Assembly (NCBI RefSeq): GCF_008329965.1
Contig: NZ_CP036150.1
Location: forward strand, 682,001-746,000
Source: Oceanispirochaeta crateris
GTDB lineage: Bacteria > Spirochaetota > Spirochaetia > DSM-2461
Length of the DNA stretch: 64,000 bases
Direction of reading: 5' to 3'
The notes below the pieces were generated by a model that worked only from the letters and a program-made list of their open reading frames with translations, did no database searches and was not told the DNA's origin. Each line of letters opens with the position of its first letter. The stretch's first letter is position 1. This document shows positions 1 through 64,000 of the stretch, one piece after another. A program made the translations under genes and the position numbers.

Positions 1-417
1 AAAATTCTGAATGTGACGAATCATTTCTAAGGGATAGTCGCGGATAAAAATATGAGTTTTTAAGTACTGGCTGATTTTCTCTTCTTCATTGATATGAAAT
101 AGGCCGTCGAAGTACCATGCCATTTCGGTGGGTATCTCATCTGCCTCAGAAGGTTCTTCAACACGCAGAAACAAGGGAAGTTCCGGTCTGATTTCTTTTA
201 TGCGGACCGATAAATCCTTCCAATTTCCCCTGTTATTCACAAAGATGGCTCCAAGAAGTATGTTTTTATCCAGTATGATATGAATAATCGATGGATCTCC
301 CACAGAACGAATCCCACTGAGATGGTTAGCATCGAAAATTTTTCTCAGTTGTGGAAGAACAGTCATATCCGTATCAAATGTGAGCACCTTGCTCTTGATC
401 ATATTAGTTCTAACCAT
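1..417 (-). CDS. Unknown protein, receiver-like N-terminus, truncated by window edge
   Basis: The reading frame stays open for 139 codons from an ATG at 415-417 to the window edge, so the C-terminus is missing. An AGGGAG ribosome site lies 8 nt before the start. I do not recognise the family. The order of a short beta strand (KVLTFDTDMTVL), a helix and a second hydrophobic strand (NILLGAIFV) resembles a degenerate response-regulator receiver fold. The usual acidic pocket and phospho-Asp are not evident, so this is only a structural guess. It follows the beta-mannosidase gene on the same strand after about 100 nt that hold two overlapping inverted repeats (438-507), so it may be a separately controlled unit. 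Confidence 0.55.
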   Translation of the reverse strand, partial: MVRTNMIKSKVLTFDTDMTVLPQLRKIFDANHLSGIRSVGDPSIIHIILDKNILLGAIFVNNRGNWKDLSVRIKEIRPELPLFLRVEEPSEADEIPTEMAWYFDGLFHINEEEKISQYLKTHIFIRDYPLEMIRHIQNF

Positions 418-437
418 GACTTTTTCTCCCTGAAAAT

Positions 438-507
438 CCTTTATGGATCAATATTCTTACTGAATACTAATCCATAAAGGGTTCCATGGGAATGAGAACT
501 CTTTATG
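438..507 (-). promoter_or_regulatory. Two overlapping, mutually exclusive inverted repeats in a leader
   Basis: CCTTTATGGAT at 438-448 is perfectly complementary to ATCCATAAAGG at 470-480. The segment 473-484 can also pair with 496-507 (CATAAAG.GTTC against GAAC.CTTTATG). Positions 473-480 therefore belong to both stems, and only one can form at a time. The element lies between the beta-mannosidase stop and the ribosome site of the partial gene. There is no long U-run, so a classic terminator is not obvious. An attenuator, an RNA-stability element or overlapping operators are all possible. Confidence 0.45.
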
Positions 508-518
508 TTTAAAATTTA

Positions 519-2948
519 TCAATAACTTTGTCTCAGATGAGTCAGTTCTACTTCCTCCAGTTTTCCTTCTGTTTCATTTCCGGGGGTGTAGTCTACAACC
601 TTGATCTCCCCGGGCATGAGATGGAATCCATTATCCGAAAAAGATCCTCCTTCAGGGCAAGTCAGATACAGGTAAAAGGCAGGTTTGTCCGTCGTCAATT
701 CAATTGTCCGGGTTGTATTGTTTTGAGATTCTCTTCCTCTCATGGAAATCTCTGCGGCTTCGAGAGTACACATTCGGGGAACATCAAAGAGGAGTACGTT
801 GCTTGTTGTACCCGTTTCCCATTCCATTTTCATCTCTAAAAACTCATGTTGTCTTTTTGATTCCTCAGGAAGGTCTGTGCTGTAAAACTGCTTGGAGGAA
901 CGGGGTTCTAAATCAAGATCTCTTGTGAGGGTTTGGATGATCTCTCCCTTAAAGTTCCTGTAGTTCAGGACGGCCCTGGCCTTCACACTGTGATCCTTGT
1001 CATTCATGGCCGCTATTGTTATTTTTCCATCCTTTACCCAGCCTGCAATATGAAGGGGGGCAAAAAATCGGGCGGCACCATAATGCAGCAGTTTCCAGGC
1101 TCCTGTGTAGTCAATGGAGGCCCAGGAGGCAACGGGCCAGTTATCGTTGAGCTGCCAGTACAGAGCTCCCATACAGCTGGGACGGTTGGCTCTCCAATAT
1201 TCTACGGCGGTTTGAATGGCCCAGGCCTGCTGAACCTGACTGAGATACAGAAAATCAGTGAATTTCTGGGGAAACCTAAAATAACGGCTCAGGGTGGATA
1301 TGATGATCTCGTTCCCTTTTAGATTTTTCTGATGATGCATCATTACCGGTGAGGTCACATTCCACTCCTCTTCCGGAGCGTACTCTTTGACTGTATTGAA
1401 GGCAGGAAAAGACTGAAAACCGAATTCACTGCAAAAGCGGGGAAGTATGTCATAGAAGCTTTCAAAGGGTTTTCCTTCATGCCAGACAGACCAGTAGTGC
1501 ATATCACCTCGTGTATCATCATGCCAGCAATCTGAGTAGTCATTTTCTCCACCGCTGGGAGAGCTGGGCCACCATGTATGCCCGGGAGCCAATTCTTTGA
1601 CTGCCTTAGCGATGACACCCTGGTTTAAACGGTCATAATCAATGATGTACAGGTCTCTGTTTTTCCTTGATTCCTCATACCAGGTCAGGGCTCCGACGTC
1701 TTCATTGTTGCCGCAGAACAGGGCCAGGCATGCATGGTTTTTCAGACGTGGGATCTGGGAGCGGACTTCCCTGTCAACGCTGTCGAGAAACTCGGAATTG
1801 GTAGGGTATAAGGAACAGGCAAACATAAAGTCCTGCCACACCAGGAGGCCCAATTGATCACAGAGTTCATAAAATTCCTCTGACTCATACTGACCGCCTC
1901 CCCAGACCCGGAGCATATTCATATGAACTTTAGAGGCTGATTCCAGAAGATTTTGAACCTTGGCCTGATCCTGTCCTGCCGGGAGGGCATCCGTTGGAAT
2001 CCAATTGGCTCCCTTGGCAAAGATGTCCCTACCATTGACCCTAAAGTACATGGAAAGTCCTGTTTCATCCTCCTGATTGATCACCTCAATGGTTCTAAAT
2101 CCGATGTTCAGAGTCTTTTCGCTGTCTCCTACAGAGATCTTCAGGGGATATAGCTTTTGTTCTCCCTCTCCATTGGGCCACCACAGGGAGGGGGATTTTA
2201 TTGTGAGGGTTTTGTCAAAACTTTGCAGTCCCTCTGTCAAATCTGTTGTTTCCCGGAGTTCACAACCGGCCAGGCTCATTATCAGTTCACTTTCCTGGTC
2301 CTTTGCCGAGATGATTTCTCCTCTGACCCTGACTGTCCACTCCTCGCCCTCTGCCTGAAGGTCCGTGTGTATGTTTTCAAGGCGGGTGTCTGAAAAATTA
2401 AGTTCTAACTTTCGGTAGACACCGGAGGTCATCAGGCAGGGACCCCAGTCCCAACCCGCATGGCAGGGTACTTTCCTTAAAAAGTTTCGATGGGGTGAGG
2501 CAACCGGGGCGCTTGTAGTCGGAACAGGGTAGGGGTAGTCTTCTGCCCTGTCACAAGCTGTTTTTTCAGGTGAATCCAGGTAGATACAAATTTTGTTGCT
2601 TCCCTTTTTCAGCGCCTTATCAAGGGGAAAACGGGCGGGAATGAACATGTTGTCACTCCTTCCAATTTCCTGGGAATTCACTTCTACCCTGGCGACTGTA
2701 TCCAAAACTTCCGCATAAAAAGTCTGGAGATTCTCAAAGGATTCTTCTATTTCAATATCTTTTTCCAACACCCAGTCCAATTGATTGACCCACTGGACTT
2801 CCAATTCATTTCGTCCCTTGTAGGGATGGGGAATGATCTTGGCGGCAATGAGGGCCGTAAGGACATCACCCGGGAGTTCTATTTCAGTTTGTATCTTTCC
2901 GTCGGTGGATTTCAGGGACCAGGTCCCGGTCAAATCAATTTTTCTCAT
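519..2948 (-). CDS. Beta-mannosidase, glycoside hydrolase family 2
   Basis: This 809-residue protein has the GH2 architecture: an N-terminal sugar-binding domain (about 1-180), an Ig-like domain (about 190-290) and a TIM barrel (from about 300). Barrel motifs are clear: AKGANWIP at 311-318, RVWGGG at 347-352, GNNE at 413-416 with E416 as expected acid/base, and SEFG at 507-510 with E508 as expected nucleophile. By family it releases mannose from the non-reducing end of beta-mannosides. No signal peptide is seen, so it should be cytoplasmic and act on imported oligosaccharides. An AAGGAAA ribosome site precedes the ATG. It is the last enzyme gene of the ROK/ABC cluster but is separated from the permease gene by an intrinsic terminator, so its expression may depend on readthrough. 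Confidence 0.93.
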   Translation of the reverse strand: MRKIDLTGTWSLKSTDGKIQTEIELPGDVLTALIAAKIIPHPYKGRNELEVQWVNQLDWVLEKDIEIEESFENLQTFYAEVLDTVARVEVNSQEIGRSDNMFIPARFPLDKALKKGSNKICIYLDSPEKTACDRAEDYPYPVPTTSAPVASPHRNFLRKVPCHAGWDWGPCLMTSGVYRKLELNFSDTRLENIHTDLQAEGEEWTVRVRGEIISAKDQESELIMSLAGCELRETTDLTEGLQSFDKTLTIKSPSLWWPNGEGEQKLYPLKISVGDSEKTLNIGFRTIEVINQEDETGLSMYFRVNGRDIFAKGANWIPTDALPAGQDQAKVQNLLESASKVHMNMLRVWGGGQYESEEFYELCDQLGLLVWQDFMFACSLYPTNSEFLDSVDREVRSQIPRLKNHACLALFCGNNEDVGALTWYEESRKNRDLYIIDYDRLNQGVIAKAVKELAPGHTWWPSSPSGGENDYSDCWHDDTRGDMHYWSVWHEGKPFESFYDILPRFCSEFGFQSFPAFNTVKEYAPEEEWNVTSPVMMHHQKNLKGNEIIISTLSRYFRFPQKFTDFLYLSQVQQAWAIQTAVEYWRANRPSCMGALYWQLNDNWPVASWASIDYTGAWKLLHYGAARFFAPLHIAGWVKDGKITIAAMNDKDHSVKARAVLNYRNFKGEIIQTLTRDLDLEPRSSKQFYSTDLPEESKRQHEFLEMKMEWETGTTSNVLLFDVPRMCTLEAAEISMRGRESQNNTTRTIELTTDKPAFYLYLTCPEGGSFSDNGFHLMPGEIKVVDYTPGNETEGKLEEVELTHLRQSY

Positions 2949-2961
2949 TTCAGTTTCCTTT

Positions 2962-2996
2962 CAAATAAAAAAGGCACCGGTAGGTATACCGGTACC
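2962..2996 (-). terminator. Intrinsic terminator between permease and beta-mannosidase genes
   Basis: On the minus strand GGTACCGGTA (2996-2987) pairs with TACCGGTGCC (2982-2973) with one mismatch and a 4-nt loop. It is followed by six U residues (2972-2967) and more U. It lies directly after the permease stop and only about 15 nt before the beta-mannosidase ATG. Confidence 0.75.
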
Positions 2997-3021
2997 AATG
3001 AACATTACATAGATGTTGTCA

Positions 3022-4128
3022 TTAACCTTTAACGGCACCAGCTACGACACCTCTGGTCAGCTGTTTGTTAAAGGCAAAGTAGAGAATCATGACGGGTATG
3101 GTGGCAATGACTAGGGCCGCCAGCTGCCATCCCAACTGTGTACTCGTCAGTGAAGAGAAGGAGAAGACTCCCACGGGGAGTGATTTTGTAAAGTCTGAGC
3201 TGGCCAGTACCAGAACCAGTAGGAATTCATTCCAGATTCCCAGAGCAGAAATGATGCTGATGGTGATCACAACCGGCACGGTCATGGGTAAGATGATGCT
3301 TAGGAACGTCCTAAAGACGGTCGCTCCATCGATGTATGCCGATTCTATTAAACTACTTGGAAGCCCTCTCATAAATTGTGTTGCCAGAAGAACAGAAAGG
3401 GGCATACCAAAGGCTGTGTATACCAGAATGATTCCCAGATGGGTGTCAGTCAAACCAACCTTGGTCAGCATCAAAAATAGCGGAATGATCACCGAATTGA
3501 TGCTGATCAAATAGCCCAGTCCAATGATTCCCATCACGACCATTGAAATCCTCTTAAACTGCATCTTGCTGATGGCAAAGGCTATCATGCAGCCAAGAAT
3601 AACAATGAGGAAGGTGGAAATTCCTGCATAGATGAGGCTGTTAAAAAATTTACCGGCTAGGCCCCCTCTCTCCCAGGCAGAACGGTAGTTAAACCAGATT
3701 GTCTTTCTATGGATAAGCCTCTGCATGGACCGGGGAAGTTCGTTGATGATCAGTTTGTCCCCAGGCTGCCGTGAGGCAATTTCTGGAGGAAGGTCCTCTT
3801 TCAAGAGAAAATGAACCATCAGCCGCCGTGTGGGAGCGATGGTGGTGGACTCAATGATGAGTCGTTCCCGTTTGTCTGTTTTGATATCATAGTCGGGGGT
3901 CACATTTAAAGCGGGAGCAATGACAATGTACTCATCTTCGGCATTGTGGAGCAGATCATAGGGCAGAGCATATATGTCTCTAGTCAGCTCTTCATTGGAC
4001 TTGAAAGATGAATAGAGCATCCAGACTAGAGGAATGATCGTAATCAGTGTCCAAAGTACAAAGACGGAGTAGGATAGAATGGTTCCGGCGATTGTGCCGG
4101 GGGATTTACGACTGACTTCATTTGTCAT
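3022..4128 (-). CDS. Carbohydrate ABC transporter permease, MalG/UgpE type, with large periplasmic insertion
   Basis: This 368-residue inner-membrane protein has the six-helix fold of the second permease of CUT1 sugar transporters. The cytoplasmic loop that contacts the ATPase is present (YIDGATVFRTFLSIILP near residue 265). It is about 85-90 residues longer than usual. The extra segment lies between the first helix and the FNYRSAWERGG region (about residues 50-140), is polar and beta-rich, and should face the periplasm. The start is ATG with GGAG 8 nt upstream, and the gene begins 2 nt after the preceding permease stop, so they are co-translated. No ATPase gene is in the cluster; a shared MsmK/UgpC-type ATPase elsewhere is expected. 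Confidence 0.92.
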   Translation of the reverse strand: MTNEVSRKSPGTIAGTILSYSVFVLWTLITIIPLVWMLYSSFKSNEELTRDIYALPYDLLHNAEDEYIVIAPALNVTPDYDIKTDKRERLIIESTTIAPTRRLMVHFLLKEDLPPEIASRQPGDKLIINELPRSMQRLIHRKTIWFNYRSAWERGGLAGKFFNSLIYAGISTFLIVILGCMIAFAISKMQFKRISMVVMGIIGLGYLISINSVIIPLFLMLTKVGLTDTHLGIILVYTAFGMPLSVLLATQFMRGLPSSLIESAYIDGATVFRTFLSIILPMTVPVVITISIISALGIWNEFLLVLVLASSDFTKSLPVGVFSFSSLTSTQLGWQLAALVIATIPVMILYFAFNKQLTRGVVAGAVKG

Positions 4129-4130
4129 AA

Positions 4131-5045
4131 TCAGTACTCCTCGTTGGCGTTGAGCTTGGAGCCCACAAAATTACTGAATACAATGAGAGCAATGGATATG
4201 GCAACAATGGCGTTGGATATGGCAGAGCCATAGGCAAAGCGCATTTCATTTCTATAATCCTGAAAGGCTGTTTGATACATGAATATGGGTAGTACCATGG
4301 CATTGTTTCGCTGCAAACCCTGTGTTGTCATCGCAAAAATCAGGTCAAAACCCCTCAAGGATCCGGCAATAGCCAGAATGGTCGAGACAACAATGGTTCC
4401 TGTTAATAAGGGTAGAATGACCCGCCCGAAAATTTGAGGTTCCGTCGCACCGTCGATCTTGGCTGCTTCAATCATGTTCAGATTCATTTTTTGAAGGTTT
4501 GCCAAAAAAATAATCATATAAAATCCGGTGTACATCCATATCAGGGCAAACCCGATAGGGTACATAACCGTGTCTGCTTTCAGCATGAGGTCAAACTGAG
4601 CCATGGGGTCCCCTGTGACGATCTGAATCAGTCTGGACGCGGGACCATCTGCAGAAAACATGCGTTTCCAGAGAATCCCGATGACGATGGTGGACAAAAA
4701 TTGGGGTAGAAAGACCATGGATTGAAAAAAAGAAGCTCCTTTTACCTTATTCCTGTAGAGGATATAGGCCAATACAAAGGCTACTGGAATCTGGCCAAAA
4801 ACGGAGACAGCCACAACGATGAGGTTGTTTTTGAGGGAATGCCAGAAATTGGGATCTTCCAACATGGTTTTGTACTGTAAGAATCCGACGAATGACCAGT
4901 CTCCCCCTCTGTTGGGGTTAAAATCTGTAATACTGAGCCACAGTGAGTACAAGACCGGGTAAGCCACAATAAACAGGTACACCAAGAGCCCCGGTGCGAC
5001 CATGCCGATATACACAATGAGTGCTTTTCGATCTCTTCTGTTCAA
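4131..5045 (-). CDS. Carbohydrate ABC transporter permease, MalF/UgpA type
   Basis: This six-helix permease of the CUT1 family carries the coupling loop EAAKIDGATEPQIFGRVI about 90 residues from the C-terminus. It pairs with the MalG-type subunit encoded immediately downstream. I place the start at a TTG (5043-5045), which has AGGAG 7 nt upstream and gives about 304 residues. An upstream in-frame ATG at 5076-5078 would add 11 residues, but it has no nearby ribosome site and sits inside a perfect 11-bp inverted repeat (5066-5099). The substrate is probably a beta-mannoside or related oligosaccharide, judged only from the adjacent beta-mannosidase. Confidence 0.92.
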   Translation of the reverse strand: MNRRDRKALIVYIGMVAPGLLVYLFIVAYPVLYSLWLSITDFNPNRGGDWSFVGFLQYKTMLEDPNFWHSLKNNLIVVAVSVFGQIPVAFVLAYILYRNKVKGASFFQSMVFLPQFLSTIVIGILWKRMFSADGPASRLIQIVTGDPMAQFDLMLKADTVMYPIGFALIWMYTGFYMIIFLANLQKMNLNMIEAAKIDGATEPQIFGRVILPLLTGTIVVSTILAIAGSLRGFDLIFAMTTQGLQRNNAMVLPIFMYQTAFQDYRNEMRFAYGSAISNAIVAISIALIVFSNFVGSKLNANEEY

Positions 5046-5065
5046 TGAAAAACTCCTGAAAGTTA

Positions 5066-5099
5066 CTTGAGGGTTCATCCCGGTGGAGGAACCCTCAAG
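5066..5099 (-). repeat. Perfect 11-bp inverted repeat before permease gene
   Basis: CTTGAGGGTTC (5066-5076) and GAACCCTCAAG (5089-5099) are perfect complements around a 12-nt loop. There is no following U-run, so this looks like an mRNA-stabilising or processing hairpin rather than a terminator. It would sequester the alternative upstream ATG of the permease gene. Confidence 0.6.
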
Positions 5100-5151
5100 C
5101 TTAAATTATCCAGAAGGAAGACTTTGTTGTAAACCTTTCCTCTGGAATAAA

Positions 5152-5171
5152 GGGGATATTTTCATATCCCC
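5152..5171 (-). terminator. Hairpin after the binding-protein gene (possible partial terminator)
   Basis: GGGGATAT (5152-5159) pairs perfectly with ATATCCCC (5164-5171) over a 4-nt loop, 25 nt after the binding-protein stop. On the minus strand it is followed by UUUAUUCC, a weak U-tract. Such hairpins between binding protein and permease genes commonly reduce downstream expression. Confidence 0.5.
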
Positions 5172-5196
5172 GAAAACATTAACAATCTGCTGAACC

Positions 5197-6489
5197 TTAG
5201 CGGAGAAGTCCTTCGACTTCTGCAGCAATCTGCGCAGCCGTAGCCTGTCCGGAAGCAATTTTCTGCATACCCGCATTCAGGGCATCATTGGGTGCTCCGC
5301 TGAGGTAGGCATCAATAACATCGGTATTCAAGGCCTTCTGTGCCAGGGCTACCTTTTCTTTCATGATGGCAGGAAGGTCTGAAGGAACTGTGTAACCCTT
5401 TAAAATTGGCGCTACAATAGCACCGTCTCTGAGTCTCTGAGTTGTTTCAGGTTCACTGTAGAATACACTGAGAAACTTCATGGCTGCATCTTTTACCTCA
5501 GGATCGGCGGCACCGGCTTTTGTCAGACCGTATCCTACCTGGATTGCTGCGGCAACAGAACCATTGGTGCTTGATTTTTCACCGGGCATTTCGGGCCATG
5601 CCATCATAACAGTATTGTCGGAAACCTCGGGATTTTCGATTCCACCGGCTGCCCACTGTCCCTGTACCATGAAAAGTGCTTTCTTGTTGCTGAAATTAGA
5701 GATGTTTGTTCCATAGTCTACAAGAACGGATTTAGAACTGATTACACCGTCATTGACCATCATTTCAATGTATTCAAGGGCGGAAACAAATTCTTTGTCT
5801 GTAAACTTAAACTGACCATCCACGGCCTTGGAAACCCACTGGGGATCTCCGGAAGTTCTGGCGGCCATAACTGACATCAGGCAGGAACCCCATGCCCAGC
5901 CGTCTGCACCATCGATGGAGACCACTTCCAGACCGGCTGCCTTAGCAGCGGGAACCATGGCCTTGAGGTCGGCATAAGTTTTAGGCTGGGAGAAACCAAG
6001 CTCTTCAACAAGGGCTTTGTTCATGTAGAGAACAGTAGTTATATTGGAAGTTCCCAGGGGGATCTCGTAGATTTCACCATTGGGTCCCATGGGGGGAATC
6101 AAATTCAAATCGTAAAAGGAAGAATCGATGATATCTCTATGGTCATACTGCTGTCCTGCTTCTTTCCAGGGAGCACCCCATCGGGCATCGGCACCCATAT
6201 AGGCAAGGTGTGGAACGTCGCCTGATGCGAGTCTGGCAACAACCTTCTGGTGATATGCCTCATCATAAAGCATTTCAAAATCAATCTTGATGTTTGGGTT
6301 GTTTTCGTGGAATGTATTGACGACTCTGACCCAGTTCACTCCTTCTGAGTTGGAGTTGTCTCCATAAGCCATGGTCTTGACAACAACCATTTTGTTTTCT
6401 TCAGCTGCGGCACTGTCTTTGCCTCCTGCAGCAAACAAGGAACCTGCGATTAAGACTGTCATTAATAGAAGTCCAAGCAATTTTTTCAT
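5197..6489 (-). CDS. Extracellular solute-binding protein of carbohydrate ABC transporter
   Basis: This 430-residue protein has a cleavable signal peptide (MKKLLGLLLMTVLIAGSLFA) followed by AGGKDS. The mature region is typical of family 1 sugar-binding proteins: NKMVVVKTMAYGD as the first strand, NIKIDFEMLYDEAYHQK, then hinge segments and an aromatic-rich cleft. There is no lipobox cysteine, so it would be a soluble periplasmic protein. An AGGAGG site 6 nt upstream supports the ATG. The gene lies between the ROK regulator and the two permeases on the same strand. A hairpin after it probably sets a higher level of binding protein than of permease. Confidence 0.92.
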   Translation of the reverse strand: MKKLLGLLLMTVLIAGSLFAAGGKDSAAAEENKMVVVKTMAYGDNSNSEGVNWVRVVNTFHENNPNIKIDFEMLYDEAYHQKVVARLASGDVPHLAYMGADARWGAPWKEAGQQYDHRDIIDSSFYDLNLIPPMGPNGEIYEIPLGTSNITTVLYMNKALVEELGFSQPKTYADLKAMVPAAKAAGLEVVSIDGADGWAWGSCLMSVMAARTSGDPQWVSKAVDGQFKFTDKEFVSALEYIEMMVNDGVISSKSVLVDYGTNISNFSNKKALFMVQGQWAAGGIENPEVSDNTVMMAWPEMPGEKSSTNGSVAAAIQVGYGLTKAGAADPEVKDAAMKFLSVFYSEPETTQRLRDGAIVAPILKGYTVPSDLPAIMKEKVALAQKALNTDVIDAYLSGAPNDALNAGMQKIASGQATAAQIAAEVEGLLR

Positions 6490-6543
6490 AAAAAGCCTCC
6501 TAAAATATTACGGCACATACGGCCGGAATTCCTAAAATAATGC

Positions 6544-6574
6544 TCTGACTGAACTTTTTGTTTCTTCAGTCAGA
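6544..6574. repeat. Perfect 10-bp inverted repeat between ROK and binding-protein genes
   Basis: TCTGACTGAA (6544-6553) and TTCAGTCAGA (6565-6574) are perfect complements with an 11-nt loop. The stem could be a leader hairpin or a weak terminator after the ROK gene. It does not match the ROK operator-like repeat at 7804-7831. Confidence 0.5.
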
Positions 6575-6612
6575 CTCTATGGATCATCGCTCCCTTTAGC
6601 GGGGTCTCCCGG

Positions 6613-7782
6613 TTAAAGTGCGTCATTCCCAACCAGCTCTAGAGAACCGAAACGATGTATGTCTTCGGCATCCAGAACCTCCAAATCTATAAATATCCTG
6701 TTCATGACCAAACCTGCGGCGCCATAGGCTACCGACTTATCACCCAGGGTGGAAAAGCGGACTTCACAGTCTACTTGTTCCTGATATGGCCAGTTTCTAC
6801 TGATTTCTTCATTGAGGATGGTTCGAAAACGTTCTGTCATATGAGGGCCAAGGTCGCCACCTAAAAACACCTGGCTGAGGTTGAAGGTGTTCACAAAAAG
6901 AGCCAGATGTTGTGAGAGTTCCCTGATGAAGCGTTCGATGATTTCGGGTTCTTCGATGATAGGAATATCTCTGGCATAATCTAGTGAAATCTGCCCCGCA
7001 TTGTCCTCTGTATTACAATAAAGGCTTCTGAACTCACCGGCAGAGCAATTCCTTCCATAATAGACCTTTCCATTAAGGGCAATGCCCATTCCAATGGCTG
7101 TCTGCTGGGAAGACTTGGTGAAATCCCTGAATTCAATCAGGCAAAATAGAAAGTTTTTTAGATTCTGTGTCCTATGAAAGGTCAATTCTCCCCAGGCACA
7201 GGAGTTCGCGTCGTTGTCTACATAGACTGGAACCTTAGACTGCAGGGCAATTTCCCGGTATAGGTCAAAGGGTTCTGTAAAATTAAGGGGGATGGATGCC
7301 TTGATGATTCTGTTGGGAGCATCGATGATTCCAGAGACGCCCATGCCTATTCCGATGAGGGGGCGTCCTATCCAGGACAATTCAATTTCAAGTTCAGACT
7401 GGATCTTGAAAAAAACGGTTTTAAAATTATCGGCATTGATTTGAATGGATTCGGTTCTTGAAAAAAGAATATCACCTAAAATGTCCACTGCCACGACAGT
7501 ATAGGATTCGGGCCGTATTTCAAGGCCGAGTATATATCCATAGTTCCTGTTGATTTCTAGCCGTGCAGGTTTTCGACCACCTTGAGGAGTGGAGGGGCCC
7601 TCTGTTGTTTCCAGTACGAGTTTGCTTTCCAGCAATCCCCCAATGATGTTGGTGACCGTCGACTTGTTCAGATCCAGTTTTCTAGAAAGATCTACCCTGG
7701 AAATTGACCTTGCGGTCCATATCTCTCTGATTATTCGGGAGGTGTTGACTATTCTATTTCTTCTGACAGCATTCAGCTTCAA
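6613..7782 (-). CDS. ROK-family transcriptional repressor
   Basis: This is a NagC/XylR-type regulator with an N-terminal winged helix-turn-helix (RNRIVNTSRIIREIW, then SRVDLSRKLDLNKSTVTNII) followed by a ROK sugar-binding fold (GYILGLEIRPES; GIGMGVSGIID; VYVDNDANSCAWGE). The zinc-binding CxCGxxGCxE motif of active ROK kinases and NagC-like proteins is absent: the region after AGEFRS has a single Cys and no CxCG. It is probably a pure repressor. I place the start at a TTG (7780-7782) with AAGGAGG 5 nt upstream, giving about 389 residues. A longer frame starting at 7827 would begin inside the operator-like repeat and has no ribosome site. It heads the sugar cluster and probably autoregulates. 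Confidence 0.88.
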   Translation of the reverse strand: MKLNAVRRNRIVNTSRIIREIWTARSISRVDLSRKLDLNKSTVTNIIGGLLESKLVLETTEGPSTPQGGRKPARLEINRNYGYILGLEIRPESYTVVAVDILGDILFSRTESIQINADNFKTVFFKIQSELEIELSWIGRPLIGIGMGVSGIIDAPNRIIKASIPLNFTEPFDLYREIALQSKVPVYVDNDANSCAWGELTFHRTQNLKNFLFCLIEFRDFTKSSQQTAIGMGIALNGKVYYGRNCSAGEFRSLYCNTEDNAGQISLDYARDIPIIEEPEIIERFIRELSQHLALFVNTFNLSQVFLGGDLGPHMTERFRTILNEEISRNWPYQEQVDCEVRFSTLGDKSVAYGAAGLVMNRIFIDLEVLDAEDIHRFGSLELVGNDAL

Positions 7783-7803
7783 CGGAACCTCCTTTTGAAT
7801 CAT

Positions 7804-7831
7804 TTGGTTGGTTGCGCTATGAACCAACCAA
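7804..7831. promoter_or_regulatory. Probable operator: perfect 10-bp inverted repeat at ROK gene start of transcription
   Basis: TTGGTTGGTT (7804-7813) is perfectly repeated in inverted form as AACCAACCAA (7822-7831), with an 8-nt centre. It lies just downstream of the predicted -10 element, where a bound repressor would block initiation. ROK regulators commonly bind such dyads, so autoregulation is the simplest reading. Confidence 0.6.
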
Positions 7832-7835
7832 GCTC

Positions 7836-7864
7836 ATTCTTACATGAGATTTATAGTTCGTCAA
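7836..7864 (-). promoter_or_regulatory. Promoter of ROK gene
   Basis: On the minus strand TTGACG (7864-7859) is followed after 16 nt by TAAGAA (7842-7837), or AAGAAT at 17 nt spacing. The inverted repeat at 7804-7831 begins 5 nt downstream. Confidence 0.55.
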
Positions 7865-7995
7865 CATTTAAGTTATAAAAACATCCTATAGTTGGATTAT
7901 AGCCGTGTTTTATACTCATTAATTCAAAAGGATAGTTTATTTAACGTTTTAACCAGTATTTTCTTCGATGTGGGTAGGGGATTTCTGCGAAGGTT

Positions 7996-8007
7996 GAGGA
8001 TATCCTC
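7996..8007. repeat. 12-bp perfect palindrome in intergenic region
   Basis: GAGGATATCCTC lies in the 280-nt region between the ROK gene start and the 3' end of the HAD nucleotidase gene. No coding frame is seen there. A weak hairpin (CCCC/GGGG around 8037-8049) could end the nucleotidase transcript. The role of the palindrome is unknown. Confidence 0.3.
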
Positions 8008-8063
8008 GACGGCTAGCTGCTTTTGCCAGGTATAACCCCGTACAGGGGCAGGAAATCTGAGCT

Positions 8064-9437
8064 CTAGCTCAACAGGGTCATATCCTCATGAGGCATGATC
8101 CTTCTATAAGGCCGGAAATAGGTCTTGGGTGAATAATCATAAAGATCAGAGACCTTGGTCATATAGATACAGGCATATTTTTCGACCTGTTCAGCATAAC
8201 GGCTTTCATCGAAGCCGGCTCTGAGAATCTCTCCCCAATAGGGGTTGAAGAAGATTTTATACTGTCTTAGAAGCTCCGATATTTTCGAATTCAGGCCATC
8301 CATCTTGTCAAATAGGGGCGTTAGACGGCTTCTGGGGATATTCTCTCCTTCAAAGCGTTTGGCGTCGATGAAGTTGATCTCTTTTTCAAGGGCCAGCTTT
8401 TCATCCATGAGCTTGTTGATCTGCTGTTGTACATCCTTTGATTTTATAAGGCCGCTGATCTCATCTTCCAAATCTCCCAGGACAAGGGCTGTCCGCCAGT
8501 TGCAGGTTTTTTTAATGGACACTACATCACCATAAATATGGTCGCCCAGGTAGAGGATCTCACTTCCTGAGTAGCCTAAATCTTTCTGAAGCTTATGAAA
8601 ATTTCCACCCTGGTAAATCCCAAAGTCCACAGGCTCTGTGTGGTTGCTCATCAGCTCTGTCTCGGGGTCGATTCTGAGAAACCGTCCTTTTTGTTCAAAA
8701 AACCGGGGTTTGTCCGCAAATGTGATGACAATATCAAAAAGATCCTGCCATGTTTTATGCTTTTTAAGGTAGGGATTCAGGGCATAATCCATCAACTGTC
8801 TTGTATAGGAATAGTCGGAATTGGTGATGATCATCAGCTTCTTACCATAGTCTCTGTAGCGTTCCAGCATCCCGGCAACCTTGGGGTCTTTGATGACATA
8901 CCTGTCAAAATCGGCTCTGAGCCTGGATTTTATGCTGTCATCCTGATGTAGAATATCAATTTCATGGTTGACATCTTCAGCGATCTCCCTATATCCGGGC
9001 AGAGAATATCCTTCTGACTTCATCTGAACCAATTGACTGAAGAGTACACCGTAAGAAATGGCAAAGCTCGTGTCCAGGCTCTGAAAATCTGGATCTCTCA
9101 GATCGATGGCCATCTCCTGGTAGATGATCTGTTGCTTATGAAAATCCAGAGGTTCCAGGCCGTGATAGGCAATTTTTACCTTCCCATGGCGGCTAATCTG
9201 CAAGAGATTTCCATTTCGTTTATCAATAACAAGGCCCACAATGGCTCTTTGAAAGTCGAAAACAAGATTTTTCACCTCCTCCGGGTAATCAACTCTTTCT
9301 GAAAGGCGCTTTGCAGCCAATTTATGGGTCAGCTCTTCAAAAGCTTCGGCATGATAGCGTATAAGCGTATAGTCCATGTCAAAACCGATGACCTTGATGT
9401 TTTTCATATTGAGAACACGGTTTATAAAAACTGGCAT
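8064..9437 (-). CDS. HAD-superfamily 5'-nucleotidase (HAD-IG family)
   Basis: The 457-residue protein starts with the characteristic MPVFINRVLNMKNIKVIGFD, with catalytic Asp20 and Asp22 in the DMDYT motif. A second HAD motif (LMIITNSDYSYT) and a late acidic motif (YLGDHIYGDV) are also present. This length and start match the cytosolic IMP/GMP-type 5'-nucleotidase family (HAD-IG), which hydrolyses nucleoside monophosphates. The ATG has AGGAG 5 nt upstream, and that site overlaps the stop region of the polyphosphate kinase gene, so the two are translationally linked. A charged, possibly coiled-coil segment lies at about residues 320-390. Confidence 0.85.
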   Translation of the reverse strand: MPVFINRVLNMKNIKVIGFDMDYTLIRYHAEAFEELTHKLAAKRLSERVDYPEEVKNLVFDFQRAIVGLVIDKRNGNLLQISRHGKVKIAYHGLEPLDFHKQQIIYQEMAIDLRDPDFQSLDTSFAISYGVLFSQLVQMKSEGYSLPGYREIAEDVNHEIDILHQDDSIKSRLRADFDRYVIKDPKVAGMLERYRDYGKKLMIITNSDYSYTRQLMDYALNPYLKKHKTWQDLFDIVITFADKPRFFEQKGRFLRIDPETELMSNHTEPVDFGIYQGGNFHKLQKDLGYSGSEILYLGDHIYGDVVSIKKTCNWRTALVLGDLEDEISGLIKSKDVQQQINKLMDEKLALEKEINFIDAKRFEGENIPRSRLTPLFDKMDGLNSKISELLRQYKIFFNPYWGEILRAGFDESRYAEQVEKYACIYMTKVSDLYDYSPKTYFRPYRRIMPHEDMTLLS

Positions 9438-9438
9438 A

Positions 9439-11529
9439 TCAACTCCTGGCAGTCTTCTGAATCAGATAGGTGTAAACAGAATCCTGTGAACGCACAGATT
9501 CATCACCTTCTTTCTGGATGACATATTCATTTTTCAGATCTTTATCCAGTATACGAGCTTTTGTATTATCCGCCCACTGGATATCAAATATACTTTTTAG
9601 TTCCTGTTTAATACTCTTTCTGTAAATAGGGCAGGTTACTTCCACCCGCCTGTCAATATTTCTGCCCAGCCAGTCGGCAGAGCTAATGAAGCATTTATTA
9701 TCTCCGCCGTTTCTGAAAATAAAAAAACGGGCGTGTTCCAGGTACCTGTCCAGAATGCTTATGGCCTTTATATTTTCGCTGAAGCCCTCAATTCCCGGAA
9801 CCAGTGAGAAACGGCCACGGACGATGATCTTCACGGATACTCCAGCCTGGGAGGCTTCGTAAAGTTTCTGAATGATGCCTTCGTCGCTGAGGTTGTTCAA
9901 TTTGATCCTGATTGAGGCTTTTTCCCCCTGCTGGGCCCATTTGATTTCATTATCGATAAGTTCGGTCAAACCAGAACGGAGGCCATAGGGGGAGATGAGG
10001 AGGTGTTTGGTCCCTCGGTGTCTGTAGTTGTTTTCAAAAAAATCAAAGAGAGCATCCACCTCTTCCAATATTTCCTTATGGGCGGTCAAAAGGAAGCAAT
10101 CTGTATAGATCCGGGCTGTATCTTCATTCAAGTTGCCCGTGCCTATGCCTCCATAGCGGTTGATTTTTCCCTTCTCTCTTCGGGAAATTAACAGTAGTTT
10201 TGAATGAACCTTGAGTCCTTCTACGCCAAAAATAACCTGAACATCGTTCTCCTTGAGCAAGTTCGCCCAATAAATATTGTTTTCTTCATCAAACCGGGCT
10301 TGAAGCTCCATAATCACAAGAACTTCTTTCCTGTTCTTTCTCGCATTGATCAAGGCGTTGGCTACGCTGGAATAGTTGGCCACCCTGTAGAGAGTCACCT
10401 TGATACTCTCAACCCTGGGGTCAATAGAGGCCTCTCTGAGAAGGTCGATCACTGTATCAAAAGAGTGATAGGGAAAGTAGAGCAGTGTATCCTTGGCTCG
10501 GATGGCAGGAAAGATACGAACTCCCTGGGGAAAATGACGGTGTTTCAGAGGAGAATCGTTTTCGCAGCAGGGTAGGTTAACCATTTTTGGAAAACGGATA
10601 AAGTCGCTGAAATAGTGATAGCGCCCACCGGGGGTCACCGTATCATGCTTTCGGAATCTCATCTTCTTAAGAAACATATTAAAAAGATCTTCATTCATAT
10701 CCACATCGTAAAGAAACCATATGATATCGCCCAGTTTACGCCTCTGAATACTCTGGTTGATCTTACTCATATAACTGAGGCTGTCGTCATTTTCATCAAT
10801 GTCCAGCTCAGAATCCCTGACAACCTTGAAGTTCCAGGCTCTAAAGCTGTGGTAGTGGCTGTCTCTGAAAATGGAGGGTAAACCAATGCGGACTATTTCA
10901 TCGATGAGGATGATTTTCTGACCTTCCCCCTCTTCGGGAAGTTTTATGAAGCGGGGAAGGACCTTGGTGGGAATTTCGATGATGCTGTAGCTGGTCTTTA
11001 CTTCCTTGCGCACAGTCCTTTTCAATTCGACAGCCAAATAGAGGGTCTTATCCTTCATCTCGGGCAGCTTGTACCGCTTATCTATCATGATCGGAAAGAT
11101 TTTATGCCGGACTTCTCTCTCGAAATACTCTTTTGAAAAGGCAATCTGTTCTTCATTCAGGTTATGATCATCCAGGAGCTGAATTCCATGTTCAGACATC
11201 TCCTTGTAGAGCTTTTTGAGAGTAGTATTGAATCGTTTTCTTTGAATCCCCACTTCTTTCTGGATATTGAGAAGAGCCTCAGCAGGGTCTTCTTTTAGAA
11301 TATTGGCCCCTTCCTGTCCCATTCTGCACAGGCGTCTGATCATGGCCACTCGGACTCTGAAAAATTCATCCAGATTTGAAGAGTAGATGCCCATGAATTT
11401 CATCCGTTCTCCCAGAGGGTTTCTCTGGTCTTCGGCCTCCTGGAGAACTCTGGCATTGAATGAAAGCCAGCTCATTTCCTTGTTAAAAAAAGGGTAATCC
11501 CTCTCTTTTGGTGGAGTGATTTGGGGCAT
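9439..11529 (-). CDS. ppk1: Polyphosphate kinase 1
   Basis: This 696-residue protein has the full PPK1 layout: an N-domain (YPFFNKEMSWLSFNARVLQEA), a head domain, and two phospholipase-D-like C domains. The phosphorylated histidine is H442 in KVHSKLLLISRR, followed by GGIGTGNLNEDTARIYTD. It reversibly transfers the ATP gamma phosphate to polyphosphate at the inner face of the membrane or in the cytoplasm. The ATG has AAGGAT 7 nt upstream and lies 3 nt from the phosphofructokinase stop, so pfk, ppk1 and the nucleotidase gene form one operon. All three concern ATP, phosphate or nucleotide balance. Confidence 0.95.
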   Translation of the reverse strand: MPQITPPKERDYPFFNKEMSWLSFNARVLQEAEDQRNPLGERMKFMGIYSSNLDEFFRVRVAMIRRLCRMGQEGANILKEDPAEALLNIQKEVGIQRKRFNTTLKKLYKEMSEHGIQLLDDHNLNEEQIAFSKEYFEREVRHKIFPIMIDKRYKLPEMKDKTLYLAVELKRTVRKEVKTSYSIIEIPTKVLPRFIKLPEEGEGQKIILIDEIVRIGLPSIFRDSHYHSFRAWNFKVVRDSELDIDENDDSLSYMSKINQSIQRRKLGDIIWFLYDVDMNEDLFNMFLKKMRFRKHDTVTPGGRYHYFSDFIRFPKMVNLPCCENDSPLKHRHFPQGVRIFPAIRAKDTLLYFPYHSFDTVIDLLREASIDPRVESIKVTLYRVANYSSVANALINARKNRKEVLVIMELQARFDEENNIYWANLLKENDVQVIFGVEGLKVHSKLLLISRREKGKINRYGGIGTGNLNEDTARIYTDCFLLTAHKEILEEVDALFDFFENNYRHRGTKHLLISPYGLRSGLTELIDNEIKWAQQGEKASIRIKLNNLSDEGIIQKLYEASQAGVSVKIIVRGRFSLVPGIEGFSENIKAISILDRYLEHARFFIFRNGGDNKCFISSADWLGRNIDRRVEVTCPIYRKSIKQELKSIFDIQWADNTKARILDKDLKNEYVIQKEGDESVRSQDSVYTYLIQKTARS

Positions 11530-11532
11530 TTC

Positions 11533-12612
11533 TTATCCTTTTCTATTTTTAATGGCAGGCATCCCGTCACCGAAGCATGTATCGATGGATCGTGCATGTT
11601 GAATCAGAGGATGATCGGTGGGGACGTATTTAATTTTCCCCGCCACCTCATCCAGGCCGACAGAGACCAGATTATAGCCTTTATAGGCTCCCATGCGGCC
11701 AAATTCTCTATTCGCCGCCATACCCGCTGCATAGGCCCCCAGCTCTGTGGCGATGATTCTATCCCTGGGAGAAGGTGTTCCTCCGCGCTGGATATAACCC
11801 AGGATGGTTTCTCTTGTTTCTATTCCCGTCAGGTTCTGAATCATTCCAGCAAGAACGGCTCCGGCAGACTCAGGTTTCTTCTTGCTTCTTTTTTTAGGCA
11901 GTTTAATTCCCTCGGCTACAACGACGATGGAGTAGGGTTTCCCCGCATCCAAACGCCTTAACAGATACTCTTTCAGAACCTCAGGGCTCCAGTCTATTTC
12001 GGGGAGAATAATCATATCGCCACCGCCAGCGACCCCCGAAAAGAGAGTCAGCCATCCTGTATGGTGTCCCATGACTTCCACCACCATGATCCTTTTGTGA
12101 GAGTTGGCTGTGGTATGCATCCTGTCTATGGCTTCGGTGGCAATATTGACCGCCGAATCAAATCCGAAGGTCATATCCGTGCCCCATACATCGTTGTCAA
12201 TGGTCTTGGGTACGCCAATGACGTTTAACCCCAGTTCCTGGAGTTTCCCTGCTGTTTTCATGGTTCCGTTTCCACCAATACAGATCAATGCATTGAGCCC
12301 AAGGCGGTCATAGTTTTCAAGAATCCTGTCGGGTTTACTGCCGATATAATCCTCATATTCGCCCTGTTTGAAGGGCTTCTCTCTCGAGGTTCCCAGTATG
12401 GTTCCTCCCAGAGTCAGAATCCCGGAAAGTGATTTTTCATCCAGTTTTCTGTATTCACCATTGATCAGGCCCAGATATCCGGAGGAAAAACCGTATACCT
12501 TCATGCCGTATTTGAGGATCGCAGTTTTTCCGACACCCCGAATGGCCGCATTCAGACCGGGACAATCCCCGCCTGCAGTAAGTATTCCGATTTTTTTGAT
12601 TGATTCTGCCAT
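11533..12612 (-). CDS. 6-phosphofructokinase (probable ATP-dependent, atypical Asn in GGDG motif)
   Basis: This is a 359-residue phosphofructokinase of the PfkA fold. TAGGDCPGLNAAIRG near the N-terminus binds nucleotide, PKTIDND (135-141) holds the catalytic Asp, and MGHHTGWL and GYIQRGGTPSPRDR are substrate and effector motifs. The GGDGS element is GGNGT here (113-117). The Gly that marks ATP rather than pyrophosphate use is kept, but the preceding Mg-associated Asp is Asn115. Lys136 before the TIDND motif places it in the G/K class. It phosphorylates fructose 6-phosphate in glycolysis. A promoter (TTGTTA-17-TATACT) lies just upstream. Confidence 0.92.
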   Translation of the reverse strand: MAESIKKIGILTAGGDCPGLNAAIRGVGKTAILKYGMKVYGFSSGYLGLINGEYRKLDEKSLSGILTLGGTILGTSREKPFKQGEYEDYIGSKPDRILENYDRLGLNALICIGGNGTMKTAGKLQELGLNVIGVPKTIDNDVWGTDMTFGFDSAVNIATEAIDRMHTTANSHKRIMVVEVMGHHTGWLTLFSGVAGGGDMIILPEIDWSPEVLKEYLLRRLDAGKPYSIVVVAEGIKLPKKRSKKKPESAGAVLAGMIQNLTGIETRETILGYIQRGGTPSPRDRIIATELGAYAAGMAANREFGRMGAYKGYNLVSVGLDEVAGKIKYVPTDHPLIQHARSIDTCFGDGMPAIKNRKG

Positions 12613-12629
12613 AATACCTCCGGATTCTA

Positions 12630-12658
12630 AGTATAGAGAGTTAGAATATGGTTAACAA
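12630..12658 (-). promoter_or_regulatory. Promoter upstream of phosphofructokinase gene
   Basis: On the minus strand TTGTTA (12658-12653) and TATACT (12635-12630) are separated by 17 nt, in the 47-nt gap after ddl. A 7-bp inverted repeat (ATTCTAA 12624-12630, TTAGAAT 12641-12647) overlaps the -10 and spacer. Confidence 0.5.
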
Positions 12659-12659
12659 A

Positions 12660-13748
12660 TTACTTTATTGTGAAGCTTAAGGCACTTCTGCTTTTATATT
12701 TTGACAAAGCCAGTGATATAAGTTCATCCAGCAATTCCGTATAGGCCAGCCCCCCCGATTCGCACATCAGGGGAAACATGCTGATGCTTGTAAATCCGGG
12801 GATAGTATTGATTTCATTCAGATAAAGATTGCCGTTGTTTCTGTCCATGAAAAAATCGACTCTCGCCATGCCGCTGCAGCCTAGAACGGCATAGGCCTTT
12901 TCGGCAATTGTTCTGACTTCCAAGGCTTCTGTTTCTGATAACACTGCCGGAATCACAAGGCTAGCCCCATCGGGATCGACATATTTGGCATCGTAATCAT
13001 AAAACTCATGACTGGGTTCCAGCTCTCCGGGAGGAAAGGCTCTGGGGGTATCATTTCCTACGACAGAGCACTCCACCTCGCGGGCATTGACCGCAGGTTC
13101 TATGAGGACTTTTCTATCATACTTCAAGGCTTTTTCCATGGCTGCCTGAAAGGCTTCATCTTTTTCGACCCGGGATACCCCAACTGAGGAACCGCATTGG
13201 GAGGGCTTAATGAACAGAGGAAGGGAAAATTCTTTCTTCAGGTCTTCCAGGAGGGCGTTCCAGGTAAATCCGACAGCCTCGGTCTGGTTCTTTCTGATGC
13301 TTCTAAATGGGACGACCGGAAGGTTGTGATGCATCCAGATGATTTTGGTTATATCCTTATCCATACTGAGGTAACTGGCCCCCACATCGGCACCCACATA
13401 GGGCAGGCCTGCTATTTCCAACAGGCCCTGAAGGGTCCCATCTTCTCCAAAGGTTCCATGAAGGATTGGTAGGACAACATCTACAGATATAGGGCCGGTA
13501 TGAGAACTCAGACCCTGTCCTGGCACCACGGAGATCATCATCTGGGCATCTTCTTCTATGCTGAGCACCTCATCAGCGGTACTTGGAGCATTTTGAAGGT
13601 ACCAAGTTCCCTGACGGCTGATGCCTATGAGGTGGATATAATATTTTTCACGGTCTATGTGTTTGTAAACTGAGGCGGCTGAACGGAGGGACACTTCGTG
13701 TTCTCCCGAGCGCCCGCCATAAAGCAGAGCGACTGATGTTTTATTCAT
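12660..13748 (-). CDS. ddl: D-alanine--D-alanine ligase
   Basis: This 362-residue ATP-grasp ligase makes the D-Ala-D-Ala dipeptide for peptidoglycan. The N-terminal LLYGGRSGEHEVSLRSA is diagnostic. Later motifs are SQCGSSVGVSRV (P-loop-like), VNAREVECSVVGN, and the metal site YLNEINTIPGFTSISMFP near the C-terminus. MNKTSVALLYGG is the canonical start, yet no ribosome site precedes the ATG. Instead a TTGAGA/TAATCT promoter ends 6 nt before it, which predicts a leaderless mRNA. Downstream genes are pfk, ppk1 and the nucleotidase, with pfk also having its own promoter. Confidence 0.95.
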   Translation of the reverse strand: MNKTSVALLYGGRSGEHEVSLRSAASVYKHIDREKYYIHLIGISRQGTWYLQNAPSTADEVLSIEEDAQMMISVVPGQGLSSHTGPISVDVVLPILHGTFGEDGTLQGLLEIAGLPYVGADVGASYLSMDKDITKIIWMHHNLPVVPFRSIRKNQTEAVGFTWNALLEDLKKEFSLPLFIKPSQCGSSVGVSRVEKDEAFQAAMEKALKYDRKVLIEPAVNAREVECSVVGNDTPRAFPPGELEPSHEFYDYDAKYVDPDGASLVIPAVLSETEALEVRTIAEKAYAVLGCSGMARVDFFMDRNNGNLYLNEINTIPGFTSISMFPLMCESGGLAYTELLDELISLALSKYKSRSALSFTIK

Positions 13749-13754
13749 GAAGAT

Positions 13755-13783
13755 AGATTAACATGATTAATACCTCTTCTCAA
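13755..13783 (-). promoter_or_regulatory. Promoter of ddl, placed for a leaderless transcript
   Basis: TTGAGA (13783-13778), 17-nt spacer, TAATCT (13760-13755), then exactly 6 nt to the ATG. Initiation 7 nt past the -10 would start the RNA at the A of ATG. Confidence 0.6.
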
Positions 13784-13894
13784 GTCATGGTAGCTATGCT
13801 AATGTTATATGCTGTCATTGAAGCTTCTAAAATAAATGTATTATTTTTATAATCCGGACTGAATATTTTTCTTGTCGGGTTTTCCGGAGGAATG

Positions 13895-14356
13895 ATGAAC
13901 TTTCTCACTTACAATCCACTCATCTATTCAGCCTTTATGGGGATGCTGGTTGCCCAGGTGGCCAAGGTTATACTCATTTTGGCCTTGGAAAAGCGCTTGG
14001 CCCTGGACAGGCTGACCGAGACAGGAGGGATGCCTTCATCCCATTCTGCAGCCGTGGCCGCTTTGTCTACAGCCTGTGGTATTCAGTACGGGGTCGAGAG
14101 TCCTTACTTTGCCATTGCCATTGTTTTTGGTGCCATTGTGATTTATGACGCTACCGGTGTTCGCCGGGCGGCAGGACGTCACGCGGAGATTCTAAATTCT
14201 TTGATTGTCGAACTGTCCCATCTTTTTGAAGAGGGGAACAGTCCCAAAGCATTGAAGACGCTGTTGGGCCATACCTATCCCCAGGTCTTCATGGGGACTC
14301 TACTCGGTGTTGTGGTGGGATTCCTCTGTATGGGAAGTCTGAATCTGACACCCTGA
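13895..14356 (+). CDS. Divergent PAP2 family protein (DUF212)
   Basis: A small membrane protein of about 153 residues. GGMPSSHSAAVAALST and YDATGVRRAAGRHAEILN are the two signature motifs of DUF212, a family distantly related to PAP2 acid phosphatases. Four hydrophobic segments are visible. The catalytic role in bacteria is not established; a lipid- or undecaprenyl-phosphate phosphatase role is only a guess. Two in-frame ATGs occur at 13892 and 13895. GGAGG at 13886-13890 is too close to the first (1 nt) and better placed for the second. It diverges from ddl and ends in a bidirectional terminator shared with murE. Confidence 0.85.
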   Translation: MNFLTYNPLIYSAFMGMLVAQVAKVILILALEKRLALDRLTETGGMPSSHSAAVAALSTACGIQYGVESPYFAIAIVFGAIVIYDATGVRRAAGRHAEILNSLIVELSHLFEEGNSPKALKTLLGHTYPQVFMGTLLGVVVGFLCMGSLNLTP

Positions 14357-14437
14357 TCCCGTTTCCAATCTTCTGCATTATTTTTTTCTTCTTCTGTACC
14401 ACTTATTCAGATACAGGAAAAGTTGATCTCTTTAAAA

Positions 14438-14474
14438 AAAAATCCCTACCAGGCATTGCCTGATAGAGATTTTT
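14438..14474. terminator. Bidirectional intrinsic terminator between DUF212 gene and murE
   Basis: AAAAATC.CTA.CAGGCA (14438-14455) pairs with TGCCTG.TAG.GATTTTT (14457-14474), with two internal mismatches. U-runs follow on both strands, which suits the convergent genes on either side. Confidence 0.75.
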
Positions 14475-14496
14475 ACATTACGAGGACGAGACAAAT

Positions 14497-16011
14497 CTAT
14501 TCGATTGTGTATCCCGCTTCTTTGAGAAGTGATTTAAGGACGTCCGCTTCCTTCCATGGATGGGGACCGTCTTCATAGATGATACTGCTTTCATGACCTT
14601 TACCCAGGGTGAGTATCATATCCCCTTCGCTGGCCAATTCTATCGCTTTTTTCATGCCTTCCCGTCTGTCTGGGATGAGGAATAGGTTTTTATCAGGGTC
14701 CTTGGATGTGATTCCCTCGGCAATATCCTTGAGGATATCCATGGGATCATCCCCCCGTGGATCTTCATCACTTAGGATAATGATATCGGCGTAGTCATCC
14801 GCAATTTCACCCTGTTCGGAGCGTTTTTCAATATCACGTTCTCCGGCGGAGCCGAAAAGAACGATGAGTTTCCCTTGGACATCACTCTTTACCAGGGGCA
14901 GTATTTTTTCAAAAGAACCGGGTGTGTGGGCATAATCCACCAGTACAGAAAAGGGCATAGTTCCATTGATGGGGGTCATCCTTCCTTCAACACCCACCAG
15001 CTTTGGTACATTTTCAAGCAGTTCCAGGGCGTCTTCTTCCAGAATCTCAGAAACGACCAGGAGGGCTGCCATGGCATTTTCTACATTGAAGAGTCCGGGC
15101 ATATTCAAGCGGCTCTTTTTTTTCCCATTGGGTAGATTGAAGGTGAGAGCGATTCCCCTTTCATCACTTTTATAATCACTGCACCAAAGGTCTGCATCCT
15201 TGTTTTTCAGGCTGTAGAGGAATACAGGCTTTTCACCGACGGCATCCATATAGATTTCTGACCACTGATCATCGTCATTGACAACACCGAAGGTCTCTTC
15301 AGAAGAGGAGACTGCAATTTTTTTGAATAAATTAGCCTTATCCAGGCGGTATTGTTCCACTGTCCCGTGGAATTCGAGGTGTTCATGGGTGACATTTGTT
15401 AGGACTGCCACGTCAAAATCCACATCGGCAAGACGGGAGTTTTTGACTGAAAGACCGTGTGAGGTGGCTTCCAATACGGCGTATTCCAAACCGTTGTCTA
15501 CCATTTCTCTGAGAATCTTATGAATATGGGGTGCTTCGGGGGTGGATTGTCTGTAGGGGTTCGCCTGTATGGTACGTCCCACCTGATAGTTGACCGTGGA
15601 CAGAAAGCCCGACTTCCTGCCTTCCATCACCAGAAGCTGATGGATAAAAGAGACTGTCGTGCTCTTGCCATCGGTTCCGGTCACGCCGATTACTTTAAGT
15701 TTTTTTGAGGGATAATCATAAAAAGCGGCAGATGCGGGAGAGAGGGCCTGCCTTGTATTTTTGACCTTTAAATAGCAGACTCCCTCTGAAAAAAAATCCA
15801 GGTCATGGGAATAGACAACGCCAGAAGCTCCCTGATGAATGGCCTGATCTATGTATTTGTGTCCGTCAGTATGAACTCCTTCCAAGGCAAAGAAGAGGGT
15901 TCCGGGACCGACCGATCTTGAATCATACTCCAAGGAGCTGATTTCTAGATCCATATCGCCCCTTTGATTTTGAATTTCTATATCTTTGAATATTTTTTTT
16001 ATTGTTTTCAT
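14497..16011 (-). CDS. murE: UDP-N-acetylmuramyl-tripeptide synthetase
   Basis: This 504-residue Mur ligase adds the third amino acid to UDP-MurNAc-L-Ala-D-Glu. The ATP loop is GVTGTDGKSTT (109-119), the carbamylated-lysine region is YRLDKANLFK (Lys225), and the C-terminal domain has GSAGERDIEKR. The diamino-acid selectivity motif, DNPR in diaminopimelate enzymes, reads EDPR here (416-419, in SDEDPRGDDP). This agrees with a spirochaete that uses ornithine or another non-DAP residue. There is no ribosome site. A TTGAAA/TACGAT promoter ends 6 nt before the ATG, predicting a leaderless mRNA. The COG2509 flavoprotein gene lies 58 nt upstream on the same strand. Confidence 0.94.
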   Translation of the reverse strand: MKTIKKIFKDIEIQNQRGDMDLEISSLEYDSRSVGPGTLFFALEGVHTDGHKYIDQAIHQGASGVVYSHDLDFFSEGVCYLKVKNTRQALSPASAAFYDYPSKKLKVIGVTGTDGKSTTVSFIHQLLVMEGRKSGFLSTVNYQVGRTIQANPYRQSTPEAPHIHKILREMVDNGLEYAVLEATSHGLSVKNSRLADVDFDVAVLTNVTHEHLEFHGTVEQYRLDKANLFKKIAVSSSEETFGVVNDDDQWSEIYMDAVGEKPVFLYSLKNKDADLWCSDYKSDERGIALTFNLPNGKKKSRLNMPGLFNVENAMAALLVVSEILEEDALELLENVPKLVGVEGRMTPINGTMPFSVLVDYAHTPGSFEKILPLVKSDVQGKLIVLFGSAGERDIEKRSEQGEIADDYADIIILSDEDPRGDDPMDILKDIAEGITSKDPDKNLFLIPDRREGMKKAIELASEGDMILTLGKGHESSIIYEDGPHPWKEADVLKSLLKEAGYTIE

Positions 16012-16017
16012 TGCTTC

Positions 16018-16046
16018 ATCGTATCAGCAGCCGGAAGGCTTTTCAA
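16018..16046 (-). promoter_or_regulatory. Promoter of murE, placed for a leaderless transcript
   Basis: TTGAAA (16046-16041), 17-nt spacer, TACGAT (16023-16018), then 6 nt (GAAGCA) to the ATG. A 7-bp inverted repeat TATACCA/TGGTATA (16060-16080) lies upstream at the end of the flavoprotein gene. Confidence 0.55.
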
Positions 16047-16069
16047 GTAAAATCCATTCTATACCAGTT

Positions 16070-17689
16070 TTATTGGTATAGCAGGGCCAGTGCCTGAGCC
16101 GTTTTCAAGCCGTCCGATGCAGAACTAATAATGCCTCCTGACCATCCTGAGGCTTCTCCGCAGATATAGAGGTTTTCAAAACTCTCACAGAGCCCGCTTT
16201 TACCATCTCTTATGACCTGTATGGGAGAGGAGGTCTTGCTCTCGAGCCCCAATAGCTGCCCGTTTTCCCATCCGGGCATTCGGCGGCAGATATCCTTTAA
16301 GCCCTCCTGAAGAGAAGAAATGACGCTTTCGGGCAGGAGCCTTGTCAGGTCCGAAGGGGAGAGACCCGGTGCATAAGAGGAGGGGAGGATGGATCCTGTG
16401 GCCTTGGATGAGAGGAAATCGGCAATGGTCATAGAAGGGGCTCTGTAGTCTCCGGTTTCTCTGTAGAATTTTTGTTCCAGAGATTCTAGCCATTCCATAC
16501 TTTCCAGAGCCGAGGGGGGCGTCTCTTTAATAAGAGCGGGGGATATCCCCGCTACGAGGGCCGCATTGGCAAAAAAGCCGTCTCTGTTGTAAAGGCTCAT
16601 TCCGTTGACAATATTGCTCTCTTTAAAGGCTGCTGCAGGGACTATTTTTCCTCCTGGGCACATGCAAAAACTATACACAGGAAGTGTCCCCGCTCCTGAT
16701 GTCAGTCTATATTCGGCGGCTTTAACGCCATCCAGGGATGGACATCCCCATTGAATTCTATTGATCATTTCCTGGGAGTGTTCCATCCGGAATCCCAAGG
16801 CAAAATTCTTAGCCCTGTAGGGAACTCCCCGACCTATGAGCATTCTGAATGTGTCCAGCGCGGAGTGGCCCGTTGCAAGAATGAAAAGATCAGCTTGAAT
16901 TTCTCCCTGGCTGGTGATGACACTCTGCAGTCGGCCCTCTTTGGGCTGGATGTCTTCGAGGGTACAGTCAAAATGGATGGTTCCTCCCAGTTCCTGAAAT
17001 TCATGCCTCATATTCTCAGCAATAGGAATCAGTTTATCACTGCCTATATGGGGGTGTGAAAGGTAGAGGATCTCCTCGGGAGCACCGTATCTTACAAACT
17101 CATGGAGGATGTAATGTCTCTCTTTTTTTATGTGTTTGCTCCTGGAAGTCAGCTTTCCGTCGGAAAATGTTCCGGCACCTCCCTCACCAAAACTGTAGTT
17201 GCTGTTTTCTGTGAATACAGAGGCCTCTTCAAGTTTTTCAATATCTTTTACCCTTTGCCGGACATCTTTTCCTCTTTCAAGCAAAGTGACCCTGAAACCG
17301 GCTCTTTGCAGGTACAGAGCCGAAAAGATACCCGCAGGTCCGGTTCCAACAATAATGACCTCTTTGGATACTGAAATCTTCGGAACCTTTAGAGTGCTTG
17401 TCTCTGGACTCAAAAACTTGGATTTTGACTCTCTAATCTCATTTGAATGGACTTTTAGGCGAATCAACCAATGAATTTTATCTTTTCTGCGGCTGTCAAG
17501 ACTCTTCTTTAGGATGGTATATTCAAAGTTCTTAATCTTGAGAATTTCTTTGATATTCCTTTCGAGATCTTCCTTGTTATACTGACAGGATATCTTAATA
17601 TCCAATTCTTTTTGACCCATGAATTCATCATAAATAACCCTTCGAGGGAGTACAAGCGGCTGGAAAGGTTTATTATAAGAACTTGACAA
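16070..17689 (-). CDS. FAD-dependent oxidoreductase of the COG2509 type
   Basis: The 539-residue protein has an N-terminal alpha/beta domain (about 25-100) followed by a Rossmann FAD motif (IIVGTGPAGIFSALYLQRAG, near 110-130). Later come SFGEGGAGTFSDGKLTSR, HPHIGSDKL and a C-terminal CGEASGWSGGIISSASDG. This combination and length are typical of uncharacterised COG2509 dehydrogenases, whose substrate is unknown. The frame begins at TTG (17687-17689) with AAGGAA 7 nt upstream. A start at an internal ATG (residue 24) is also possible. It diverges from topA and precedes murE. Confidence 0.85.
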   Translation of the reverse strand: MSSSYNKPFQPLVLPRRVIYDEFMGQKELDIKISCQYNKEDLERNIKEILKIKNFEYTILKKSLDSRRKDKIHWLIRLKVHSNEIRESKSKFLSPETSTLKVPKISVSKEVIIVGTGPAGIFSALYLQRAGFRVTLLERGKDVRQRVKDIEKLEEASVFTENSNYSFGEGGAGTFSDGKLTSRSKHIKKERHYILHEFVRYGAPEEILYLSHPHIGSDKLIPIAENMRHEFQELGGTIHFDCTLEDIQPKEGRLQSVITSQGEIQADLFILATGHSALDTFRMLIGRGVPYRAKNFALGFRMEHSQEMINRIQWGCPSLDGVKAAEYRLTSGAGTLPVYSFCMCPGGKIVPAAAFKESNIVNGMSLYNRDGFFANAALVAGISPALIKETPPSALESMEWLESLEQKFYRETGDYRAPSMTIADFLSSKATGSILPSSYAPGLSPSDLTRLLPESVISSLQEGLKDICRRMPGWENGQLLGLESKTSSPIQVIRDGKSGLCESFENLYICGEASGWSGGIISSASDGLKTAQALALLYQ

Positions 17690-17756
17690 TATACAATTCC
17701 TTGACTATTTATTTATCCAAGGTCTTGATTTTTTATATATTTTCCTGGAGGAACTT

Positions 17757-20135
17757 TTGGCAGCAACTAAAAAGCTTTTGATCGTGGAAAGCCCCGCAAA
17801 AGCAAAAACAATTAAAAAAATTCTCGGCAAAGATTTTACTGTCAAAGCCTCGGTGGGACATATCCGCGACCTGAACAGCAGTGGCCGCGGTAAGAAAGCT
17901 TTGGGAATTGATATAGAGCATGATTACAAGCCGGACTACATCATCATCAAGGGAAAGGAAAAAACTGTCCGGGAACTGCAAGAGGCGGCCGCAAAAGCGG
18001 ATGAGGTCTATCTGGCTCCCGACCCAGACCGCGAGGGTGAAGCCATTGCCTGGCATCTAAAAGAAGCTCTCAATCTCAGTGATGAAAATGCTCACCGGGT
18101 GACCTATTCGGCTATCACTAAGCGGGCTGTACTTCAGGCTCTTGAAGAACCCCGCAAAATTGATATGGATAGAGTCAATGCCCAGCAGGGCAGGAGAATC
18201 CTGGATAGATTGGTGGGATTCAGTCTCTCCCCCTTCCTTTGGAAAAAAGTGGCCAAAAATCTCAGTGCAGGACGCGTTCAGTCCGTAGCCGTTCGCATCG
18301 TTGTAGAACGGGAGAGAGAGATCAAGGCCTTCATACCCGAAGAATTCTGGAGAATCAAAGCCCTCGTTTCTCCGCCTGAAGCAAAAAAAGATCAATTTGA
18401 AGCCTCCCTCGTTCGCTGGCAGGGAGAAAAATTCGAACTGGGTAAACCCGCAGCTTCCTCAGAAGCTGCCTCGGCGGTGGTTGCAGACCATGTGAAAAAT
18501 CACCCTTTTAAGATTCGTAAAATTGAGACCAGGGAAGCCAAAGGCCGGCCCAGTCCTCCTTATATCACCTCCACCCTGCAGCAGGGGGCCAGTACCTATC
18601 TGAGTTTCGGTACAACCAAGACTATGTCTGTGGCACAGAAGCTCTACGAAGGTATGGAGATTGACGGCACCACTCAGGGTCTGATTACTTACATGAGAAC
18701 GGACTCAACCCGGATTGCTCCCGAGGCTCTGGAAGAGGTGAGAGAGTATATCTCCAAGAATTTTGACCCTGAATATCTTCCTGAGAAGCCTCAGGAATAT
18801 TCGACTAAAAAGAACGCCCAGGATGCTCATGAAGCGATCCGTCCCAGTTCTGTAGAACTGACCCCCGAAAAGGTAAAACCCTTTCTGACACGGGACCAGT
18901 ACAGGCTATATGAGCTGATATGGCGGCGCTTTGTTGCATCACAGATGCCACCTGCCCGTTATGACATCACAACGGTGACCATCGAGTCGGGAGACGCCGA
19001 GCTGGAAGCCAAAGGCCGTATCGTCCGGTTTAAGGGGCACAGCATCCTGATTCCCGAGAGCGAAAAGAAAGAAGACAGCAAATATCAGAATCTTCCCGAT
19101 GTGAAAGAACAGGATCTTTTGGACCTCGATGATTTGGATGTGACTCAGAATTTTACCAAACCACCTTCCCGTTATTCCGAGGCCAGTCTGGTCAAGGCTC
19201 TTGAAAAAGAAGGCATTGGCCGTCCATCTACCTATGCTCCTATCATAAAAACAATCAATGACAGAGGATATGTCCGACTGGAGAGCCGGGCGTTCCATGC
19301 CACCGAGCTTGGTATGGCCGTTAATGATATTCTGATTCAGAATTTTGAAGACATCATGGATCTGAAGTTCACCGCCGGGATGGAAGACTCTCTGGATGAG
19401 GTGGAGCAGGGGCATAAAGACTGGGTTGCCCTGATCGATCAGTTCTATAAACCCTTTGATCAGAAACTGGAAAAGGCACTCAAGGATGCGGAGGCTCTTA
19501 AGGGTCGTCCCTGGGACGGAGATGAAAAATGCCCCCTTTGCGGCAGCTCCCTGGTTGTCCGCTATTCCGTAAATGGTGCCTTTTTGGGTTGTTCCACCTA
19601 TCCTGAATGCAAGGGGCTCATCCCCATGCCAGGAGAAGACGAAGGTGATGAAAATGGAGAACCAGCAGAGATCATTCCCTGCCCCGAATGCGGCAGCAAT
19701 ATGGTTAAGAAAAAGTCCCGGTACGGTAAGGAGTTTATGGCCTGTTCCCGTTACCCAGAGTGTAAGACCACCCTTTCTCTGGACAAAGAGGGGAAACCTG
19801 TAGAACTGCCTAAAATTGAACGGGACTGTGATGAATGCGGTAAGCCTATGGAAGTGAAAATGGGTCGTAGAGGACCATTTTTGGCCTGTTCTGGATATCC
19901 GGACTGTAAAAACACAATGCCCATAGACAAAGACGGCAACGTGGTTATTCTCCCAAAGGTTGAGGGGGAAGTCTGCGAAAAGTGTGGAAAACCCATGGAA
20001 GTTAAACTGGGCCGTCGTGGACCCTTCCTGGCTTGTACCGGGTTTCCGAAATGCAGGAATGCCAAACCCCTTCCCGGAGATGAAAAACCAGCGAAGAAAA
20101 AAAAAGAAGCTGATAAAGAAAGTGATAAAGAGTAG
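17757..20135 (+). CDS. topA: DNA topoisomerase I
   Basis: This 792-residue type IA enzyme relaxes negative supercoils. The TOPRIM domain is N-terminal (LLIVESPAKAKTI; LAPDPDREGEAIAWHL), and the active-site tyrosine is Y312 in ITYMRTDSTRI. The C-terminus carries four Cys4 zinc ribbons of the form CxxC...C.xxPxC (from about residue 590 to 770), followed by a Lys-rich tail. Translation starts at TTG with GGAGG 5 nt upstream; the next residues (AATKKLLIVESPAKAK) match the family start. A clear terminator follows. Confidence 0.96.
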   Translation: MAATKKLLIVESPAKAKTIKKILGKDFTVKASVGHIRDLNSSGRGKKALGIDIEHDYKPDYIIIKGKEKTVRELQEAAAKADEVYLAPDPDREGEAIAWHLKEALNLSDENAHRVTYSAITKRAVLQALEEPRKIDMDRVNAQQGRRILDRLVGFSLSPFLWKKVAKNLSAGRVQSVAVRIVVEREREIKAFIPEEFWRIKALVSPPEAKKDQFEASLVRWQGEKFELGKPAASSEAASAVVADHVKNHPFKIRKIETREAKGRPSPPYITSTLQQGASTYLSFGTTKTMSVAQKLYEGMEIDGTTQGLITYMRTDSTRIAPEALEEVREYISKNFDPEYLPEKPQEYSTKKNAQDAHEAIRPSSVELTPEKVKPFLTRDQYRLYELIWRRFVASQMPPARYDITTVTIESGDAELEAKGRIVRFKGHSILIPESEKKEDSKYQNLPDVKEQDLLDLDDLDVTQNFTKPPSRYSEASLVKALEKEGIGRPSTYAPIIKTINDRGYVRLESRAFHATELGMAVNDILIQNFEDIMDLKFTAGMEDSLDEVEQGHKDWVALIDQFYKPFDQKLEKALKDAEALKGRPWDGDEKCPLCGSSLVVRYSVNGAFLGCSTYPECKGLIPMPGEDEGDENGEPAEIIPCPECGSNMVKKKSRYGKEFMACSRYPECKTTLSLDKEGKPVELPKIERDCDECGKPMEVKMGRRGPFLACSGYPDCKNTMPIDKDGNVVILPKVEGEVCEKCGKPMEVKLGRRGPFLACTGFPKCRNAKPLPGDEKPAKKKKEADKESDKE

Positions 20136-20166
20136 GTCTTTAAGCTTTTAAAATGAACATTATGAG

Positions 20167-20208
20167 AATCCTGTTGCGTCCCGGAAGGGATTATACAGGA
20201 TTTTTTTT
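20167..20208 (+). terminator. Intrinsic terminator of topA
   Basis: AATCCTGT (20167-20174) pairs with ACAGGATT (20195-20202), with an inner TCCC/GGGA stem, followed by eight T residues. Confidence 0.8.
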
Positions 20209-20258
20209 AGCTTTACTTCCCCCGGGAGATTCCTTATTTTAATACTAATGGTTTTAAA

Positions 20259-20308
20259 TGACCTTTTCGGTGCAAAATGACCATAAGCCTGAATCTGAGA
20301 AAAGGTCA
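20259..20308 (+). repeat. Inverted repeat and AAATGACC repeats in the ftsH leader
   Basis: TGACCTTTTC (20259-20268) is perfectly complementary to GAAAAGGTCA (20299-20308), just before the ribosome site. AAATGACC occurs twice (20256-20263 and 20275-20282), 19 nt apart. This could be a leader hairpin or a protein-binding cluster. The core AGGTCA also occurs upstream of hflK. Confidence 0.45.
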
Positions 20309-20322
20309 GGCAGGAGTAGCAG

Positions 20323-22551
20323 ATGAGTAACGAACAAGATGATAATAAACTGAATGCCAACGGCAAACGGGATAATAATGATGACTGGAAGCAGAAGCTC
20401 CGGGATGAATTAAAACCCGAGAATATGGAAAAAAGAGTGCAGAAATTCAAGAACGGAAAATACAAGTTTTCCTTCTGGTACTTTCTGCTGGTGATCGTCG
20501 TGCTGGCAATTCTGAACTTTATGTTTCTGAAAACCCCTGACGAAGTCATTGAATTTTCAACTTTTAAAGAAAAGGTCGAAACAGGAGACATTAAGAGAGT
20601 CAAAATCACTCCTTCCTATTATTATGGAATGACCTATACCTCCAGAGAGTATGCCACACAGATGGTGGATACCCTCACGCAGAGACTCTCTGGCAATACA
20701 GCTTCCTCCGAACAGGGAAGCGTCTTCAAGACTGTACCCATCAATGACCCCACATTTGTGCCCCTTTTGGAGAGCATGGACGTTGAGTTCTATGCGGAAC
20801 AGGAAAAAAGAAATTATTTTGTAGAAATCCTTTTAAGCTGGGTGGTTCCACTCCTCTTTCTATTTTTTATCTGGAGAATGATCTTCAAAAAAATGGGAAA
20901 CATGGGCGGTGGTTCCAATGTTATGAGTTTTGGTCAGAATAATTCAAAAATTGTGGCCGAAGAAGATCTTCATACACGCTTCAAGGATGTGGCTGGTTGC
21001 GAAGAGTCAAAAGATGAGTTAGTGGAAGTTGTTGATTTCCTGAAGACTCCTGACAAATATACGGCCATCGGTGGAAAAATTCCCAAGGGAGTTCTTCTTG
21101 TAGGACCTCCTGGAACAGGTAAGACTCTTATGGCCCGTGCCGTGGCCGGTGAAGCCGGGGTGACATTTTTCCGCATGAGTGGTGCCGACTTCGTAGAAAT
21201 GTTTGTTGGTGTGGGAGCAGCCCGTGTGCGGGACCTCTTCAAACAAGCCCGTGAGAAGGCCCCTTGTATCATCTTTATTGATGAGCTGGATGCGATAGGA
21301 AAGAGCCGTGCTGGTGCTATGAGCACTAATGACGAGCGGGAGCAGACCCTGAATCAGCTGCTTGTAGAAATGGATGGATTTGATTCCACATCGGGAGTCA
21401 TTATACTGGCAGCGACAAATAGACCAGAGGTTCTAGACCCGGCTCTCCTCCGTCCGGGACGTTTTGACAGACAGGTCTTAGTCGACAAGCCTGACCTGCT
21501 GGGACGGGAAGCCATACTTAAGATACATTCAGCAGGCGTTACATTGGACCCTGAAGTTAATTTGAAGAATGTGGCCAAGTCAACACCTGGTTTTGTGGGT
21601 GCAGATCTTGCCAATATCATCAATGAAGCTGCTTTGCTGGCCGTTCGTGGTGGAAGGAAGTCTGTTTCTCCCCATGACCTTGATGAAGCCATTGAAAAGA
21701 CAATCGCCGGTCTTGAAAAGAAGAACCGGCTCATCAATCCCCGGGAGCGGGAAATTGTGGCATACCATGAAACAGGACACGCCCTGGTGGCTGCTTTTAC
21801 ACCCGATGCCGATCCTGTTCAGAAGATTTCTATCGTTCCACGTGGGATGGGTGCCTTGGGTTATACCCTTCAGACACCTACTGAAGACCGTTTCCTCATG
21901 ACACAGGATGAACTCATTGGAAGAATCGATATTCTCCTTGGAGGCCGGGCTGCCGAAGAGATTGTGTTCAAGAAGATTTCAACCGGTGCCTCCAACGATA
22001 TTATGAAGAGTACGGATATTGCCCGTAATATGATTACCGAATATGGAATGAGTGAACGATTTAAAAATATGGCCCTCACCAAGAGGAATGGAGGTTATCT
22101 TGAAGGCGGAGGATCTCAGAAAGAGTATTCTGAGCAGACTCAGCAGTATATTGATGAAGAAATTTCCAAACTGATGGACCAGCGATATAAAGTGGTTGTC
22201 AATCTCTTGACTAAACACAGAGATCTTCTTGAAAAGGTGACAGATCACCTCATGGAAGAAGAGGTCATCACAACCGAAGAATTCCTCGAGATTATCAAGG
22301 CCGATGAAAATGGTGTTACCGAACTCGAACTAAGGAAGAAGCGGGACATGAAGGTCACAGAACGGGCTGCCACCACGGGGCAGAAGAGGAATGATGCCAT
22401 TATCGCCCGGAACAAGGCGAGGGAATTGGCTGAAAGCAACGAACCTCCCCAGGTGAATCCCGACCATAAGACAGAATCTCCCTTCACCCGTGAAGTCCCT
22501 CTGTCAATGGAAGGTGAGGATCAGAAAGAGATCCCCGATGACAAGTCCTGA
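20323..22551 (+). CDS. ftsH: ATP-dependent zinc metalloprotease FtsH
   Basis: A 742-residue membrane AAA protease that degrades misfolded or regulatory membrane and cytosolic proteins. Two transmembrane helices (about 47-67 and 165-187) flank an external domain. The AAA module has GPPGTGKT (261-268), the Walker B segment [12 protein letters not shown] and the second region of homology [19 protein letters not shown]. The zinc site is HETGH (482-486). A charged N-terminal extension of about 45 residues (rich in N, D, K, E) precedes the first helix. AGGAG lies 6 nt before the ATG. The modulators hflKC are encoded nearby on the opposite strand. Confidence 0.97.
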
Positions 22552-22582
22552 TCTGAATTGATAATCTGATTTTGACAAAGAT

Positions 22583-22621
22583 GGCCGCAGAATCCGTAAA
22601 AGGAATTTGCGGCCTTTTTTT
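22583..22621 (+). terminator. Intrinsic terminator of ftsH
   Basis: GGCCGCA (22583-22589) pairs with TGCGGCC (22608-22614), the loop is partly self-complementary, and seven T residues follow. The end of the T-run forms the first bases of the next predicted -35. Confidence 0.85.
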
Positions 22622-22649
22622 GACAAAAATGCCCTTCCTGTAGTAGATT
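22620..22649 (+). promoter_or_regulatory. Probable promoter of GltS-like gene
   Basis: TTGACA (22620-22625) and TAGATT (22644-22649) with an 18-nt spacer, directly after the ftsH terminator and about 30 nt before the gene. Confidence 0.45.
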
Positions 22650-22685
22650 GAATTTGTAGCTCGTTATCGGCCACAGGAGGCAAAC

Positions 22686-24119
22686 GTGAATTTTCATTGG
22701 ACTTTTATTATTGATCTCGGAATTATCTCCATCGCCTTGTTAGCAGGAACTCTGATTCGGTCGAAGGTTAAGTTTTTTCAGAATTATCTCATACCCAACT
22801 CATTAACAGCTGGTTTCATACTTCTGATTTTCTACAATTGGATAGGTCCTCTTTGGGGTTGGACCACAGGTTCCCTGGAAAACATGGTATTTCATTTTCT
22901 GAATATTTCATTCATTGCCATGATCCTCCGGGTGGGGAAGAAGGTCGAGTCCAATAAAAAAGCCGTCTTTTCTATGGCTACGTCCCTCGTCGCGCAATAC
23001 GGACTGCAGTGTTTTGTTGGAACGATTCTGACTCTTATCATGATTCATACATTTTTACCCGCTCTTTTCCCGGGATTCGGACTCTTTGCCACCCTCGGTT
23101 TCTCCCTGGGGCCCGGCCAGGCCTTCGCCATTGGCAGTGGATGGGAAAGTATGGGTTTTGATGGCTTGGCCTCGGTAGGATTGACCTTTGGAGCCCTGGG
23201 ATTCTTGCTGGCTTGCTTTGGAGGTATATTTCTTATCAATTTCGGTTTACGGAAAAAATGGATTTATCCCGAGCAGATGTCTGGCCTTGACAAGGTCAGC
23301 GTTCGTGCCGGTGTGGTTCGAAGAGGGGAAGATATGCCTGGAGAAGAGGTGAAGAACAGAACCTCAACCGAAGCCATCGATCCCTTATCATTCAATGCAG
23401 CCATGATTTTAGGGACCTATCTCCTGAGTTATCTGTTGCTTCGTTTATTGAATTGGCTCTTAGCCTATGCCGGTCCCTTAGGAGCAGAGTTGGCTGTCAA
23501 TCTTTGGGGCATCATGTTTATTTTCTCAGCAATAGTGGCCATGGTGGTTAAAAAGATTCTCGTTATATTGAATATGGAATACATTGTGGATGACCAGCGG
23601 CTTACAAGGGTCGCCGGATTCTCAGTCGACTTCATGGTAGCTGCATCTGTGGGTGCCATTTCCATTGCAGTTTTGAAAGATTATTGGCTGCCTATTCTGA
23701 TCGTTGCGGGTATTAGTGGTTTAATCACTATCATCACCCACATCTGGCTCTCAAGCCGGATCTTTGAAGATCATAGCTTTTACCGAGCCATCTTGATTTA
23801 TGGCTGTGTGACAGGGACGCTGCCTACAGGGCTGGCTCTTTTGAGGATCATTGATCCCGAGTTTGAAACGCCGGCATCAAAGGATTATATGTATGCTTCG
23901 GGAATGGTTTTTCTCATGGTCATTCCTATTATCGTTACGGCCAACATGCCTGCCTATGGAGCTCTTAAGGGTTCCTTGGTACAAACCTACATTGTTTTGG
24001 GAATCTATGCTTTTTATGTCGTTTTATGTTTCATCCTCTATCTGGTTTTATCAGGAAAAAACAGGTTTAACAGACCAGCCGATCTTTGGCTACCTCAAAA
24101 GCATTTGAAAGTGAAATAA
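22686..24119 (+). CDS. Sodium:glutamate symporter family (GltS-like) membrane protein
   Basis: A polytopic protein of 477 residues with about 11-12 hydrophobic helices. LIPNSLTAGFILL in the N-terminal half and SLGPGQAFAIGSGWESMGF resemble the re-entrant and substrate motifs of the GltS family, which imports glutamate with Na+. It is longer than classical GltS, with a hydrophilic loop near residues 195-235. The start is GTG with AGGAGG 5 nt upstream. A promoter follows the ftsH terminator, so it need not be co-transcribed with ftsH. The substrate could be another anion; the family assignment is moderate. Confidence 0.75.
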   Translation: MNFHWTFIIDLGIISIALLAGTLIRSKVKFFQNYLIPNSLTAGFILLIFYNWIGPLWGWTTGSLENMVFHFLNISFIAMILRVGKKVESNKKAVFSMATSLVAQYGLQCFVGTILTLIMIHTFLPALFPGFGLFATLGFSLGPGQAFAIGSGWESMGFDGLASVGLTFGALGFLLACFGGIFLINFGLRKKWIYPEQMSGLDKVSVRAGVVRRGEDMPGEEVKNRTSTEAIDPLSFNAAMILGTYLLSYLLLRLLNWLLAYAGPLGAELAVNLWGIMFIFSAIVAMVVKKILVILNMEYIVDDQRLTRVAGFSVDFMVAASVGAISIAVLKDYWLPILIVAGISGLITIITHIWLSSRIFEDHSFYRAILIYGCVTGTLPTGLALLRIIDPEFETPASKDYMYASGMVFLMVIPIIVTANMPAYGALKGSLVQTYIVLGIYAFYVVLCFILYLVLSGKNRFNRPADLWLPQKHLKVK

Positions 24120-24149
24120 AAAACCGGGGTTAAAGCCCCGGTTTTTTTA
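24118..24149. terminator. Bidirectional terminator between GltS-like gene and hflC
   Basis: AACCGGGG (24122-24129) pairs with CCCCGGTT (24136-24143) and is followed by seven T residues on plus and six on minus, serving both convergent units. Confidence 0.85.
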
Positions 24150-24164
24150 TTTGAAATCAGATCT

Positions 24165-25148
24165 TTATCTGCCTTCGGAATTATAGAGATACCGGAAATA
24201 ATCCATATCAGTTGTCAATGTTTTATTCAAAGAGGGCAGGGTAGTTTTGTAGGATTCCATAGATTTCCAAAAGTTATAGAAATCAGGATCACGGCCAAAC
24301 ACATCTCCATAGATCTGAGTTGACTGTGCGTCCGCACGCCCTTTGATTTCCTCTGACTTGGCATAAGCGCCAGAGATGATGGACTTCTGCTCTCTTTCAA
24401 GTTTACCCATCCATTCGGCTTTCTGCCCCTCTCCGTAAGAACGGTAGGCCTGGGCAATCTGGTTACGCTCGGTGATCATTCTGGCATAGACTGATTGGGT
24501 CAGATCGTCTGAGTAACGGATCTGACGGATGACGACATCAATCAATTCAATCCCGTACTGGGGTGTTAAAATCTTGGCTCTTGTCAGGATCTGATCGGAA
24601 ATCATTTTACGTCCCATCTTGATGCTGGGAAAGTTATTCCCAGTGGTAAAAGAGAAACTGGGACCGTTACCCTCATCATCTGTGATTTTCTGGGCCTCCT
24701 GGTTTTCTTCCGAAACAGTCCTGATCTTATCTGTGCTTCGAACCGATTCTGCCAAAGGGTTCTGGGCGATGATGGTTCTAACCGCCGAGTCAATGACGTC
24801 ATCCAGTCTGGCATAGGCCTGATTCATGGTGGACACTGATTCATAGAATTTGGCTGGATCACTGATGATCCACCGGGCAGTGGTATCCACCCAGATAAAC
24901 TGGTTTTCAGAGGTGGGAAGTCTTTGGGGCTCTCCATCCCAGATCAAAATTTTCTTGGAATACCGGGACACATTGTCCACGAAGGGCACCCTGAATTTCA
25001 ATCCCGCATCTGTTTCGGCTTTTACAATCTTACCGAAGCGGGTCACGATGGCCTGTTCGCCCTCGGTTACAATATAAAAAGGACCGAGAAAGGCAACGAG
25101 GACAAAGGCTACTAATATGATGAATAATACTTTTAATGAATTGTTCAC
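24165..25148 (-). CDS. hflC: Membrane protease modulator HflC
   Basis: A 327-residue SPFH/band-7 protein with one N-terminal membrane helix (LFIILVAFVLVAFLGPFYIV), then EGEQAIVTRFGKIV and a long C-terminal helical region (about 190-270) that oligomerises. With HflK it forms the cage around FtsH that limits access of membrane substrates. It overlaps the hflK stop by 4 nt (ATGA), so the two are translationally coupled. Length and start agree with HflC. It lies two genes from ftsH, converging on the same terminator region. Confidence 0.93.
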   Translation of the reverse strand: MNNSLKVLFIILVAFVLVAFLGPFYIVTEGEQAIVTRFGKIVKAETDAGLKFRVPFVDNVSRYSKKILIWDGEPQRLPTSENQFIWVDTTARWIISDPAKFYESVSTMNQAYARLDDVIDSAVRTIIAQNPLAESVRSTDKIRTVSEENQEAQKITDDEGNGPSFSFTTGNNFPSIKMGRKMISDQILTRAKILTPQYGIELIDVVIRQIRYSDDLTQSVYARMITERNQIAQAYRSYGEGQKAEWMGKLEREQKSIISGAYAKSEEIKGRADAQSTQIYGDVFGRDPDFYNFWKSMESYKTTLPSLNKTLTTDMDYFRYLYNSEGR

Positions 25149-26134
25149 TGTTCTCCTCCTGTTACTCCGCCCACGGCTTTGAAGGGGACAAAGTTTTTAA
25201 GGTTCTTATCTACAATATCCACAGGAGTTCCTAATCCGAAGACTTCTTCTATCATTTCATAGTAGAGTCTATCTCTGGTGATAGATGGATTCTTCTCATA
25301 CTCTGTCAATACAGCAGCAAATCTGGCTGTGTCACCAGTGGCTTCATTTACCCGTTCGGTCGCATAACCTTCGGCGATCTGAATAAGCTGCTGAGCCTGA
25401 CCTGTGGCCTTGGGAATCTCTTTGTTGTAGGCTTCTTTTCCTTCGTTTATAAGTCTGTTCATATCCTGAATTGCCTTATTGACATCTTCAAAGGCATCCT
25501 GAACTTCTCCCACGGGAGGAACGATATTCTGAAGTTTAACAGTGGTTACCTGGATACCCATTCCATAATCGTCCATGATTTCCTGGAGCATTAAGGCGCT
25601 TTGGTCTTCTATGTTGGTTCTTTCGGCACCGATAACATTTAAAATGGCTCTGTCACCCACCAGTTGGTTGACCACAGACTGGGATACATCCCTTATGGTT
25701 TTTTCTTTGTTGTTCACATTGAACAACCAGGCTTCAGGGTCCACAATGCGGTACTGGATGATCCAGGAAACATCTACGATGTTCAGGTCACCGGTGAGCA
25801 TGAGGGATTCATTGGAGTAATCTTTTTGGGAATACACCGAATTGGCTCCGGCAGCATCGGTTCTGAATCCGAACTGCATTGTCTGAATAACCTTGGTAGG
25901 TACTTTATAGACACGTTCTATACCCAGTGGGATTTTATACTGCAAGCCGGCACCGGTTGTACGGGTGTAATGGCCGAGGGTGAGGACAACGGCTTCTTCG
26001 GTCTGGTCAACCACATAAACACCACTCATTATACTGAATGCTGCGATGACAACGATCAATATGGTCCAGATGAACTTTGGTTTCATCGGCAGGTTAATCT
26101 TTCCTTTTTCAGGAGAGACATCTCTTTCAGGCAT
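25145..26134 (-). CDS. hflK: Membrane protease modulator HflK
   Basis: The 329-residue partner of HflC. A short cytoplasmic N-terminus is followed by a membrane helix (FIWTILIVVIAAFSIMSGVYVV), the band-7 segment DQTEEAVVLTLGHYTRTTGAGLQYKIP and a helical C-terminus with YNKEIPKATGQAQQLIQIAEGYA. The usual Gly/Pro-rich N-terminal extension of enterobacterial HflK is absent. AGGAG lies 8 nt before the ATG. The gene diverges from metG; the intergenic region has CCTGACTT direct repeats 21 bp apart. Confidence 0.92.
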   Translation of the reverse strand: MPERDVSPEKGKINLPMKPKFIWTILIVVIAAFSIMSGVYVVDQTEEAVVLTLGHYTRTTGAGLQYKIPLGIERVYKVPTKVIQTMQFGFRTDAAGANSVYSQKDYSNESLMLTGDLNIVDVSWIIQYRIVDPEAWLFNVNNKEKTIRDVSQSVVNQLVGDRAILNVIGAERTNIEDQSALMLQEIMDDYGMGIQVTTVKLQNIVPPVGEVQDAFEDVNKAIQDMNRLINEGKEAYNKEIPKATGQAQQLIQIAEGYATERVNEATGDTARFAAVLTEYEKNPSITRDRLYYEMIEEVFGLGTPVDIVDKNLKNFVPFKAVGGVTGGEQ

Positions 26135-26188
26135 GGCAAGGCTCCTTTTATCAATTTGCAGAGTTAAATTTTTTTTTAATAATCAAAC

Positions 26189-26227
26189 CCTGACTTTAAA
26201 GGTATATAACCTGACTTCACAGGTCAA
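26189..26227. promoter_or_regulatory. Operator-like repeats between hflK and metG
   Basis: CCTGACTT occurs at 26189-26196 and 26210-26217, exactly 21 bp apart (two helical turns). The second copy overlaps a TGAC...GTCA dyad (26212-26226). A TTGACC (-35-like) for hflK lies at 26227-26222 on the minus strand. A regulator-binding site is plausible but unproven. Confidence 0.35.
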
Positions 26228-26271
26228 GGGGAATCGTCTGTTCTCACAAGGACTTACCTCAAAGCACGGCA

Positions 26272-26300
26272 TTGACAATTCCCGCCTCCCTTTTTATGAT
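26272..26300 (+). promoter_or_regulatory. Promoter of metG
   Basis: Perfect -35 TTGACA (26272-26277), 17-nt spacer and TATGAT (26295-26300), about 50 nt before the gene. Confidence 0.7.
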
Positions 26301-26350
26301 AATCCGATTGTAACACTCCAATTAAATCCAGATATCAGCGAGGCTTGGCC

Positions 26351-28513
26351 GTGAAAAGAAGACTAATCACTTCAGCACTACCCTATGTAAATAATATTCC
26401 CCACCTGGGAAATCTCATACAGGTTCTCTCGGCGGACGTTTTTGCCCGTTTTTGCCGTCAGTATGGCTACGAGACCCTCTATGTTTGCGGTACCGATGAA
26501 TATGGTACTGCCACCGAAACCAAAGCCCTGGAAGAGGGGGTAACCCCCAGGGAACTCTGTGACCGATTTCATAAAATTCATGCAGACATATATAAATGGT
26601 TCAATATCGACTTTGATTATTTTGGCAGAACCTCCACTCCGGAGCAAACCGAGATTGTGCAGGGTCTGTTTAAAAAAATAGACGAAGCTGGTCTCATTAA
26701 CGAAAAAACGATTGAACAACTCTACTGTAACAGCTGTAAGCGTTTTCTAGCCGACCGTTACGTACATGGGACCTGTCCTCATTGTGATTCGACTAACGCC
26801 CGGGGAGATCAGTGTGAAGACTGCGGAAAGCTCTTGGAGCCCACCGAGCTGGTAGCCCCCCGCTGTGGAACCTGTGGCGCGACTCCCGAAGTGAAGAGCA
26901 CGGCTCATCTTTATATCGACCTGCCTGCGGTTCTTCCCAAACTGGAAGCCTGGATGGAAGAAGCCTCCGTGGATGGGTTTTGGGCCCGTAATGCCATACA
27001 AATGACAAAAAGCTGGATCCGTGACGGGCTCAAGGAAAGGGCCATCACCAGGGATCTGAAGTGGGGAATTCCCGTTCCCAAAGAGGGTTTTGAGAACAAG
27101 GTTTTTTATGTCTGGTTTGATGCTCCCATCGGTTATATTTCCATCTCAGCCTGCCATACACCCCAATGGAAGTCCTGGTGGCAAAATCCGGAAAATGTAA
27201 AACTCTTTCAATTTATCGGAAAGGATAATATCCCTTTTCATACGGTCATATTCCCCTCAACATTGCTAGGCTCCGGTGAAAACTGGACCATGCTTCATCA
27301 CATGTCATCCAGTGAATATCTGAATTATGAGAATACTAAATTTTCCAAGAGTAAGGGGATCGGTGTCTTTGGAAATGACTGTCAGGATACAGGGATTCCT
27401 GCCGATGTCTGGCGATTCTACATTTTTTATAACAGACCTGAAAAATCGGATACCCAGTTCACATGGAAGGATTTTCAGGAAAAAGTCAATTCTGAACTCA
27501 TTGGTAACCTGGGGAATCTGATCAACAGGACTTTGACATTCACAAACAGGTTTTTTGAAGGGAAAATACCCCAGGGAACTGTGGATGAAGCCTTCTGGAA
27601 AGAGGTCAAAGAGAGGGAAGCTATCATCACAGATAAGCTGAATAGGGCGGAACTCCGTGACGCCTTTAAGGAAATCCTTCAATTGTCCAGTCTGGGGAAC
27701 AAGGCTTTTCAGGAAGGTGAGCCCTGGAGAACCAGGAAAGATGATCCGGAAGCCGCCGCCAGTCTCCTTATGAACCTCCTCTACCTTGTCCGTGATTTGG
27801 CAATTCTTGTGCATCCCTATCTTCCTGAAACATCGGACCGTATTGCGGAACAGCTGGGACTCAAAGATCTAAAATGGGAAAATCTCTGTGAAATGAAGGG
27901 AATTGACTCCATTGGTGATCCGGAAATTCTGTTTCAAAAAATGGAAGATGATTTTGTAGATGCCCAAATCCTTCGTTTTGCCGGGAGTCAGGCCGATAGA
28001 GCCGCTGCAGATGAAGAAGACAGCATCGAATCAAAGTTCAGAACCACCATCGACCTCAGGGTCGCTAAAATTATCAAGGCGGAACAGCATCCAGATGCAG
28101 AGAAACTCTACGTGATAACCCTGGATGCAGGGGAAGCAGAGAATAGAACCATCTGTTCCGGCCTGGTAGGACATTACAGCATCGATGAACTTACGGGTAA
28201 GAATATTATTCTCGCCTTCAATTTGAAGCCAGCCAAGCTACGGGGTATAAAGAGTAATGGAATGCTTCTGGCTGCTGAGAATAAGGATCATATGGAAGTG
28301 TTATTCCCTGCCCAAGGACAGCCTGGAGACAGGGTCCTTCTTGCAGGAGATTCTGAGAATATGGCCGCTCCTTCCCAGAAGATCAAGATCGATCGATTTT
28401 TTGAGATTCCCATTCAGGTAAGCGATCATAAGGTTCAAGTTGGTGATACTGTTCTTCAAATTGGCGGTCAGCCGGTGAAAACCGAGAAGGTGATCGACGG
28501 AGAAGTAGGCTGA
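26351..28513 (+). CDS. metG: Methionyl-tRNA synthetase
   Basis: A class I synthetase of 720 residues. The HIGH-equivalent is HLGN at 18-21, the KMSKS-equivalent is KFSKSKG at 330-336, and a two-knuckle zinc insert (CNSCKRFL...CPHC...CEDCG...CGTCG) lies near 125-180. A C-terminal EMAP/Arc1p-type tRNA-binding domain (FRTTIDLRVAKIIKAEQHP onward) begins near residue 563. I choose GTG at 26351, which gives the canonical VKRRLITSALPYVNN start and is 7 nt from GAGG; a TTG 6 nt upstream is only 1 nt from that site. The FemAB-like gene follows after 3 nt. Confidence 0.96.
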   Translation: MKRRLITSALPYVNNIPHLGNLIQVLSADVFARFCRQYGYETLYVCGTDEYGTATETKALEEGVTPRELCDRFHKIHADIYKWFNIDFDYFGRTSTPEQTEIVQGLFKKIDEAGLINEKTIEQLYCNSCKRFLADRYVHGTCPHCDSTNARGDQCEDCGKLLEPTELVAPRCGTCGATPEVKSTAHLYIDLPAVLPKLEAWMEEASVDGFWARNAIQMTKSWIRDGLKERAITRDLKWGIPVPKEGFENKVFYVWFDAPIGYISISACHTPQWKSWWQNPENVKLFQFIGKDNIPFHTVIFPSTLLGSGENWTMLHHMSSSEYLNYENTKFSKSKGIGVFGNDCQDTGIPADVWRFYIFYNRPEKSDTQFTWKDFQEKVNSELIGNLGNLINRTLTFTNRFFEGKIPQGTVDEAFWKEVKEREAIITDKLNRAELRDAFKEILQLSSLGNKAFQEGEPWRTRKDDPEAAASLLMNLLYLVRDLAILVHPYLPETSDRIAEQLGLKDLKWENLCEMKGIDSIGDPEILFQKMEDDFVDAQILRFAGSQADRAAADEEDSIESKFRTTIDLRVAKIIKAEQHPDAEKLYVITLDAGEAENRTICSGLVGHYSIDELTGKNIILAFNLKPAKLRGIKSNGMLLAAENKDHMEVLFPAQGQPGDRVLLAGDSENMAAPSQKIKIDRFFEIPIQVSDHKVQVGDTVLQIGGQPVKTEKVIDGEVG

Positions 28514-28516
28514 TCC

Positions 28517-29545
28517 TTGCTTATTGCTGAGCGAATACCATTAGACGAACTGTCCTCCCGGGGAGAGTCCTCCTCATTCCTCCAGACAGCCTTCTGGGCC
28601 CGCCATAAGGAGCGCTTCGGCTGGAAATCCGAAGCCATCCGCTGGAAAAGAGAAGACCAGGAGGGAACCTTGTTGATTCTTCTCCGCACTTTGCCAGCCG
28701 GCCTAGTCTTGGCCTATGTTCCGGAAGGACCTGATTGGACAGCGGGCAAAGAAGATCGGGAAACCTTTCTTGTGGAGCTTTCTCAGGAGTTGAGAGGCAT
28801 CCTGCCTCTGGGGTGTTTTTTTATTCGATATGACCTGCCCGAGTTCTCCGTTTTTGATGAACCGGCTCCTTCATTTAATACTGTTTTGAAGAAGGCCCCT
28901 TTGGACATTCAGCCTCCGGATACGGTGGTTTTGGATCTTTCCCAGGGGTATGAACCCCTTTTACGGGCAATGCGTAAGAAAACCAGGTACAACATTGGTC
29001 TGGCTGCAAAAAAGGGCGTCAGGATCGAAAAAGCACATCCTGACAGGCTCGATGACTGGTACTCCCTGTACCGCATAACAGCTCAGCGGGACAAGATCGG
29101 AATCCATCCCTTTGCTTACTATGAGAATTTGTTTTCACTTCTAAGTGAAAACAAGGAGTCCCGTTTAGAGCTTTTTCTTGCTTCCTTTGAAGAGGAACTC
29201 CTTGCTGGCATCATTGTTCTGTTTCATAAAAATGAGGCAACCTACCTCTATGGGGCCTCTTCCAATGAAAAAAGAAATCTCATGCCCGCCTATGCCCTCC
29301 AATCTTTTGCTTTGAAAGAAGCCGTTTCAAGGGGATGCACCACATATGATATGTTCGGTATTCCTCCCTCTAATGATCCGGATCATCCCATGGCCGGACT
29401 CTATCGTTTCAAGACGGGATTCGGAGGAGAAATCAGGCATAAACCCGGTGCCTGGGATTACCCATACAGCAGGCTGTTATACCTCGTATACCGGCTCCTG
29501 GAATCTATGAGAAAATTTTATCATAAACGATGGAAGAAGCGCTGA
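28517..29545 (+). CDS. FemAB-family peptidoglycan bridge aminoacyltransferase
   Basis: A 342-residue protein with two GNAT-like folds, as in FemX/FemA. Recognisable elements are LQTAFWARHKERFGW, YEPLLRAMRKKTRYNIGLAAKKGV, and a C-terminal YDMFGIPPSNDPDHPMAGLYRFKTGFGGE. Family members use aminoacyl-tRNA to add the interpeptide bridge residue to lipid II in the cytoplasm. It starts at TTG, 3 nt after the metG stop, and is probably co-transcribed. A peptidoglycan bridge enzyme next to an aminoacyl-tRNA synthetase makes functional sense but the amino acid used cannot be read from sequence. Confidence 0.88.
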   Translation: MLIAERIPLDELSSRGESSSFLQTAFWARHKERFGWKSEAIRWKREDQEGTLLILLRTLPAGLVLAYVPEGPDWTAGKEDRETFLVELSQELRGILPLGCFFIRYDLPEFSVFDEPAPSFNTVLKKAPLDIQPPDTVVLDLSQGYEPLLRAMRKKTRYNIGLAAKKGVRIEKAHPDRLDDWYSLYRITAQRDKIGIHPFAYYENLFSLLSENKESRLELFLASFEEELLAGIIVLFHKNEATYLYGASSNEKRNLMPAYALQSFALKEAVSRGCTTYDMFGIPPSNDPDHPMAGLYRFKTGFGGEIRHKPGAWDYPYSRLLYLVYRLLESMRKFYHKRWKKR

Positions 29546-29615
29546 ATTTAAAGTAGTTAGATCTATATGGTCATACCTGGGATATGAATCCAAAGGTCAG
29601 ACCCTTTAAAAATTC

Positions 29616-29646
29616 TTGACTATTATTCATATATTCAGGTTATAAT
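29616..29646 (+). promoter_or_regulatory. Promoter of fhs
   Basis: TTGACT (29616-29621) and TATAAT (29641-29646) with a long 19-nt spacer, giving a leader of about 70 nt. Confidence 0.5.
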
Positions 29647-29675
29647 ATTTTATGGTTTAAGGATGATTCTTCACC

Positions 29676-29696
29676 AAGGAAGGGTTGTCCTTTTTT
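29676..29696 (+). terminator. Terminator-like hairpin in the fhs leader
   Basis: AAGGA (29676-29680) pairs with TCCTT (29688-29692) and is followed by further T residues. A second AAGGA at 29659-29663 could pair with the same TCCTT instead. The stem is short, so attenuation is only a possibility. Confidence 0.3.
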
Positions 29697-29723
29697 AATA
29701 CATATTAATCCAGGAGTGTTCAC

Positions 29724-31486
29724 ATGGCCGTAAACCGCGTCTCTCCCCCTCCCTCAGACCTCGATATCGCCCAGTCTGCAACAATTAAGCCCATCCTTCA
29801 GATTGCCGGAAAATACGGAATTTCCGATGACCTGATCATTCCTTATGGTAGGGAGAAGGGTAAAATCCGACTGGAGGCTCTTGAGTCCCTTAAAAAGACC
29901 CATGCCGGCAAATACATTGATGTTACGGCCATAACGCCGACCCCTCTGGGTGAAGGTAAAACAACGACAACCATAGGTTTGACAGAAGGATTGGCCTTTT
30001 TGGGACATAAGGCGGTTTGTGCGATTCGCCAGCCCTCCATGGGGCCTACATTCGGAATCAAGGGAGGAGCCGCAGGCGGCGGATACAGTCAGATTGTTCC
30101 CATGGAAGAGTTCAATCTGCACCTCACAGGGGATCTTCATGCCGTTTCTGCCGCGCATAACCTGGGAGCGGCTGCTCTGGATGCCAGAATCTATCATGAA
30201 AGTCGCTGGGGAGATGCTTTCCTGGCCAAACAGGGGCTGACCCGGCTCAATCCCGATCCCTATGCCATCTTATGGCGTCGTGTGGTGGATATGAATGATA
30301 GGGCCTTGAGGAACATCATGGTAGGAATGGGAGGCCTTGGAGATGGTCCCCTTAGACAGAGCGGTTTTGACATTACCGTAGCCAGTGAGTTGATGGCTAT
30401 CTTGGCATTATCCACAAGTCTGAAGGATATGAGATTGAGGATTGGCCGGATGGTCATGGCTTTGGATAAGCAGGGAAAAGCTCTGACGGCCGAAGATTTT
30501 GGCGTGGCCGGGGCCATGACTGTGCTCCTTAAAGATGCTTTGATGCCTAATCTCATGCAAACCATGGAAGAGCAGGGTGCCCTCGTTCATACCGGTCCCT
30601 TTGCCAATATCGCCCACGGCAATTCCTCTGTTATTGCCGATAAAATGGGCATCCAAATGGCCGATTATCTTGTGACTGAATCGGGGTTCGGCTCCGATGT
30701 AGGCATGGAGAAATTTTTTCATATCAAATGCCGTACCAGTGGAATGCGTCCCGATGCCGTGGTCCTTGTCGCCACTGTCCGCGCCTTAAAAATGCACGGG
30801 GGCGGACCCAAGGTAACTCCCGGAAAAGATCTGGATCCCGTATACAAAGAGAAGAATTTAGAACTTCTGAGAAAGGGCTGTGCCAATATGGTCACCCACA
30901 TCCAGACCGCAGGGAAATTCGCTGTTCCCGTGGTCGTCGCCATCAATGTCTTTCCGACGGATGATCCTGAAGAGTGGAAGATCATCAAAGAGGAAGCCCT
31001 TGCCGCCGGAGCTTCTGATGCCGTTATTTCCAGGCATTGGGAACTGGGAGGCGAAGGAGCCGCAGATTTAGCCGCCGCAGTCATTAAGGCGGCAGACTCG
31101 CCCTCGAAGTTTCGTTTCCTGTATGAATTGAACTCGTCTGTAAAAGAGAAAATTGAAGTTTTAGCTACTGAGGTTTATAAGGCTTCCAAGGTAGAATATT
31201 CACCAGAGGCGGAGAGGAAAATTAAGATTTACAGTGAAATGGGTCATGATCAACTACCTATCTGCATGGCTAAAACCCAATATTCCCTCTCTCATAATCC
31301 CCTCTGGAAAAATGTACCCCCCCGGGATATACCTTCCCGGTGGAGGATATCCGACTCAGCGCAGGGGCCGGATTTCTGTACCCCCTGGCAGGCAATATTA
31401 TGACTATGCCCGGATTGGGAAGCAAACCGGCCTTTATGGGAATTGATATTGATACGGATACGGGAAAGGTGACCGGGCTCTTTTAA
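29724..31486 (+). CDS. fhs: Formate--tetrahydrofolate ligase, apparent frameshift in poly-C run
   Basis: This enzyme makes 10-formyl-tetrahydrofolate from formate, ATP and THF. The ATP loop is [14 protein letters not shown] (about 73-86), with [20 protein letters not shown] and NLHLTGD shortly after. Codons agree with the family to Val531 (31314-31316). Seven C then three G follow, and the original frame continues with unrelated residues to a stop at 31403. The -1 frame after the run reads [17 protein letters not shown] and [11 protein letters not shown] and ends GKVTGLF, stop 31484-31486, which is the expected family C-terminus. One extra C would restore a protein of about 587 residues. A homopolymer base-call error is most likely; slippage or a real mutation remain possible. 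ATG has AGGAG 7 nt upstream. Confidence 0.9.
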
Positions 31487-31505
31487 ACAGGGTTCTAGAG
31501 GCTGA

Positions 31506-32024
31506 TTAAGGGGATTCGTCCTGTCCGTCATCCCATGACTGATCGTGGAGTTCTCCCTCAAGGTCCATAGAGCGAAATCCCCGCTGTTTGAGAGCCTCAT
31601 AGGTCACGATGGCAACTGCATTGGATAAATTCAAGGACCGGATATCGGGTTTCATAGGAATCCGGATGCAGTCATCCGGGTGTTTGACCAAAATGTCTTC
31701 CGGGATTCCTTTGGACTCTTTTCCGAAGATCAGATAGGCTCCTGAGGGGTAGCTTGTTTCGGCATAGGTTTTTCTGGCTTTTGTGGTGCAGAAAAAATAG
31801 GGGCCAACACTGTTCTGGTGGAAAAAATCATCCAAATTGGCGTAAACAAAGAGGGAGAGTTTTGACCAGTAATCGAGGCCTGCCCGACGGACTGCTTTTT
31901 CATCAATTGAAAATCCTAGAGGTTCTATGAGATGCAGGGCCGCACCGGTTGCAGCGCAGGTCCGGGCTATATTTCCAGTATTCTGTGGAATTTCCGGTTC
32001 GTGCAATACTATATTGAGGCTCAT
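31506..32024 (-). CDS. trmL: tRNA (cytidine/uridine-2'-O)-methyltransferase TrmL
   Basis: A 172-residue SPOUT methyltransferase. MSLNIVLHEPEIPQNTGNIARTC, LIFGKESKGIPEDIL and the knotted C-terminal LNLSNAVAIVTYEAL are diagnostic. It methylates the wobble ribose of leucine tRNAs. The start at ATG 32022-32024 has AAGGAG 6 nt upstream; an in-frame TTG 6 nt earlier abuts the ribosome site and is unlikely. It is the last gene of the prfA-prmC-rel-trmL run and converges with fhs only about 20 nt away. Confidence 0.92.
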   Translation of the reverse strand: MSLNIVLHEPEIPQNTGNIARTCAATGAALHLIEPLGFSIDEKAVRRAGLDYWSKLSLFVYANLDDFFHQNSVGPYFFCTTKARKTYAETSYPSGAYLIFGKESKGIPEDILVKHPDDCIRIPMKPDIRSLNLSNAVAIVTYEALKQRGFRSMDLEGELHDQSWDDGQDESP

Positions 32025-32036
32025 GGTCAACTCCTT

Positions 32037-34073
32037 TTAAAACTGCTTCACCTTTTGTATATTTAATACGGAAGGGATGGTTCTTATGCTCTTGGCGATC
32101 ATTTTGTAATCATCCATCTTATTCATTTCTACGGTAAAATAGCCTTCCAGGTCTCCCCTGTCTGTCTCGCTGATACTGCCGGAGATGAGGTGACCGCTGT
32201 ATTTTCGGATGGCTCCTTCTATCTCCGAGAAGAGATTGGCTGCGTACCGGGCGACGACCTTAAAACTCTGTGTGGCTTTGTCGGAGTAGTTTTCCCACTC
32301 CACATCAATTTTTCGTTCTTCAAAATCATTTATGCCCTTCAGGTTGTAACAATCTGCCTTATGAACAATGATGCCTCGACCCCTTGAGATGAATCCGATG
32401 ATCTTGTCACCCGGTACCGGATTGCAGCAACCGGCCAAGTTGATCATGATATTCCGCTCTTTGTCTATGCTGACACCGATTTTACTGCTGTCAATCATCT
32501 TATTCTGAACGGGTTTCTCTTCCACAGGATTCTTGAGGGCCGTCGGAGTTGTGGTTTGTCGTTTCAGAGCCTTCTTGGCAACAATATGCCTGTCTATGAC
32601 AATATCGTTGTCATGTTTATTCAACCAGTTCCTGGTTTTTGAGCGAGCTCTTGTCGTTTTGACAAAGCGAAGCCAGTTGAGATGAGGGTGTGCATTAGGA
32701 GAGGTTTGTACAGAGATTGTCTGTGTGTTTAAGAGCGGTTTATTCAGTGGGATGATGACATCATCCGCCTTGGCGCTCAGGCAGTGGTCTCCAATATCTG
32801 TATGAATATGATAGGCAAAGTCGATGGCTGTAGATCCAATGGGTAGTTCTACTGTATCACCGTTGGGTGTGAAGACGAAGATTGTATCCGTCAGAACATC
32901 CGCCTTGAGGCTGCTGAAAAAGTCACTGGTACCGTAATCTTCACTATTGATATCTCTGAGTTTTTTCAGGAGGTTTGTATTGTAGCTGTCCAGGTCGGCA
33001 GTATGTTTTCCTTCCTTGTAGGCCCAGTGTGCTGCGACGCCGTATTCGGCGGTATTATTCATTTTTTCCGTTCTGATTTGTATTTCCAGGGGTTTTCCCG
33101 ATGACGTCATCACCGTGGTATGTAGACTCTTGTAGCCGTTCTCCTTGGGCATGGCAATGTAGTCTTTGAATCGTCCTGAAAGGGGTTTGAAGAGATGATG
33201 TACCAATCCTAGAAGGGCGTAGCATTGGGTTTGAGTCTTGCAGAGGATGCGAATTCCCAGGAAATCGTAAATTTCATGGAGCTCCTTCCCCTTGGTCTTC
33301 ATCTTCAGGTAGATGGAATAAAAGTGTTTCGCCCTTGTTTTAATATTGATTTCAATATCTTCTTCGGCAGCAGCCTTTAAAATCTGTTCCTGTACGAGTT
33401 GAAGAAACTCGGCCCGTTCTCCCTTCTTCTGGCTGAGAAAGGTCTTTATTTCATCATACACATCGGGTCTCAGAAATTTGAGGGAGAGATCTTCCAGTTC
33501 TGTTTTAATGGAATAGATACCAAGCTTTCCGGCAAGAGGAGCATAGATATCCAAACACTCGCGGGCAATCCGTTTTTGCTTTTCCACGGGCATATACTGG
33601 AGGGTATTCATGTTGTGACGCTTATCCGCAAGTTTGATAAGAATGACCCGGATATCCTTATCCATAGCCAGTATCATCTTCCGGATTGTCTCTCTTTCCT
33701 GAACACTCTTGTTTTTGACATTCACAATGTTTATCTTGGTCACACCATTGACCAGATGATATACATCCATGCCGAATCGGTCTTTGATTTCCTGTCTTGT
33801 GACATCTGTATCTTCGAGGATGTCATGGAGGAGGCCGGCCTTGATGGCCGTTGCATCCAGCTGGAGACCCAGGAGTATTTTGGCAACATGGATGGGATGT
33901 ATCACATAGGGTTCACCGCTGGCTCGTTTTTGGTGTTGATGCAGTTCTTGAGCCCACCGGCAGGCGCTTAGAATTTCCTGCTGTTCCTTTTCAGTGAAAT
34001 GACTCAAATTTTTTAAAAAACCCTGAATAAGAAATTCTATCATATCAGGTGTGACAAGTTCACCTTCTATCAC
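32037..34073 (-). CDS. Bifunctional (p)ppGpp synthetase/hydrolase (Rel/SpoT)
   Basis: This 678-residue stringent-response enzyme has an intact HD hydrolase domain (HPIHVAKIL; HDILEDT at 83-89; KLADKRHNM) and a synthetase domain (YDFLGIRILC; GRFKDYIAMPKENGYKSLHTT). Then follow TGS (FVFTPNGDTVELPIGSTAIDF, from about 400), a conserved-cysteine region (AGCCNPVPGDKI) and a C-terminal ACT domain. Both activities therefore look present. It overlaps the prmC stop by 4 nt and precedes trmL. Confidence 0.95.
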   Translation of the reverse strand: MIEGELVTPDMIEFLIQGFLKNLSHFTEKEQQEILSACRWAQELHQHQKRASGEPYVIHPIHVAKILLGLQLDATAIKAGLLHDILEDTDVTRQEIKDRFGMDVYHLVNGVTKINIVNVKNKSVQERETIRKMILAMDKDIRVILIKLADKRHNMNTLQYMPVEKQKRIARECLDIYAPLAGKLGIYSIKTELEDLSLKFLRPDVYDEIKTFLSQKKGERAEFLQLVQEQILKAAAEEDIEINIKTRAKHFYSIYLKMKTKGKELHEIYDFLGIRILCKTQTQCYALLGLVHHLFKPLSGRFKDYIAMPKENGYKSLHTTVMTSSGKPLEIQIRTEKMNNTAEYGVAAHWAYKEGKHTADLDSYNTNLLKKLRDINSEDYGTSDFFSSLKADVLTDTIFVFTPNGDTVELPIGSTAIDFAYHIHTDIGDHCLSAKADDVIIPLNKPLLNTQTISVQTSPNAHPHLNWLRFVKTTRARSKTRNWLNKHDNDIVIDRHIVAKKALKRQTTTPTALKNPVEEKPVQNKMIDSSKIGVSIDKERNIMINLAGCCNPVPGDKIIGFISRGRGIIVHKADCYNLKGINDFEERKIDVEWENYSDKATQSFKVVARYAANLFSEIEGAIRKYSGHLISGSISETDRGDLEGYFTVEMNKMDDYKMIAKSIRTIPSVLNIQKVKQF

Positions 34074-34918
34074 TTGAGGTTCCCCATTATGACTCTCTCA
34101 TGGGAGGCCAGATCGCAAATCTTTTTTATATTTTCAAATCCTGCTTTTTTCATCAGTTGCTCCATTTCATCCATTTGCCGCGGATCAGCTTCAATCATAA
34201 GCATTCCACCCTCATTCAATAAAGGGGGAGCATCTTTTATGATGATCCTGATCAGATCCAATCCATCTTCGCCGCCGTCCAGAGCCAATGACGGCTCTTT
34301 CCAGTTCCGGTTTATTCTCTCATCTGTTTCCTGTGAGGTCAGATAGGGAGGATTGCTAACAATGAGGTCCAAGGGAGGGCCTATGTCTTCCAATAGGGAA
34401 GAGAGAGTGAACTTTACATCCTTATTTTCAAGATTTTTTCTGTTCAATTCAAAAACTTTTTCCGAGACTGGGGATAAATCTGACGCGCTGACCTGTAGAT
34501 CAGGATTTTCCAGTTTCAGAGTCAGGGCAATGCAGCCGCTTCCGGTGCAAAGGTCATGGACACGTTTATAAGCTCTGTCATGAACTTGTTTCAATGCTTC
34601 TTCTATGAGGATTTCTGTATCGGGCCGTGGACAGAGAATTCCAGGAGTCACATGAAAGTCCCGTCCGAAAAACTCTTTTATCCCCGTCAAATAGGCCACG
34701 GGATAACCTTCAGCCCTTTTTTCTATGAGGGACATGTAGGAGGAATAGACCTCGAGTTCAATCGAATCGGGGTAGGAGGCCATAATCTTTTCCCGGCTTT
34801 GTTTCGTGACGCAGCCCAATAGAAGAGTGGCATCGAGCCAGGGAGATTCAGATTCTATCAGCCTCTGAGAGCCTTCTTGCAGCGCGTCCCGGATGATTAT
34901 ATTCTGCGTGCTTGTCAT
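34070..34918 (-). CDS. prmC: Peptide chain release factor N5-glutamine methyltransferase
   Basis: A 282-residue SAM-dependent methyltransferase that modifies the GGQ glutamine of release factors. The SAM motif is [16 protein letters not shown] (near 120-135) and the substrate motif NPPY is at 189-192. An N-terminal helical domain precedes them. It overlaps prfA by 4 nt and rel by 4 nt, so all are translationally coupled, and its own substrate is encoded directly upstream. Confidence 0.95.
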
Positions 34919-35985
34919 CCTGCCTCGTTTTTTAACGCCTCTTCCTGAGCACTCATCTTCAAGGCATTGAAGATTTCGGAGAAATCTCCCTGCATAACCG
35001 CATCCAGTTTGTAGAGGGTCAGATTGATTCTATGGTCAGTCATTCTATTTTGAGGAAAGTTATAGGTTCTGATGCGCTCAGAGCGGTCACCCGAACCTAC
35101 CTGGCTCTTCCGGGCTTCGGCTCTTTCAGAATTCTTTTTGGCTTCTTCTGCTTCGAGCAGACGGGACCTGAGGACCCTCAGTGCCTTGGCTTTATTTTTG
35201 ATTTGGGATTTCTCATCCTGACAGATGACCACAACTCCTGTAGGTAAGTGAGTAATTCTCACAGCTGAGTCTGTCGTGTTAACACTCTGCCCTCCAGGGC
35301 CTGAGGATCGGAAAACATCGACTTTAAGATCTTCCGTCTTGATATCCAGATCTGTTTCTTCTGCTTCTGGAAGCACCGCCACGGTAATTGCAGAGGTGTG
35401 GATACGACCTCCTGATTCGGTGGTCGGGACCCTCTGGACGCGGTGAACACCCGATTCATAGCGGAGGTCCGCATAGACGCTCTTCCCGCTGATGGAACAG
35501 ACCACTTCTTTGAACCCGCCAAGTTCTATTTCGTTGGAGGACATTATTTCTACTTTCCATCCCTGGTTTTCCGCATAACGGGAGTAGGCACGATAGAGAT
35601 CGGCCGCAAAAAGAGCAGCTTCATCGCCACCCGTACCTGCCCGGATTTCCATAATTATATTTTTTCCATCCAGAGGATCTTTGGGGACCATGAGCAAACG
35701 GATTTTTTCCGCCATCTTTTCAGACTCTTCTTCCAGGCTTTCAATTTCATCTCTGGCCATCTCTTTCATTTCAGGATCTTTTTCGGCGTTGAGCATCTCT
35801 CTGGCCTCTGCCAGGGAGGAAATTAGCTCAGTATAGGTATTTCCCGCTTCCATAATCTCCGACAGATGAGTGTAGTCCTGCATGACAGATATATATTTTT
35901 TCTGATCTTTCACCAATTCGGGATCAGAGATCAGTTTTGTCAATTCATTGTAGCGGCCTTTCAGCCCTTCTAGTTTCTTTAGCAT
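34915..35985 (-). CDS. prfA: Peptide chain release factor 1
   Basis: A 356-residue class I release factor reading UAA and UAG. The catalytic GGQ is at 231-233 ([14 protein letters not shown]), and the stop-codon tripeptide PxT is PTT at 187-189 in [13 protein letters not shown]. The C-terminal [23 protein letters not shown] is typical of RF1. AGGGAG lies 5 nt before the ATG. It is the first gene of the operon, with a good sigma70-like promoter upstream. Confidence 0.96.
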
Positions 35986-36051
35986 TTACTCTCCCTACTG
36001 TACAAGTCGATCCTATCGGAAATATAATCTCTTATATCAGTGCAATTCCTC

Positions 36052-36080
36052 TTTATATCAAAAATAAGCTCTATTCGCAA
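36052..36080 (-). promoter_or_regulatory. Promoter of the prfA operon
   Basis: TTGCGA (36080-36075), 17-nt spacer, TATAAA (36057-36052) on the minus strand, about 65 nt before prfA. Confidence 0.6.
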
Positions 36081-36111
36081 GTAATGGATCGGACCGGTGT
36101 TCCCGAAAAGT

Positions 36112-37176
36112 TCAGCCCTCTCCATGGTAAATACATACTCTGTTTCTTCCCTCTGCTTTGGCATTATAAAGGGCAATATCAGCTTTTTTTACGAGCTCTT
36201 CAGGATTTTTTTCTCCTTCGTATTCGGCTATGCTAATACTGACTGTCAATCTTAGACCACCTGGCCAATCCTCATACTCTTCTATTTTATTTCTCATCCT
36301 TTCGGCTACAATAAAAGCTTCTTTTAAACACAGATCATCCAGATAACAAATGAATTCTTCTCCCCCATATCGGGCAAAAATATCGGCTCCCCGTATCATT
36401 TCAGTGCAAATTCTGCTGAGTTGAATCAAGACCAAATCTCCAACATCATGGCCTTTGCTGTCGTTGACTTTCTTAAAAAAATCAAGATCCAGCATGAGAA
36501 GACAAATCGTTTTATCCCTGTGACGGGCCAGACTGAAAAAATGCCTGCTCAAGGTTTCGTTAAAATAGAGCCGGTTAGGGATGGCGGTGAGTGGATCATG
36601 ACGGGCTTCGTGGCTCGCCGTTTCTCTGGACTTTATAAGGCGCTTTTCAAGTTGTTTTGATTCTGTGGTATCCGTTATTGTAACTGAAATACCACGGATG
36701 CCCCTTAGGGGATACAGGTTTTGCATCACAAGTTGATAATAACGTTCCTGTTCCAGCTGGAGAGATGTGAGATCCAGTTTCATGTTTTGCTCCGGATTCA
36801 AGGCCGTAACCGTTTGAAGGCTTTGCTCCAGTTCCCAGTGGTTTTCCTTTTCAAAGAAATCAAAGAGTGAATCTTCCCAGAACACTCCTGTAATACACTC
36901 TTTAATGGCTCCTTTTGTATTGCAGATCAGGATGGTTTCATTGGAATTCTGAAGAAGCCTTTTAAAACGTTTCCGGCTTTCGAATTTGGTACTTAGAATC
37001 CAGAGGATGAGGACGGTTGTTGTGATAAACAATATAAATAAATATGCGACCAAATGATCTGAAGCAAGGGATTTATTTCTTAAAACTGATTGAGTTTCAT
37101 CACCATACAAGGCTGATCCTGATGCTAAAGAGATGAGAAATATAACAATCCTCCTGAACCGTGATTGATCCGGCAT
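36112..37176 (-). CDS. Membrane diguanylate cyclase
   Basis: A 354-residue protein with a signal-like first helix (10-24), a transmembrane helix (43-62), a PAS-like region (about 70-170) and a C-terminal GGDEF domain. The active site is GGEEF at 271-275. An inhibitory RxxD site is present 5 residues before it (RGAD 262-265), so the enzyme should make cyclic-di-GMP and be product-inhibited. GGAGG lies 4 nt before the ATG. It begins 19 nt after the nitrilase-fold gene on the same strand, at the downstream end of the Pel-like cluster, which suggests a dedicated signal source for exopolysaccharide control. Confidence 0.9.
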   Translation of the reverse strand: MPDQSRFRRIVIFLISLASGSALYGDETQSVLRNKSLASDHLVAYLFILFITTTVLILWILSTKFESRKRFKRLLQNSNETILICNTKGAIKECITGVFWEDSLFDFFEKENHWELEQSLQTVTALNPEQNMKLDLTSLQLEQERYYQLVMQNLYPLRGIRGISVTITDTTESKQLEKRLIKSRETASHEARHDPLTAIPNRLYFNETLSRHFFSLARHRDKTICLLMLDLDFFKKVNDSKGHDVGDLVLIQLSRICTEMIRGADIFARYGGEEFICYLDDLCLKEAFIVAERMRNKIEEYEDWPGGLRLTVSISIAEYEGEKNPEELVKKADIALYNAKAEGRNRVCIYHGEG

Positions 37177-37195
37177 TAGTCCTCCGGGTTCAGTT

Positions 37196-38161
37196 TCAGG
37201 GGAGCTTCGTTCTTAAAATTTCAAAGGAATCTGAGACATCACTGATATCCCTGTAACTGACCTTACCCTTATGATTATAAAGTATACTGGACTCACCTTC
37301 CCATAATAAATCAAGAAAATTACCTGTCAGGCAGGCGGTGATGCCGTAGGGGATGTCCGTATTTCCCAAGCGAGCGGGGAGGGCTCGGGTGAAGAGGCTT
37401 TTTTGATCCTCCGTGTAAGCCACTCCGTTTGCCTTGATATCTACCCATAGATCTCCTTCCGTATAGAGTGTTTCCCAGTCATTGAGAAAAGTATCCCTGC
37501 AGATGGTGAGTCTTATGAGGTGATTTTTGACGGTGAACCCAGGAGTTTTGAAAATATTTCCTGGTCTAAGATCCAGAATTTCTTCTTCAAACTCGGTGAG
37601 AAAATATTTGTCTTGTCTGTAAAAGACCTCTCCCTGAGGGTTGTAAACCACAGCCTGATTCACAAGGCCGCCCCGGGAGGCGCTGTAGTTTAACCTTGTG
37701 CCGCTGAGTATGTAGACTCCGTATCGTGAGGCTAAGTCACCCCATAGCTTGTTTAGAAACGCGTCGTTTCGTTCCGATTCTCTTAAAAACAAGTCATTGA
37801 GGCTGCTGATCTCGGGATGATCCTGTCTGATGGTAGCCCAAACCTCTTCAAAGGGTGAATCAGAATCCAGGTAGGAATCCCAGGGAATAAGAGATGAAAA
37901 AACACCTATGTATTCGGGAAATATGACAAGATCTGCAGAACCGCCGGACATCGCTTTTTCCATGGCCTCTTCCATGGCCATTCTGTAAGCCTCTTCGGAA
38001 TCGCTGATATGGTCGTTCATTTCAAATTGTACAATTACCGTATGCAGTTCTTCGAAAGGGGTCATAGCAGTTAGGGACATCATTGGAAAAATCAGAAGAA
38101 TAATCATATAAAAAAATACCTTCCCTCCGAGAAGGGAAGTTCCGCATGAGTTGTAATTCAT
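37196..38161 (-). CDS. Secreted nitrilase-superfamily carbon-nitrogen hydrolase
   Basis: A 321-residue protein with a hydrophobic leader (about 15-31) followed by a CN-hydrolase fold. The Glu-Lys-Cys triad is visible: E83 in FPEYIGVF, K185 in RQDKYFLTE and C221 in TICRDTF. Members cleave or form amide bonds. An exported single-domain member is unusual, and the eight-helix membrane part of Lnt is absent. The ATG at 38161 has GGGAG 4 nt upstream. However, a terminator-like hairpin (38112-38141) lies inside the first codons, and an in-frame ATG at 38107 directly after its U-run is an alternative start. It lies between the lipoprotein and the diguanylate cyclase of the Pel-like cluster. The substrate is unknown. 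Confidence 0.78.
   Translation of the reverse strand: MNYNSCGTSLLGGKVFFYMIILLIFPMMSLTAMTPFEELHTVIVQFEMNDHISDSEEAYRMAMEEAMEKAMSGGSADLVIFPEYIGVFSSLIPWDSYLDSDSPFEEVWATIRQDHPEISSLNDLFLRESERNDAFLNKLWGDLASRYGVYILSGTRLNYSASRGGLVNQAVVYNPQGEVFYRQDKYFLTEFEEEILDLRPGNIFKTPGFTVKNHLIRLTICRDTFLNDWETLYTEGDLWVDIKANGVAYTEDQKSLFTRALPARLGNTDIPYGITACLTGNFLDLLWEGESSILYNHKGKVSYRDISDVSDSFEILRTKLP
38112..38141 (-). terminator. Terminator-like hairpin after the lipoprotein gene
   Basis: On the minus strand CTTCCCT (38141-38135) pairs with AGGGAAG (38128-38122) over a 6-nt loop, followed by a U-tract interrupted near its start (38120-38112). It overlaps the 5' end of the nitrilase-fold frame if the upstream ATG is used. 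Confidence 0.55.
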
Positions 38162-38172
38162 ATATCTCCCGC

Positions 38173-39201
38173 TTAAAATGTATAATTCATCTCGTTATCG
38201 ATGGTAAAGGCTTGACCGAAGGAGGGGACAACATTGGTAGAAGACTTTACCGTTTTCTTTCCATTCTTTCCTATGGCATAGCGGATTACCGTCTCAGAAA
38301 GTGTTTCATCCTCTCCGCCGCTGAAGATCCAGTCCAAAAAATCAGAATACCAGTCATCATCGGCCCAAGTGGGAACTGATCTGGAGAGAGTATGCTCATA
38401 AGCCAGAGAGGATTTTGTATATTTGTCATTGCCCTCGTCTTTTTCGGTATAATATCTAACGCCGAAAATCTCTTTATTCTCATTGAGGAACCATCCAATT
38501 GGACTGATGATTTTCTGGTAGTAATAAACCTTGCTGCTGAAACTTACCTCGCCCGAGGCGGATGGTGATGTTGGAACCCAGTCGGGATCGGAGGGTATTA
38601 CCATATCCCCATCTAAGGGAAACTGGGCATAATATCCGGCATAGGGATCGTTTGTGTCATAGGCAATCCATTCTTTTCGGACGCTTCCATCCTGAAAGAC
38701 CACTTCCATGGTTTCTCTGGCCAGGGGGTTTGTAACCCAGGCATCTCCATCTTCTTCAACCACAGAACCATCCTTCCATAGACCGCTGAGCCATATATCC
38801 TGTAGATAATAGACCTCCAGATAGTAATCTATGAGATCGCTCTTATTAGGGTACTCTGTGCGGGATGACACCTTATAGACTTTATTTTCTGTGAGGTCAG
38901 GATCTGCATCCGTGACAGTGATGTATGTCTTTTGGCCCTGTTCTGGGTAGTTGTTGACCTTAATTCCATCGCTGCCCAAAGCTATGACTTGATCATAAGT
39001 ATATCCATCGTACTTATCCCACCAGGTCGGGGCGCTTGCCCGGCTGCTGCCCTCATCTGCCAGAGCCGTTTCTTCACCGGCCATCATATAGTATCCGGCG
39101 AGAAGGTAATCGGTTCCGACAACGGCTTCATCAGACCCGGAATTACATCCTGAAAGGATCAGGCCCGCAATCATCAGCAGGAACGTACTCATTTTTTTCA
39201 T
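38173..39201 (-). CDS. Unknown lipoprotein in Pel-like cluster
   Basis: A 342-residue exported protein with a clear lipobox (LILSGC, Cys19), followed by a Ser/Gly/Asp-rich linker. The mature part is rich in Tyr, Trp and acidic residues and looks mainly beta-structured; I recognise no domain. GGAGG lies 6 nt before the ATG. It follows the pelG-like gene after a 121-nt gap that has no obvious strong promoter. Position and anchoring suggest an outer- or inner-membrane accessory to polysaccharide export, perhaps filling the place of PelC, but there is no sequence evidence for that. Confidence 0.7.
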   Translation of the reverse strand: MKKMSTFLLMIAGLILSGCNSGSDEAVVGTDYLLAGYYMMAGEETALADEGSSRASAPTWWDKYDGYTYDQVIALGSDGIKVNNYPEQGQKTYITVTDADPDLTENKVYKVSSRTEYPNKSDLIDYYLEVYYLQDIWLSGLWKDGSVVEEDGDAWVTNPLARETMEVVFQDGSVRKEWIAYDTNDPYAGYYAQFPLDGDMVIPSDPDWVPTSPSASGEVSFSSKVYYYQKIISPIGWFLNENKEIFGVRYYTEKDEGNDKYTKSSLAYEHTLSRSVPTWADDDWYSDFLDWIFSGGEDETLSETVIRYAIGKNGKKTVKSSTNVVPSFGQAFTIDNEMNYTF

Positions 39202-39322
39202 TCAACACCTCCGTGTTTCTCAGTTCTATAACCAAATTAACAAATTTCAATATTTCATAAATAAATTCAAAATCAGATTAAAATATACATCCCGCTGGAT
39301 TGAAAAGCAAAAGGAGACTTCC

Positions 39323-40735
39323 TTAACGCGGTAATTTCAGTTTTTCAAGGTTGTGTTCCCGAATATCCCGCAGCTGCCCCTTGGTTATGGCTGTGAACAT
39401 GATTCTGTCCAGGTTTTTCAGGGAATAATGAAGAAAAGCGCCGGCGCAGATTGTTCCTGCAAAGACTCCCAGCAGAGAGGACATTCCCGGGGTGATCAAA
39501 TTTCCCTCCTTTCCAATCCAGGCCAGGGCGCTGTTGCAGGAAAAAAACAGAGCCGTGCTGATCAGGACATATTTGTACTGTTCAATATAAAAAAGGAAGT
39601 TGATCATGCAGATAAAGAGGCCAAGCATTAAAATCCCCAGGGCTGTGGGTATGATGATCCTCATTTGAAGGCTCAACTGAGGGTGATTGACAGAGATGAC
39701 TAAGAACAAGAGGGTGAAAACAGCCTGAAAGCCAAACTGCTCCCTTAAAATATGTTTGTTCGTACTGACCAGGACAGAGCGAAAGGCCTGAATCTCATGA
39801 TAGGGTTTTCTGGACAGGCTATTCAGGAATTTTTTAAGGGTCATATAAAATTCTGTTTCGGAATAAATAACAAAAAAAACGAGACCTGGGATCATCATGA
39901 GGTTGGTTAGGTAGACAATTATGTCATAACTTGGATAGAGTCTCATGATCGAATTGCCAATCACATCGCCCTTGGCAAACCAGTAGATCATCTTGTCAAT
40001 CCAAAGAGCTCCATAATACAAGAATCCAGTGGCAAACAAATATTTATAACGCTTCATATAACGGTAGAATTCACCTTTCACAGTGACTTTTTCCCAACCC
40101 ATATCCTGTTTTAGGTAGATGAAGACAATGGTAAAAAGGATGACCTGTCCTAGGGCATAAGCCAGAAGGAGAGCTTCACTCCCAATGAGTTCCATTGCAG
40201 CTTTCATTAGGAGAAGAGAGCCGGACATCCCCAATATAAAACCAAATAGGAGCTGATTAAACCGCTTCATTGCTGAAGCTGTGAGCATCAGTATCCATAT
40301 ATGGTTGATGACCACAAAGAGGAGGATGAATCCCGCCTGGTGCAGCTTGGAGACCCCGGATAAAAAGAGTACTGACAGAAAAAAGGCTAGGGGAATCAGG
40401 AACAGATTCGATTTGACCATATAGTTGAGGGTATAAGCAAAGGCTTTTCCAGGTTCATTTCTGTACAGGTAGTCTGAAAGTATACGGGTGAAGATATAAT
40501 GAAATCCTCCGTTTAATATGAGGGAGAGAGAGTAGGTGTAGACCGTTGAGGCAACAAACAGCTCTCTGAATTCCAGGGGAATCCCCATCACAGGCTGTTG
40601 AAACAGCAAAATTGTCAGGATGGAGATAAGCCAGGGACCGGCGACGATCATGATACCCGACAAGGAGGCCTGAAACACTCCTCTTGCATTTCCCAGGGAG
40701 GCGACCTTCCTCAGTTCAAATCCTATGCCGGCCAT
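39323..40735 (-). CDS. pelG: PelG-like exopolysaccharide membrane transporter
   Basis: A 470-residue protein with about 12 membrane helices. The N-terminus MAGIGFELRKV is the hallmark of PelG, a MOP/Wzx-fold protein thought to move the Pel chain across the inner membrane with PelD-PelF. AAGGAT lies 4 nt before the ATG, and the gene begins 1 nt after the pelF-like stop. The C-terminal 25 residues are cytoplasmic and charged. Confidence 0.9.
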   Translation of the reverse strand: MAGIGFELRKVASLGNARGVFQASLSGIMIVAGPWLISILTILLFQQPVMGIPLEFRELFVASTVYTYSLSLILNGGFHYIFTRILSDYLYRNEPGKAFAYTLNYMVKSNLFLIPLAFFLSVLFLSGVSKLHQAGFILLFVVINHIWILMLTASAMKRFNQLLFGFILGMSGSLLLMKAAMELIGSEALLLAYALGQVILFTIVFIYLKQDMGWEKVTVKGEFYRYMKRYKYLFATGFLYYGALWIDKMIYWFAKGDVIGNSIMRLYPSYDIIVYLTNLMMIPGLVFFVIYSETEFYMTLKKFLNSLSRKPYHEIQAFRSVLVSTNKHILREQFGFQAVFTLLFLVISVNHPQLSLQMRIIIPTALGILMLGLFICMINFLFYIEQYKYVLISTALFFSCNSALAWIGKEGNLITPGMSSLLGVFAGTICAGAFLHYSLKNLDRIMFTAITKGQLRDIREHNLEKLKLPR

Positions 40736-40736
40736 C

Positions 40737-42146
40737 TTATCCTTTTAACTCCCTTACAGCCAGTTCTTTATACATCTCTTTATACCGGCGGTGCAGGTCT
40801 TTTTTATCATAAAAATTGAGAACCTTCTGATAATTTTTAACCCTTAGTTTTTCAACCTCATCCGGATTGTTGTAGAGGTAGATGATCCCATCGGCGAGCT
40901 TGCTACTATCCTTGGAGGGAGCCAGAAAGCGTTCATCAAAGTTTAAAAGCTCAGGGACATTTCCGACAATGGTGGAGACGGCGGGCACACCGGCACAGTA
41001 TCCTTCTAAAAAGACAAGAGGCTGAGCTTCTCTTACACTGGTCAAAAGAAGAACATTCAGGAATTTATAGTACTCTCTCACATCCTGTCGTCCTGTGAAT
41101 TGGAAGACATCACCAAGTTTCAGATTTTCTACAAGCAGTTTACAGTCGTCATAATATCCCTCGTCTTCATCGCTGGGACCAATGCAGTAAAATCGGGCTT
41201 CGGGAATTCTGTCTGCCACTATCTTACAAGTAGAAATAAATGTCTTAATATCCTTGATGGGAACAACCCGGCCGACGAGACCCACATGAAATCCGGGCCT
41301 TTCCTCCCGTTTGATTGTAAACCGTTCAACATCGATGCCATTGGGGATGACTTCAGTGCGGTCTTCGGGGGCACCCAGTTCCAGTTGTTTTTGTCTATTT
41401 TCTTCAAATAAAGCCGTTATATGGTCTGCCTGACTGTAACAAATTTTACTAATTTTATTATAAATCTTAGTCCACATATCCCTCTGATAGCCTCTGACAA
41501 TTGCAGTTTTCCGTATTTCCATTTCCCGTTCTTTATGGTAAAGACCATGTTCTGTCAAAAGGAAGGGTTTGTTATGCCTGTACCTAGCTGCCAGAGCTGC
41601 CAGTCCCGCAAAACCAGTGGATACAGCATGATAAATGTCTGCCTCGGGGGCCTCTGCACCCAGAATGCTAAAGAGCATGTCATGAGAGGATTTCCAGGCC
41701 CAATAATAATCAGAGAAGGGATAGAGGGGGTTATTTTTTGTATTTCCCCTGGTAATCATATTCCAACCGATTCTGGATTTGACGGCCAGGTGGTATAGAA
41801 AGGTATTTTCAGGAATCATGCCGATCATTGTCTTTATTTCCGTTTCTGAACCCGATTCCATGCGCTGGTGAAATTGCCATATTTCTTTCATGAGTTTGAC
41901 TTTTCTCTTTGGCGATTTCAAAACCGTTCCCGGTGGGGCTCCTATCAGGATGTCCCTGTTTTCTATCACATTGGCGGGCAGATCATATCGCAGGGGCTGA
42001 TTTGCTTCGGGAGAAATAGTAAAGAGTTTAAAATCTATATCGGAAAGATTGACAATAAGATCATGTACCCAGGCCGACACCCCGCCCGTAATATAAGGGT
42101 AGGATCCCTCTAGAATGATGCAGACACAAAGACGTTTTTCACTCAT
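40737..42146 (-). CDS. pelF: PelF-like GT4 glycosyltransferase
   Basis: A 469-residue retaining glycosyltransferase. RLCVCIILEGSYPYITGGVSAW at the N-terminus and the EX7E motif (E373 to E381 in REAQPLVFLEGY) identify the PelF branch of GT4, which polymerises the chain from UDP-sugar in the cytoplasm. I place the start at ATG 42144-42146, with GGAGGGG 5 nt upstream, overlapping the upstream stop (ATGAGTGA). A frame extended by 20 residues to 42206 lies wholly inside the upstream gene and has no ribosome site. Confidence 0.92.
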   Translation of the reverse strand: MSEKRLCVCIILEGSYPYITGGVSAWVHDLIVNLSDIDFKLFTISPEANQPLRYDLPANVIENRDILIGAPPGTVLKSPKRKVKLMKEIWQFHQRMESGSETEIKTMIGMIPENTFLYHLAVKSRIGWNMITRGNTKNNPLYPFSDYYWAWKSSHDMLFSILGAEAPEADIYHAVSTGFAGLAALAARYRHNKPFLLTEHGLYHKEREMEIRKTAIVRGYQRDMWTKIYNKISKICYSQADHITALFEENRQKQLELGAPEDRTEVIPNGIDVERFTIKREERPGFHVGLVGRVVPIKDIKTFISTCKIVADRIPEARFYCIGPSDEDEGYYDDCKLLVENLKLGDVFQFTGRQDVREYYKFLNVLLLTSVREAQPLVFLEGYCAGVPAVSTIVGNVPELLNFDERFLAPSKDSSKLADGIIYLYNNPDEVEKLRVKNYQKVLNFYDKKDLHRRYKEMYKELAVRELKG

Positions 42147-42873
42147 GAGAACCCCTCCAGAAAGAGATAATCTTTCCCTCTTCGGCCGATCTTTCTGGAT
42201 CTTCACATATGTTCTCCAGTATTTGACGGACCTTTTTCATCTCTTTTTTCTGAAAGGCTATTTCAAGCTTTAAGAGTCTGCTCTCTTTATGATCGGGTAA
42301 AATCTGTTCTGCCTGATCATAGAGCTTGAGGTGCATGAGAATCCGGATGAGGAGGAGCCTGTTGTTATCAGTCGCGATGTCTTCATTTTCAAGACCTCCC
42401 AGCATCAAATAGGCTTCTTTCATATAAAAATTGCTGAGAGTGCTTTCATCTTTGTTCAAGATAGCCAGCTGATAATAGACTTCGGCTGCATCGGCACGAT
42501 CCTTGGTCTCGTTGTCCTCTTTTATTCTTTCTTTCAGCTGGGTCAAACGGTTGTTGTACTCTTTTTCAAGAGCATTGAGACTCTCCGCAGCAAAAAGAGC
42601 CACTTCCTTGTCTTCGTCCCGGGCAATTTCGCTGAGTACTGTTTTGAGGATCAGGTTTGTTTCCAGGTCTCTGTTCTTCTTTGACAGGAGCCATTCAATC
42701 TCATCCAGGCTATAGGGCTTTTTCAGGATGGGATTCAGAGCTGTTGATTTGTAGATGAAGGCCTCAATGGGCAGAATCTTATCAATCGTGGCCTGAAGGG
42801 CTGCACTGGGTGTCTTGGGAATATAAAGAGCCCTGAGTTTGTGTATATAGGAGTAAGAATCTTTCCTAATCAA
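42139..42873 (-). CDS. PelE-like helical/TPR-type protein
   Basis: A 244-residue, mostly helical protein with a long charged central helix (about 90-130) and TPR-like repeats near the C-terminus (YQLAILNKDES; LIRILMHLKLYDQAEQIL; LEIAFQKKEMKKVRQIL). I name it PelE-like from its place between the PelD- and PelF-like genes and its repeats. No strong sequence motif defines PelE, and unlike Pseudomonas PelE it lacks N-terminal membrane helices. Overlaps of 4 nt with pelD-like and 8 nt with pelF-like genes make co-translation near certain. Confidence 0.6.
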   Translation of the reverse strand: MIRKDSYSYIHKLRALYIPKTPSAALQATIDKILPIEAFIYKSTALNPILKKPYSLDEIEWLLSKKNRDLETNLILKTVLSEIARDEDKEVALFAAESLNALEKEYNNRLTQLKERIKEDNETKDRADAAEVYYQLAILNKDESTLSNFYMKEAYLMLGGLENEDIATDNNRLLLIRILMHLKLYDQAEQILPDHKESRLLKLEIAFQKKEMKKVRQILENICEDPERSAEEGKIISFWRGSHE

Positions 42874-44261
42874 ATTTTTTGAATCTCCAGAAGGTATTCC
42901 GCTCTTTTTATCAAGTCATCTGGGTCTACTTTTTCATTGGTTCCATTGGAAGAATATCCCAGACTGACATCGAGTGAAATGGTCTGTCCTTCCAAAATCC
43001 ATTTTTTACTGTTGATATATTCCAGTGACTGCAGGCAAAAAAGGGAGCAGCCGTCATAGTCCAGATGGGGGATGTACATCGCCATCATCGAATCTTGACG
43101 GTAATGAAATATTTCAGAACTGTTGCTATTGTGATCGGATAATTCTTTCAGCAGTTCTGCCTGCAGATTCAGAATTTTTTCATAGCCGTAATGCTGGGAC
43201 AGTTCAGAAAATTCCAGAAAGTCAAAGATGATGAGACTGGAGGTGTTGAATGTTCCTGAATCATCATATCGGTTCTTATCCAGTATCCTGTAGAGTTGAG
43301 TGAACTGGGGCAACCCTGTTGTTTCATTCTGTTCATCACCGGAGAGGAGGTTTTCAAAATCCAAAGCTTTTTTCAGAGCTGGTTGACCCAGGCTAATGAT
43401 GATTTGAATCAGATTCTCTGTGTATTCGCTGTATTTAATAAAAGGCAGGGATTCTATATTGATGACGCCCCAAATCTTATTATCTAAAACCACAGGACAG
43501 CAGATGATGGAATTCTCTGTATTGAGTTTACTCAAATTGTCATAATCCAGGGTCATCCTCATTGAGAAAAGCTGATTATTACGAAATACCCACCCTTCAA
43601 TGGTATCCTGAAGATCTAGAACATCCCGGACCTTTTCGGTTTGTTTCTCACCTTTTCTCATCTTGAGTTTTAGTTTGTTAGATGAGGGATCAAAGACCCA
43701 AATAGAAATATTCTCCGCACTGGTAAAATGAATCAGTGTGTCCAGAAGTTTTGAAATGCTTATATTGGTATCCAGGCAGTCAATCTCATTGATCCTTTCA
43801 AATAAAAGGTTTAAAGAATCTTTCTGCCGGGTGACGCGTTCTTCCAGTTCATTGATTATATTCTGCTGGGCCTTGGAGATCATACTCAAGCGAGTTTTTT
43901 TATCAGAGGCCTTTCGATAGCGGATCATAATTTTATTCTTATGATTTTCTCTAAAAGCCCTCAGAGCTCCACCAAGATAGATGAATAGAGCGCCTAAGCT
44001 CACCACATTGAACAGAGACTTTATATCAGGGGCGAAATTGAAAAAATAATACCTTCCAGTCGTATAAATCAGGGCAGAGACTGTTAAGCTGACAAAGCCG
44101 GCAAATCGTCCATGCCAGAAAGAAAGAAAGAGAGAGAGGGTTAATATAAGCATTAAACCGGATGATATTTCAAAATCAAGTATAGGCAAAACTGACAAAC
44201 ATCCGATAATGCTTGCAATAAGCAGGGTTTCCGGCAGGAAATTTCTATTTTTTTGGTGCAT
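42870..44261 (-). CDS. PelD-like membrane receptor, four helices + GAF + degenerate GGDEF
   Basis: 463 residues with the PelD layout: four membrane helices in residues 10-100, a coiled-coil (about 125-160), a GAF domain (about 165-305) and a C-terminal GGDEF fold (about 315-463). The GGDEF motif is destroyed (QDSMM at 389-393). PelD of Pseudomonas binds cyclic-di-GMP through an RxxD site before this motif; here the equivalent residues read NSSE (380-383). Ligand binding may therefore be lost or changed. No ribosome site precedes the ATG; a TATAAT lies 12 nt upstream, within the shared divergent promoter region. Confidence 0.82.
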   Translation of the reverse strand: MHQKNRNFLPETLLIASIIGCLSVLPILDFEISSGLMLILTLSLFLSFWHGRFAGFVSLTVSALIYTTGRYYFFNFAPDIKSLFNVVSLGALFIYLGGALRAFRENHKNKIMIRYRKASDKKTRLSMISKAQQNIINELEERVTRQKDSLNLLFERINEIDCLDTNISISKLLDTLIHFTSAENISIWVFDPSSNKLKLKMRKGEKQTEKVRDVLDLQDTIEGWVFRNNQLFSMRMTLDYDNLSKLNTENSIICCPVVLDNKIWGVINIESLPFIKYSEYTENLIQIIISLGQPALKKALDFENLLSGDEQNETTGLPQFTQLYRILDKNRYDDSGTFNTSSLIIFDFLEFSELSQHYGYEKILNLQAELLKELSDHNSNSSEIFHYRQDSMMAMYIPHLDYDGCSLFCLQSLEYINSKKWILEGQTISLDVSLGYSSNGTNEKVDPDDLIKRAEYLLEIQKI

Positions 44262-44284
44262 ATTGGTAAATACATTATACTGTA
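44253..44284. promoter_or_regulatory. Overlapping divergent promoters of pelD-like and pelB-like genes
   Basis: The plus-strand -10 TATACT (44276-44281), with TTGGTG 17 nt upstream, overlaps a minus-strand -10 TATAAT (44279-44274). Both lie within TACATTATACTGTA (44271-44284), whose ends form a TACA/TGTA dyad. One polymerase or one bound regulator would exclude the other direction. Confidence 0.5.
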
Positions 44285-44308
44285 ATTTATTCAGGAGATA
44301 TAGATATT

Positions 44309-47300
44309 ATGGAAGTTCTTTCCCGTAAGAGCACATTTCGCATTTTTTCCTTATTCATAAGCCTGCTCTTATCCTCGGCCTATGTTTTTTCACAAGACGG
44401 CACAGGGGAAGAATTCATTCCTGCTGTAGAAGAAGAGTTACCCCTTGTTACAGAACGGATAACACCCGTTTTTCCGGACGTAGAAGAGGGACTCATCTAT
44501 GTTGAAGGTGAGTCGGCAGTCTCAACAAATTTTGCTTCGACTCCCGTATACAATTATGGAGCCTCGGGATACAAATCTCTTCAGCTCATTCAGCAGAATG
44601 CACCCTATGGAGGGCAGGCTTATTTTGCGGAATATGCTTTTTATGTTGATGAAGAGGGCAATTATGATTTCTGGTATGGAGGAACGCCTCCCGGACCGAG
44701 AGACACCCTCTTTCCTTCCTATGCCAGTCCCTTCCGGTATGTTCTTGATGGTGAAGATCCTGTTTCCGTTTACAGGGAAGACCTTGCGGTGAATGAAGCC
44801 TACACTCCATCCTATTACTGGATGTCTGTACAGACCATTCACCTATCCGAAGGTGTACACCGCATAAGGATAGAAGTTCCCGAGAAGCGGCGATATGACG
44901 GTCAGTATTACTTTTTTCTGGATGCCTTCTTTTTCCTCAGGCAGGATAGGATGGAAGAGGAGTTGACCCTTGTTCCTCCTGTCTTTCCTAAAAATAGAGC
45001 AGACCGTTCCTTTGATAATCCTTTTCAGTCCATATCATTTTATGAAAAGATCATTCAGGAAGATCCGGGTAATAAGGATGCCTATATCGTACTGTCCATG
45101 ATTTATTCCCTCCTGGGAGACTATATCAATTCCATTAAAAATCTGAATAAGGCGGCCAGTTTGGATCCCAAAGATCCCTATCCTCTGTTGTTGACTGCCA
45201 AAAACAGAATCTGGAACCAAGAAGTGACAGAGGGCTTAACCATGTACCGTCAGCTTCTGACTCTGGCACCGGATAATGTCTCTTATTGGACAGAAGCGGG
45301 TAAGGTTGCCGCCTGGACCGGTAATTACAGAGATTCTATAGATTTTTTCACAAGGGGATTGGAAAAATTTCCGGACAACCTGAGTTTAAAGGTCAACCTG
45401 GGACTGACATACCTTTGGATGTCCCGCACTGAGGATGCTGAAACCGTATTCAAGGAAGCTCAGGAAAGTACGGAAGGCTCACACGACAAAGCCATGGAGC
45501 TGGGAAGCCTCCATAAAATCAACGGATATCCACAGTATGCCCTAAACATTTACAATCAAGATCTTCTCGAGTCACCAGAATACCTTGAAACCTACCTCAA
45601 TCTGGAAGAATCATACAGGTTGTTGGGAGATACAGAAAAAGCAGAAGAAATTATTCAGTATGTTTATGATTCTTTTGAAGAGAGCCTAGCTTTGTCTGAA
45701 TATATGAATGTGTATGAAGAGAAAAAATCCATGAAGGACGGCATCCTTCAGGCTTATATGAAGGCTCTGGAAGAACAACCCGATAACATTCCCCTGAGAC
45801 AGCTCCTATCCCAGACCTTCTTTTGGAATGGTATGAAAGAGGAAGCCGTAGACCACTCTCTGAGAATACTCATCAATAAGTTGTATACAAGCATGAGAGA
45901 GTTTGACACAAAAGCGGCTGATCTGCTATCTCTTCTCGACCGGTTTTTCCGTTATGAGGAATTGTTTTTACAGACAGAAGACGCTTATCAGACGGGGAGC
46001 CGGGAGCTGACGGCAGCTCAAAACAACTATGAGAAGGCTTTGGCATCTGCTGCAAAAAAAACTGAGGATACATCTCTTGCCGCAAAAGCGGATCTGGCTA
46101 CCCAGGAATACGTGGAGGCCTATGAATTGTACAAACTCTGGTCCTCCCGAATGGAAGAACTTGATCGAAACAAGGCGGGCTTACTCAAGGAATGGACCGC
46201 TCTGCTGGATGCCGAAAAGGAAAATGAATCCGTATTCCGTCAACTCCTGGGTGAATCAGAATGGACCTGGGACAGGGAGTTTAATCTGAATGAACTGAAC
46301 CAGGTTCAGCGTTCAGAACCCTTTCTCTCAGGCTATGTCCTGTCGCGCTTGGCTCTTTTTGAAGGAAAAGTGACAGAAGCCGGGAAAATCATCGATTCCG
46401 ATCTCTTTGCAGAAGATCCTCCTTCACGGTATGGGCTGTATCAGAGTCATCTTTGGAACCTGAACAGGGCGGACCAAAAAGAAATGTGGGCCGAAGAAGC
46501 CGATATCCTCACCCTCTACAGGCAGCATCTTTTTGATATGGAGGCTTCTGAATGGAAAGAGGGAGAGGCCCGTTTCATCATACCCCTCCCAGAAGAAACC
46601 GAGGCTCTCAGGGCCGAAATGACGGAACGATCCCAAAAATTTAAGGCCGATAAGGAAGAGAATTCTCGTCTTATTGCAGACATGCGCCAGGCACTGGATC
46701 AGATGCTGGTACGTCAGATCTATTATTATGAGCAGGATACGTATCTTCTGCGCTATTCACTGGGTGACTACTATCTCGAGATGGATGAAAATCTCAAAGC
46801 TACGAGACAGTTTGAGCGAGTCCTTGCCATGGACCCTTGGAATATCAGTGCCAATTATAAGCTTGGAATTGTCAGTCAGCGTTACGGAGACTGGTCCCGG
46901 GCGATGGATCAGTATAAAAAAGTGTATTACCAGAACCCCGGGTATGAGAATGCATCCTACTACTATAATCAGCTGGCTAGAGAGAATGCCGATACTGTCT
47001 CGGTGAGTGCTCAGAATATAACTGATCCTACCAGGATCAAATATGTTGCCAATGCGGCCTATCAGTCAAATCTGAACAGCTGGTTGGGCTGGGGGTTGAG
47101 TTATGACCTGACGATGGACAGAAAGTACAGGGTCTATGAAACAGGAGAAATACCCAATCAGTACAAGCTGCACAGTCTGGATTTTAATGCTCCGCTCACA
47201 TACAACAAATGGAACCTCGTTGTCACACCAGTGGCTGGGCTGTACCTTTGGAGCGACCTCTACGGTGTCGATGAGACTCGGGATTTTGGTGATTCCCTCG

Positions 47301-48040
47301 TCACACCCGCCGATACGGCAGAGGCCATGAATGTTAAACCCCTGCTGGGTCTGGATCTGGATTGGGGTAAAGATTTTTTGGAAACAGGTTTGTCCTACAG
47401 GTATCAGCTGGAAGAGGAGTCTCTTTTTTCTGATAGAAATTTAACAAGGTCCCATTTTATGAGTGCCCATGGGGATACCTATTTTCCATTAGAAAGTTCC
47501 TATGACTGGGGACCTGTGATGACCAGAACCTATGGACAATTTGAGATCCTCGATACTGTGTCAGGAGAGTCCAATCAGAACTTCAAAGGACAAATCCTAC
47601 AGGATGCTTCCATCACATATGTAGCTTTCCGTGAGCCAATGATCCGCTTGACAGCCAATGGAACGTTTAACTTTGAAAACGGCAGTGTCAGCGACACCAC
47701 CATGACCGATTATTATCTTCCCCGGGGTGTCCTGGAGGCAAAGGGCGGTCTAAGGGGAACAATCAATTTTCACAATGAAGAATATACAGAGGCTTTGGAG
47801 ATCAGTTTATTTGGTGCCGCCGGCGGATATTGGACGGATATCATCCAGAGGGAAGATCAGACTCAATCCATGAAGATGGAGGGCCTGTTCAGCCTCTCTT
47901 ATGTGAAGCAGACAATGACTCTTTATTTTCTTTTGAGTGGTAACGGCACTTTTAATACAGAAGATTCCGCTCTCAATTTCTGGGAATTCGCCGCTAGAGT
48001 GGGAGCCAGGATCAGCGTTCCTTCACTTTTGACCAATTAA
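44309..48040 (+). CDS. PelB-like outer-membrane protein: CBM-like domain, TPR array, beta-barrel
   Basis: A 1243-residue exported protein. A signal peptide (1-29) is followed by an acidic linker and a beta-sandwich region (about 60-215) resembling CBM6/35: it opens with VEGESAV and closes with LSEGVHRIRIEVPEKR and FFLDAFFF. TPR repeats occupy about 235-480 and 800-890 around a long helical section (540-720). The last 340 residues (from about 900) alternate aromatic and polar residues in short strands, as in an outer-membrane barrel. This order and size match PelB, the TPR-porin that exports Pel, apart from the extra N-terminal domain. AGGAG lies 11 nt before the ATG. It diverges from the pelD-like gene. 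Confidence 0.75.
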   Translation: MEVLSRKSTFRIFSLFISLLLSSAYVFSQDGTGEEFIPAVEEELPLVTERITPVFPDVEEGLIYVEGESAVSTNFASTPVYNYGASGYKSLQLIQQNAPYGGQAYFAEYAFYVDEEGNYDFWYGGTPPGPRDTLFPSYASPFRYVLDGEDPVSVYREDLAVNEAYTPSYYWMSVQTIHLSEGVHRIRIEVPEKRRYDGQYYFFLDAFFFLRQDRMEEELTLVPPVFPKNRADRSFDNPFQSISFYEKIIQEDPGNKDAYIVLSMIYSLLGDYINSIKNLNKAASLDPKDPYPLLLTAKNRIWNQEVTEGLTMYRQLLTLAPDNVSYWTEAGKVAAWTGNYRDSIDFFTRGLEKFPDNLSLKVNLGLTYLWMSRTEDAETVFKEAQESTEGSHDKAMELGSLHKINGYPQYALNIYNQDLLESPEYLETYLNLEESYRLLGDTEKAEEIIQYVYDSFEESLALSEYMNVYEEKKSMKDGILQAYMKALEEQPDNIPLRQLLSQTFFWNGMKEEAVDHSLRILINKLYTSMREFDTKAADLLSLLDRFFRYEELFLQTEDAYQTGSRELTAAQNNYEKALASAAKKTEDTSLAAKADLATQEYVEAYELYKLWSSRMEELDRNKAGLLKEWTALLDAEKENESVFRQLLGESEWTWDREFNLNELNQVQRSEPFLSGYVLSRLALFEGKVTEAGKIIDSDLFAEDPPSRYGLYQSHLWNLNRADQKEMWAEEADILTLYRQHLFDMEASEWKEGEARFIIPLPEETEALRAEMTERSQKFKADKEENSRLIADMRQALDQMLVRQIYYYEQDTYLLRYSLGDYYLEMDENLKATRQFERVLAMDPWNISANYKLGIVSQRYGDWSRAMDQYKKVYYQNPGYENASYYYNQLARENADTVSVSAQNITDPTRIKYVANAAYQSNLNSWLGWGLSYDLTMDRKYRVYETGEIPNQYKLHSLDFNAPLTYNKWNLVVTPVAGLYLWSDLYGVDETRDFGDSLVTPADTAEAMNVKPLLGLDLDWGKDFLETGLSYRYQLEEESLFSDRNLTRSHFMSAHGDTYFPLESSYDWGPVMTRTYGQFEILDTVSGESNQNFKGQILQDASITYVAFREPMIRLTANGTFNFENGSVSDTTMTDYYLPRGVLEAKGGLRGTINFHNEEYTEALEISLFGAAGGYWTDIIQREDQTQSMKMEGLFSLSYVKQTMTLYFLLSGNGTFNTEDSALNFWEFAARVGARISVPSLLTN

Positions 48041-48059
48041 TAAGGTCTTTCTTATAAAT

Positions 48060-48090
48060 AAATAACCGCCTTCGCTGAAGGCGGTTATTT
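48060..48090. terminator. Bidirectional intrinsic terminator
   Basis: AAATAACCGCCTTC (48060-48073) is perfectly complementary to GAAGGCGGTTATTT (48077-48090). It separates the convergent pelB-like and HDOD genes. Confidence 0.85.
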
Positions 48091-48104
48091 ACAGGAGCTG
48101 CGGG

Positions 48105-48956
48105 TCAAAGTCTAAAGAGACTCTTGCATTCCTGAAAGAGGGGGTCGTCTTTCATTTCGACCATGAATTTATCCTGGAAATAATTCAGTTGTTCCAATTT
48201 TAATCCCGAGTATTTCAAATAGGGATCTAAGGCTGTTTTCATCTTCTCGGAAAAGTCTATTTCATGGAGCACAGAAGTCAAAAGGTCTGCAATGGACACA
48301 ATGACAATCATCTCTTTATGGGGAGACTGAATGTTCAAATTGCCATGTTCACCCGCAGTGTCAGAAAAACTTTGGGGAAAGTTCCAGCTCTCCATGATTC
48401 TTCGGCCTATCTCCCTGTGGTTCACACCAAACATACTGGTTTCTTCGCTGCATGTTTTTCCCTCATCCACATTAATGAAGGGCATGATCTTGTCATAGGC
48501 ATTTAATTCTGATTCATACAAACTCATTTGGCCTATGTCATGAAGGAGTCCTGCAAGGAACGATTCCTCCCTGATTCTGCTTGCTCCGCTCATGTCACAA
48601 AGCTTCTGGGAAATAAAGGCCGTGACCAGAGAGTGCTGCCAAAAATATTTATAAAAGGGTGAAAGAGATTTCTGACTGAACATATTAGAGGCAGTCAAAA
48701 GCATGATGAGGCTTTTAATCGCCTTGAATCCCATGAGGGATATGGCAGTTTGAAGGCGTGATATCTGCTGCTGTCTGGCATAGAGGGAAGAGTTGGCCAC
48801 TTTTAGTATCTTTGCGGTGAGTCCCGGGTCCATGCTGATAAGACGCTCCAGTTCTGCAAAAGAAACTTCATCCATATCTTCGGCGAAAGTCAGTACTTTC
48901 GTTGCCACATCGGGCATAATCGGAATATTTTTTAAGAATTGTTCGTATTTATCCAT
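48105..48956 (-). CDS. HDOD-domain signalling protein
   Basis: A 283-residue single-domain HDOD protein: IPIMPDVATKVLTFAED, ISMDPGLTAKILKVANSSLY, LQTAISLMGFKAIKSLIM and EESFLAGLLHDIGQMSLYE. HDOD domains resemble HD-GYP domains but usually lack phosphodiesterase activity and act in chemotaxis or cyclic-di-GMP signalling. HDIGQ keeps an HD pair, but the GYP motif is absent. It sits next to the Pel-like locus and within 2 kb of an HD-GYP gene. The ATG lacks a convincing ribosome site (GGAACG is 12 nt away). Confidence 0.88.
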   Translation of the reverse strand: MDKYEQFLKNIPIMPDVATKVLTFAEDMDEVSFAELERLISMDPGLTAKILKVANSSLYARQQQISRLQTAISLMGFKAIKSLIMLLTASNMFSQKSLSPFYKYFWQHSLVTAFISQKLCDMSGASRIREESFLAGLLHDIGQMSLYESELNAYDKIMPFINVDEGKTCSEETSMFGVNHREIGRRIMESWNFPQSFSDTAGEHGNLNIQSPHKEMIVIVSIADLLTSVLHEIDFSEKMKTALDPYLKYSGLKLEQLNYFQDKFMVEMKDDPLFQECKSLFRL

Positions 48957-49032
48957 TATATTTATAATCGTTCCATTTTCTTTAATGATTGACTATTATA
49001 ATACTAATAAAAGTTTTCTAGGGGAAATATAA

Positions 49033-50034
49033 ATGAATAAACTTAAATGGGGTGTTCTGAGTACGGCAAATATTGGTTTGGAAAAAGTTCTTCCAGCCAT
49101 TCAAAAATCAGAAAATGGAGTTGTCTATGCCATTGCTTCCCGCAATGACAGAACGGCTAGGGATGCGGCTTCTCATTTGAGTATCCCTGTGAGCTATTCC
49201 TCATACCAGGATCTTCTGGATGATCCGGAAGTCGAAGCCATATACAACCCCCTTCCAAACCATTTGCATATAGAATGGACTATAAAGGCCATGGAAGCTG
49301 GTAAGCATGTGTTGTGTGAAAAACCTCTGGCACTGAAGAGAGAGGATCTACTCAGGCTGATGAAATTGAGGGATCGAACAGGTTTGACAGTGAGCGAAGC
49401 CTTCATGGTCCGGTATCACCCTCAATGGTTGACCGCCAGAGAGACTGTTCAGGAAGGACATATTGGAAAATTAAAGAATGTGCAGGGCTTTTTCAGTTAT
49501 TTTAATGACGATAAGAACAATATCAGGAATATCAAAGAAGCAGGAGGCGGAGGAATCTGGGATATCGGTTGTTATCCTGTTACGACAAGTCGTCTGATAT
49601 TTGATGAGGAACCACTCCGTGTTGCATCCATTCTTGAGTATGATCCGGAGACAGGGATCGATAGAATGGGCACAGTCATGATGGAGTTCCCTTCGGGACA
49701 GGCCTCTTTCAGCTGTTCTACCCAACTGGTTCCCTATCAGAAAATGCATATCTTTGGAACGAAGGGACACTTAGAGGTGGAAATCCCCTTTAATGCGCCT
49801 CCGGACAAAGCCTGTCGTGTTTTCACAAGTCAGGGTGAACTCTACTCAAAAGACTACACTCCAATGGATTTTCCTGTCTGTGATCAGTATACTCTTCAGG
49901 CTGAATCCTTTGTCAGAACAGTCAGAGGAGAGCAGGTGAACCATGTACCCTTAGAAGATGCTCTTAAGAATCTGAAGGTCCTTGAAGCCATCTTTAAGGC
50001 AGGAAAAAGCGGCATGTGGGAAGATGTTGAGTGA
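49033..50034 (+). CDS. Gfo/Idh/MocA family oxidoreductase
   Basis: A 333-residue NAD(P)-dependent sugar or polyol dehydrogenase. The Rossmann segment is LKWGVLSTANIGLEKVLPAI, followed by EAIYNPLPNHLH, the family motif CEKPLAL, and a C-terminal beta domain with GGIWDIGCYPV. The substrate cannot be told from sequence; the nearest experimentally known relatives are dihydrodiol and xylose dehydrogenase-like enzymes. AGGGG lies 9 nt before the ATG. A TATAAT (48997-49002) upstream has no good -35. Confidence 0.9.
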   Translation: MNKLKWGVLSTANIGLEKVLPAIQKSENGVVYAIASRNDRTARDAASHLSIPVSYSSYQDLLDDPEVEAIYNPLPNHLHIEWTIKAMEAGKHVLCEKPLALKREDLLRLMKLRDRTGLTVSEAFMVRYHPQWLTARETVQEGHIGKLKNVQGFFSYFNDDKNNIRNIKEAGGGGIWDIGCYPVTTSRLIFDEEPLRVASILEYDPETGIDRMGTVMMEFPSGQASFSCSTQLVPYQKMHIFGTKGHLEVEIPFNAPPDKACRVFTSQGELYSKDYTPMDFPVCDQYTLQAESFVRTVRGEQVNHVPLEDALKNLKVLEAIFKAGKSGMWEDVE

Positions 50035-50161
50035 AAGTCATCCTTCATAATTCAATCTATCATAGATATAGACCGATATTGGTATTACATTAAGAACATA
50101 GGGTCATTGATAGATCAAAATCTATTTGTACACAATTTAAAAATATCCGGAGGAAAAGAAG

Positions 50162-50440
50162 ATGATTAAACATGTCGTTATGTGGACTTTAAAAGATAAA
50201 ACAAAGGCTGAAGAACTTAAAAAAGCCATTGATTCGATGAAAGGTAAAATTAGCTCATTGACAGATATAGAATGCGGAATCAATTATAATGAGAATGCCG
50301 ATTGTGATCTTGTATTAATATCGATGCATAAGACACGTCAGGACCTGGATGCTTACCAGGTCGATCCAATTCATAAAGAAGTTGGAGTTCTTATTGGAGG
50401 CTCTGTCTCCTCTAGGCATGCTGTGGATTTTGAGTATTGA
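50162..50440 (+). CDS. Dabb (stress-responsive A/B barrel) domain protein
   Basis: A 92-residue single-domain protein. MIKHVVMWTLKDK, a helix (AEELKKAIDSMKGKI), DLVLISMHKTRQDLDAYQVDP and H at HAVDFEY are typical of the dimeric ferredoxin-like Dabb family. Function is generally unknown. GGAGG lies 9 nt before the ATG. It lies between the Gfo/Idh gene and an HD-GYP gene on the same strand, with its own 127-nt leader region that includes a small ATAGAT/ATCTAT hairpin (50110-50125). Confidence 0.85.
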   Translation: MIKHVVMWTLKDKTKAEELKKAIDSMKGKISSLTDIECGINYNENADCDLVLISMHKTRQDLDAYQVDPIHKEVGVLIGGSVSSRHAVDFEY

Positions 50441-50475
50441 GTGGGGATGGATGCTATATTGAATAGGGTCGAATT

Positions 50476-51690
50476 ATGACGAGCACTATGAAAAAGATTT
50501 TGCAAATCGATAAGGATCTTAATAAGATTCAGGACCTGGATATTCTTTTAGAGCGTATCCTCTATTACGCCCGGGAGGCCGTGTCTGCAGATGCGGGTTC
50601 CATCTATATCCGGGACGGCAATGAGCTGGAAATCAAATATGCTCAAAATGACACTTTGCAGAAGAAGCTGGCTGAGGGGCAGAAACTCAATTTCTCAATC
50701 TTCAGAATCCCGGTCAATGAAAAGACCATTTCAGGATATGTCGCCGCCAATAGCACGCATCTGAACATTCGTGATATGTATAATATCCCGCCGGACAGGC
50801 CCTATAGTTTTAATACCCACTACGATGAGACATCTGGATATAAGACTATTTCATCTCTGACATTTCCTCTTGTGTCTAATCAGGGAGAAATCTTGGGGGT
50901 TTTGCAGTTGCTGAACGCCAAGAGTCCTAAGGGGAATATTGTCAGTTTCAAAAAAAGTGACGAACCCTTTGTCCTTCATTTTGCCAGCAATGCAACCGTA
51001 GCCCTTCAACGGGCAAGGATGACCCGTACACTATTGTTACGGATGATACAGATGGCGGAGCTCCGTGATCCCAAAGAAACAGGGGCTCATGTTAATAGGG
51101 TCGGTTCCTACGCCTGTGAAATCTATGAGGCCTGGGCTAAAAAAAGACATATTCCGGATGATTCCATGCAGAAACAGAAGGATACACTCAGGATGGCAGC
51201 CATGCTTCATGACGTAGGGAAGGTGGGAATTTCTGATTTGATTCTTAAAAAACCGGGACGATTCAATGAAGAAGAGTATGAGATCATGAAATCCCACACC
51301 TATGTCGGGGCCCGCCTCTTTGCCAATGAAGAATCGGATCTGGATAGAATTGCGAGGGATATTGCCATCAGTCATCATGAAAACTGGGATGGGAGCGGAT
51401 ACCCCGGTAAAATAGTTTGGGAAAATGCTAAAGCCGATGAAATACTCCCTTCCGGAGTCGGTCTTAAGGGTGAGGAAATCCCCCTGTTTGCGAGGATTGT
51501 TTCTCTTGCCGATGTTTATGATGCCTTGAGCTGTCAGAGAGTCTATAAGGAAGCCTGGACAGAAGAGGATGTTCTCCATGAGATACGAAAATGCAAAGGC
51601 AATAAATTTGATCCAGAACTCGTTGATATTTTCTTTGAAATATTTCCTGTTATCAAACAGATACAGAAGAAGTACCCAGACGACCATTGA
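50476..51690 (+). CDS. GAF--HD-GYP cyclic-di-GMP phosphodiesterase
   Basis: A 404-residue soluble protein with an N-terminal GAF domain (about 20-180; ILYYAREAVSADAGSIYIRDG) and a C-terminal HD-GYP domain. The metal-binding HDVGK begins at H245, and HHENWDGSGYPG contains the GYP at 308-310; further histidines at KSHTYVGARLF and ISHHE complete the site. It should hydrolyse cyclic-di-GMP under control of a GAF ligand. AGGG lies 8 nt before the ATG. The dus gene overlaps its stop codon. Confidence 0.92.
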   Translation: MTSTMKKILQIDKDLNKIQDLDILLERILYYAREAVSADAGSIYIRDGNELEIKYAQNDTLQKKLAEGQKLNFSIFRIPVNEKTISGYVAANSTHLNIRDMYNIPPDRPYSFNTHYDETSGYKTISSLTFPLVSNQGEILGVLQLLNAKSPKGNIVSFKKSDEPFVLHFASNATVALQRARMTRTLLLRMIQMAELRDPKETGAHVNRVGSYACEIYEAWAKKRHIPDDSMQKQKDTLRMAAMLHDVGKVGISDLILKKPGRFNEEEYEIMKSHTYVGARLFANEESDLDRIARDIAISHHENWDGSGYPGKIVWENAKADEILPSGVGLKGEEIPLFARIVSLADVYDALSCQRVYKEAWTEEDVLHEIRKCKGNKFDPELVDIFFEIFPVIKQIQKKYPDDH

Positions 51691-52673
51691 GTAAACCAAT
51701 TCATATTTTGATGGCTCCCCTTGAGGGAGTCACAGACCGGGTCTACCGGGGTTGTTTTTACGATCATTTTCCAGGTCTGAAAGCATCGTTAACTCCTTTT
51801 CTACCCATCCCCGATAGAGTTCAAAGGGTTTCATCAGGGAATCTGGGTGATGTTTGTTTTCCTGGAAATTCGAATGTATATGAGATACCCCAACTGCTCT
51901 TGTCGGAAGCTGACTCTTTCCTACTGGCTATTGATGCTCTTCAAAAGAGGGGCTTCTCAGAAGTCAACTGGAATTTGGGATGTCCCAGCCGGGGAGTGAT
52001 CAAAAAAGGGAAGGGAGCGGGGCTTATGCCGCGCACATCTCATATTTTGGAAGTTCTAGATAAGGTCCTGGCCCGGACGGATATTCAAATTTCACTCAAA
52101 TTGCGTATGGGGCTCTATGAATCGGAAGAACTATTCCGACTCCTGCCCAGCCTTCGGGATTACCCCTTGAACCGGGTCATACTTCATCCCCGCCTGGGGA
52201 CACAGATGTATACGGGAAGTGTCGATTTGGATGGTTTTCAGAAGGCACTTGATCTCTATGGAAAGCAGATCTGTTATAATGGGGATATCAATACCGGTCT
52301 CGATTTTCTTGCACTTCAAAAGCGATTTCCCTCAGTTGATGAGTGGATGATTGGTCGTGGACTCGTTGCTAATCCATTTTTACTGAAAGAGATACTCCAG
52401 TTCAATGAAGTAAGCGGATGTTCCGGAGATCAGCTGGAGAATCCATTCAAACAGAAGGCTTTTTATGACTTCTTAGAGGATCTATATGGGAGAATCAAAG
52501 AAAAGATCACCCGGAAAGAAGCCTTCTGGAATTATTTTAAAGGAATACTCATTTACTCTTTTTCTCATTCTTACATTCCCCCTGAGAAGAGGAAAGAACT
52601 GTTTAGAATCAGGATTGAAGAAGATTGGTTCCAGCTGAAAAATAGTTTACAGCTCTTATATCTGGATCAATAA
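51687..52673 (+). CDS. tRNA-dihydrouridine synthase family protein
   Basis: A 328-residue FMN-dependent TIM-barrel enzyme that reduces uridine in tRNA. MAPLEGVTDRVYR at the N-terminus binds FMN, and the catalytic cysteine is in NLGCPSRGVIKKGKGAGLM. LKLRMG, HPR and NGDI follow as expected. It starts at TTG overlapping the stop of the HD-GYP gene (TTGA), so it relies on coupled translation. The final codons overlap those of the convergent DRTGG gene by 7 nt. Confidence 0.9.
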   Translation: MSKPIHILMAPLEGVTDRVYRGCFYDHFPGLKASLTPFLPIPDRVQRVSSGNLGDVCFPGNSNVYEIPQLLLSEADSFLLAIDALQKRGFSEVNWNLGCPSRGVIKKGKGAGLMPRTSHILEVLDKVLARTDIQISLKLRMGLYESEELFRLLPSLRDYPLNRVILHPRLGTQMYTGSVDLDGFQKALDLYGKQICYNGDINTGLDFLALQKRFPSVDEWMIGRGLVANPFLLKEILQFNEVSGCSGDQLENPFKQKAFYDFLEDLYGRIKEKITRKEAFWNYFKGILIYSFSHSYIPPEKRKELFRIRIEEDWFQLKNSLQLLYLDQ

Positions 52674-53008
52674 ACGGGATGTATTCCTGCCTCATAAAGA
52701 ACACCGCAGACCCAGAACATCGTGTGTTTACTTTGCAACAACAATATATTACTTTCCTCTGCAAGTCGTATCATATTGGGAGGGATTTCCTTTCCCCGCA
52801 CAAAGAGGATGCAGCTGATATCGGCCATTTCTGCCGTTCGAATAGCTTGAATGTTGGCTAGACCGGTTATGAGCAGGGCATTATCAGCTTCGCTTGTCAA
52901 AACATCACTCATAAGATCAGAACTGAAGGCACTATTGATCTCACGTGAATCAATATCCCCGCAAATAATCTGGGCTTCAGCCAGTTTTTTTATCTCGTCT
53001 AATTTCAT
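52667..53008 (-). CDS. DRTGG-domain protein
   Basis: A 113-residue single-domain protein: KLAEAQIICGD, DLMSDVLTSEADNALLITGL, ADISCILFVRGKEIP and LLLQSKHTMFWVCGVLYEAGI. Stand-alone DRTGG proteins occur in anaerobes, often near [FeFe]-hydrogenase or anti-sigma-type genes. The molecular role is unknown, and no hydrogenase genes are in this window. AGGAG lies 6 nt before the ATG. Confidence 0.82.
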   Translation of the reverse strand: MKLDEIKKLAEAQIICGDIDSREINSAFSSDLMSDVLTSEADNALLITGLANIQAIRTAEMADISCILFVRGKEIPPNMIRLAEESNILLLQSKHTMFWVCGVLYEAGIHPVY

Positions 53009-53039
53009 TTCTGCTCCTGATACAGATATTATTTTATAG

Positions 53040-53495
53040 ACTTATCACAAAGGTTTCAATGAGGAATCCTCTTTTCGCTACCAGGGAATTCTCTTATATT
53101 AAAACAAAAATGCATCGAATTCGGCATTATCGCTACAAATGTGTAGGAAAGTGGTTTTTTTAGGAACAAAGCTTGATCATTGAACTAAGATGGGATAATA
53201 TTTTTTTACTCAAATCGGAAATGATTTATTTTTTGATTCTTCAATTATCTATTATATCGAGATCTTTAAACCAAATGGGCGGTCATTCTTTTTGAATTAT
53301 TCATTCGAATTAGGATTTTTCTGTCCCTAGCTAAACTATAGCGGGATTATATCCCTTATTATATGAAAATGGTCTGTGAACGATTGGATTGTGCTTGAAA
53401 TTTTGCACGATAAAAATCTTTTTGCAGGTATTTATAGTACTCTACTTTGAATCATGCCCCAAAAGGCATAATTACTATATTTTTTTGGAGGAATA
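53040..53495. other. 456-nt AT-rich intergenic region upstream of TAXI gene
   Basis: No coding frame is convincing on either strand. It holds several small dyads: GGGAT/ATCCC (53342-53354), a GTGC...GCAC dyad (about 53392-53409) and ATGCC/GGCAT just before the ribosome site (about 53454-53470). It lies between the divergent DRTGG and TAXI genes and probably contains both promoters, but I could not assign -35 and -10 pairs with confidence. The length suggests extra regulation of the transporter. Confidence 0.5.
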
Positions 53496-54482
53496 ATGAA
53501 AAAAATTTTAACACTTTCTGTTTTATTGCTGATCACTGCTGCCCTGGTTTTTGCCGGTGGACAGGGTGACTCATCATCAGCACCACAGAGAACTTTTGTC
53601 ACCATCGGAACTGGTGGAGTGACAGGTGTCTATTATCCTACAGGTGGTGCCATCAGTAAAATGGTGAATCAGAAATATGATGATTACGGTATTAAAGCTA
53701 CCGTTGAATCAACCGCAGGTTCCGTATTCAATGTCAATGCCATTCTGGCAGGAGATCTTGAATTTGGTATTGTTCAGTCTGATATACAGTTTCAGGCTTA
53801 CAATGGTACTAGTGACTGGAAAGAAGCAGGTCCACAGGAAAAACTGAGAGCCGTATTTTCAATTCACCCAGAGTCAGTTACTCTTCTAGCTGCAGATGAT
53901 GCAAACATTGAGACTTTTGAAGACATCAAGGGAAAAATTATCAACATCGGTAGCCCTGGATCCGGTCAAAGAGGGAATGCCATCGACATTATGAATGCCT
54001 ATGGAATTGACTGGGAAACAGACATCAAGGTCGAAAGTCTTAAGCCTTCAGAAGCTGCAAAAATGCTTCAGGATGGAAGAATTGATGCCTATTTCTATAC
54101 TGTAGGACATCCTAACGGTTCCTTCAAAGAGGCTACCTCAGGTACTAGAAAAGCTCATTTTGTTCCCATCACAAATATTGACGACTTGCTGGCTAGTTAC
54201 CCCTTTTATGCCGCATCCTTTATTCCTATCAGTGAATACCCCAATGCGACCAATACAGCTGATGTGGCCACTTTTGGTGTAAAAGCAACACTCTGTACTT
54301 CTTCTGATGTTTCCGATGATGTTGTTTATGCCATTACCAAAGAAGTTTTTGAAAACCTTGATACATTCAAGGGACTTCATCCGGCGTTTGCTGTCCTCAC
54401 AGCCGAGAGTATGCTCACCGGTCTCTCTGCACCTCTTCATGATGGTGCTTTGAAATACTTCAAAGAAGTTGGTCTTAAATAA
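53496..54482 (+). CDS. TAXI-family TRAP transporter solute-binding protein
   Basis: A 328-residue periplasmic receptor with a signal peptide (MKKILTLSVLLLITAALVFA then GGQGD). TFVTIGTGGVTGVYYPTGGAISK is the TAXI signature, followed by DLEFGIVQSDIQFQAYNG, INIGSPGSGQRGNA and DAYFYTVGHPNGSFKEA. The family binds small organic acids, often glutamate or aspartate, for Na+-coupled uptake. GGAGG lies 5 nt before the ATG. The fused permease is encoded downstream. Confidence 0.94.
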   Translation: MKKILTLSVLLLITAALVFAGGQGDSSSAPQRTFVTIGTGGVTGVYYPTGGAISKMVNQKYDDYGIKATVESTAGSVFNVNAILAGDLEFGIVQSDIQFQAYNGTSDWKEAGPQEKLRAVFSIHPESVTLLAADDANIETFEDIKGKIINIGSPGSGQRGNAIDIMNAYGIDWETDIKVESLKPSEAAKMLQDGRIDAYFYTVGHPNGSFKEATSGTRKAHFVPITNIDDLLASYPFYAASFIPISEYPNATNTADVATFGVKATLCTSSDVSDDVVYAITKEVFENLDTFKGLHPAFAVLTAESMLTGLSAPLHDGALKYFKEVGLK

Positions 54483-54496
54483 TCATATTTTGAAAT

Positions 54497-54582
54497 CCTG
54501 ATACATCATTTTACATTTGTATCAGGTTATACTGCCCCGGAAAATGTAATTCCGGGGTAAATCTTTGTTTCCGGGCAAAGAT
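54497..54582 (+). repeat. Three tandem inverted repeats between TAXI receptor and permease genes
   Basis: CCTGATAC/GTATCAGG (54497-54504, 54519-54526), CCCCGGAA/TTCCGGGG (54535-54542, 54550-54557) and ATCTTTG/CAAAGAT (54561-54567, 54576-54582) are all perfect. The loop of the third (TTTCCGGG, 54568-54575) can also pair with CCCGGAAA (54536-54543) of the second. No strong U-run follows. They may set different levels of receptor and permease mRNA. Confidence 0.6.
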
Positions 54583-54610
54583 ATTTGTTTGCTAAGGAGC
54601 CTCGTGTAAA

Positions 54611-56683
54611 ATGTTAAAAGAACTTGAAAATCAACCTAGCGATGCAGACCTGGACAAGGCTCAAAGAATTGTTGATGAAGCGGAAGGGGGAACCCGAAAC
54701 GTCGAGAGCGGTATCAGTCGCTGGGTCATTCCCGTCATTGCAGCATCCTGGTCAATATTTCAATTGGCAATCTCTTCTTTTATTTTGTTGGAGAGTACAC
54801 TTGTCCGGGCCATACATCTGGCCTTTGCCATCTGCCTTGTATTTCTCAGTCATCCCTTATTCAAAAAACCTAAAAAAAACCGTTTTCTCAATTACTTCGC
54901 TAAAACCGACCGCTTTACCGCGGTTGATTACATACTAGCTGGGGCTGCCACATTGTTGGCCCTTTATATCGCCATTGATTACGCCGGAATCAGTCTACGT
55001 CAGGGGATTCCTCTTGATAGAGATATAATCTTTGGATTCATATTGGTTCTCATGCTCCTGGAGGCCGCCAGACGTTCTTTGGGTCCCGCATTGCCAATTG
55101 TGGCTATCATATTTATACTTTACAGCTTTCTCGGACCATACATGCCTTCTGTTCTGGCTTTTAAGGGTGTTTCTGTTCAGAGATTTATTGGTCAGATTAC
55201 CCTTTCTACTGAAGGGATTTACGGTGTTCCTCTGGATGTGTCTGCAACCATTGTTTTCCTTTTTGTTCTATTTGGAGCCATGCTGGATAAGGCGGGTGCC
55301 GGAAAATACTTTGTAGATCTGGCCTTTAGTCTTATGGGTCAATACAAGGGCGGGCCAGCCAAGGCCGCCGTTCTGGCCAGTGGACTTACCGGAATGGTCT
55401 CCGGTTCGAGTATTGCCAATACGGTAACCACTGGGACCTTTACCATTCCTCTTATGAAGAGTGTCGGATATCCCGCCTATAAGGCTGCTGCTGTGGAGGT
55501 TGCCTGCAGTACCAATGGACAGCTCATGCCCCCCATTATGGGAGCCGCCGCCTTTATCATTGCTGAATACTGTAATCTGGAGTATGTGGAAGTTATCAGA
55601 GCCGCCTTCATACCGGCTGTGGTGTCTTACATTGCTCTTATGTACATCACTCATCTGGAGGCTTCTAAGCTGGGATTAAAAGGGGTTCCAAAGTCGGACT
55701 TACCTCCTTTCTGGAAGACTTTTTTTGCAGGGATTCATTTTTTGATTCCCCTCATCTTTCTCATTATTGAACTTGTCGTGTACAGACACTCACCCGCACT
55801 GGCGGCATTCCGAGCGATCCTTGCACTGGCAGCTCTCATTTATATTCAGAATATTTACAGGGCGCATAAGAAGAATGAATCCATAAAAAAAGCGGTGAAA
55901 CATGCATCCTGGCAGATCATGACATCTCTAGTCGCCGGTGGTAAAAACATGATGGGAATCGGAGTCGCCGTTGCATCTGCAGGAATTATCGTCGGAGTAG
56001 TTACCCTTGGTCTGGGTGGAATCATCACAGAAGTGATTGAAGTTCTCTCTGGTGGGAATTTTCTCCTCATACTGGTTATTACGGCCATCGCCAGCCTGAT
56101 TCTGGGTATGGGTCTTCCTACCACGGCAAACTACATTGTCATGGCCTCTTTGACTGCTCCTGTGATTTTAACATTGGGTGCCAAAAATGGAATTGTTATT
56201 CCTTTGATTGCAGCGCATCTATTTGTTTTCTTCTTTGGAATTCTTGCGGATGATACACCTCCTGTAGGATTAGCTGCTTTTGCCGCCTCGGCTATTGCAA
56301 AATCTGACCCCATTAAGACCGGTATACAGGGATTCACCTATGATATCAGAACGGCCATACTTCCCTTTATGTTTATATTTAACACCGAACTTCTCCTTAT
56401 TGGCGTTGATTCTGTTTTCTATGGCATTTGGATCTTTATTTCTGCTCTGATCGCCATGTTTGCCTTTGCAGGATTGACTCAAAATTATTTTTTTACCAAG
56501 AACAAGTGGTTCGAAGGTGTTTTGCTGGGCTTCTCTGCACTGACTCTACTGCGTCCCTCCTTAGTGGGAGGATGGATAGGATTATCTGCGGCCCCCAAAC
56601 CTATGATCATGATGATGGGGATTTTCCTTGTGGCTCTGGTCTATATGTATCAGCGTTTGAGGGTTAGAAGATCAGCAGCCTGA
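54611..56683 (+). CDS. TRAP transporter permease, fused 4TM/12TM (DctQM-like)
   Basis: A 690-residue polytopic protein joining the small (DctQ) and large (DctM) TRAP subunits. A charged N-terminus of about 40 residues is followed by four helices, then the large subunit with GLTGMVSGSSIANTVTTGTFTIP, EVACSTNGQLMPPIMGAAAFI and GLPTTANYIVMASLTAP, which form the Na+ and substrate sites. It works with the TAXI receptor encoded upstream. AAGGAG lies 11 nt before the ATG. A strong terminator follows. Confidence 0.94.
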   Translation: MLKELENQPSDADLDKAQRIVDEAEGGTRNVESGISRWVIPVIAASWSIFQLAISSFILLESTLVRAIHLAFAICLVFLSHPLFKKPKKNRFLNYFAKTDRFTAVDYILAGAATLLALYIAIDYAGISLRQGIPLDRDIIFGFILVLMLLEAARRSLGPALPIVAIIFILYSFLGPYMPSVLAFKGVSVQRFIGQITLSTEGIYGVPLDVSATIVFLFVLFGAMLDKAGAGKYFVDLAFSLMGQYKGGPAKAAVLASGLTGMVSGSSIANTVTTGTFTIPLMKSVGYPAYKAAAVEVACSTNGQLMPPIMGAAAFIIAEYCNLEYVEVIRAAFIPAVVSYIALMYITHLEASKLGLKGVPKSDLPPFWKTFFAGIHFLIPLIFLIIELVVYRHSPALAAFRAILALAALIYIQNIYRAHKKNESIKKAVKHASWQIMTSLVAGGKNMMGIGVAVASAGIIVGVVTLGLGGIITEVIEVLSGGNFLLILVITAIASLILGMGLPTTANYIVMASLTAPVILTLGAKNGIVIPLIAAHLFVFFFGILADDTPPVGLAAFAASAIAKSDPIKTGIQGFTYDIRTAILPFMFIFNTELLLIGVDSVFYGIWIFISALIAMFAFAGLTQNYFFTKNKWFEGVLLGFSALTLLRPSLVGGWIGLSAAPKPMIMMMGIFLVALVYMYQRLRVRRSAA

Positions 56684-56702
56684 TTTTTGTTTAAAACCTT
56701 AG

Positions 56703-56731
56703 ATCCCGGGTCAAAAGCCCGGGATTTTTTT
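56703..56731 (+). terminator. Intrinsic terminator of TRAP operon
   Basis: ATCCCGGG (56703-56710) pairs with CCCGGGAT (56718-56725), followed by seven T residues. Confidence 0.9.
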
Positions 56732-56770
56732 ATGCTCCGATTTTTTTATAAACCGAAAACAGCCCGGGTC

Positions 56771-56799
56771 TTGCGAGTCCCAGAGGAGTAGATTAAGAT
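56771..56799 (+). promoter_or_regulatory. Promoter of fapA-like gene, placed for a leaderless transcript
   Basis: TTGCGA (56771-56776), 17-nt spacer, TAAGAT (56794-56799), then 6 nt (AAAATC) to the ATG. A GAGGAG at 56783-56788 is 17 nt from the ATG, too far to act as a ribosome site, and lies in the spacer. Confidence 0.6.
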
Positions 56800-56805
56800 A
56801 AAATC

Positions 56806-58464
56806 ATGTCGGACCGCATCAGTACTGATGAAAGATTCAGTCTCTATTATAGAAACGGTTATGCCGTATTACGAGTCTATCCCCCCTCATCTCCCGAGAA
56901 TAGAGTTTTTGCCGAAGAGGTCATGAATCGCATGAAGATTCTGGGTATTCCCATGGTAAGAATGATCCGATTGGAGGAGATCATTGAGAGAGGGGATGGT
57001 AAAATCGAAAAATTGGTGGAATGGCCTGCCGGAGTTCATCTCTCTCCCTCCCTTCAACTGAGAATCGGGGAAGACAGAATGACAGCAGAAGTCTTTATTG
57101 AGCCTCCCAAAAGCGGCGGGGGTAAGGTCACAGAAGAACAGTTTCAGCATTTATTGGAAGATCATAAGATTTTGCATGGTGTACATAAGAATGTCATTGC
57201 CGATTGTATTGCCCACGAACGTTATAATGAGTGGATTGAAATAGCCCAAGGTACGGCTCCAATTCATGGACGGGGCGGTAAGGTTAAGTATTTTTTCAGC
57301 CGGGCTCCTGGAAAACCCTTCAGGGAGCTTCCCTTTGGACGAATTGATTTGAAAGAATTGAATTTTATTCAGTACAAAGAAGCAGGTGATGTTCTAGCCG
57401 AGCTTGAAGAACCCGTGAAGCCCCGGGATGGCAGGGATGTGACGGGTGAGACGGTCTCGGCCTCAGCTGCGGGAGAGGGCGAAACTCTCATTGCCGGAAA
57501 CCTCACTGAGATTCGGGACGGAAAAATATATGCTCTTGAAAGCGGAAACGTCCGACTGGAGAAAAATGCCGTAGTTCTAGAGCCTGTGGTTACTGTCGAC
57601 AATGTAGATTATCAAACAGGTAACCTCGTTTTTCAGGGTTCGGTTATCGTCAAAGGCCATGTGGCTGATGGTTTTAGTATCAAAGCTTCGGGTGATATTC
57701 AAATTGGTAAGAGTGTGGGACGGGTCACCCTTGAAACTGGCCGTAATCTTCTGCTTCAGTCTGGTATCAACGGTGATAAAGAAGGTCATCTGGAAGTGCA
57801 AGGTGATCTATATACCCGTTTCATTGAGAGCAGTTTTGTTCATGTGAAAGGATCTGCCTTTGTATCCGGAGCACTCCTTAACAGCACTGTTAAGATTGGT
57901 GGCGGTCTCATGCTCGAGGGCGGGCGCTGTGAGATTGTCGGTGGATTAACCGTGGCAAAGGGCTGGGTGAAATGCCGGAAAATTGGCAGCCTCTATGAAG
58001 CCAAAACCAATGTGGTTGTCGGAGTGAAACCGGAAGAGCTGGATGTGTTTTTTAAAATTCTGAAAGACATTGAAAAATTAAGAGAAGAACAGGACAATCT
58101 GGACAAACTGGTTCGCCATTATACAAAACTCTGTAGCTCTTCAGAGGCCACAGAATTGAATTTCAGGCAAAAGGAACAGGCCGAGGCTCAAGTGATGATG
58201 ATGACCAGGAAGATTCAGGATAAATCAAAGGATCTTCAGATTATGAGAAAAGAATTGACTCCCTCAGAAGAGAGTTTTGTCCTTGCTGAAGACATGATTT
58301 ACATGGGAACCAAAATCAGTTTTGGCCTGCTGGATTTTACACCCGTACAAAGAGGCGCCAGTAAGACAATCCTACAGGCCAGGGATGGTAAAATTAGGGA
58401 AACCGGCTATAACCCGGCTCAGATTCCCGAAGAGATTAAAAGACTATTACCTGGTAAAAACTAA
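56806..58464 (+). CDS. FapA family protein (DUF342)
   Basis: A 552-residue cytoplasmic protein. The N-terminal half has the FapA fold, the middle (about 265-400) is a right-handed beta-helix-like repeat (VIVKGHVADGFSIKASGDIQIGKSV and similar), and the C-terminus has a coiled coil (about 420-495; EKLREEQDNLDKLVRHY). DUF342 proteins such as Vibrio FapA affect flagellar assembly or polar placement; the mechanism is unclear. No flagellar genes flank it here. It appears to be transcribed alone from a promoter just after the TRAP terminator, with no ribosome site. Confidence 0.88.
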   Translation: MSDRISTDERFSLYYRNGYAVLRVYPPSSPENRVFAEEVMNRMKILGIPMVRMIRLEEIIERGDGKIEKLVEWPAGVHLSPSLQLRIGEDRMTAEVFIEPPKSGGGKVTEEQFQHLLEDHKILHGVHKNVIADCIAHERYNEWIEIAQGTAPIHGRGGKVKYFFSRAPGKPFRELPFGRIDLKELNFIQYKEAGDVLAELEEPVKPRDGRDVTGETVSASAAGEGETLIAGNLTEIRDGKIYALESGNVRLEKNAVVLEPVVTVDNVDYQTGNLVFQGSVIVKGHVADGFSIKASGDIQIGKSVGRVTLETGRNLLLQSGINGDKEGHLEVQGDLYTRFIESSFVHVKGSAFVSGALLNSTVKIGGGLMLEGGRCEIVGGLTVAKGWVKCRKIGSLYEAKTNVVVGVKPEELDVFFKILKDIEKLREEQDNLDKLVRHYTKLCSSSEATELNFRQKEQAEAQVMMMTRKIQDKSKDLQIMRKELTPSEESFVLAEDMIYMGTKISFGLLDFTPVQRGASKTILQARDGKIRETGYNPAQIPEEIKRLLPGKN

Positions 58465-58483
58465 CTGTCACACTGAGTGAAAA

Positions 58484-59371
58484 TCAATTTTTTACAGATC
58501 TGATTTCTTTGACAAAAATTCCAATAATAATGATAAAAAGACCGGCCACAGTCGTCAGGGCAATGGTTTCTTTTAAAATCAGTGAAATCCATAAAAGAGA
58601 CAGAAAGGGTGAAAGATAAACCAGATGGCTGATCCGGGCCGGCTGGTCAGCCTTTGCCAGGGCCAATCCCCATATAACAAAGGTAATTCCCATTTCAAAG
58701 AGTCCCACCCAGGCGGTCCAGAGTAACACCGAGGAGTTGAGGGGCGGAAAACCAGGCGAGATCATCGGCTTTAATAGGACAAGCAGGGGAATGACCAGGA
58801 AAAAATTCCAAAACAGACTGGAACTCTCTGAGCCTGAATGCCTCTGTCCGGCCAGCCAGTAGACCGCCCAGATGACGGCACTCAATAATGCCAAAAAGAT
58901 TCCCTTGAGACTGAGGGCTCCCATTTGAAAACGGTTGCCTCCTTGGCTGATAAGGACAAGTCCCGCTAGGCAGATGGCCAAAGATATAGCATCCTGTTTT
59001 GTTGGCCTTTTTTTGAGGATGGGGACAGAAAGCAGAACCAGCATGAGGGGCCAGGTATAATTGAGAGGTTGCGCAATTTGAGCCGGCAGAAGGTCATAGC
59101 TGGCAAATAGAACGAGGTAGTAGCTTCCGGGATTGAGAAGGCCGCCAAGAAGATAGATCCGAAATGTCTTCCTCGTCAAAATAAATCCTGAGAATCCCCT
59201 GTATTGTACGATCACGACGATGAATAGGAGGACAACAGACCAGATTGAGGATAACAGGAGAAGATCAAAGGGACTAAGCAGCATAAGAGATTTCTTAAAG
59301 GCTGTGGCGACTGTTGACCAGAGGATCACAGCCAAAATTGCCAGTAAGACGGCCTGTTTGTTGTTTTTCAT
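58484..59371 (-). CDS. DMT/EamA-family transporter
   Basis: A 295-residue membrane protein with ten hydrophobic helices in two EamA repeats; LWSTVATAFKKSLMLLSPFDLLLL and the second-repeat ALLSAVIWAVYWLAGQRH are typical. EamA members export metabolites or amino acids; the substrate cannot be inferred. It overlaps the TrmJ-like gene by 4 nt (ATGA). A second, unrelated-in-sequence EamA gene lies 1 kb away on the other strand. Confidence 0.88.
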   Translation of the reverse strand: MKNNKQAVLLAILAVILWSTVATAFKKSLMLLSPFDLLLLSSIWSVVLLFIVVIVQYRGFSGFILTRKTFRIYLLGGLLNPGSYYLVLFASYDLLPAQIAQPLNYTWPLMLVLLSVPILKKRPTKQDAISLAICLAGLVLISQGGNRFQMGALSLKGIFLALLSAVIWAVYWLAGQRHSGSESSSLFWNFFLVIPLLVLLKPMISPGFPPLNSSVLLWTAWVGLFEMGITFVIWGLALAKADQPARISHLVYLSPFLSLLWISLILKETIALTTVAGLFIIIIGIFVKEIRSVKN

Positions 59372-60102
59372 TTTGATTCTTTGTGATTTAAATTCAAATG
59401 CTTCAGCTTCTGGAAAACTTTTTCCAGGTGGTCTGCTTCCTTCTCTGATAGAGCGGCTCTGGCAAAAATATCCCTGAAGAATAAGCGCGTATTATAACGG
59501 TCCGTCTTATCATAGTATCCGGACTCCTTGAGAGTCGACTCCACCGTATCTGCAAGGGCCTCAATTTTTAACAAAGGAACGGGAGAACGGTCCCCCAGTC
59601 CTGCTTCTGCCTGTCTGAAGAAAACATAGCACAGGAGCTGTACCGCATGAGATAGGTTCAATGAGGGATTCTTAGGGTTGCCCGGGATATGACAGGCCAT
59701 CGTACAAGCAGCCATCTCATTATCACTCAAGCCGTTTTGTTCATTTCCAAAGACCAAAGCCATCTCTCCCGAACAGGTTGCCGCGGCCATAGACGCCAGT
59801 TCTTCCGGCAGGTAGGACAACTTTTTTCGGTGTTTGCCCCGCCTTCGGCTTATCCCCGCCGCCATGACTGTTTCACTGAGTGCCTCATTTAATGAGTCAC
59901 AAACTCTAGCATTCTCAAAAATGGGTAGGGCATGAAGGGCCATCATCTTGACCTGACTCGTGTCAATTCCGCTCATATCGCCGACTAGAGTGAGCTTGCT
60001 GATGCCCATGTTCTCCATGCTGCGGCATACGGCGCCGATATTCAGGCTTCCCTCGGGATGGCAGAGAACTATTCTAATGCGGTTTAGAAAGCTTGTGGTC
60101 AT
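59368..60102 (-). CDS. TrmJ-like SPOUT tRNA/RNA 2'-O-methyltransferase
   Basis: A 244-residue SPOUT enzyme. IRIVLCHPEGSLNIGAVCRSMENMG at the N-terminus, ALVFGNEQNGLSD in the middle and NPSLNLSHAVQLLCYVFF in the knot match the TrmJ/LasT branch, which methylates tRNA position 32 ribose. A helical C-terminal extension (from about 175) is also TrmJ-like. No ribosome site precedes the ATG; TATAAT lies exactly 6 nt upstream. Confidence 0.88.
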   Translation of the reverse strand: MTTSFLNRIRIVLCHPEGSLNIGAVCRSMENMGISKLTLVGDMSGIDTSQVKMMALHALPIFENARVCDSLNEALSETVMAAGISRRRGKHRKKLSYLPEELASMAAATCSGEMALVFGNEQNGLSDNEMAACTMACHIPGNPKNPSLNLSHAVQLLCYVFFRQAEAGLGDRSPVPLLKIEALADTVESTLKESGYYDKTDRYNTRLFFRDIFARAALSEKEADHLEKVFQKLKHLNLNHKESK

Positions 60103-60108
60103 TCTGGT

Positions 60109-60136
60109 ATTATATAAGATTTTATATTCCGGTAAA
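60109..60136 (-). promoter_or_regulatory. Promoter of TrmJ-like gene, placed for a leaderless transcript
   Basis: Consensus -10 TATAAT (60114-60109) ends 6 nt before the ATG; TTTACC (60136-60131) is a 4-of-6 -35 at 16-nt spacing. Confidence 0.6.
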
Positions 60137-60244
60137 GGCCTTATGACCTAAGTCCTAACCCTTGAAAATCCCTGTATACTGATCCCATTCTAGGAGTTTT
60201 TACCCCGTCTTGGTTGGAGAGGCAGTATTCGTCTCTTAAACCCT

Positions 60245-60272
60245 TTGCAATATGTATGAAATAGGGTATAGA
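60245..60272 (+). promoter_or_regulatory. Promoter of second EamA gene
   Basis: TTGCAA (60245-60250), 16-nt spacer, TATAGA (60267-60272), with AGGAG and ATG about 10-20 nt downstream. Confidence 0.55.
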
Positions 60273-60293
60273 TTGCCCTAATAGGAGCTGGTA

Positions 60294-61238
60294 ATGAAAG
60301 AAAAAAATAACCAAACAACGGCCATCATCGCCCTAAGCGTTGCCGTTATTCTCTGGGGAGGATCATTCAGCGCCATGCGGACGACACTGCTGTATTTGAA
60401 TCCTATGTCTGTCATGTGGCTCAGAATGGTACTGGCCTCTCTGGTTATTCTTCCCTTTTCATCCAGACTAAGACCGCCAAAGGGGTGGAAAAAAGATATA
60501 AAATACCTCCTGCCGATGGTTCTATTTCAACCCTGCCTCTATTTTTTGCTTGAATCCAATGCCCTTCGTTTTACAACGTCTTCTCAGGCCGGTGTTATCT
60601 CTTCATTTGTACCACTCTTTGTGTCTTTAGGAGCTTGGATGTTCTTAAAGGAAAAACTGCATAAAAGAGGTATTTGGGGATTAATCCTGTCCATAAGCGG
60701 TGTTGTTGCGTTGACACTCTTAAATAAGAGCAATGAGTCGGGACAAAGGTTGATCCTTGGGAATATTATGGAAGTTGGAGCCATGGTTTGTGCTGCAGCC
60801 AATATGTTGATCATTAAAAAATTGTCATCCCGCTATAATCCCTGGACAATGACTATGATGCAATGTTTTGCAGGGGTTATTTTCTTTATGCCCGGTTTTT
60901 TCCTAATCCAGGAGCAGGGGTGGGTTCTGAACAGTCAGACCATCCTGCTTCTTCTCTATCTGGGAGCTCCGGTCAGTCTGGGTGCCTTTGGTCTTTACAA
61001 TCTAGGAATGAGCCGTATGACCGCCTCGGGTGCCTCTGTGTTTATCAATCTGGTCCCTGTGGTGGCCGTCCTGGCAGGATGGATCTTATTAAACGAGTCA
61101 TTGACAGCCCTGCAGATGATGGCCTCGATAGCCGTGATCCTAGGGGTTTTGCTCAGTCAACTGAGAGCTTCTTCAGAGATGAGGGAAAGGAACAGGAGTA
61201 AAAGATCTGGATCAAAAATCGATCCGCTCTGGTCCTGA
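60294..61238 (+). CDS. DMT/EamA-family transporter
   Basis: A 314-residue membrane protein with ten helices in two EamA repeats (VILWGGSFSAMRTTLLYLNPMSV; GAMVCAAANMLIIKKL). The substrate is unknown. The ATG has AGGAG 6 nt upstream. The last 27 codons, a Lys/Arg-rich cytoplasmic tail, overlap the 3' end of the convergent HD-GYP gene by 82 nt, which is unusual and constrains both sequences. Confidence 0.88.
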   Translation: MKEKNNQTTAIIALSVAVILWGGSFSAMRTTLLYLNPMSVMWLRMVLASLVILPFSSRLRPPKGWKKDIKYLLPMVLFQPCLYFLLESNALRFTTSSQAGVISSFVPLFVSLGAWMFLKEKLHKRGIWGLILSISGVVALTLLNKSNESGQRLILGNIMEVGAMVCAAANMLIIKKLSSRYNPWTMTMMQCFAGVIFFMPGFFLIQEQGWVLNSQTILLLLYLGAPVSLGAFGLYNLGMSRMTASGASVFINLVPVVAVLAGWILLNESLTALQMMASIAVILGVLLSQLRASSEMRERNRSKRSGSKIDPLWS

Positions 61239-62980
61239 AGGAAGGTATAACTTTCTTCAGGGGTAAAACCCTTGCGGTATGGACGATCTTCACTGATGGC
61301 ATCATACACATCCGCCAGGGTGAGGATTCTGGCAATGAGGGGAATCCTCTTTCCTGACAATCCATCGGGGTAGCCGCTGCCATCCCATTTCTCATGATGA
61401 TGCCTGACTCCCATCCTGACTTCTTCGAATCCTGGTAAGTCTTGTATGATCGTATCTCCCTTTTGCGGATGACTCTTAATGATTGTAAATTCTTCCTCAG
61501 AGAGTCTTCCAGGTTTGTCCAGGATTGCCTCTGGAATACCCAGTTTACCAATATCATGTAAGAGAGCGGCGATGCGTATATTTTGGATTTCTTCAGTATT
61601 CATGTTCAACTTTTTGCCCAGGGCGATAGACAATGATGAGACCCGTTCGCTATGTCCTGCAGTCCATCGGGATTTAGCATCGACGCTACGGGTTAGGGCC
61701 ATCAGAATCCCCTTTGACATGTCCTCCCTTTGTTCCACTTCATTCATACTGCGCAGGGCTACACCAACCTGATCTGCGAGCATTCCCAGGGCTTCTCTGT
61801 CCTGATCTGAAAACTGATTCTGGGAGATAATGAGAGTCGCCATCCGTTCTTCATTGTTTAGGATAGGGATGGCAATTGTTTCTTCCTGTATCAGATCGGG
61901 AAGAAGTATGTCCTTATGAATTTCTAAATCATTGTCACTCATTTCACGGATGTCATTACTGATGTTCAGAAAGTGTTCCGGGAGGGTTTGGAAGGAAATG
62001 ATCCTGCCTAGAGTAATATTTCTGTCGGGAACCAGGGCTGAAAGCACTGCTCCATCCTTACGATGGACAAACACTGCAACCGGATTTGAATCAAACTGTT
62101 CAGAAATATAGTTCGCCACTTTTTTCAGAAGATCCCTGCGGGATAGGGAAGACAGGACGGCCTTGTCTATCCTGTTCATGGTTTGCATTGAGTCAAATCG
62201 GTGTTTTAGATTTAGACTCATCTTATCCAAAGAACGGGCCAGGATGCCTATATCATCCAGGCGCTTGCTTTTGAAATGAACTTCCATATCCCCTTTTGAG
62301 AAAAGGAGGGCCTGTTCGGCCAGTTTTTGAATGGGTCTTGAAAGAGATTTTGCAAAAAAGGCCCCCAGGATGAGAGAGAGGGTGAGAACGATGGTTGTAA
62401 ATGAAATAAATGTCCTTTTTTCGCTTTCTAAAAATTTTAGGAGTCCTTCCCGCTCTAATGAGACATGCAGAATGTAATACATATTGTCATTTTCAGAGGT
62501 AAGATCGAAAAAAAGTTCTTTTCTACCTTCCATTCCAATGAATATATCCGGATTATAAATGTGTTTTTTTCCTATGGCACTTTGAAGCTGGTTTTTCAGT
62601 CCTGTTGGGATTGACTCCTCTGTTTGGGGAAATCCTTGGGAGAAGAGGTTTATCCATTCTGAATCATCAGGCTTATGACTGTAGAGACTCAAACCAATCT
62701 TGTCTTTATGGTCCTGGGGTATGAGGTTGGACAGAACCCTCTTTAATTCATTTCCTACCTGAGGGGTATCAACGAAGGCTTTGTATAATAAATCCGGTTC
62801 ATCCGAATCAAATAAATCCTGTAATCTTTCGGAAAACTCGCGTTTGAAGGTCTGATAAATCTCAAAAGAGCTTAAGGCTGTACTCGTCAAAAAAGACATA
62901 TAACCGACAATCAGCCCAAAAAACACAAATAGGAGTGTGATTTTAAGGAATAGTAACTTGGAACCTAGACGATATTGCAT
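61157..62980 (-). CDS. Membrane HAMP--GAF--HD-GYP phosphodiesterase
   Basis: A 607-residue sensor: first helix (10-35), periplasmic domain (about 36-185), second helix (about 190-210), HAMP (SKSLSRPIQKLAEQALLFSKGD), a GAF domain (about 265-410) and HD-GYP. HDIGKLGIPEAILDKPGRLS begins at H475, and HHHEKWDGSGYPDG contains the GYP at 536-538, so it should be an active cyclic-di-GMP phosphodiesterase sensing an external signal. No ribosome site is seen; a TTGAAT/TACATT promoter ends 6 nt before the ATG. Confidence 0.92.
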   Translation of the reverse strand: MQYRLGSKLLFLKITLLFVFFGLIVGYMSFLTSTALSSFEIYQTFKREFSERLQDLFDSDEPDLLYKAFVDTPQVGNELKRVLSNLIPQDHKDKIGLSLYSHKPDDSEWINLFSQGFPQTEESIPTGLKNQLQSAIGKKHIYNPDIFIGMEGRKELFFDLTSENDNMYYILHVSLEREGLLKFLESEKRTFISFTTIVLTLSLILGAFFAKSLSRPIQKLAEQALLFSKGDMEVHFKSKRLDDIGILARSLDKMSLNLKHRFDSMQTMNRIDKAVLSSLSRRDLLKKVANYISEQFDSNPVAVFVHRKDGAVLSALVPDRNITLGRIISFQTLPEHFLNISNDIREMSDNDLEIHKDILLPDLIQEETIAIPILNNEERMATLIISQNQFSDQDREALGMLADQVGVALRSMNEVEQREDMSKGILMALTRSVDAKSRWTAGHSERVSSLSIALGKKLNMNTEEIQNIRIAALLHDIGKLGIPEAILDKPGRLSEEEFTIIKSHPQKGDTIIQDLPGFEEVRMGVRHHHEKWDGSGYPDGLSGKRIPLIARILTLADVYDAISEDRPYRKGFTPEESYTFLQDQSGSIFDPDLLLLFLSLISEEALS

Positions 62981-62986
62981 CGGATC

Positions 62987-63015
62987 AATGTAATAATTTA
63001 TGTTTTGTCATTCAA
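62987..63015 (-). promoter_or_regulatory. Promoter of HD-GYP gene, placed for a leaderless transcript
   Basis: TTGAAT (63015-63010), 17-nt spacer, TACATT (62992-62987), then 6 nt (GATCCG) to the ATG. Confidence 0.55.
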
Positions 63016-63124
63016 GTGTATAAGGAGCTTCTTTGAATATAGTTCTTGTAATATTTAAAAGTCATAGAGGAATTGAAAGGTTTACATCATTATTGCATTC
63101 AAGGGCATAGATTCTTTTAACAAA

Positions 63125-63139
63125 TTCCATAAAATGGAA
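63125..63139 (+). promoter_or_regulatory. Dyad overlapping the -10 of the activase gene
   Basis: TTCCAT (63125-63130) and ATGGAA (63134-63139) flank AAA. TAAAAT (63130-63135), inside the dyad, ends 6 nt before the ATG at 63142. No good -35 was found. A regulator bound here would block the promoter. Confidence 0.4.
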
Positions 63140-63141
63140 CT

Positions 63142-64000
63142 ATGAAAAACGAAAATAAAATTCCATTCTCTGCGAAGCTTAAGCAGAGTCAACAGATATA
63201 TCCCCTGGGTCTGGATGTGGGATCTACTACGGTGAAAGTAGTTCTCCTCAGCCCGGATCAGAAAACCGTCCTGTTTCAACAGTATGAACGACATAATGCC
63301 CGTCAGCGCGAAACGGCGCTCTCCATTCTTACAAAGGTTTCGAACCAGTTTCCCCATATCCAGGTCTGTCCCGTTCTTTGCGGTAGCGGTTCCAGAGAGC
63401 TGGCTGAGGAATTGGGAGCTTCCTACCTTCAGGAAGTCGTAGCCAACTCTCTGGCAGTGCGTGATCTGTATCCTCAAACCAGGGTGGCTGTAGAGCTGGG
63501 GGGACAGGATGCTAAAATCACATTCTTCTACATGGACGAACAAAGCGGTAAACTCACCGCTTCGGACATGAGGATGAACGGCACATGTGCCGGTGGAACA
63601 GGAGCTTTTCTGGATGAGACCGCTACCCTGTTAAAGCTGGATGTAGAGGAATTAAATGGGAGTGCCGAGAAGGGCACCACCCTCTATGATATCTCAGGAC
63701 GCTGCGGTGTTTTTGCCAAGACTGATATTCAGCCCCTATTGAACCAGGGAGTCTGCAAGGAAGATCTTGCTCTGTCCTGCTTTCACGCCGTAGCAAAACA
63801 GACCATCGGCGGGTTAGCACAGGGACTTGAGATTCATCCCCCTGTTATATTTGAAGGTGGGCCTCTCCATTTCAATCCTGAACTCATTCGTGTTTTTGCC
63901 ACGCGACTCAACCTCAAGGAAGAGGATGTTATTATCCCCGATAATCCAGAGGCCATGATTGCCCGGGGAGCCGCCATTTCAGCCCTATCAACCTTTGAGG
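63142..64000 (+). CDS. 2-hydroxyacyl-CoA dehydratase activase-type ATPase (partial)
   Basis: An open frame of 286 codons running off the window. YPLGLDVGSTTVKVVLL is the ASKHA phosphate loop, AVELGGQDAKI a second ATP motif, and Cys149 (NGTCAGGTGAF) and Cys188 (SGRCGVFAKTD) are the cluster ligands. Their 39-residue spacing equals that recalled for HgdC of Acidaminococcus. In the dimer these cysteines hold one [4Fe-4S] cluster that passes an ATP-driven electron to a dehydratase or reductase. Oxygen-sensitive, hence an anaerobic lifestyle. Many anaerobes encode a long fused version with two such domains; the truncation hides which this is. No strong ribosome site precedes the ATG. Confidence 0.9.
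   Translation, partial: MKNENKIPFSAKLKQSQQIYPLGLDVGSTTVKVVLLSPDQKTVLFQQYERHNARQRETALSILTKVSNQFPHIQVCPVLCGSGSRELAEELGASYLQEVVANSLAVRDLYPQTRVAVELGGQDAKITFFYMDEQSGKLTASDMRMNGTCAGGTGAFLDETATLLKLDVEELNGSAEKGTTLYDISGRCGVFAKTDIQPLLNQGVCKEDLALSCFHAVAKQTIGGLAQGLEIHPPVIFEGGPLHFNPELIRVFATRLNLKEEDVIIPDNPEAMIARGAAISALSTFE

Follow-up and report, generated by a model that had tools for sequence, protein, structure and literature searches.

A Pel-type exopolysaccharide locus with an associated lipoprotein family in a spirochaete genome

The spirochaete locus described here contains a genuine Pel-type core gene set, confirmed at the sequence level by domain and profile comparisons. It lies within a complete 4.01 Mb genome (G000:C1:682001-746000; this 64,000-nucleotide stretch is referred to below as the window), whose closest named relatives are the metagenome-assembled genomes Spirochaeta sp. 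UBA5339 and Spirochaetales bin_41. We consider it fairly probable that the locus encodes a Pel-type synthase-exporter of a lineage that no longer has the Pel deacetylase/hydrolase but has acquired a lipoprotein, and that the polymer would be poorly deacetylated or not deacetylated at all and bound by the N-terminal domain of the PelB-like protein together with this lipoprotein. The original prediction of a Pel variant is retained as regards the Pel core, the absence of PelA from the genome and the lipoprotein, and abandoned as regards the nitrilase and the diguanylate cyclase. Not part of that description, and added here, are the HDOD gene next to pel, the domain at the N-terminus of PelB, the loss of the PelD I-site and the lack of a membrane anchor in PelE. 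Our literature search found no paper naming PelF, exopolysaccharide and spirochaetes together.

Layout of the locus and the Pel core

All eight reading frames predicted for the locus proved to be open at their coordinates. The features, in window positions, are as follows.

36112..37176 (-): diguanylate cyclase, at best a genus-level add-on (PF00990, E=6e-40; GGEEF and RGAD motifs)
37196..38161 (-): secreted nitrilase-fold enzyme, at best a genus-level add-on judging by its distribution (PF00795, E=2e-5; catalytic triad)
38173..39201 (-): LIP, Pel-associated lipoprotein of a superfamily without database match
39202..39322 (-): gap of 121 bases in front of LIP; its GTATAAT-like -10 is conserved in the genus
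39323..40735 (-): pelG, polysaccharide exporter, 470 aa (PF16933, E=4e-75)
40737..42146 (-): pelF, GT4 glycosyltransferase with intact ExxxxxxxE motif (NF038011, E=3e-99); start revised from 42206
42139..42873 (-): pelE-like, corresponding only to the soluble half of PelE (hhalign 99%, E=4e-18)
42870..44261 (-): pelD-like, with membrane segments, GAF and a degenerate GGDEF without the RxxD I-site (hhalign 98%, E=1.7e-13)
44262..44308: divergent spacer of 47 bases; ATTATACTGTA-like core kept in most of the genus
44309..48040 (+): PelB-like protein with signal peptide, N-terminal beta-rich domain, TPRs and putative C-terminal beta-barrel
44450..44983 (+): N-terminal domain of the PelB-like protein, possibly CBM6/35-like (16-sequence alignment, 16 invariant columns)
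48105..48956 (-): HDOD-domain gene, suspected regulator (PF08668, E=7e-48)

The genes pelD, pelE, pelF and pelG are closely spaced and some of them overlap; with its probable start at 42146, pelF overlaps pelE by 8 bases. The PelB-like gene faces them divergently, and the spacer between the two sides is likely to be their shared promoter region. The gap in front of the lipoprotein gene, with its conserved -10 element, suggests that LIP, the nitrilase and the cyclase may be transcribed separately from pelDEFG.

The PelF- and PelG-like assignments of the original prediction hold: PelF passes the curated model (333 bits; cut-off 100) and also matches DUF3492 (E=5e-70), while PelG, encoded adjacently, matches its family over the full length (254 bits; cut-off 29). 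The PelD- and PelE-like assignments were likewise borne out. Domain search resolves PelD into membrane helices, GAF and a very degenerate GGDEF, and its alignment with canonical PelD, represented by the annotated plasmid-borne operons L070, L071, L156 and L158, covers the membrane and GAF parts and leaves the GGDEF part unaligned. PelE aligns with profile positions 141-337 of canonical PelE, i.e., with the soluble half; the transmembrane segments of the canonical protein were found in none of the 15 spirochaete PelE proteins.

As to the PelB-like protein (1243 aa), its divergent position and TPR matches agree with the original prediction of a TPR-barrel protein, and it is kept in the spirochaete loci where found. 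Its C-terminus, however, could not be matched to the barrels of canonical PelB (hhalign 0.2%), so that it is PelB-like by architecture only, with weak secondary-structure support and a poor AlphaFold model (pLDDT 36). An extra N-terminal domain, not seen in canonical PelB, is present in all 16 aligned spirochaete proteins. By eye, it is possibly a carbohydrate-binding beta-sandwich; its similarities to CBM_6 (3 of the 16 members, best E=0.075) and to the beta-agarase chain 2cdp_A (E=2.7) are sub-threshold, and a search of solved-structure profiles gave chance-level matches only. In another spirochaete class (L046, L048, L052) the PelB-like proteins reach 1607-1665 aa owing to a long C-terminal extension, OmpA-like by eye.

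Absence of PelA and, in the locus, of PelC; distribution of the lipoprotein

Neither PelA nor PelC was found in the window, in agreement with the original prediction. Outside Proteobacteria, PelA functions are those of DUF2194 proteins and GH114 hydrolases. The DUF2194 protein of one relative (G256) matches PDB 9ZAU (5.6e-48), the PelADA of Bacillus cereus (PMC13254593), which places DUF2194 (PF09960, CE26) in the PelADA family. Family searches of the whole 4.0 Mb genome revealed neither DUF2194 nor GH114, while the same searches gave matches in relatives and in controls such as Thermotoga maritima; for PelA, this provides the genome-wide check that the prediction had called for. The absence is based on these family searches because the full-length canonical PelA query, which retrieved nothing from the genome, was equally silent in DUF2194-bearing relatives. 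The PelC profile had no match in the window or in the pel loci of the same class; the one match obtained is close to the locus of G158, which belongs to another class.

LIP carries the lipobox LSGC (Cys19) and has no match in Pfam or NCBIfam; comparison with PHROGs gave only noise and comparison with solved-structure profiles only chance-level matches, and its AlphaFold model is poor (pLDDT 46). Of 393 spirochaete genomes, 23 have PelG above the cut-off; strong matches to the LIP profile occur in 8, each of them one of the 23, an overlap with a chance probability of ~4e-11 if the genomes are taken as independent, which they are not. A wider survey of relatives brought the PelG-bearing genomes to 41, of which 21 have DUF2194 without LIP, 12 have LIP without DUF2194, one (G396) has both and seven have neither. 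Five of these seven encode another lipoprotein, LIP2, directly after PelG (in G169, after PelG and the HDOD gene), and in the other two (G330, G047) the contig ends close to PelG. LIP and LIP2 are related and form one superfamily (96%, E=2.8e-9).

In the PelG tree, 13 LIP rows, five LIP2 rows and one row without data make up a single 19-row clade (support 100/98). The lipoprotein is present in all 18 assessable rows and in 17 of them within the locus, the copy of G424 being on another contig; it therefore belongs to the Pel system, as originally proposed. No member of the clade has a pel-linked DUF2194, and all DUF2194 loci fall outside it. A strict rule by which the lipoprotein replaces PelADA was nevertheless rejected. 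In two genomes outside the clade (G398, G402) the pel locus encodes LIP2 as well as DUF2194, so that the lipoprotein does not substitute for PelADA one for one, and in G396, of the same genus as the genome studied, LIP is accompanied by an unlinked DUF2194 gene at a distance of 40 kb. The simplest history would be an early gain of the lipoprotein followed by a single loss of PelADA from the locus.

A ConA/LamG lectin-like domain forms the C-terminus of several larger LIPs, and a role of LIP at a polysaccharide surface would fit with this. A second LIP relative of the same genome, a 686-aa protein with a C-terminal LamG/ConA-like domain, is encoded in an unrelated neighbourhood (G000:C1:1597684-1599744; L087:7685-9745, -). 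Four genomes (G020, G158, G087, G174) have two separate PelG genes each; in two of them (G020, G158) the two pel loci share a contig, where they surround PelB, DUF2194 and GH114 within a stretch of ~20 kb.

Regulation and alternative readings

In Pseudomonas aeruginosa and B. cereus, c-di-GMP is bound at the RxxD motif of PelD (PMC7112168). Both RxxD and GGDEF are missing from the window PelD and from every aligned PelD of the HDOD-linked spirochaete loci, while the PelD proteins of G417, G418 and G430, where there is no HDOD gene, retain RSVD or RNVD. Of 34 loci that could be assessed, 28 have an HDOD gene adjoining pel genes, its position varying from upstream to downstream, and proximity kept despite such rearrangement suggests a functional link to pel. 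We hypothesize that HDOD may replace c-di-GMP as the input; the linked loss of the PelD motif and presence of an HDOD neighbour would directly predict a rewiring of the exopolysaccharide synthase. Titles and abstracts on HDOD and exopolysaccharide contained nothing on Pel. Two genes past HDOD the window encodes a GAF and HD-GYP protein (50476-51690, +), likely a c-di-GMP phosphodiesterase, an 87% identical partial copy of which occupies the same place in L032.

The lack of PelA could have another explanation, namely that the system is an ordinary Pel, in which an unlinked CE4 deacetylase does the job of PelA in trans and the product is partly deacetylated as usual. Three generic CE4 proteins (PF01522) are encoded elsewhere in the genome, at least those of 774 and 393 aa with signal-like N-termini, and Pel is known to require deacetylation in B. 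cereus (PMC13254593) and, according to PMC10269871, extracellular Pel does so in P. aeruginosa. However, none of the three is linked to pel, CE4 matches occur in 11 of 14 control genomes, i.e., the family is near universal, and the loss of pel-linked DUF2194 is common to the whole clade, which makes this explanation rather doubtful. The 774-aa protein (L088:4505-6829, +; G000:C1:809504-811828) has a C-terminal deacetylase domain and weak beta-propeller matches. As for the nitrilase-fold enzyme, it could be thought of as standing in for the missing modification enzyme by removing N-acyl groups from the polymer, given its location in the locus, its signal-like N-terminus and its intact and conserved triad (E83-K185-C221). 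Against this, four of the seven genomes with a strong match have no PelG, the gene is unlinked in G374, pel linkage is confined to one genus, and most pel genomes lacking DUF2194 do not have it. No nitrilase is known to act on polysaccharide N-acetyl groups. Such a replacement is very improbable, and a general substitution of the nitrilase for PelA is ruled out by the distribution, and the enzyme is no longer counted as a member of the system.

The cyclase had been proposed to be dedicated to the locus, and it has the active-type GGEEF and its own RGAD I-site; control of Pel by this cyclase via c-di-GMP at an unrecognised site of PelD would also accord with the GAF/HD-GYP gene 2.4 kb beyond PelB. 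We regard such control as unlikely, since the RxxD site where c-di-GMP would act is missing from every aligned HDOD-linked PelD, and the cyclase gene itself is found neither in G361, a genome of the same genus, nor in the loci of other genera. Both add-ons occur in G000, G393, G395 and G396, and G361 has the nitrilase only; together they would represent at best a genus-level block. The gene order in close relatives, proposed as a check on the prediction, therefore speaks for the lipoprotein, kept across the clade, and against the two other genes. Finally, the locus could be a decaying remnant without a product, as several Pel features are lost and the LIP gene of G361 is broken by a ~70-codon deletion and a frameshift (L091, G361:C35:28500-31500), possibly an assembly error; with the core reading frames all intact and conserved over many genera, and with the catalytic motif of PelF preserved, this is hardly credible.

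Proposed function and comparison with known Pel systems

The preferred reading, a Pel-type synthase-exporter without its deacetylase, may be expanded into the following scheme, in which functions are assigned from family knowledge and synteny. PelF would polymerise a UDP-N-acetylhexosamine, PelG with PelD and PelE would move the chain over the inner membrane, and the PelB-like protein would take it through the periplasm and the outer membrane. Binding of the chain might fall to the lipoprotein and to the N-terminal domain of the PelB-like protein, which would either take over the guiding role of PelC or retain the polymer on the cell surface. In the absence of an encoded Pel deacetylase, most N-acetyl groups of the product would be kept, in contrast to cationic Pel, a partly deacetylated alpha-1,4 GalNAc polymer. 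Control is probably not exerted via c-di-GMP at the PelD I-site; among candidate inputs, the HDOD protein encoded next to pel ranks first. In its most explicit form, which we put forward as a tentative and rather speculative proposal, this would be a deacetylation-free Pel pathway: the exported polymer of N-acetylgalactosamine would be neutral, it would be caught by a binding domain fused to PelB and by a lipoprotein of a dedicated superfamily, and an HDOD protein would act as the switch instead of c-di-GMP bound to PelD. If the preferred reading is true, the synthase and exporter have been kept without the Pel deacetylase, and either export is independent of deacetylation or there is another modification route.

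With the pelABCDEFG operons of the Pseudomonas/Caballeronia type (L070, L071) the window locus shares PelF, PelG, the membrane-GAF part of PelD, the soluble domain of PelE and a large TPR protein of the outer-membrane type. In contrast to them, it has no PelA and PelC, its PelE is devoid of membrane helices and its PelD of RxxD, its PelB-like protein carries the additional domain at the N-terminus and is not detectably similar in the barrel, and the lipoprotein and HDOD are added. The pelDEADAFG locus of B. cereus (PelADA, PDB 9ZAU) has the PelD-E-F-G core in common with it. The PelADA family (DUF2194) of B. cereus is kept in relatives of the window locus (G256, G398, G402, G410, G422 and others), whereas the window lineage lost it, and the B. 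cereus PelD, unlike that of the window, binds c-di-GMP via RxxD (PMC7112168). The pel locus of Cetobacterium (Fusobacteriota; L155: GH114, GAF protein, DUF2194, PelF, PelG) has the Pel core in a diderm outside the proteobacteria, as does the window locus, but retains GH114, DUF2194 and the RDID motif of PelD, with no HDOD and no LIP annotated. Apart from these systems, a plasmid of Sulfitobacter indolifex (L157) carries pelF-pelG, with PelA, PelB and PelC unannotated, beside an OPX-type export gene, and this is another non-canonical use of PelFG.
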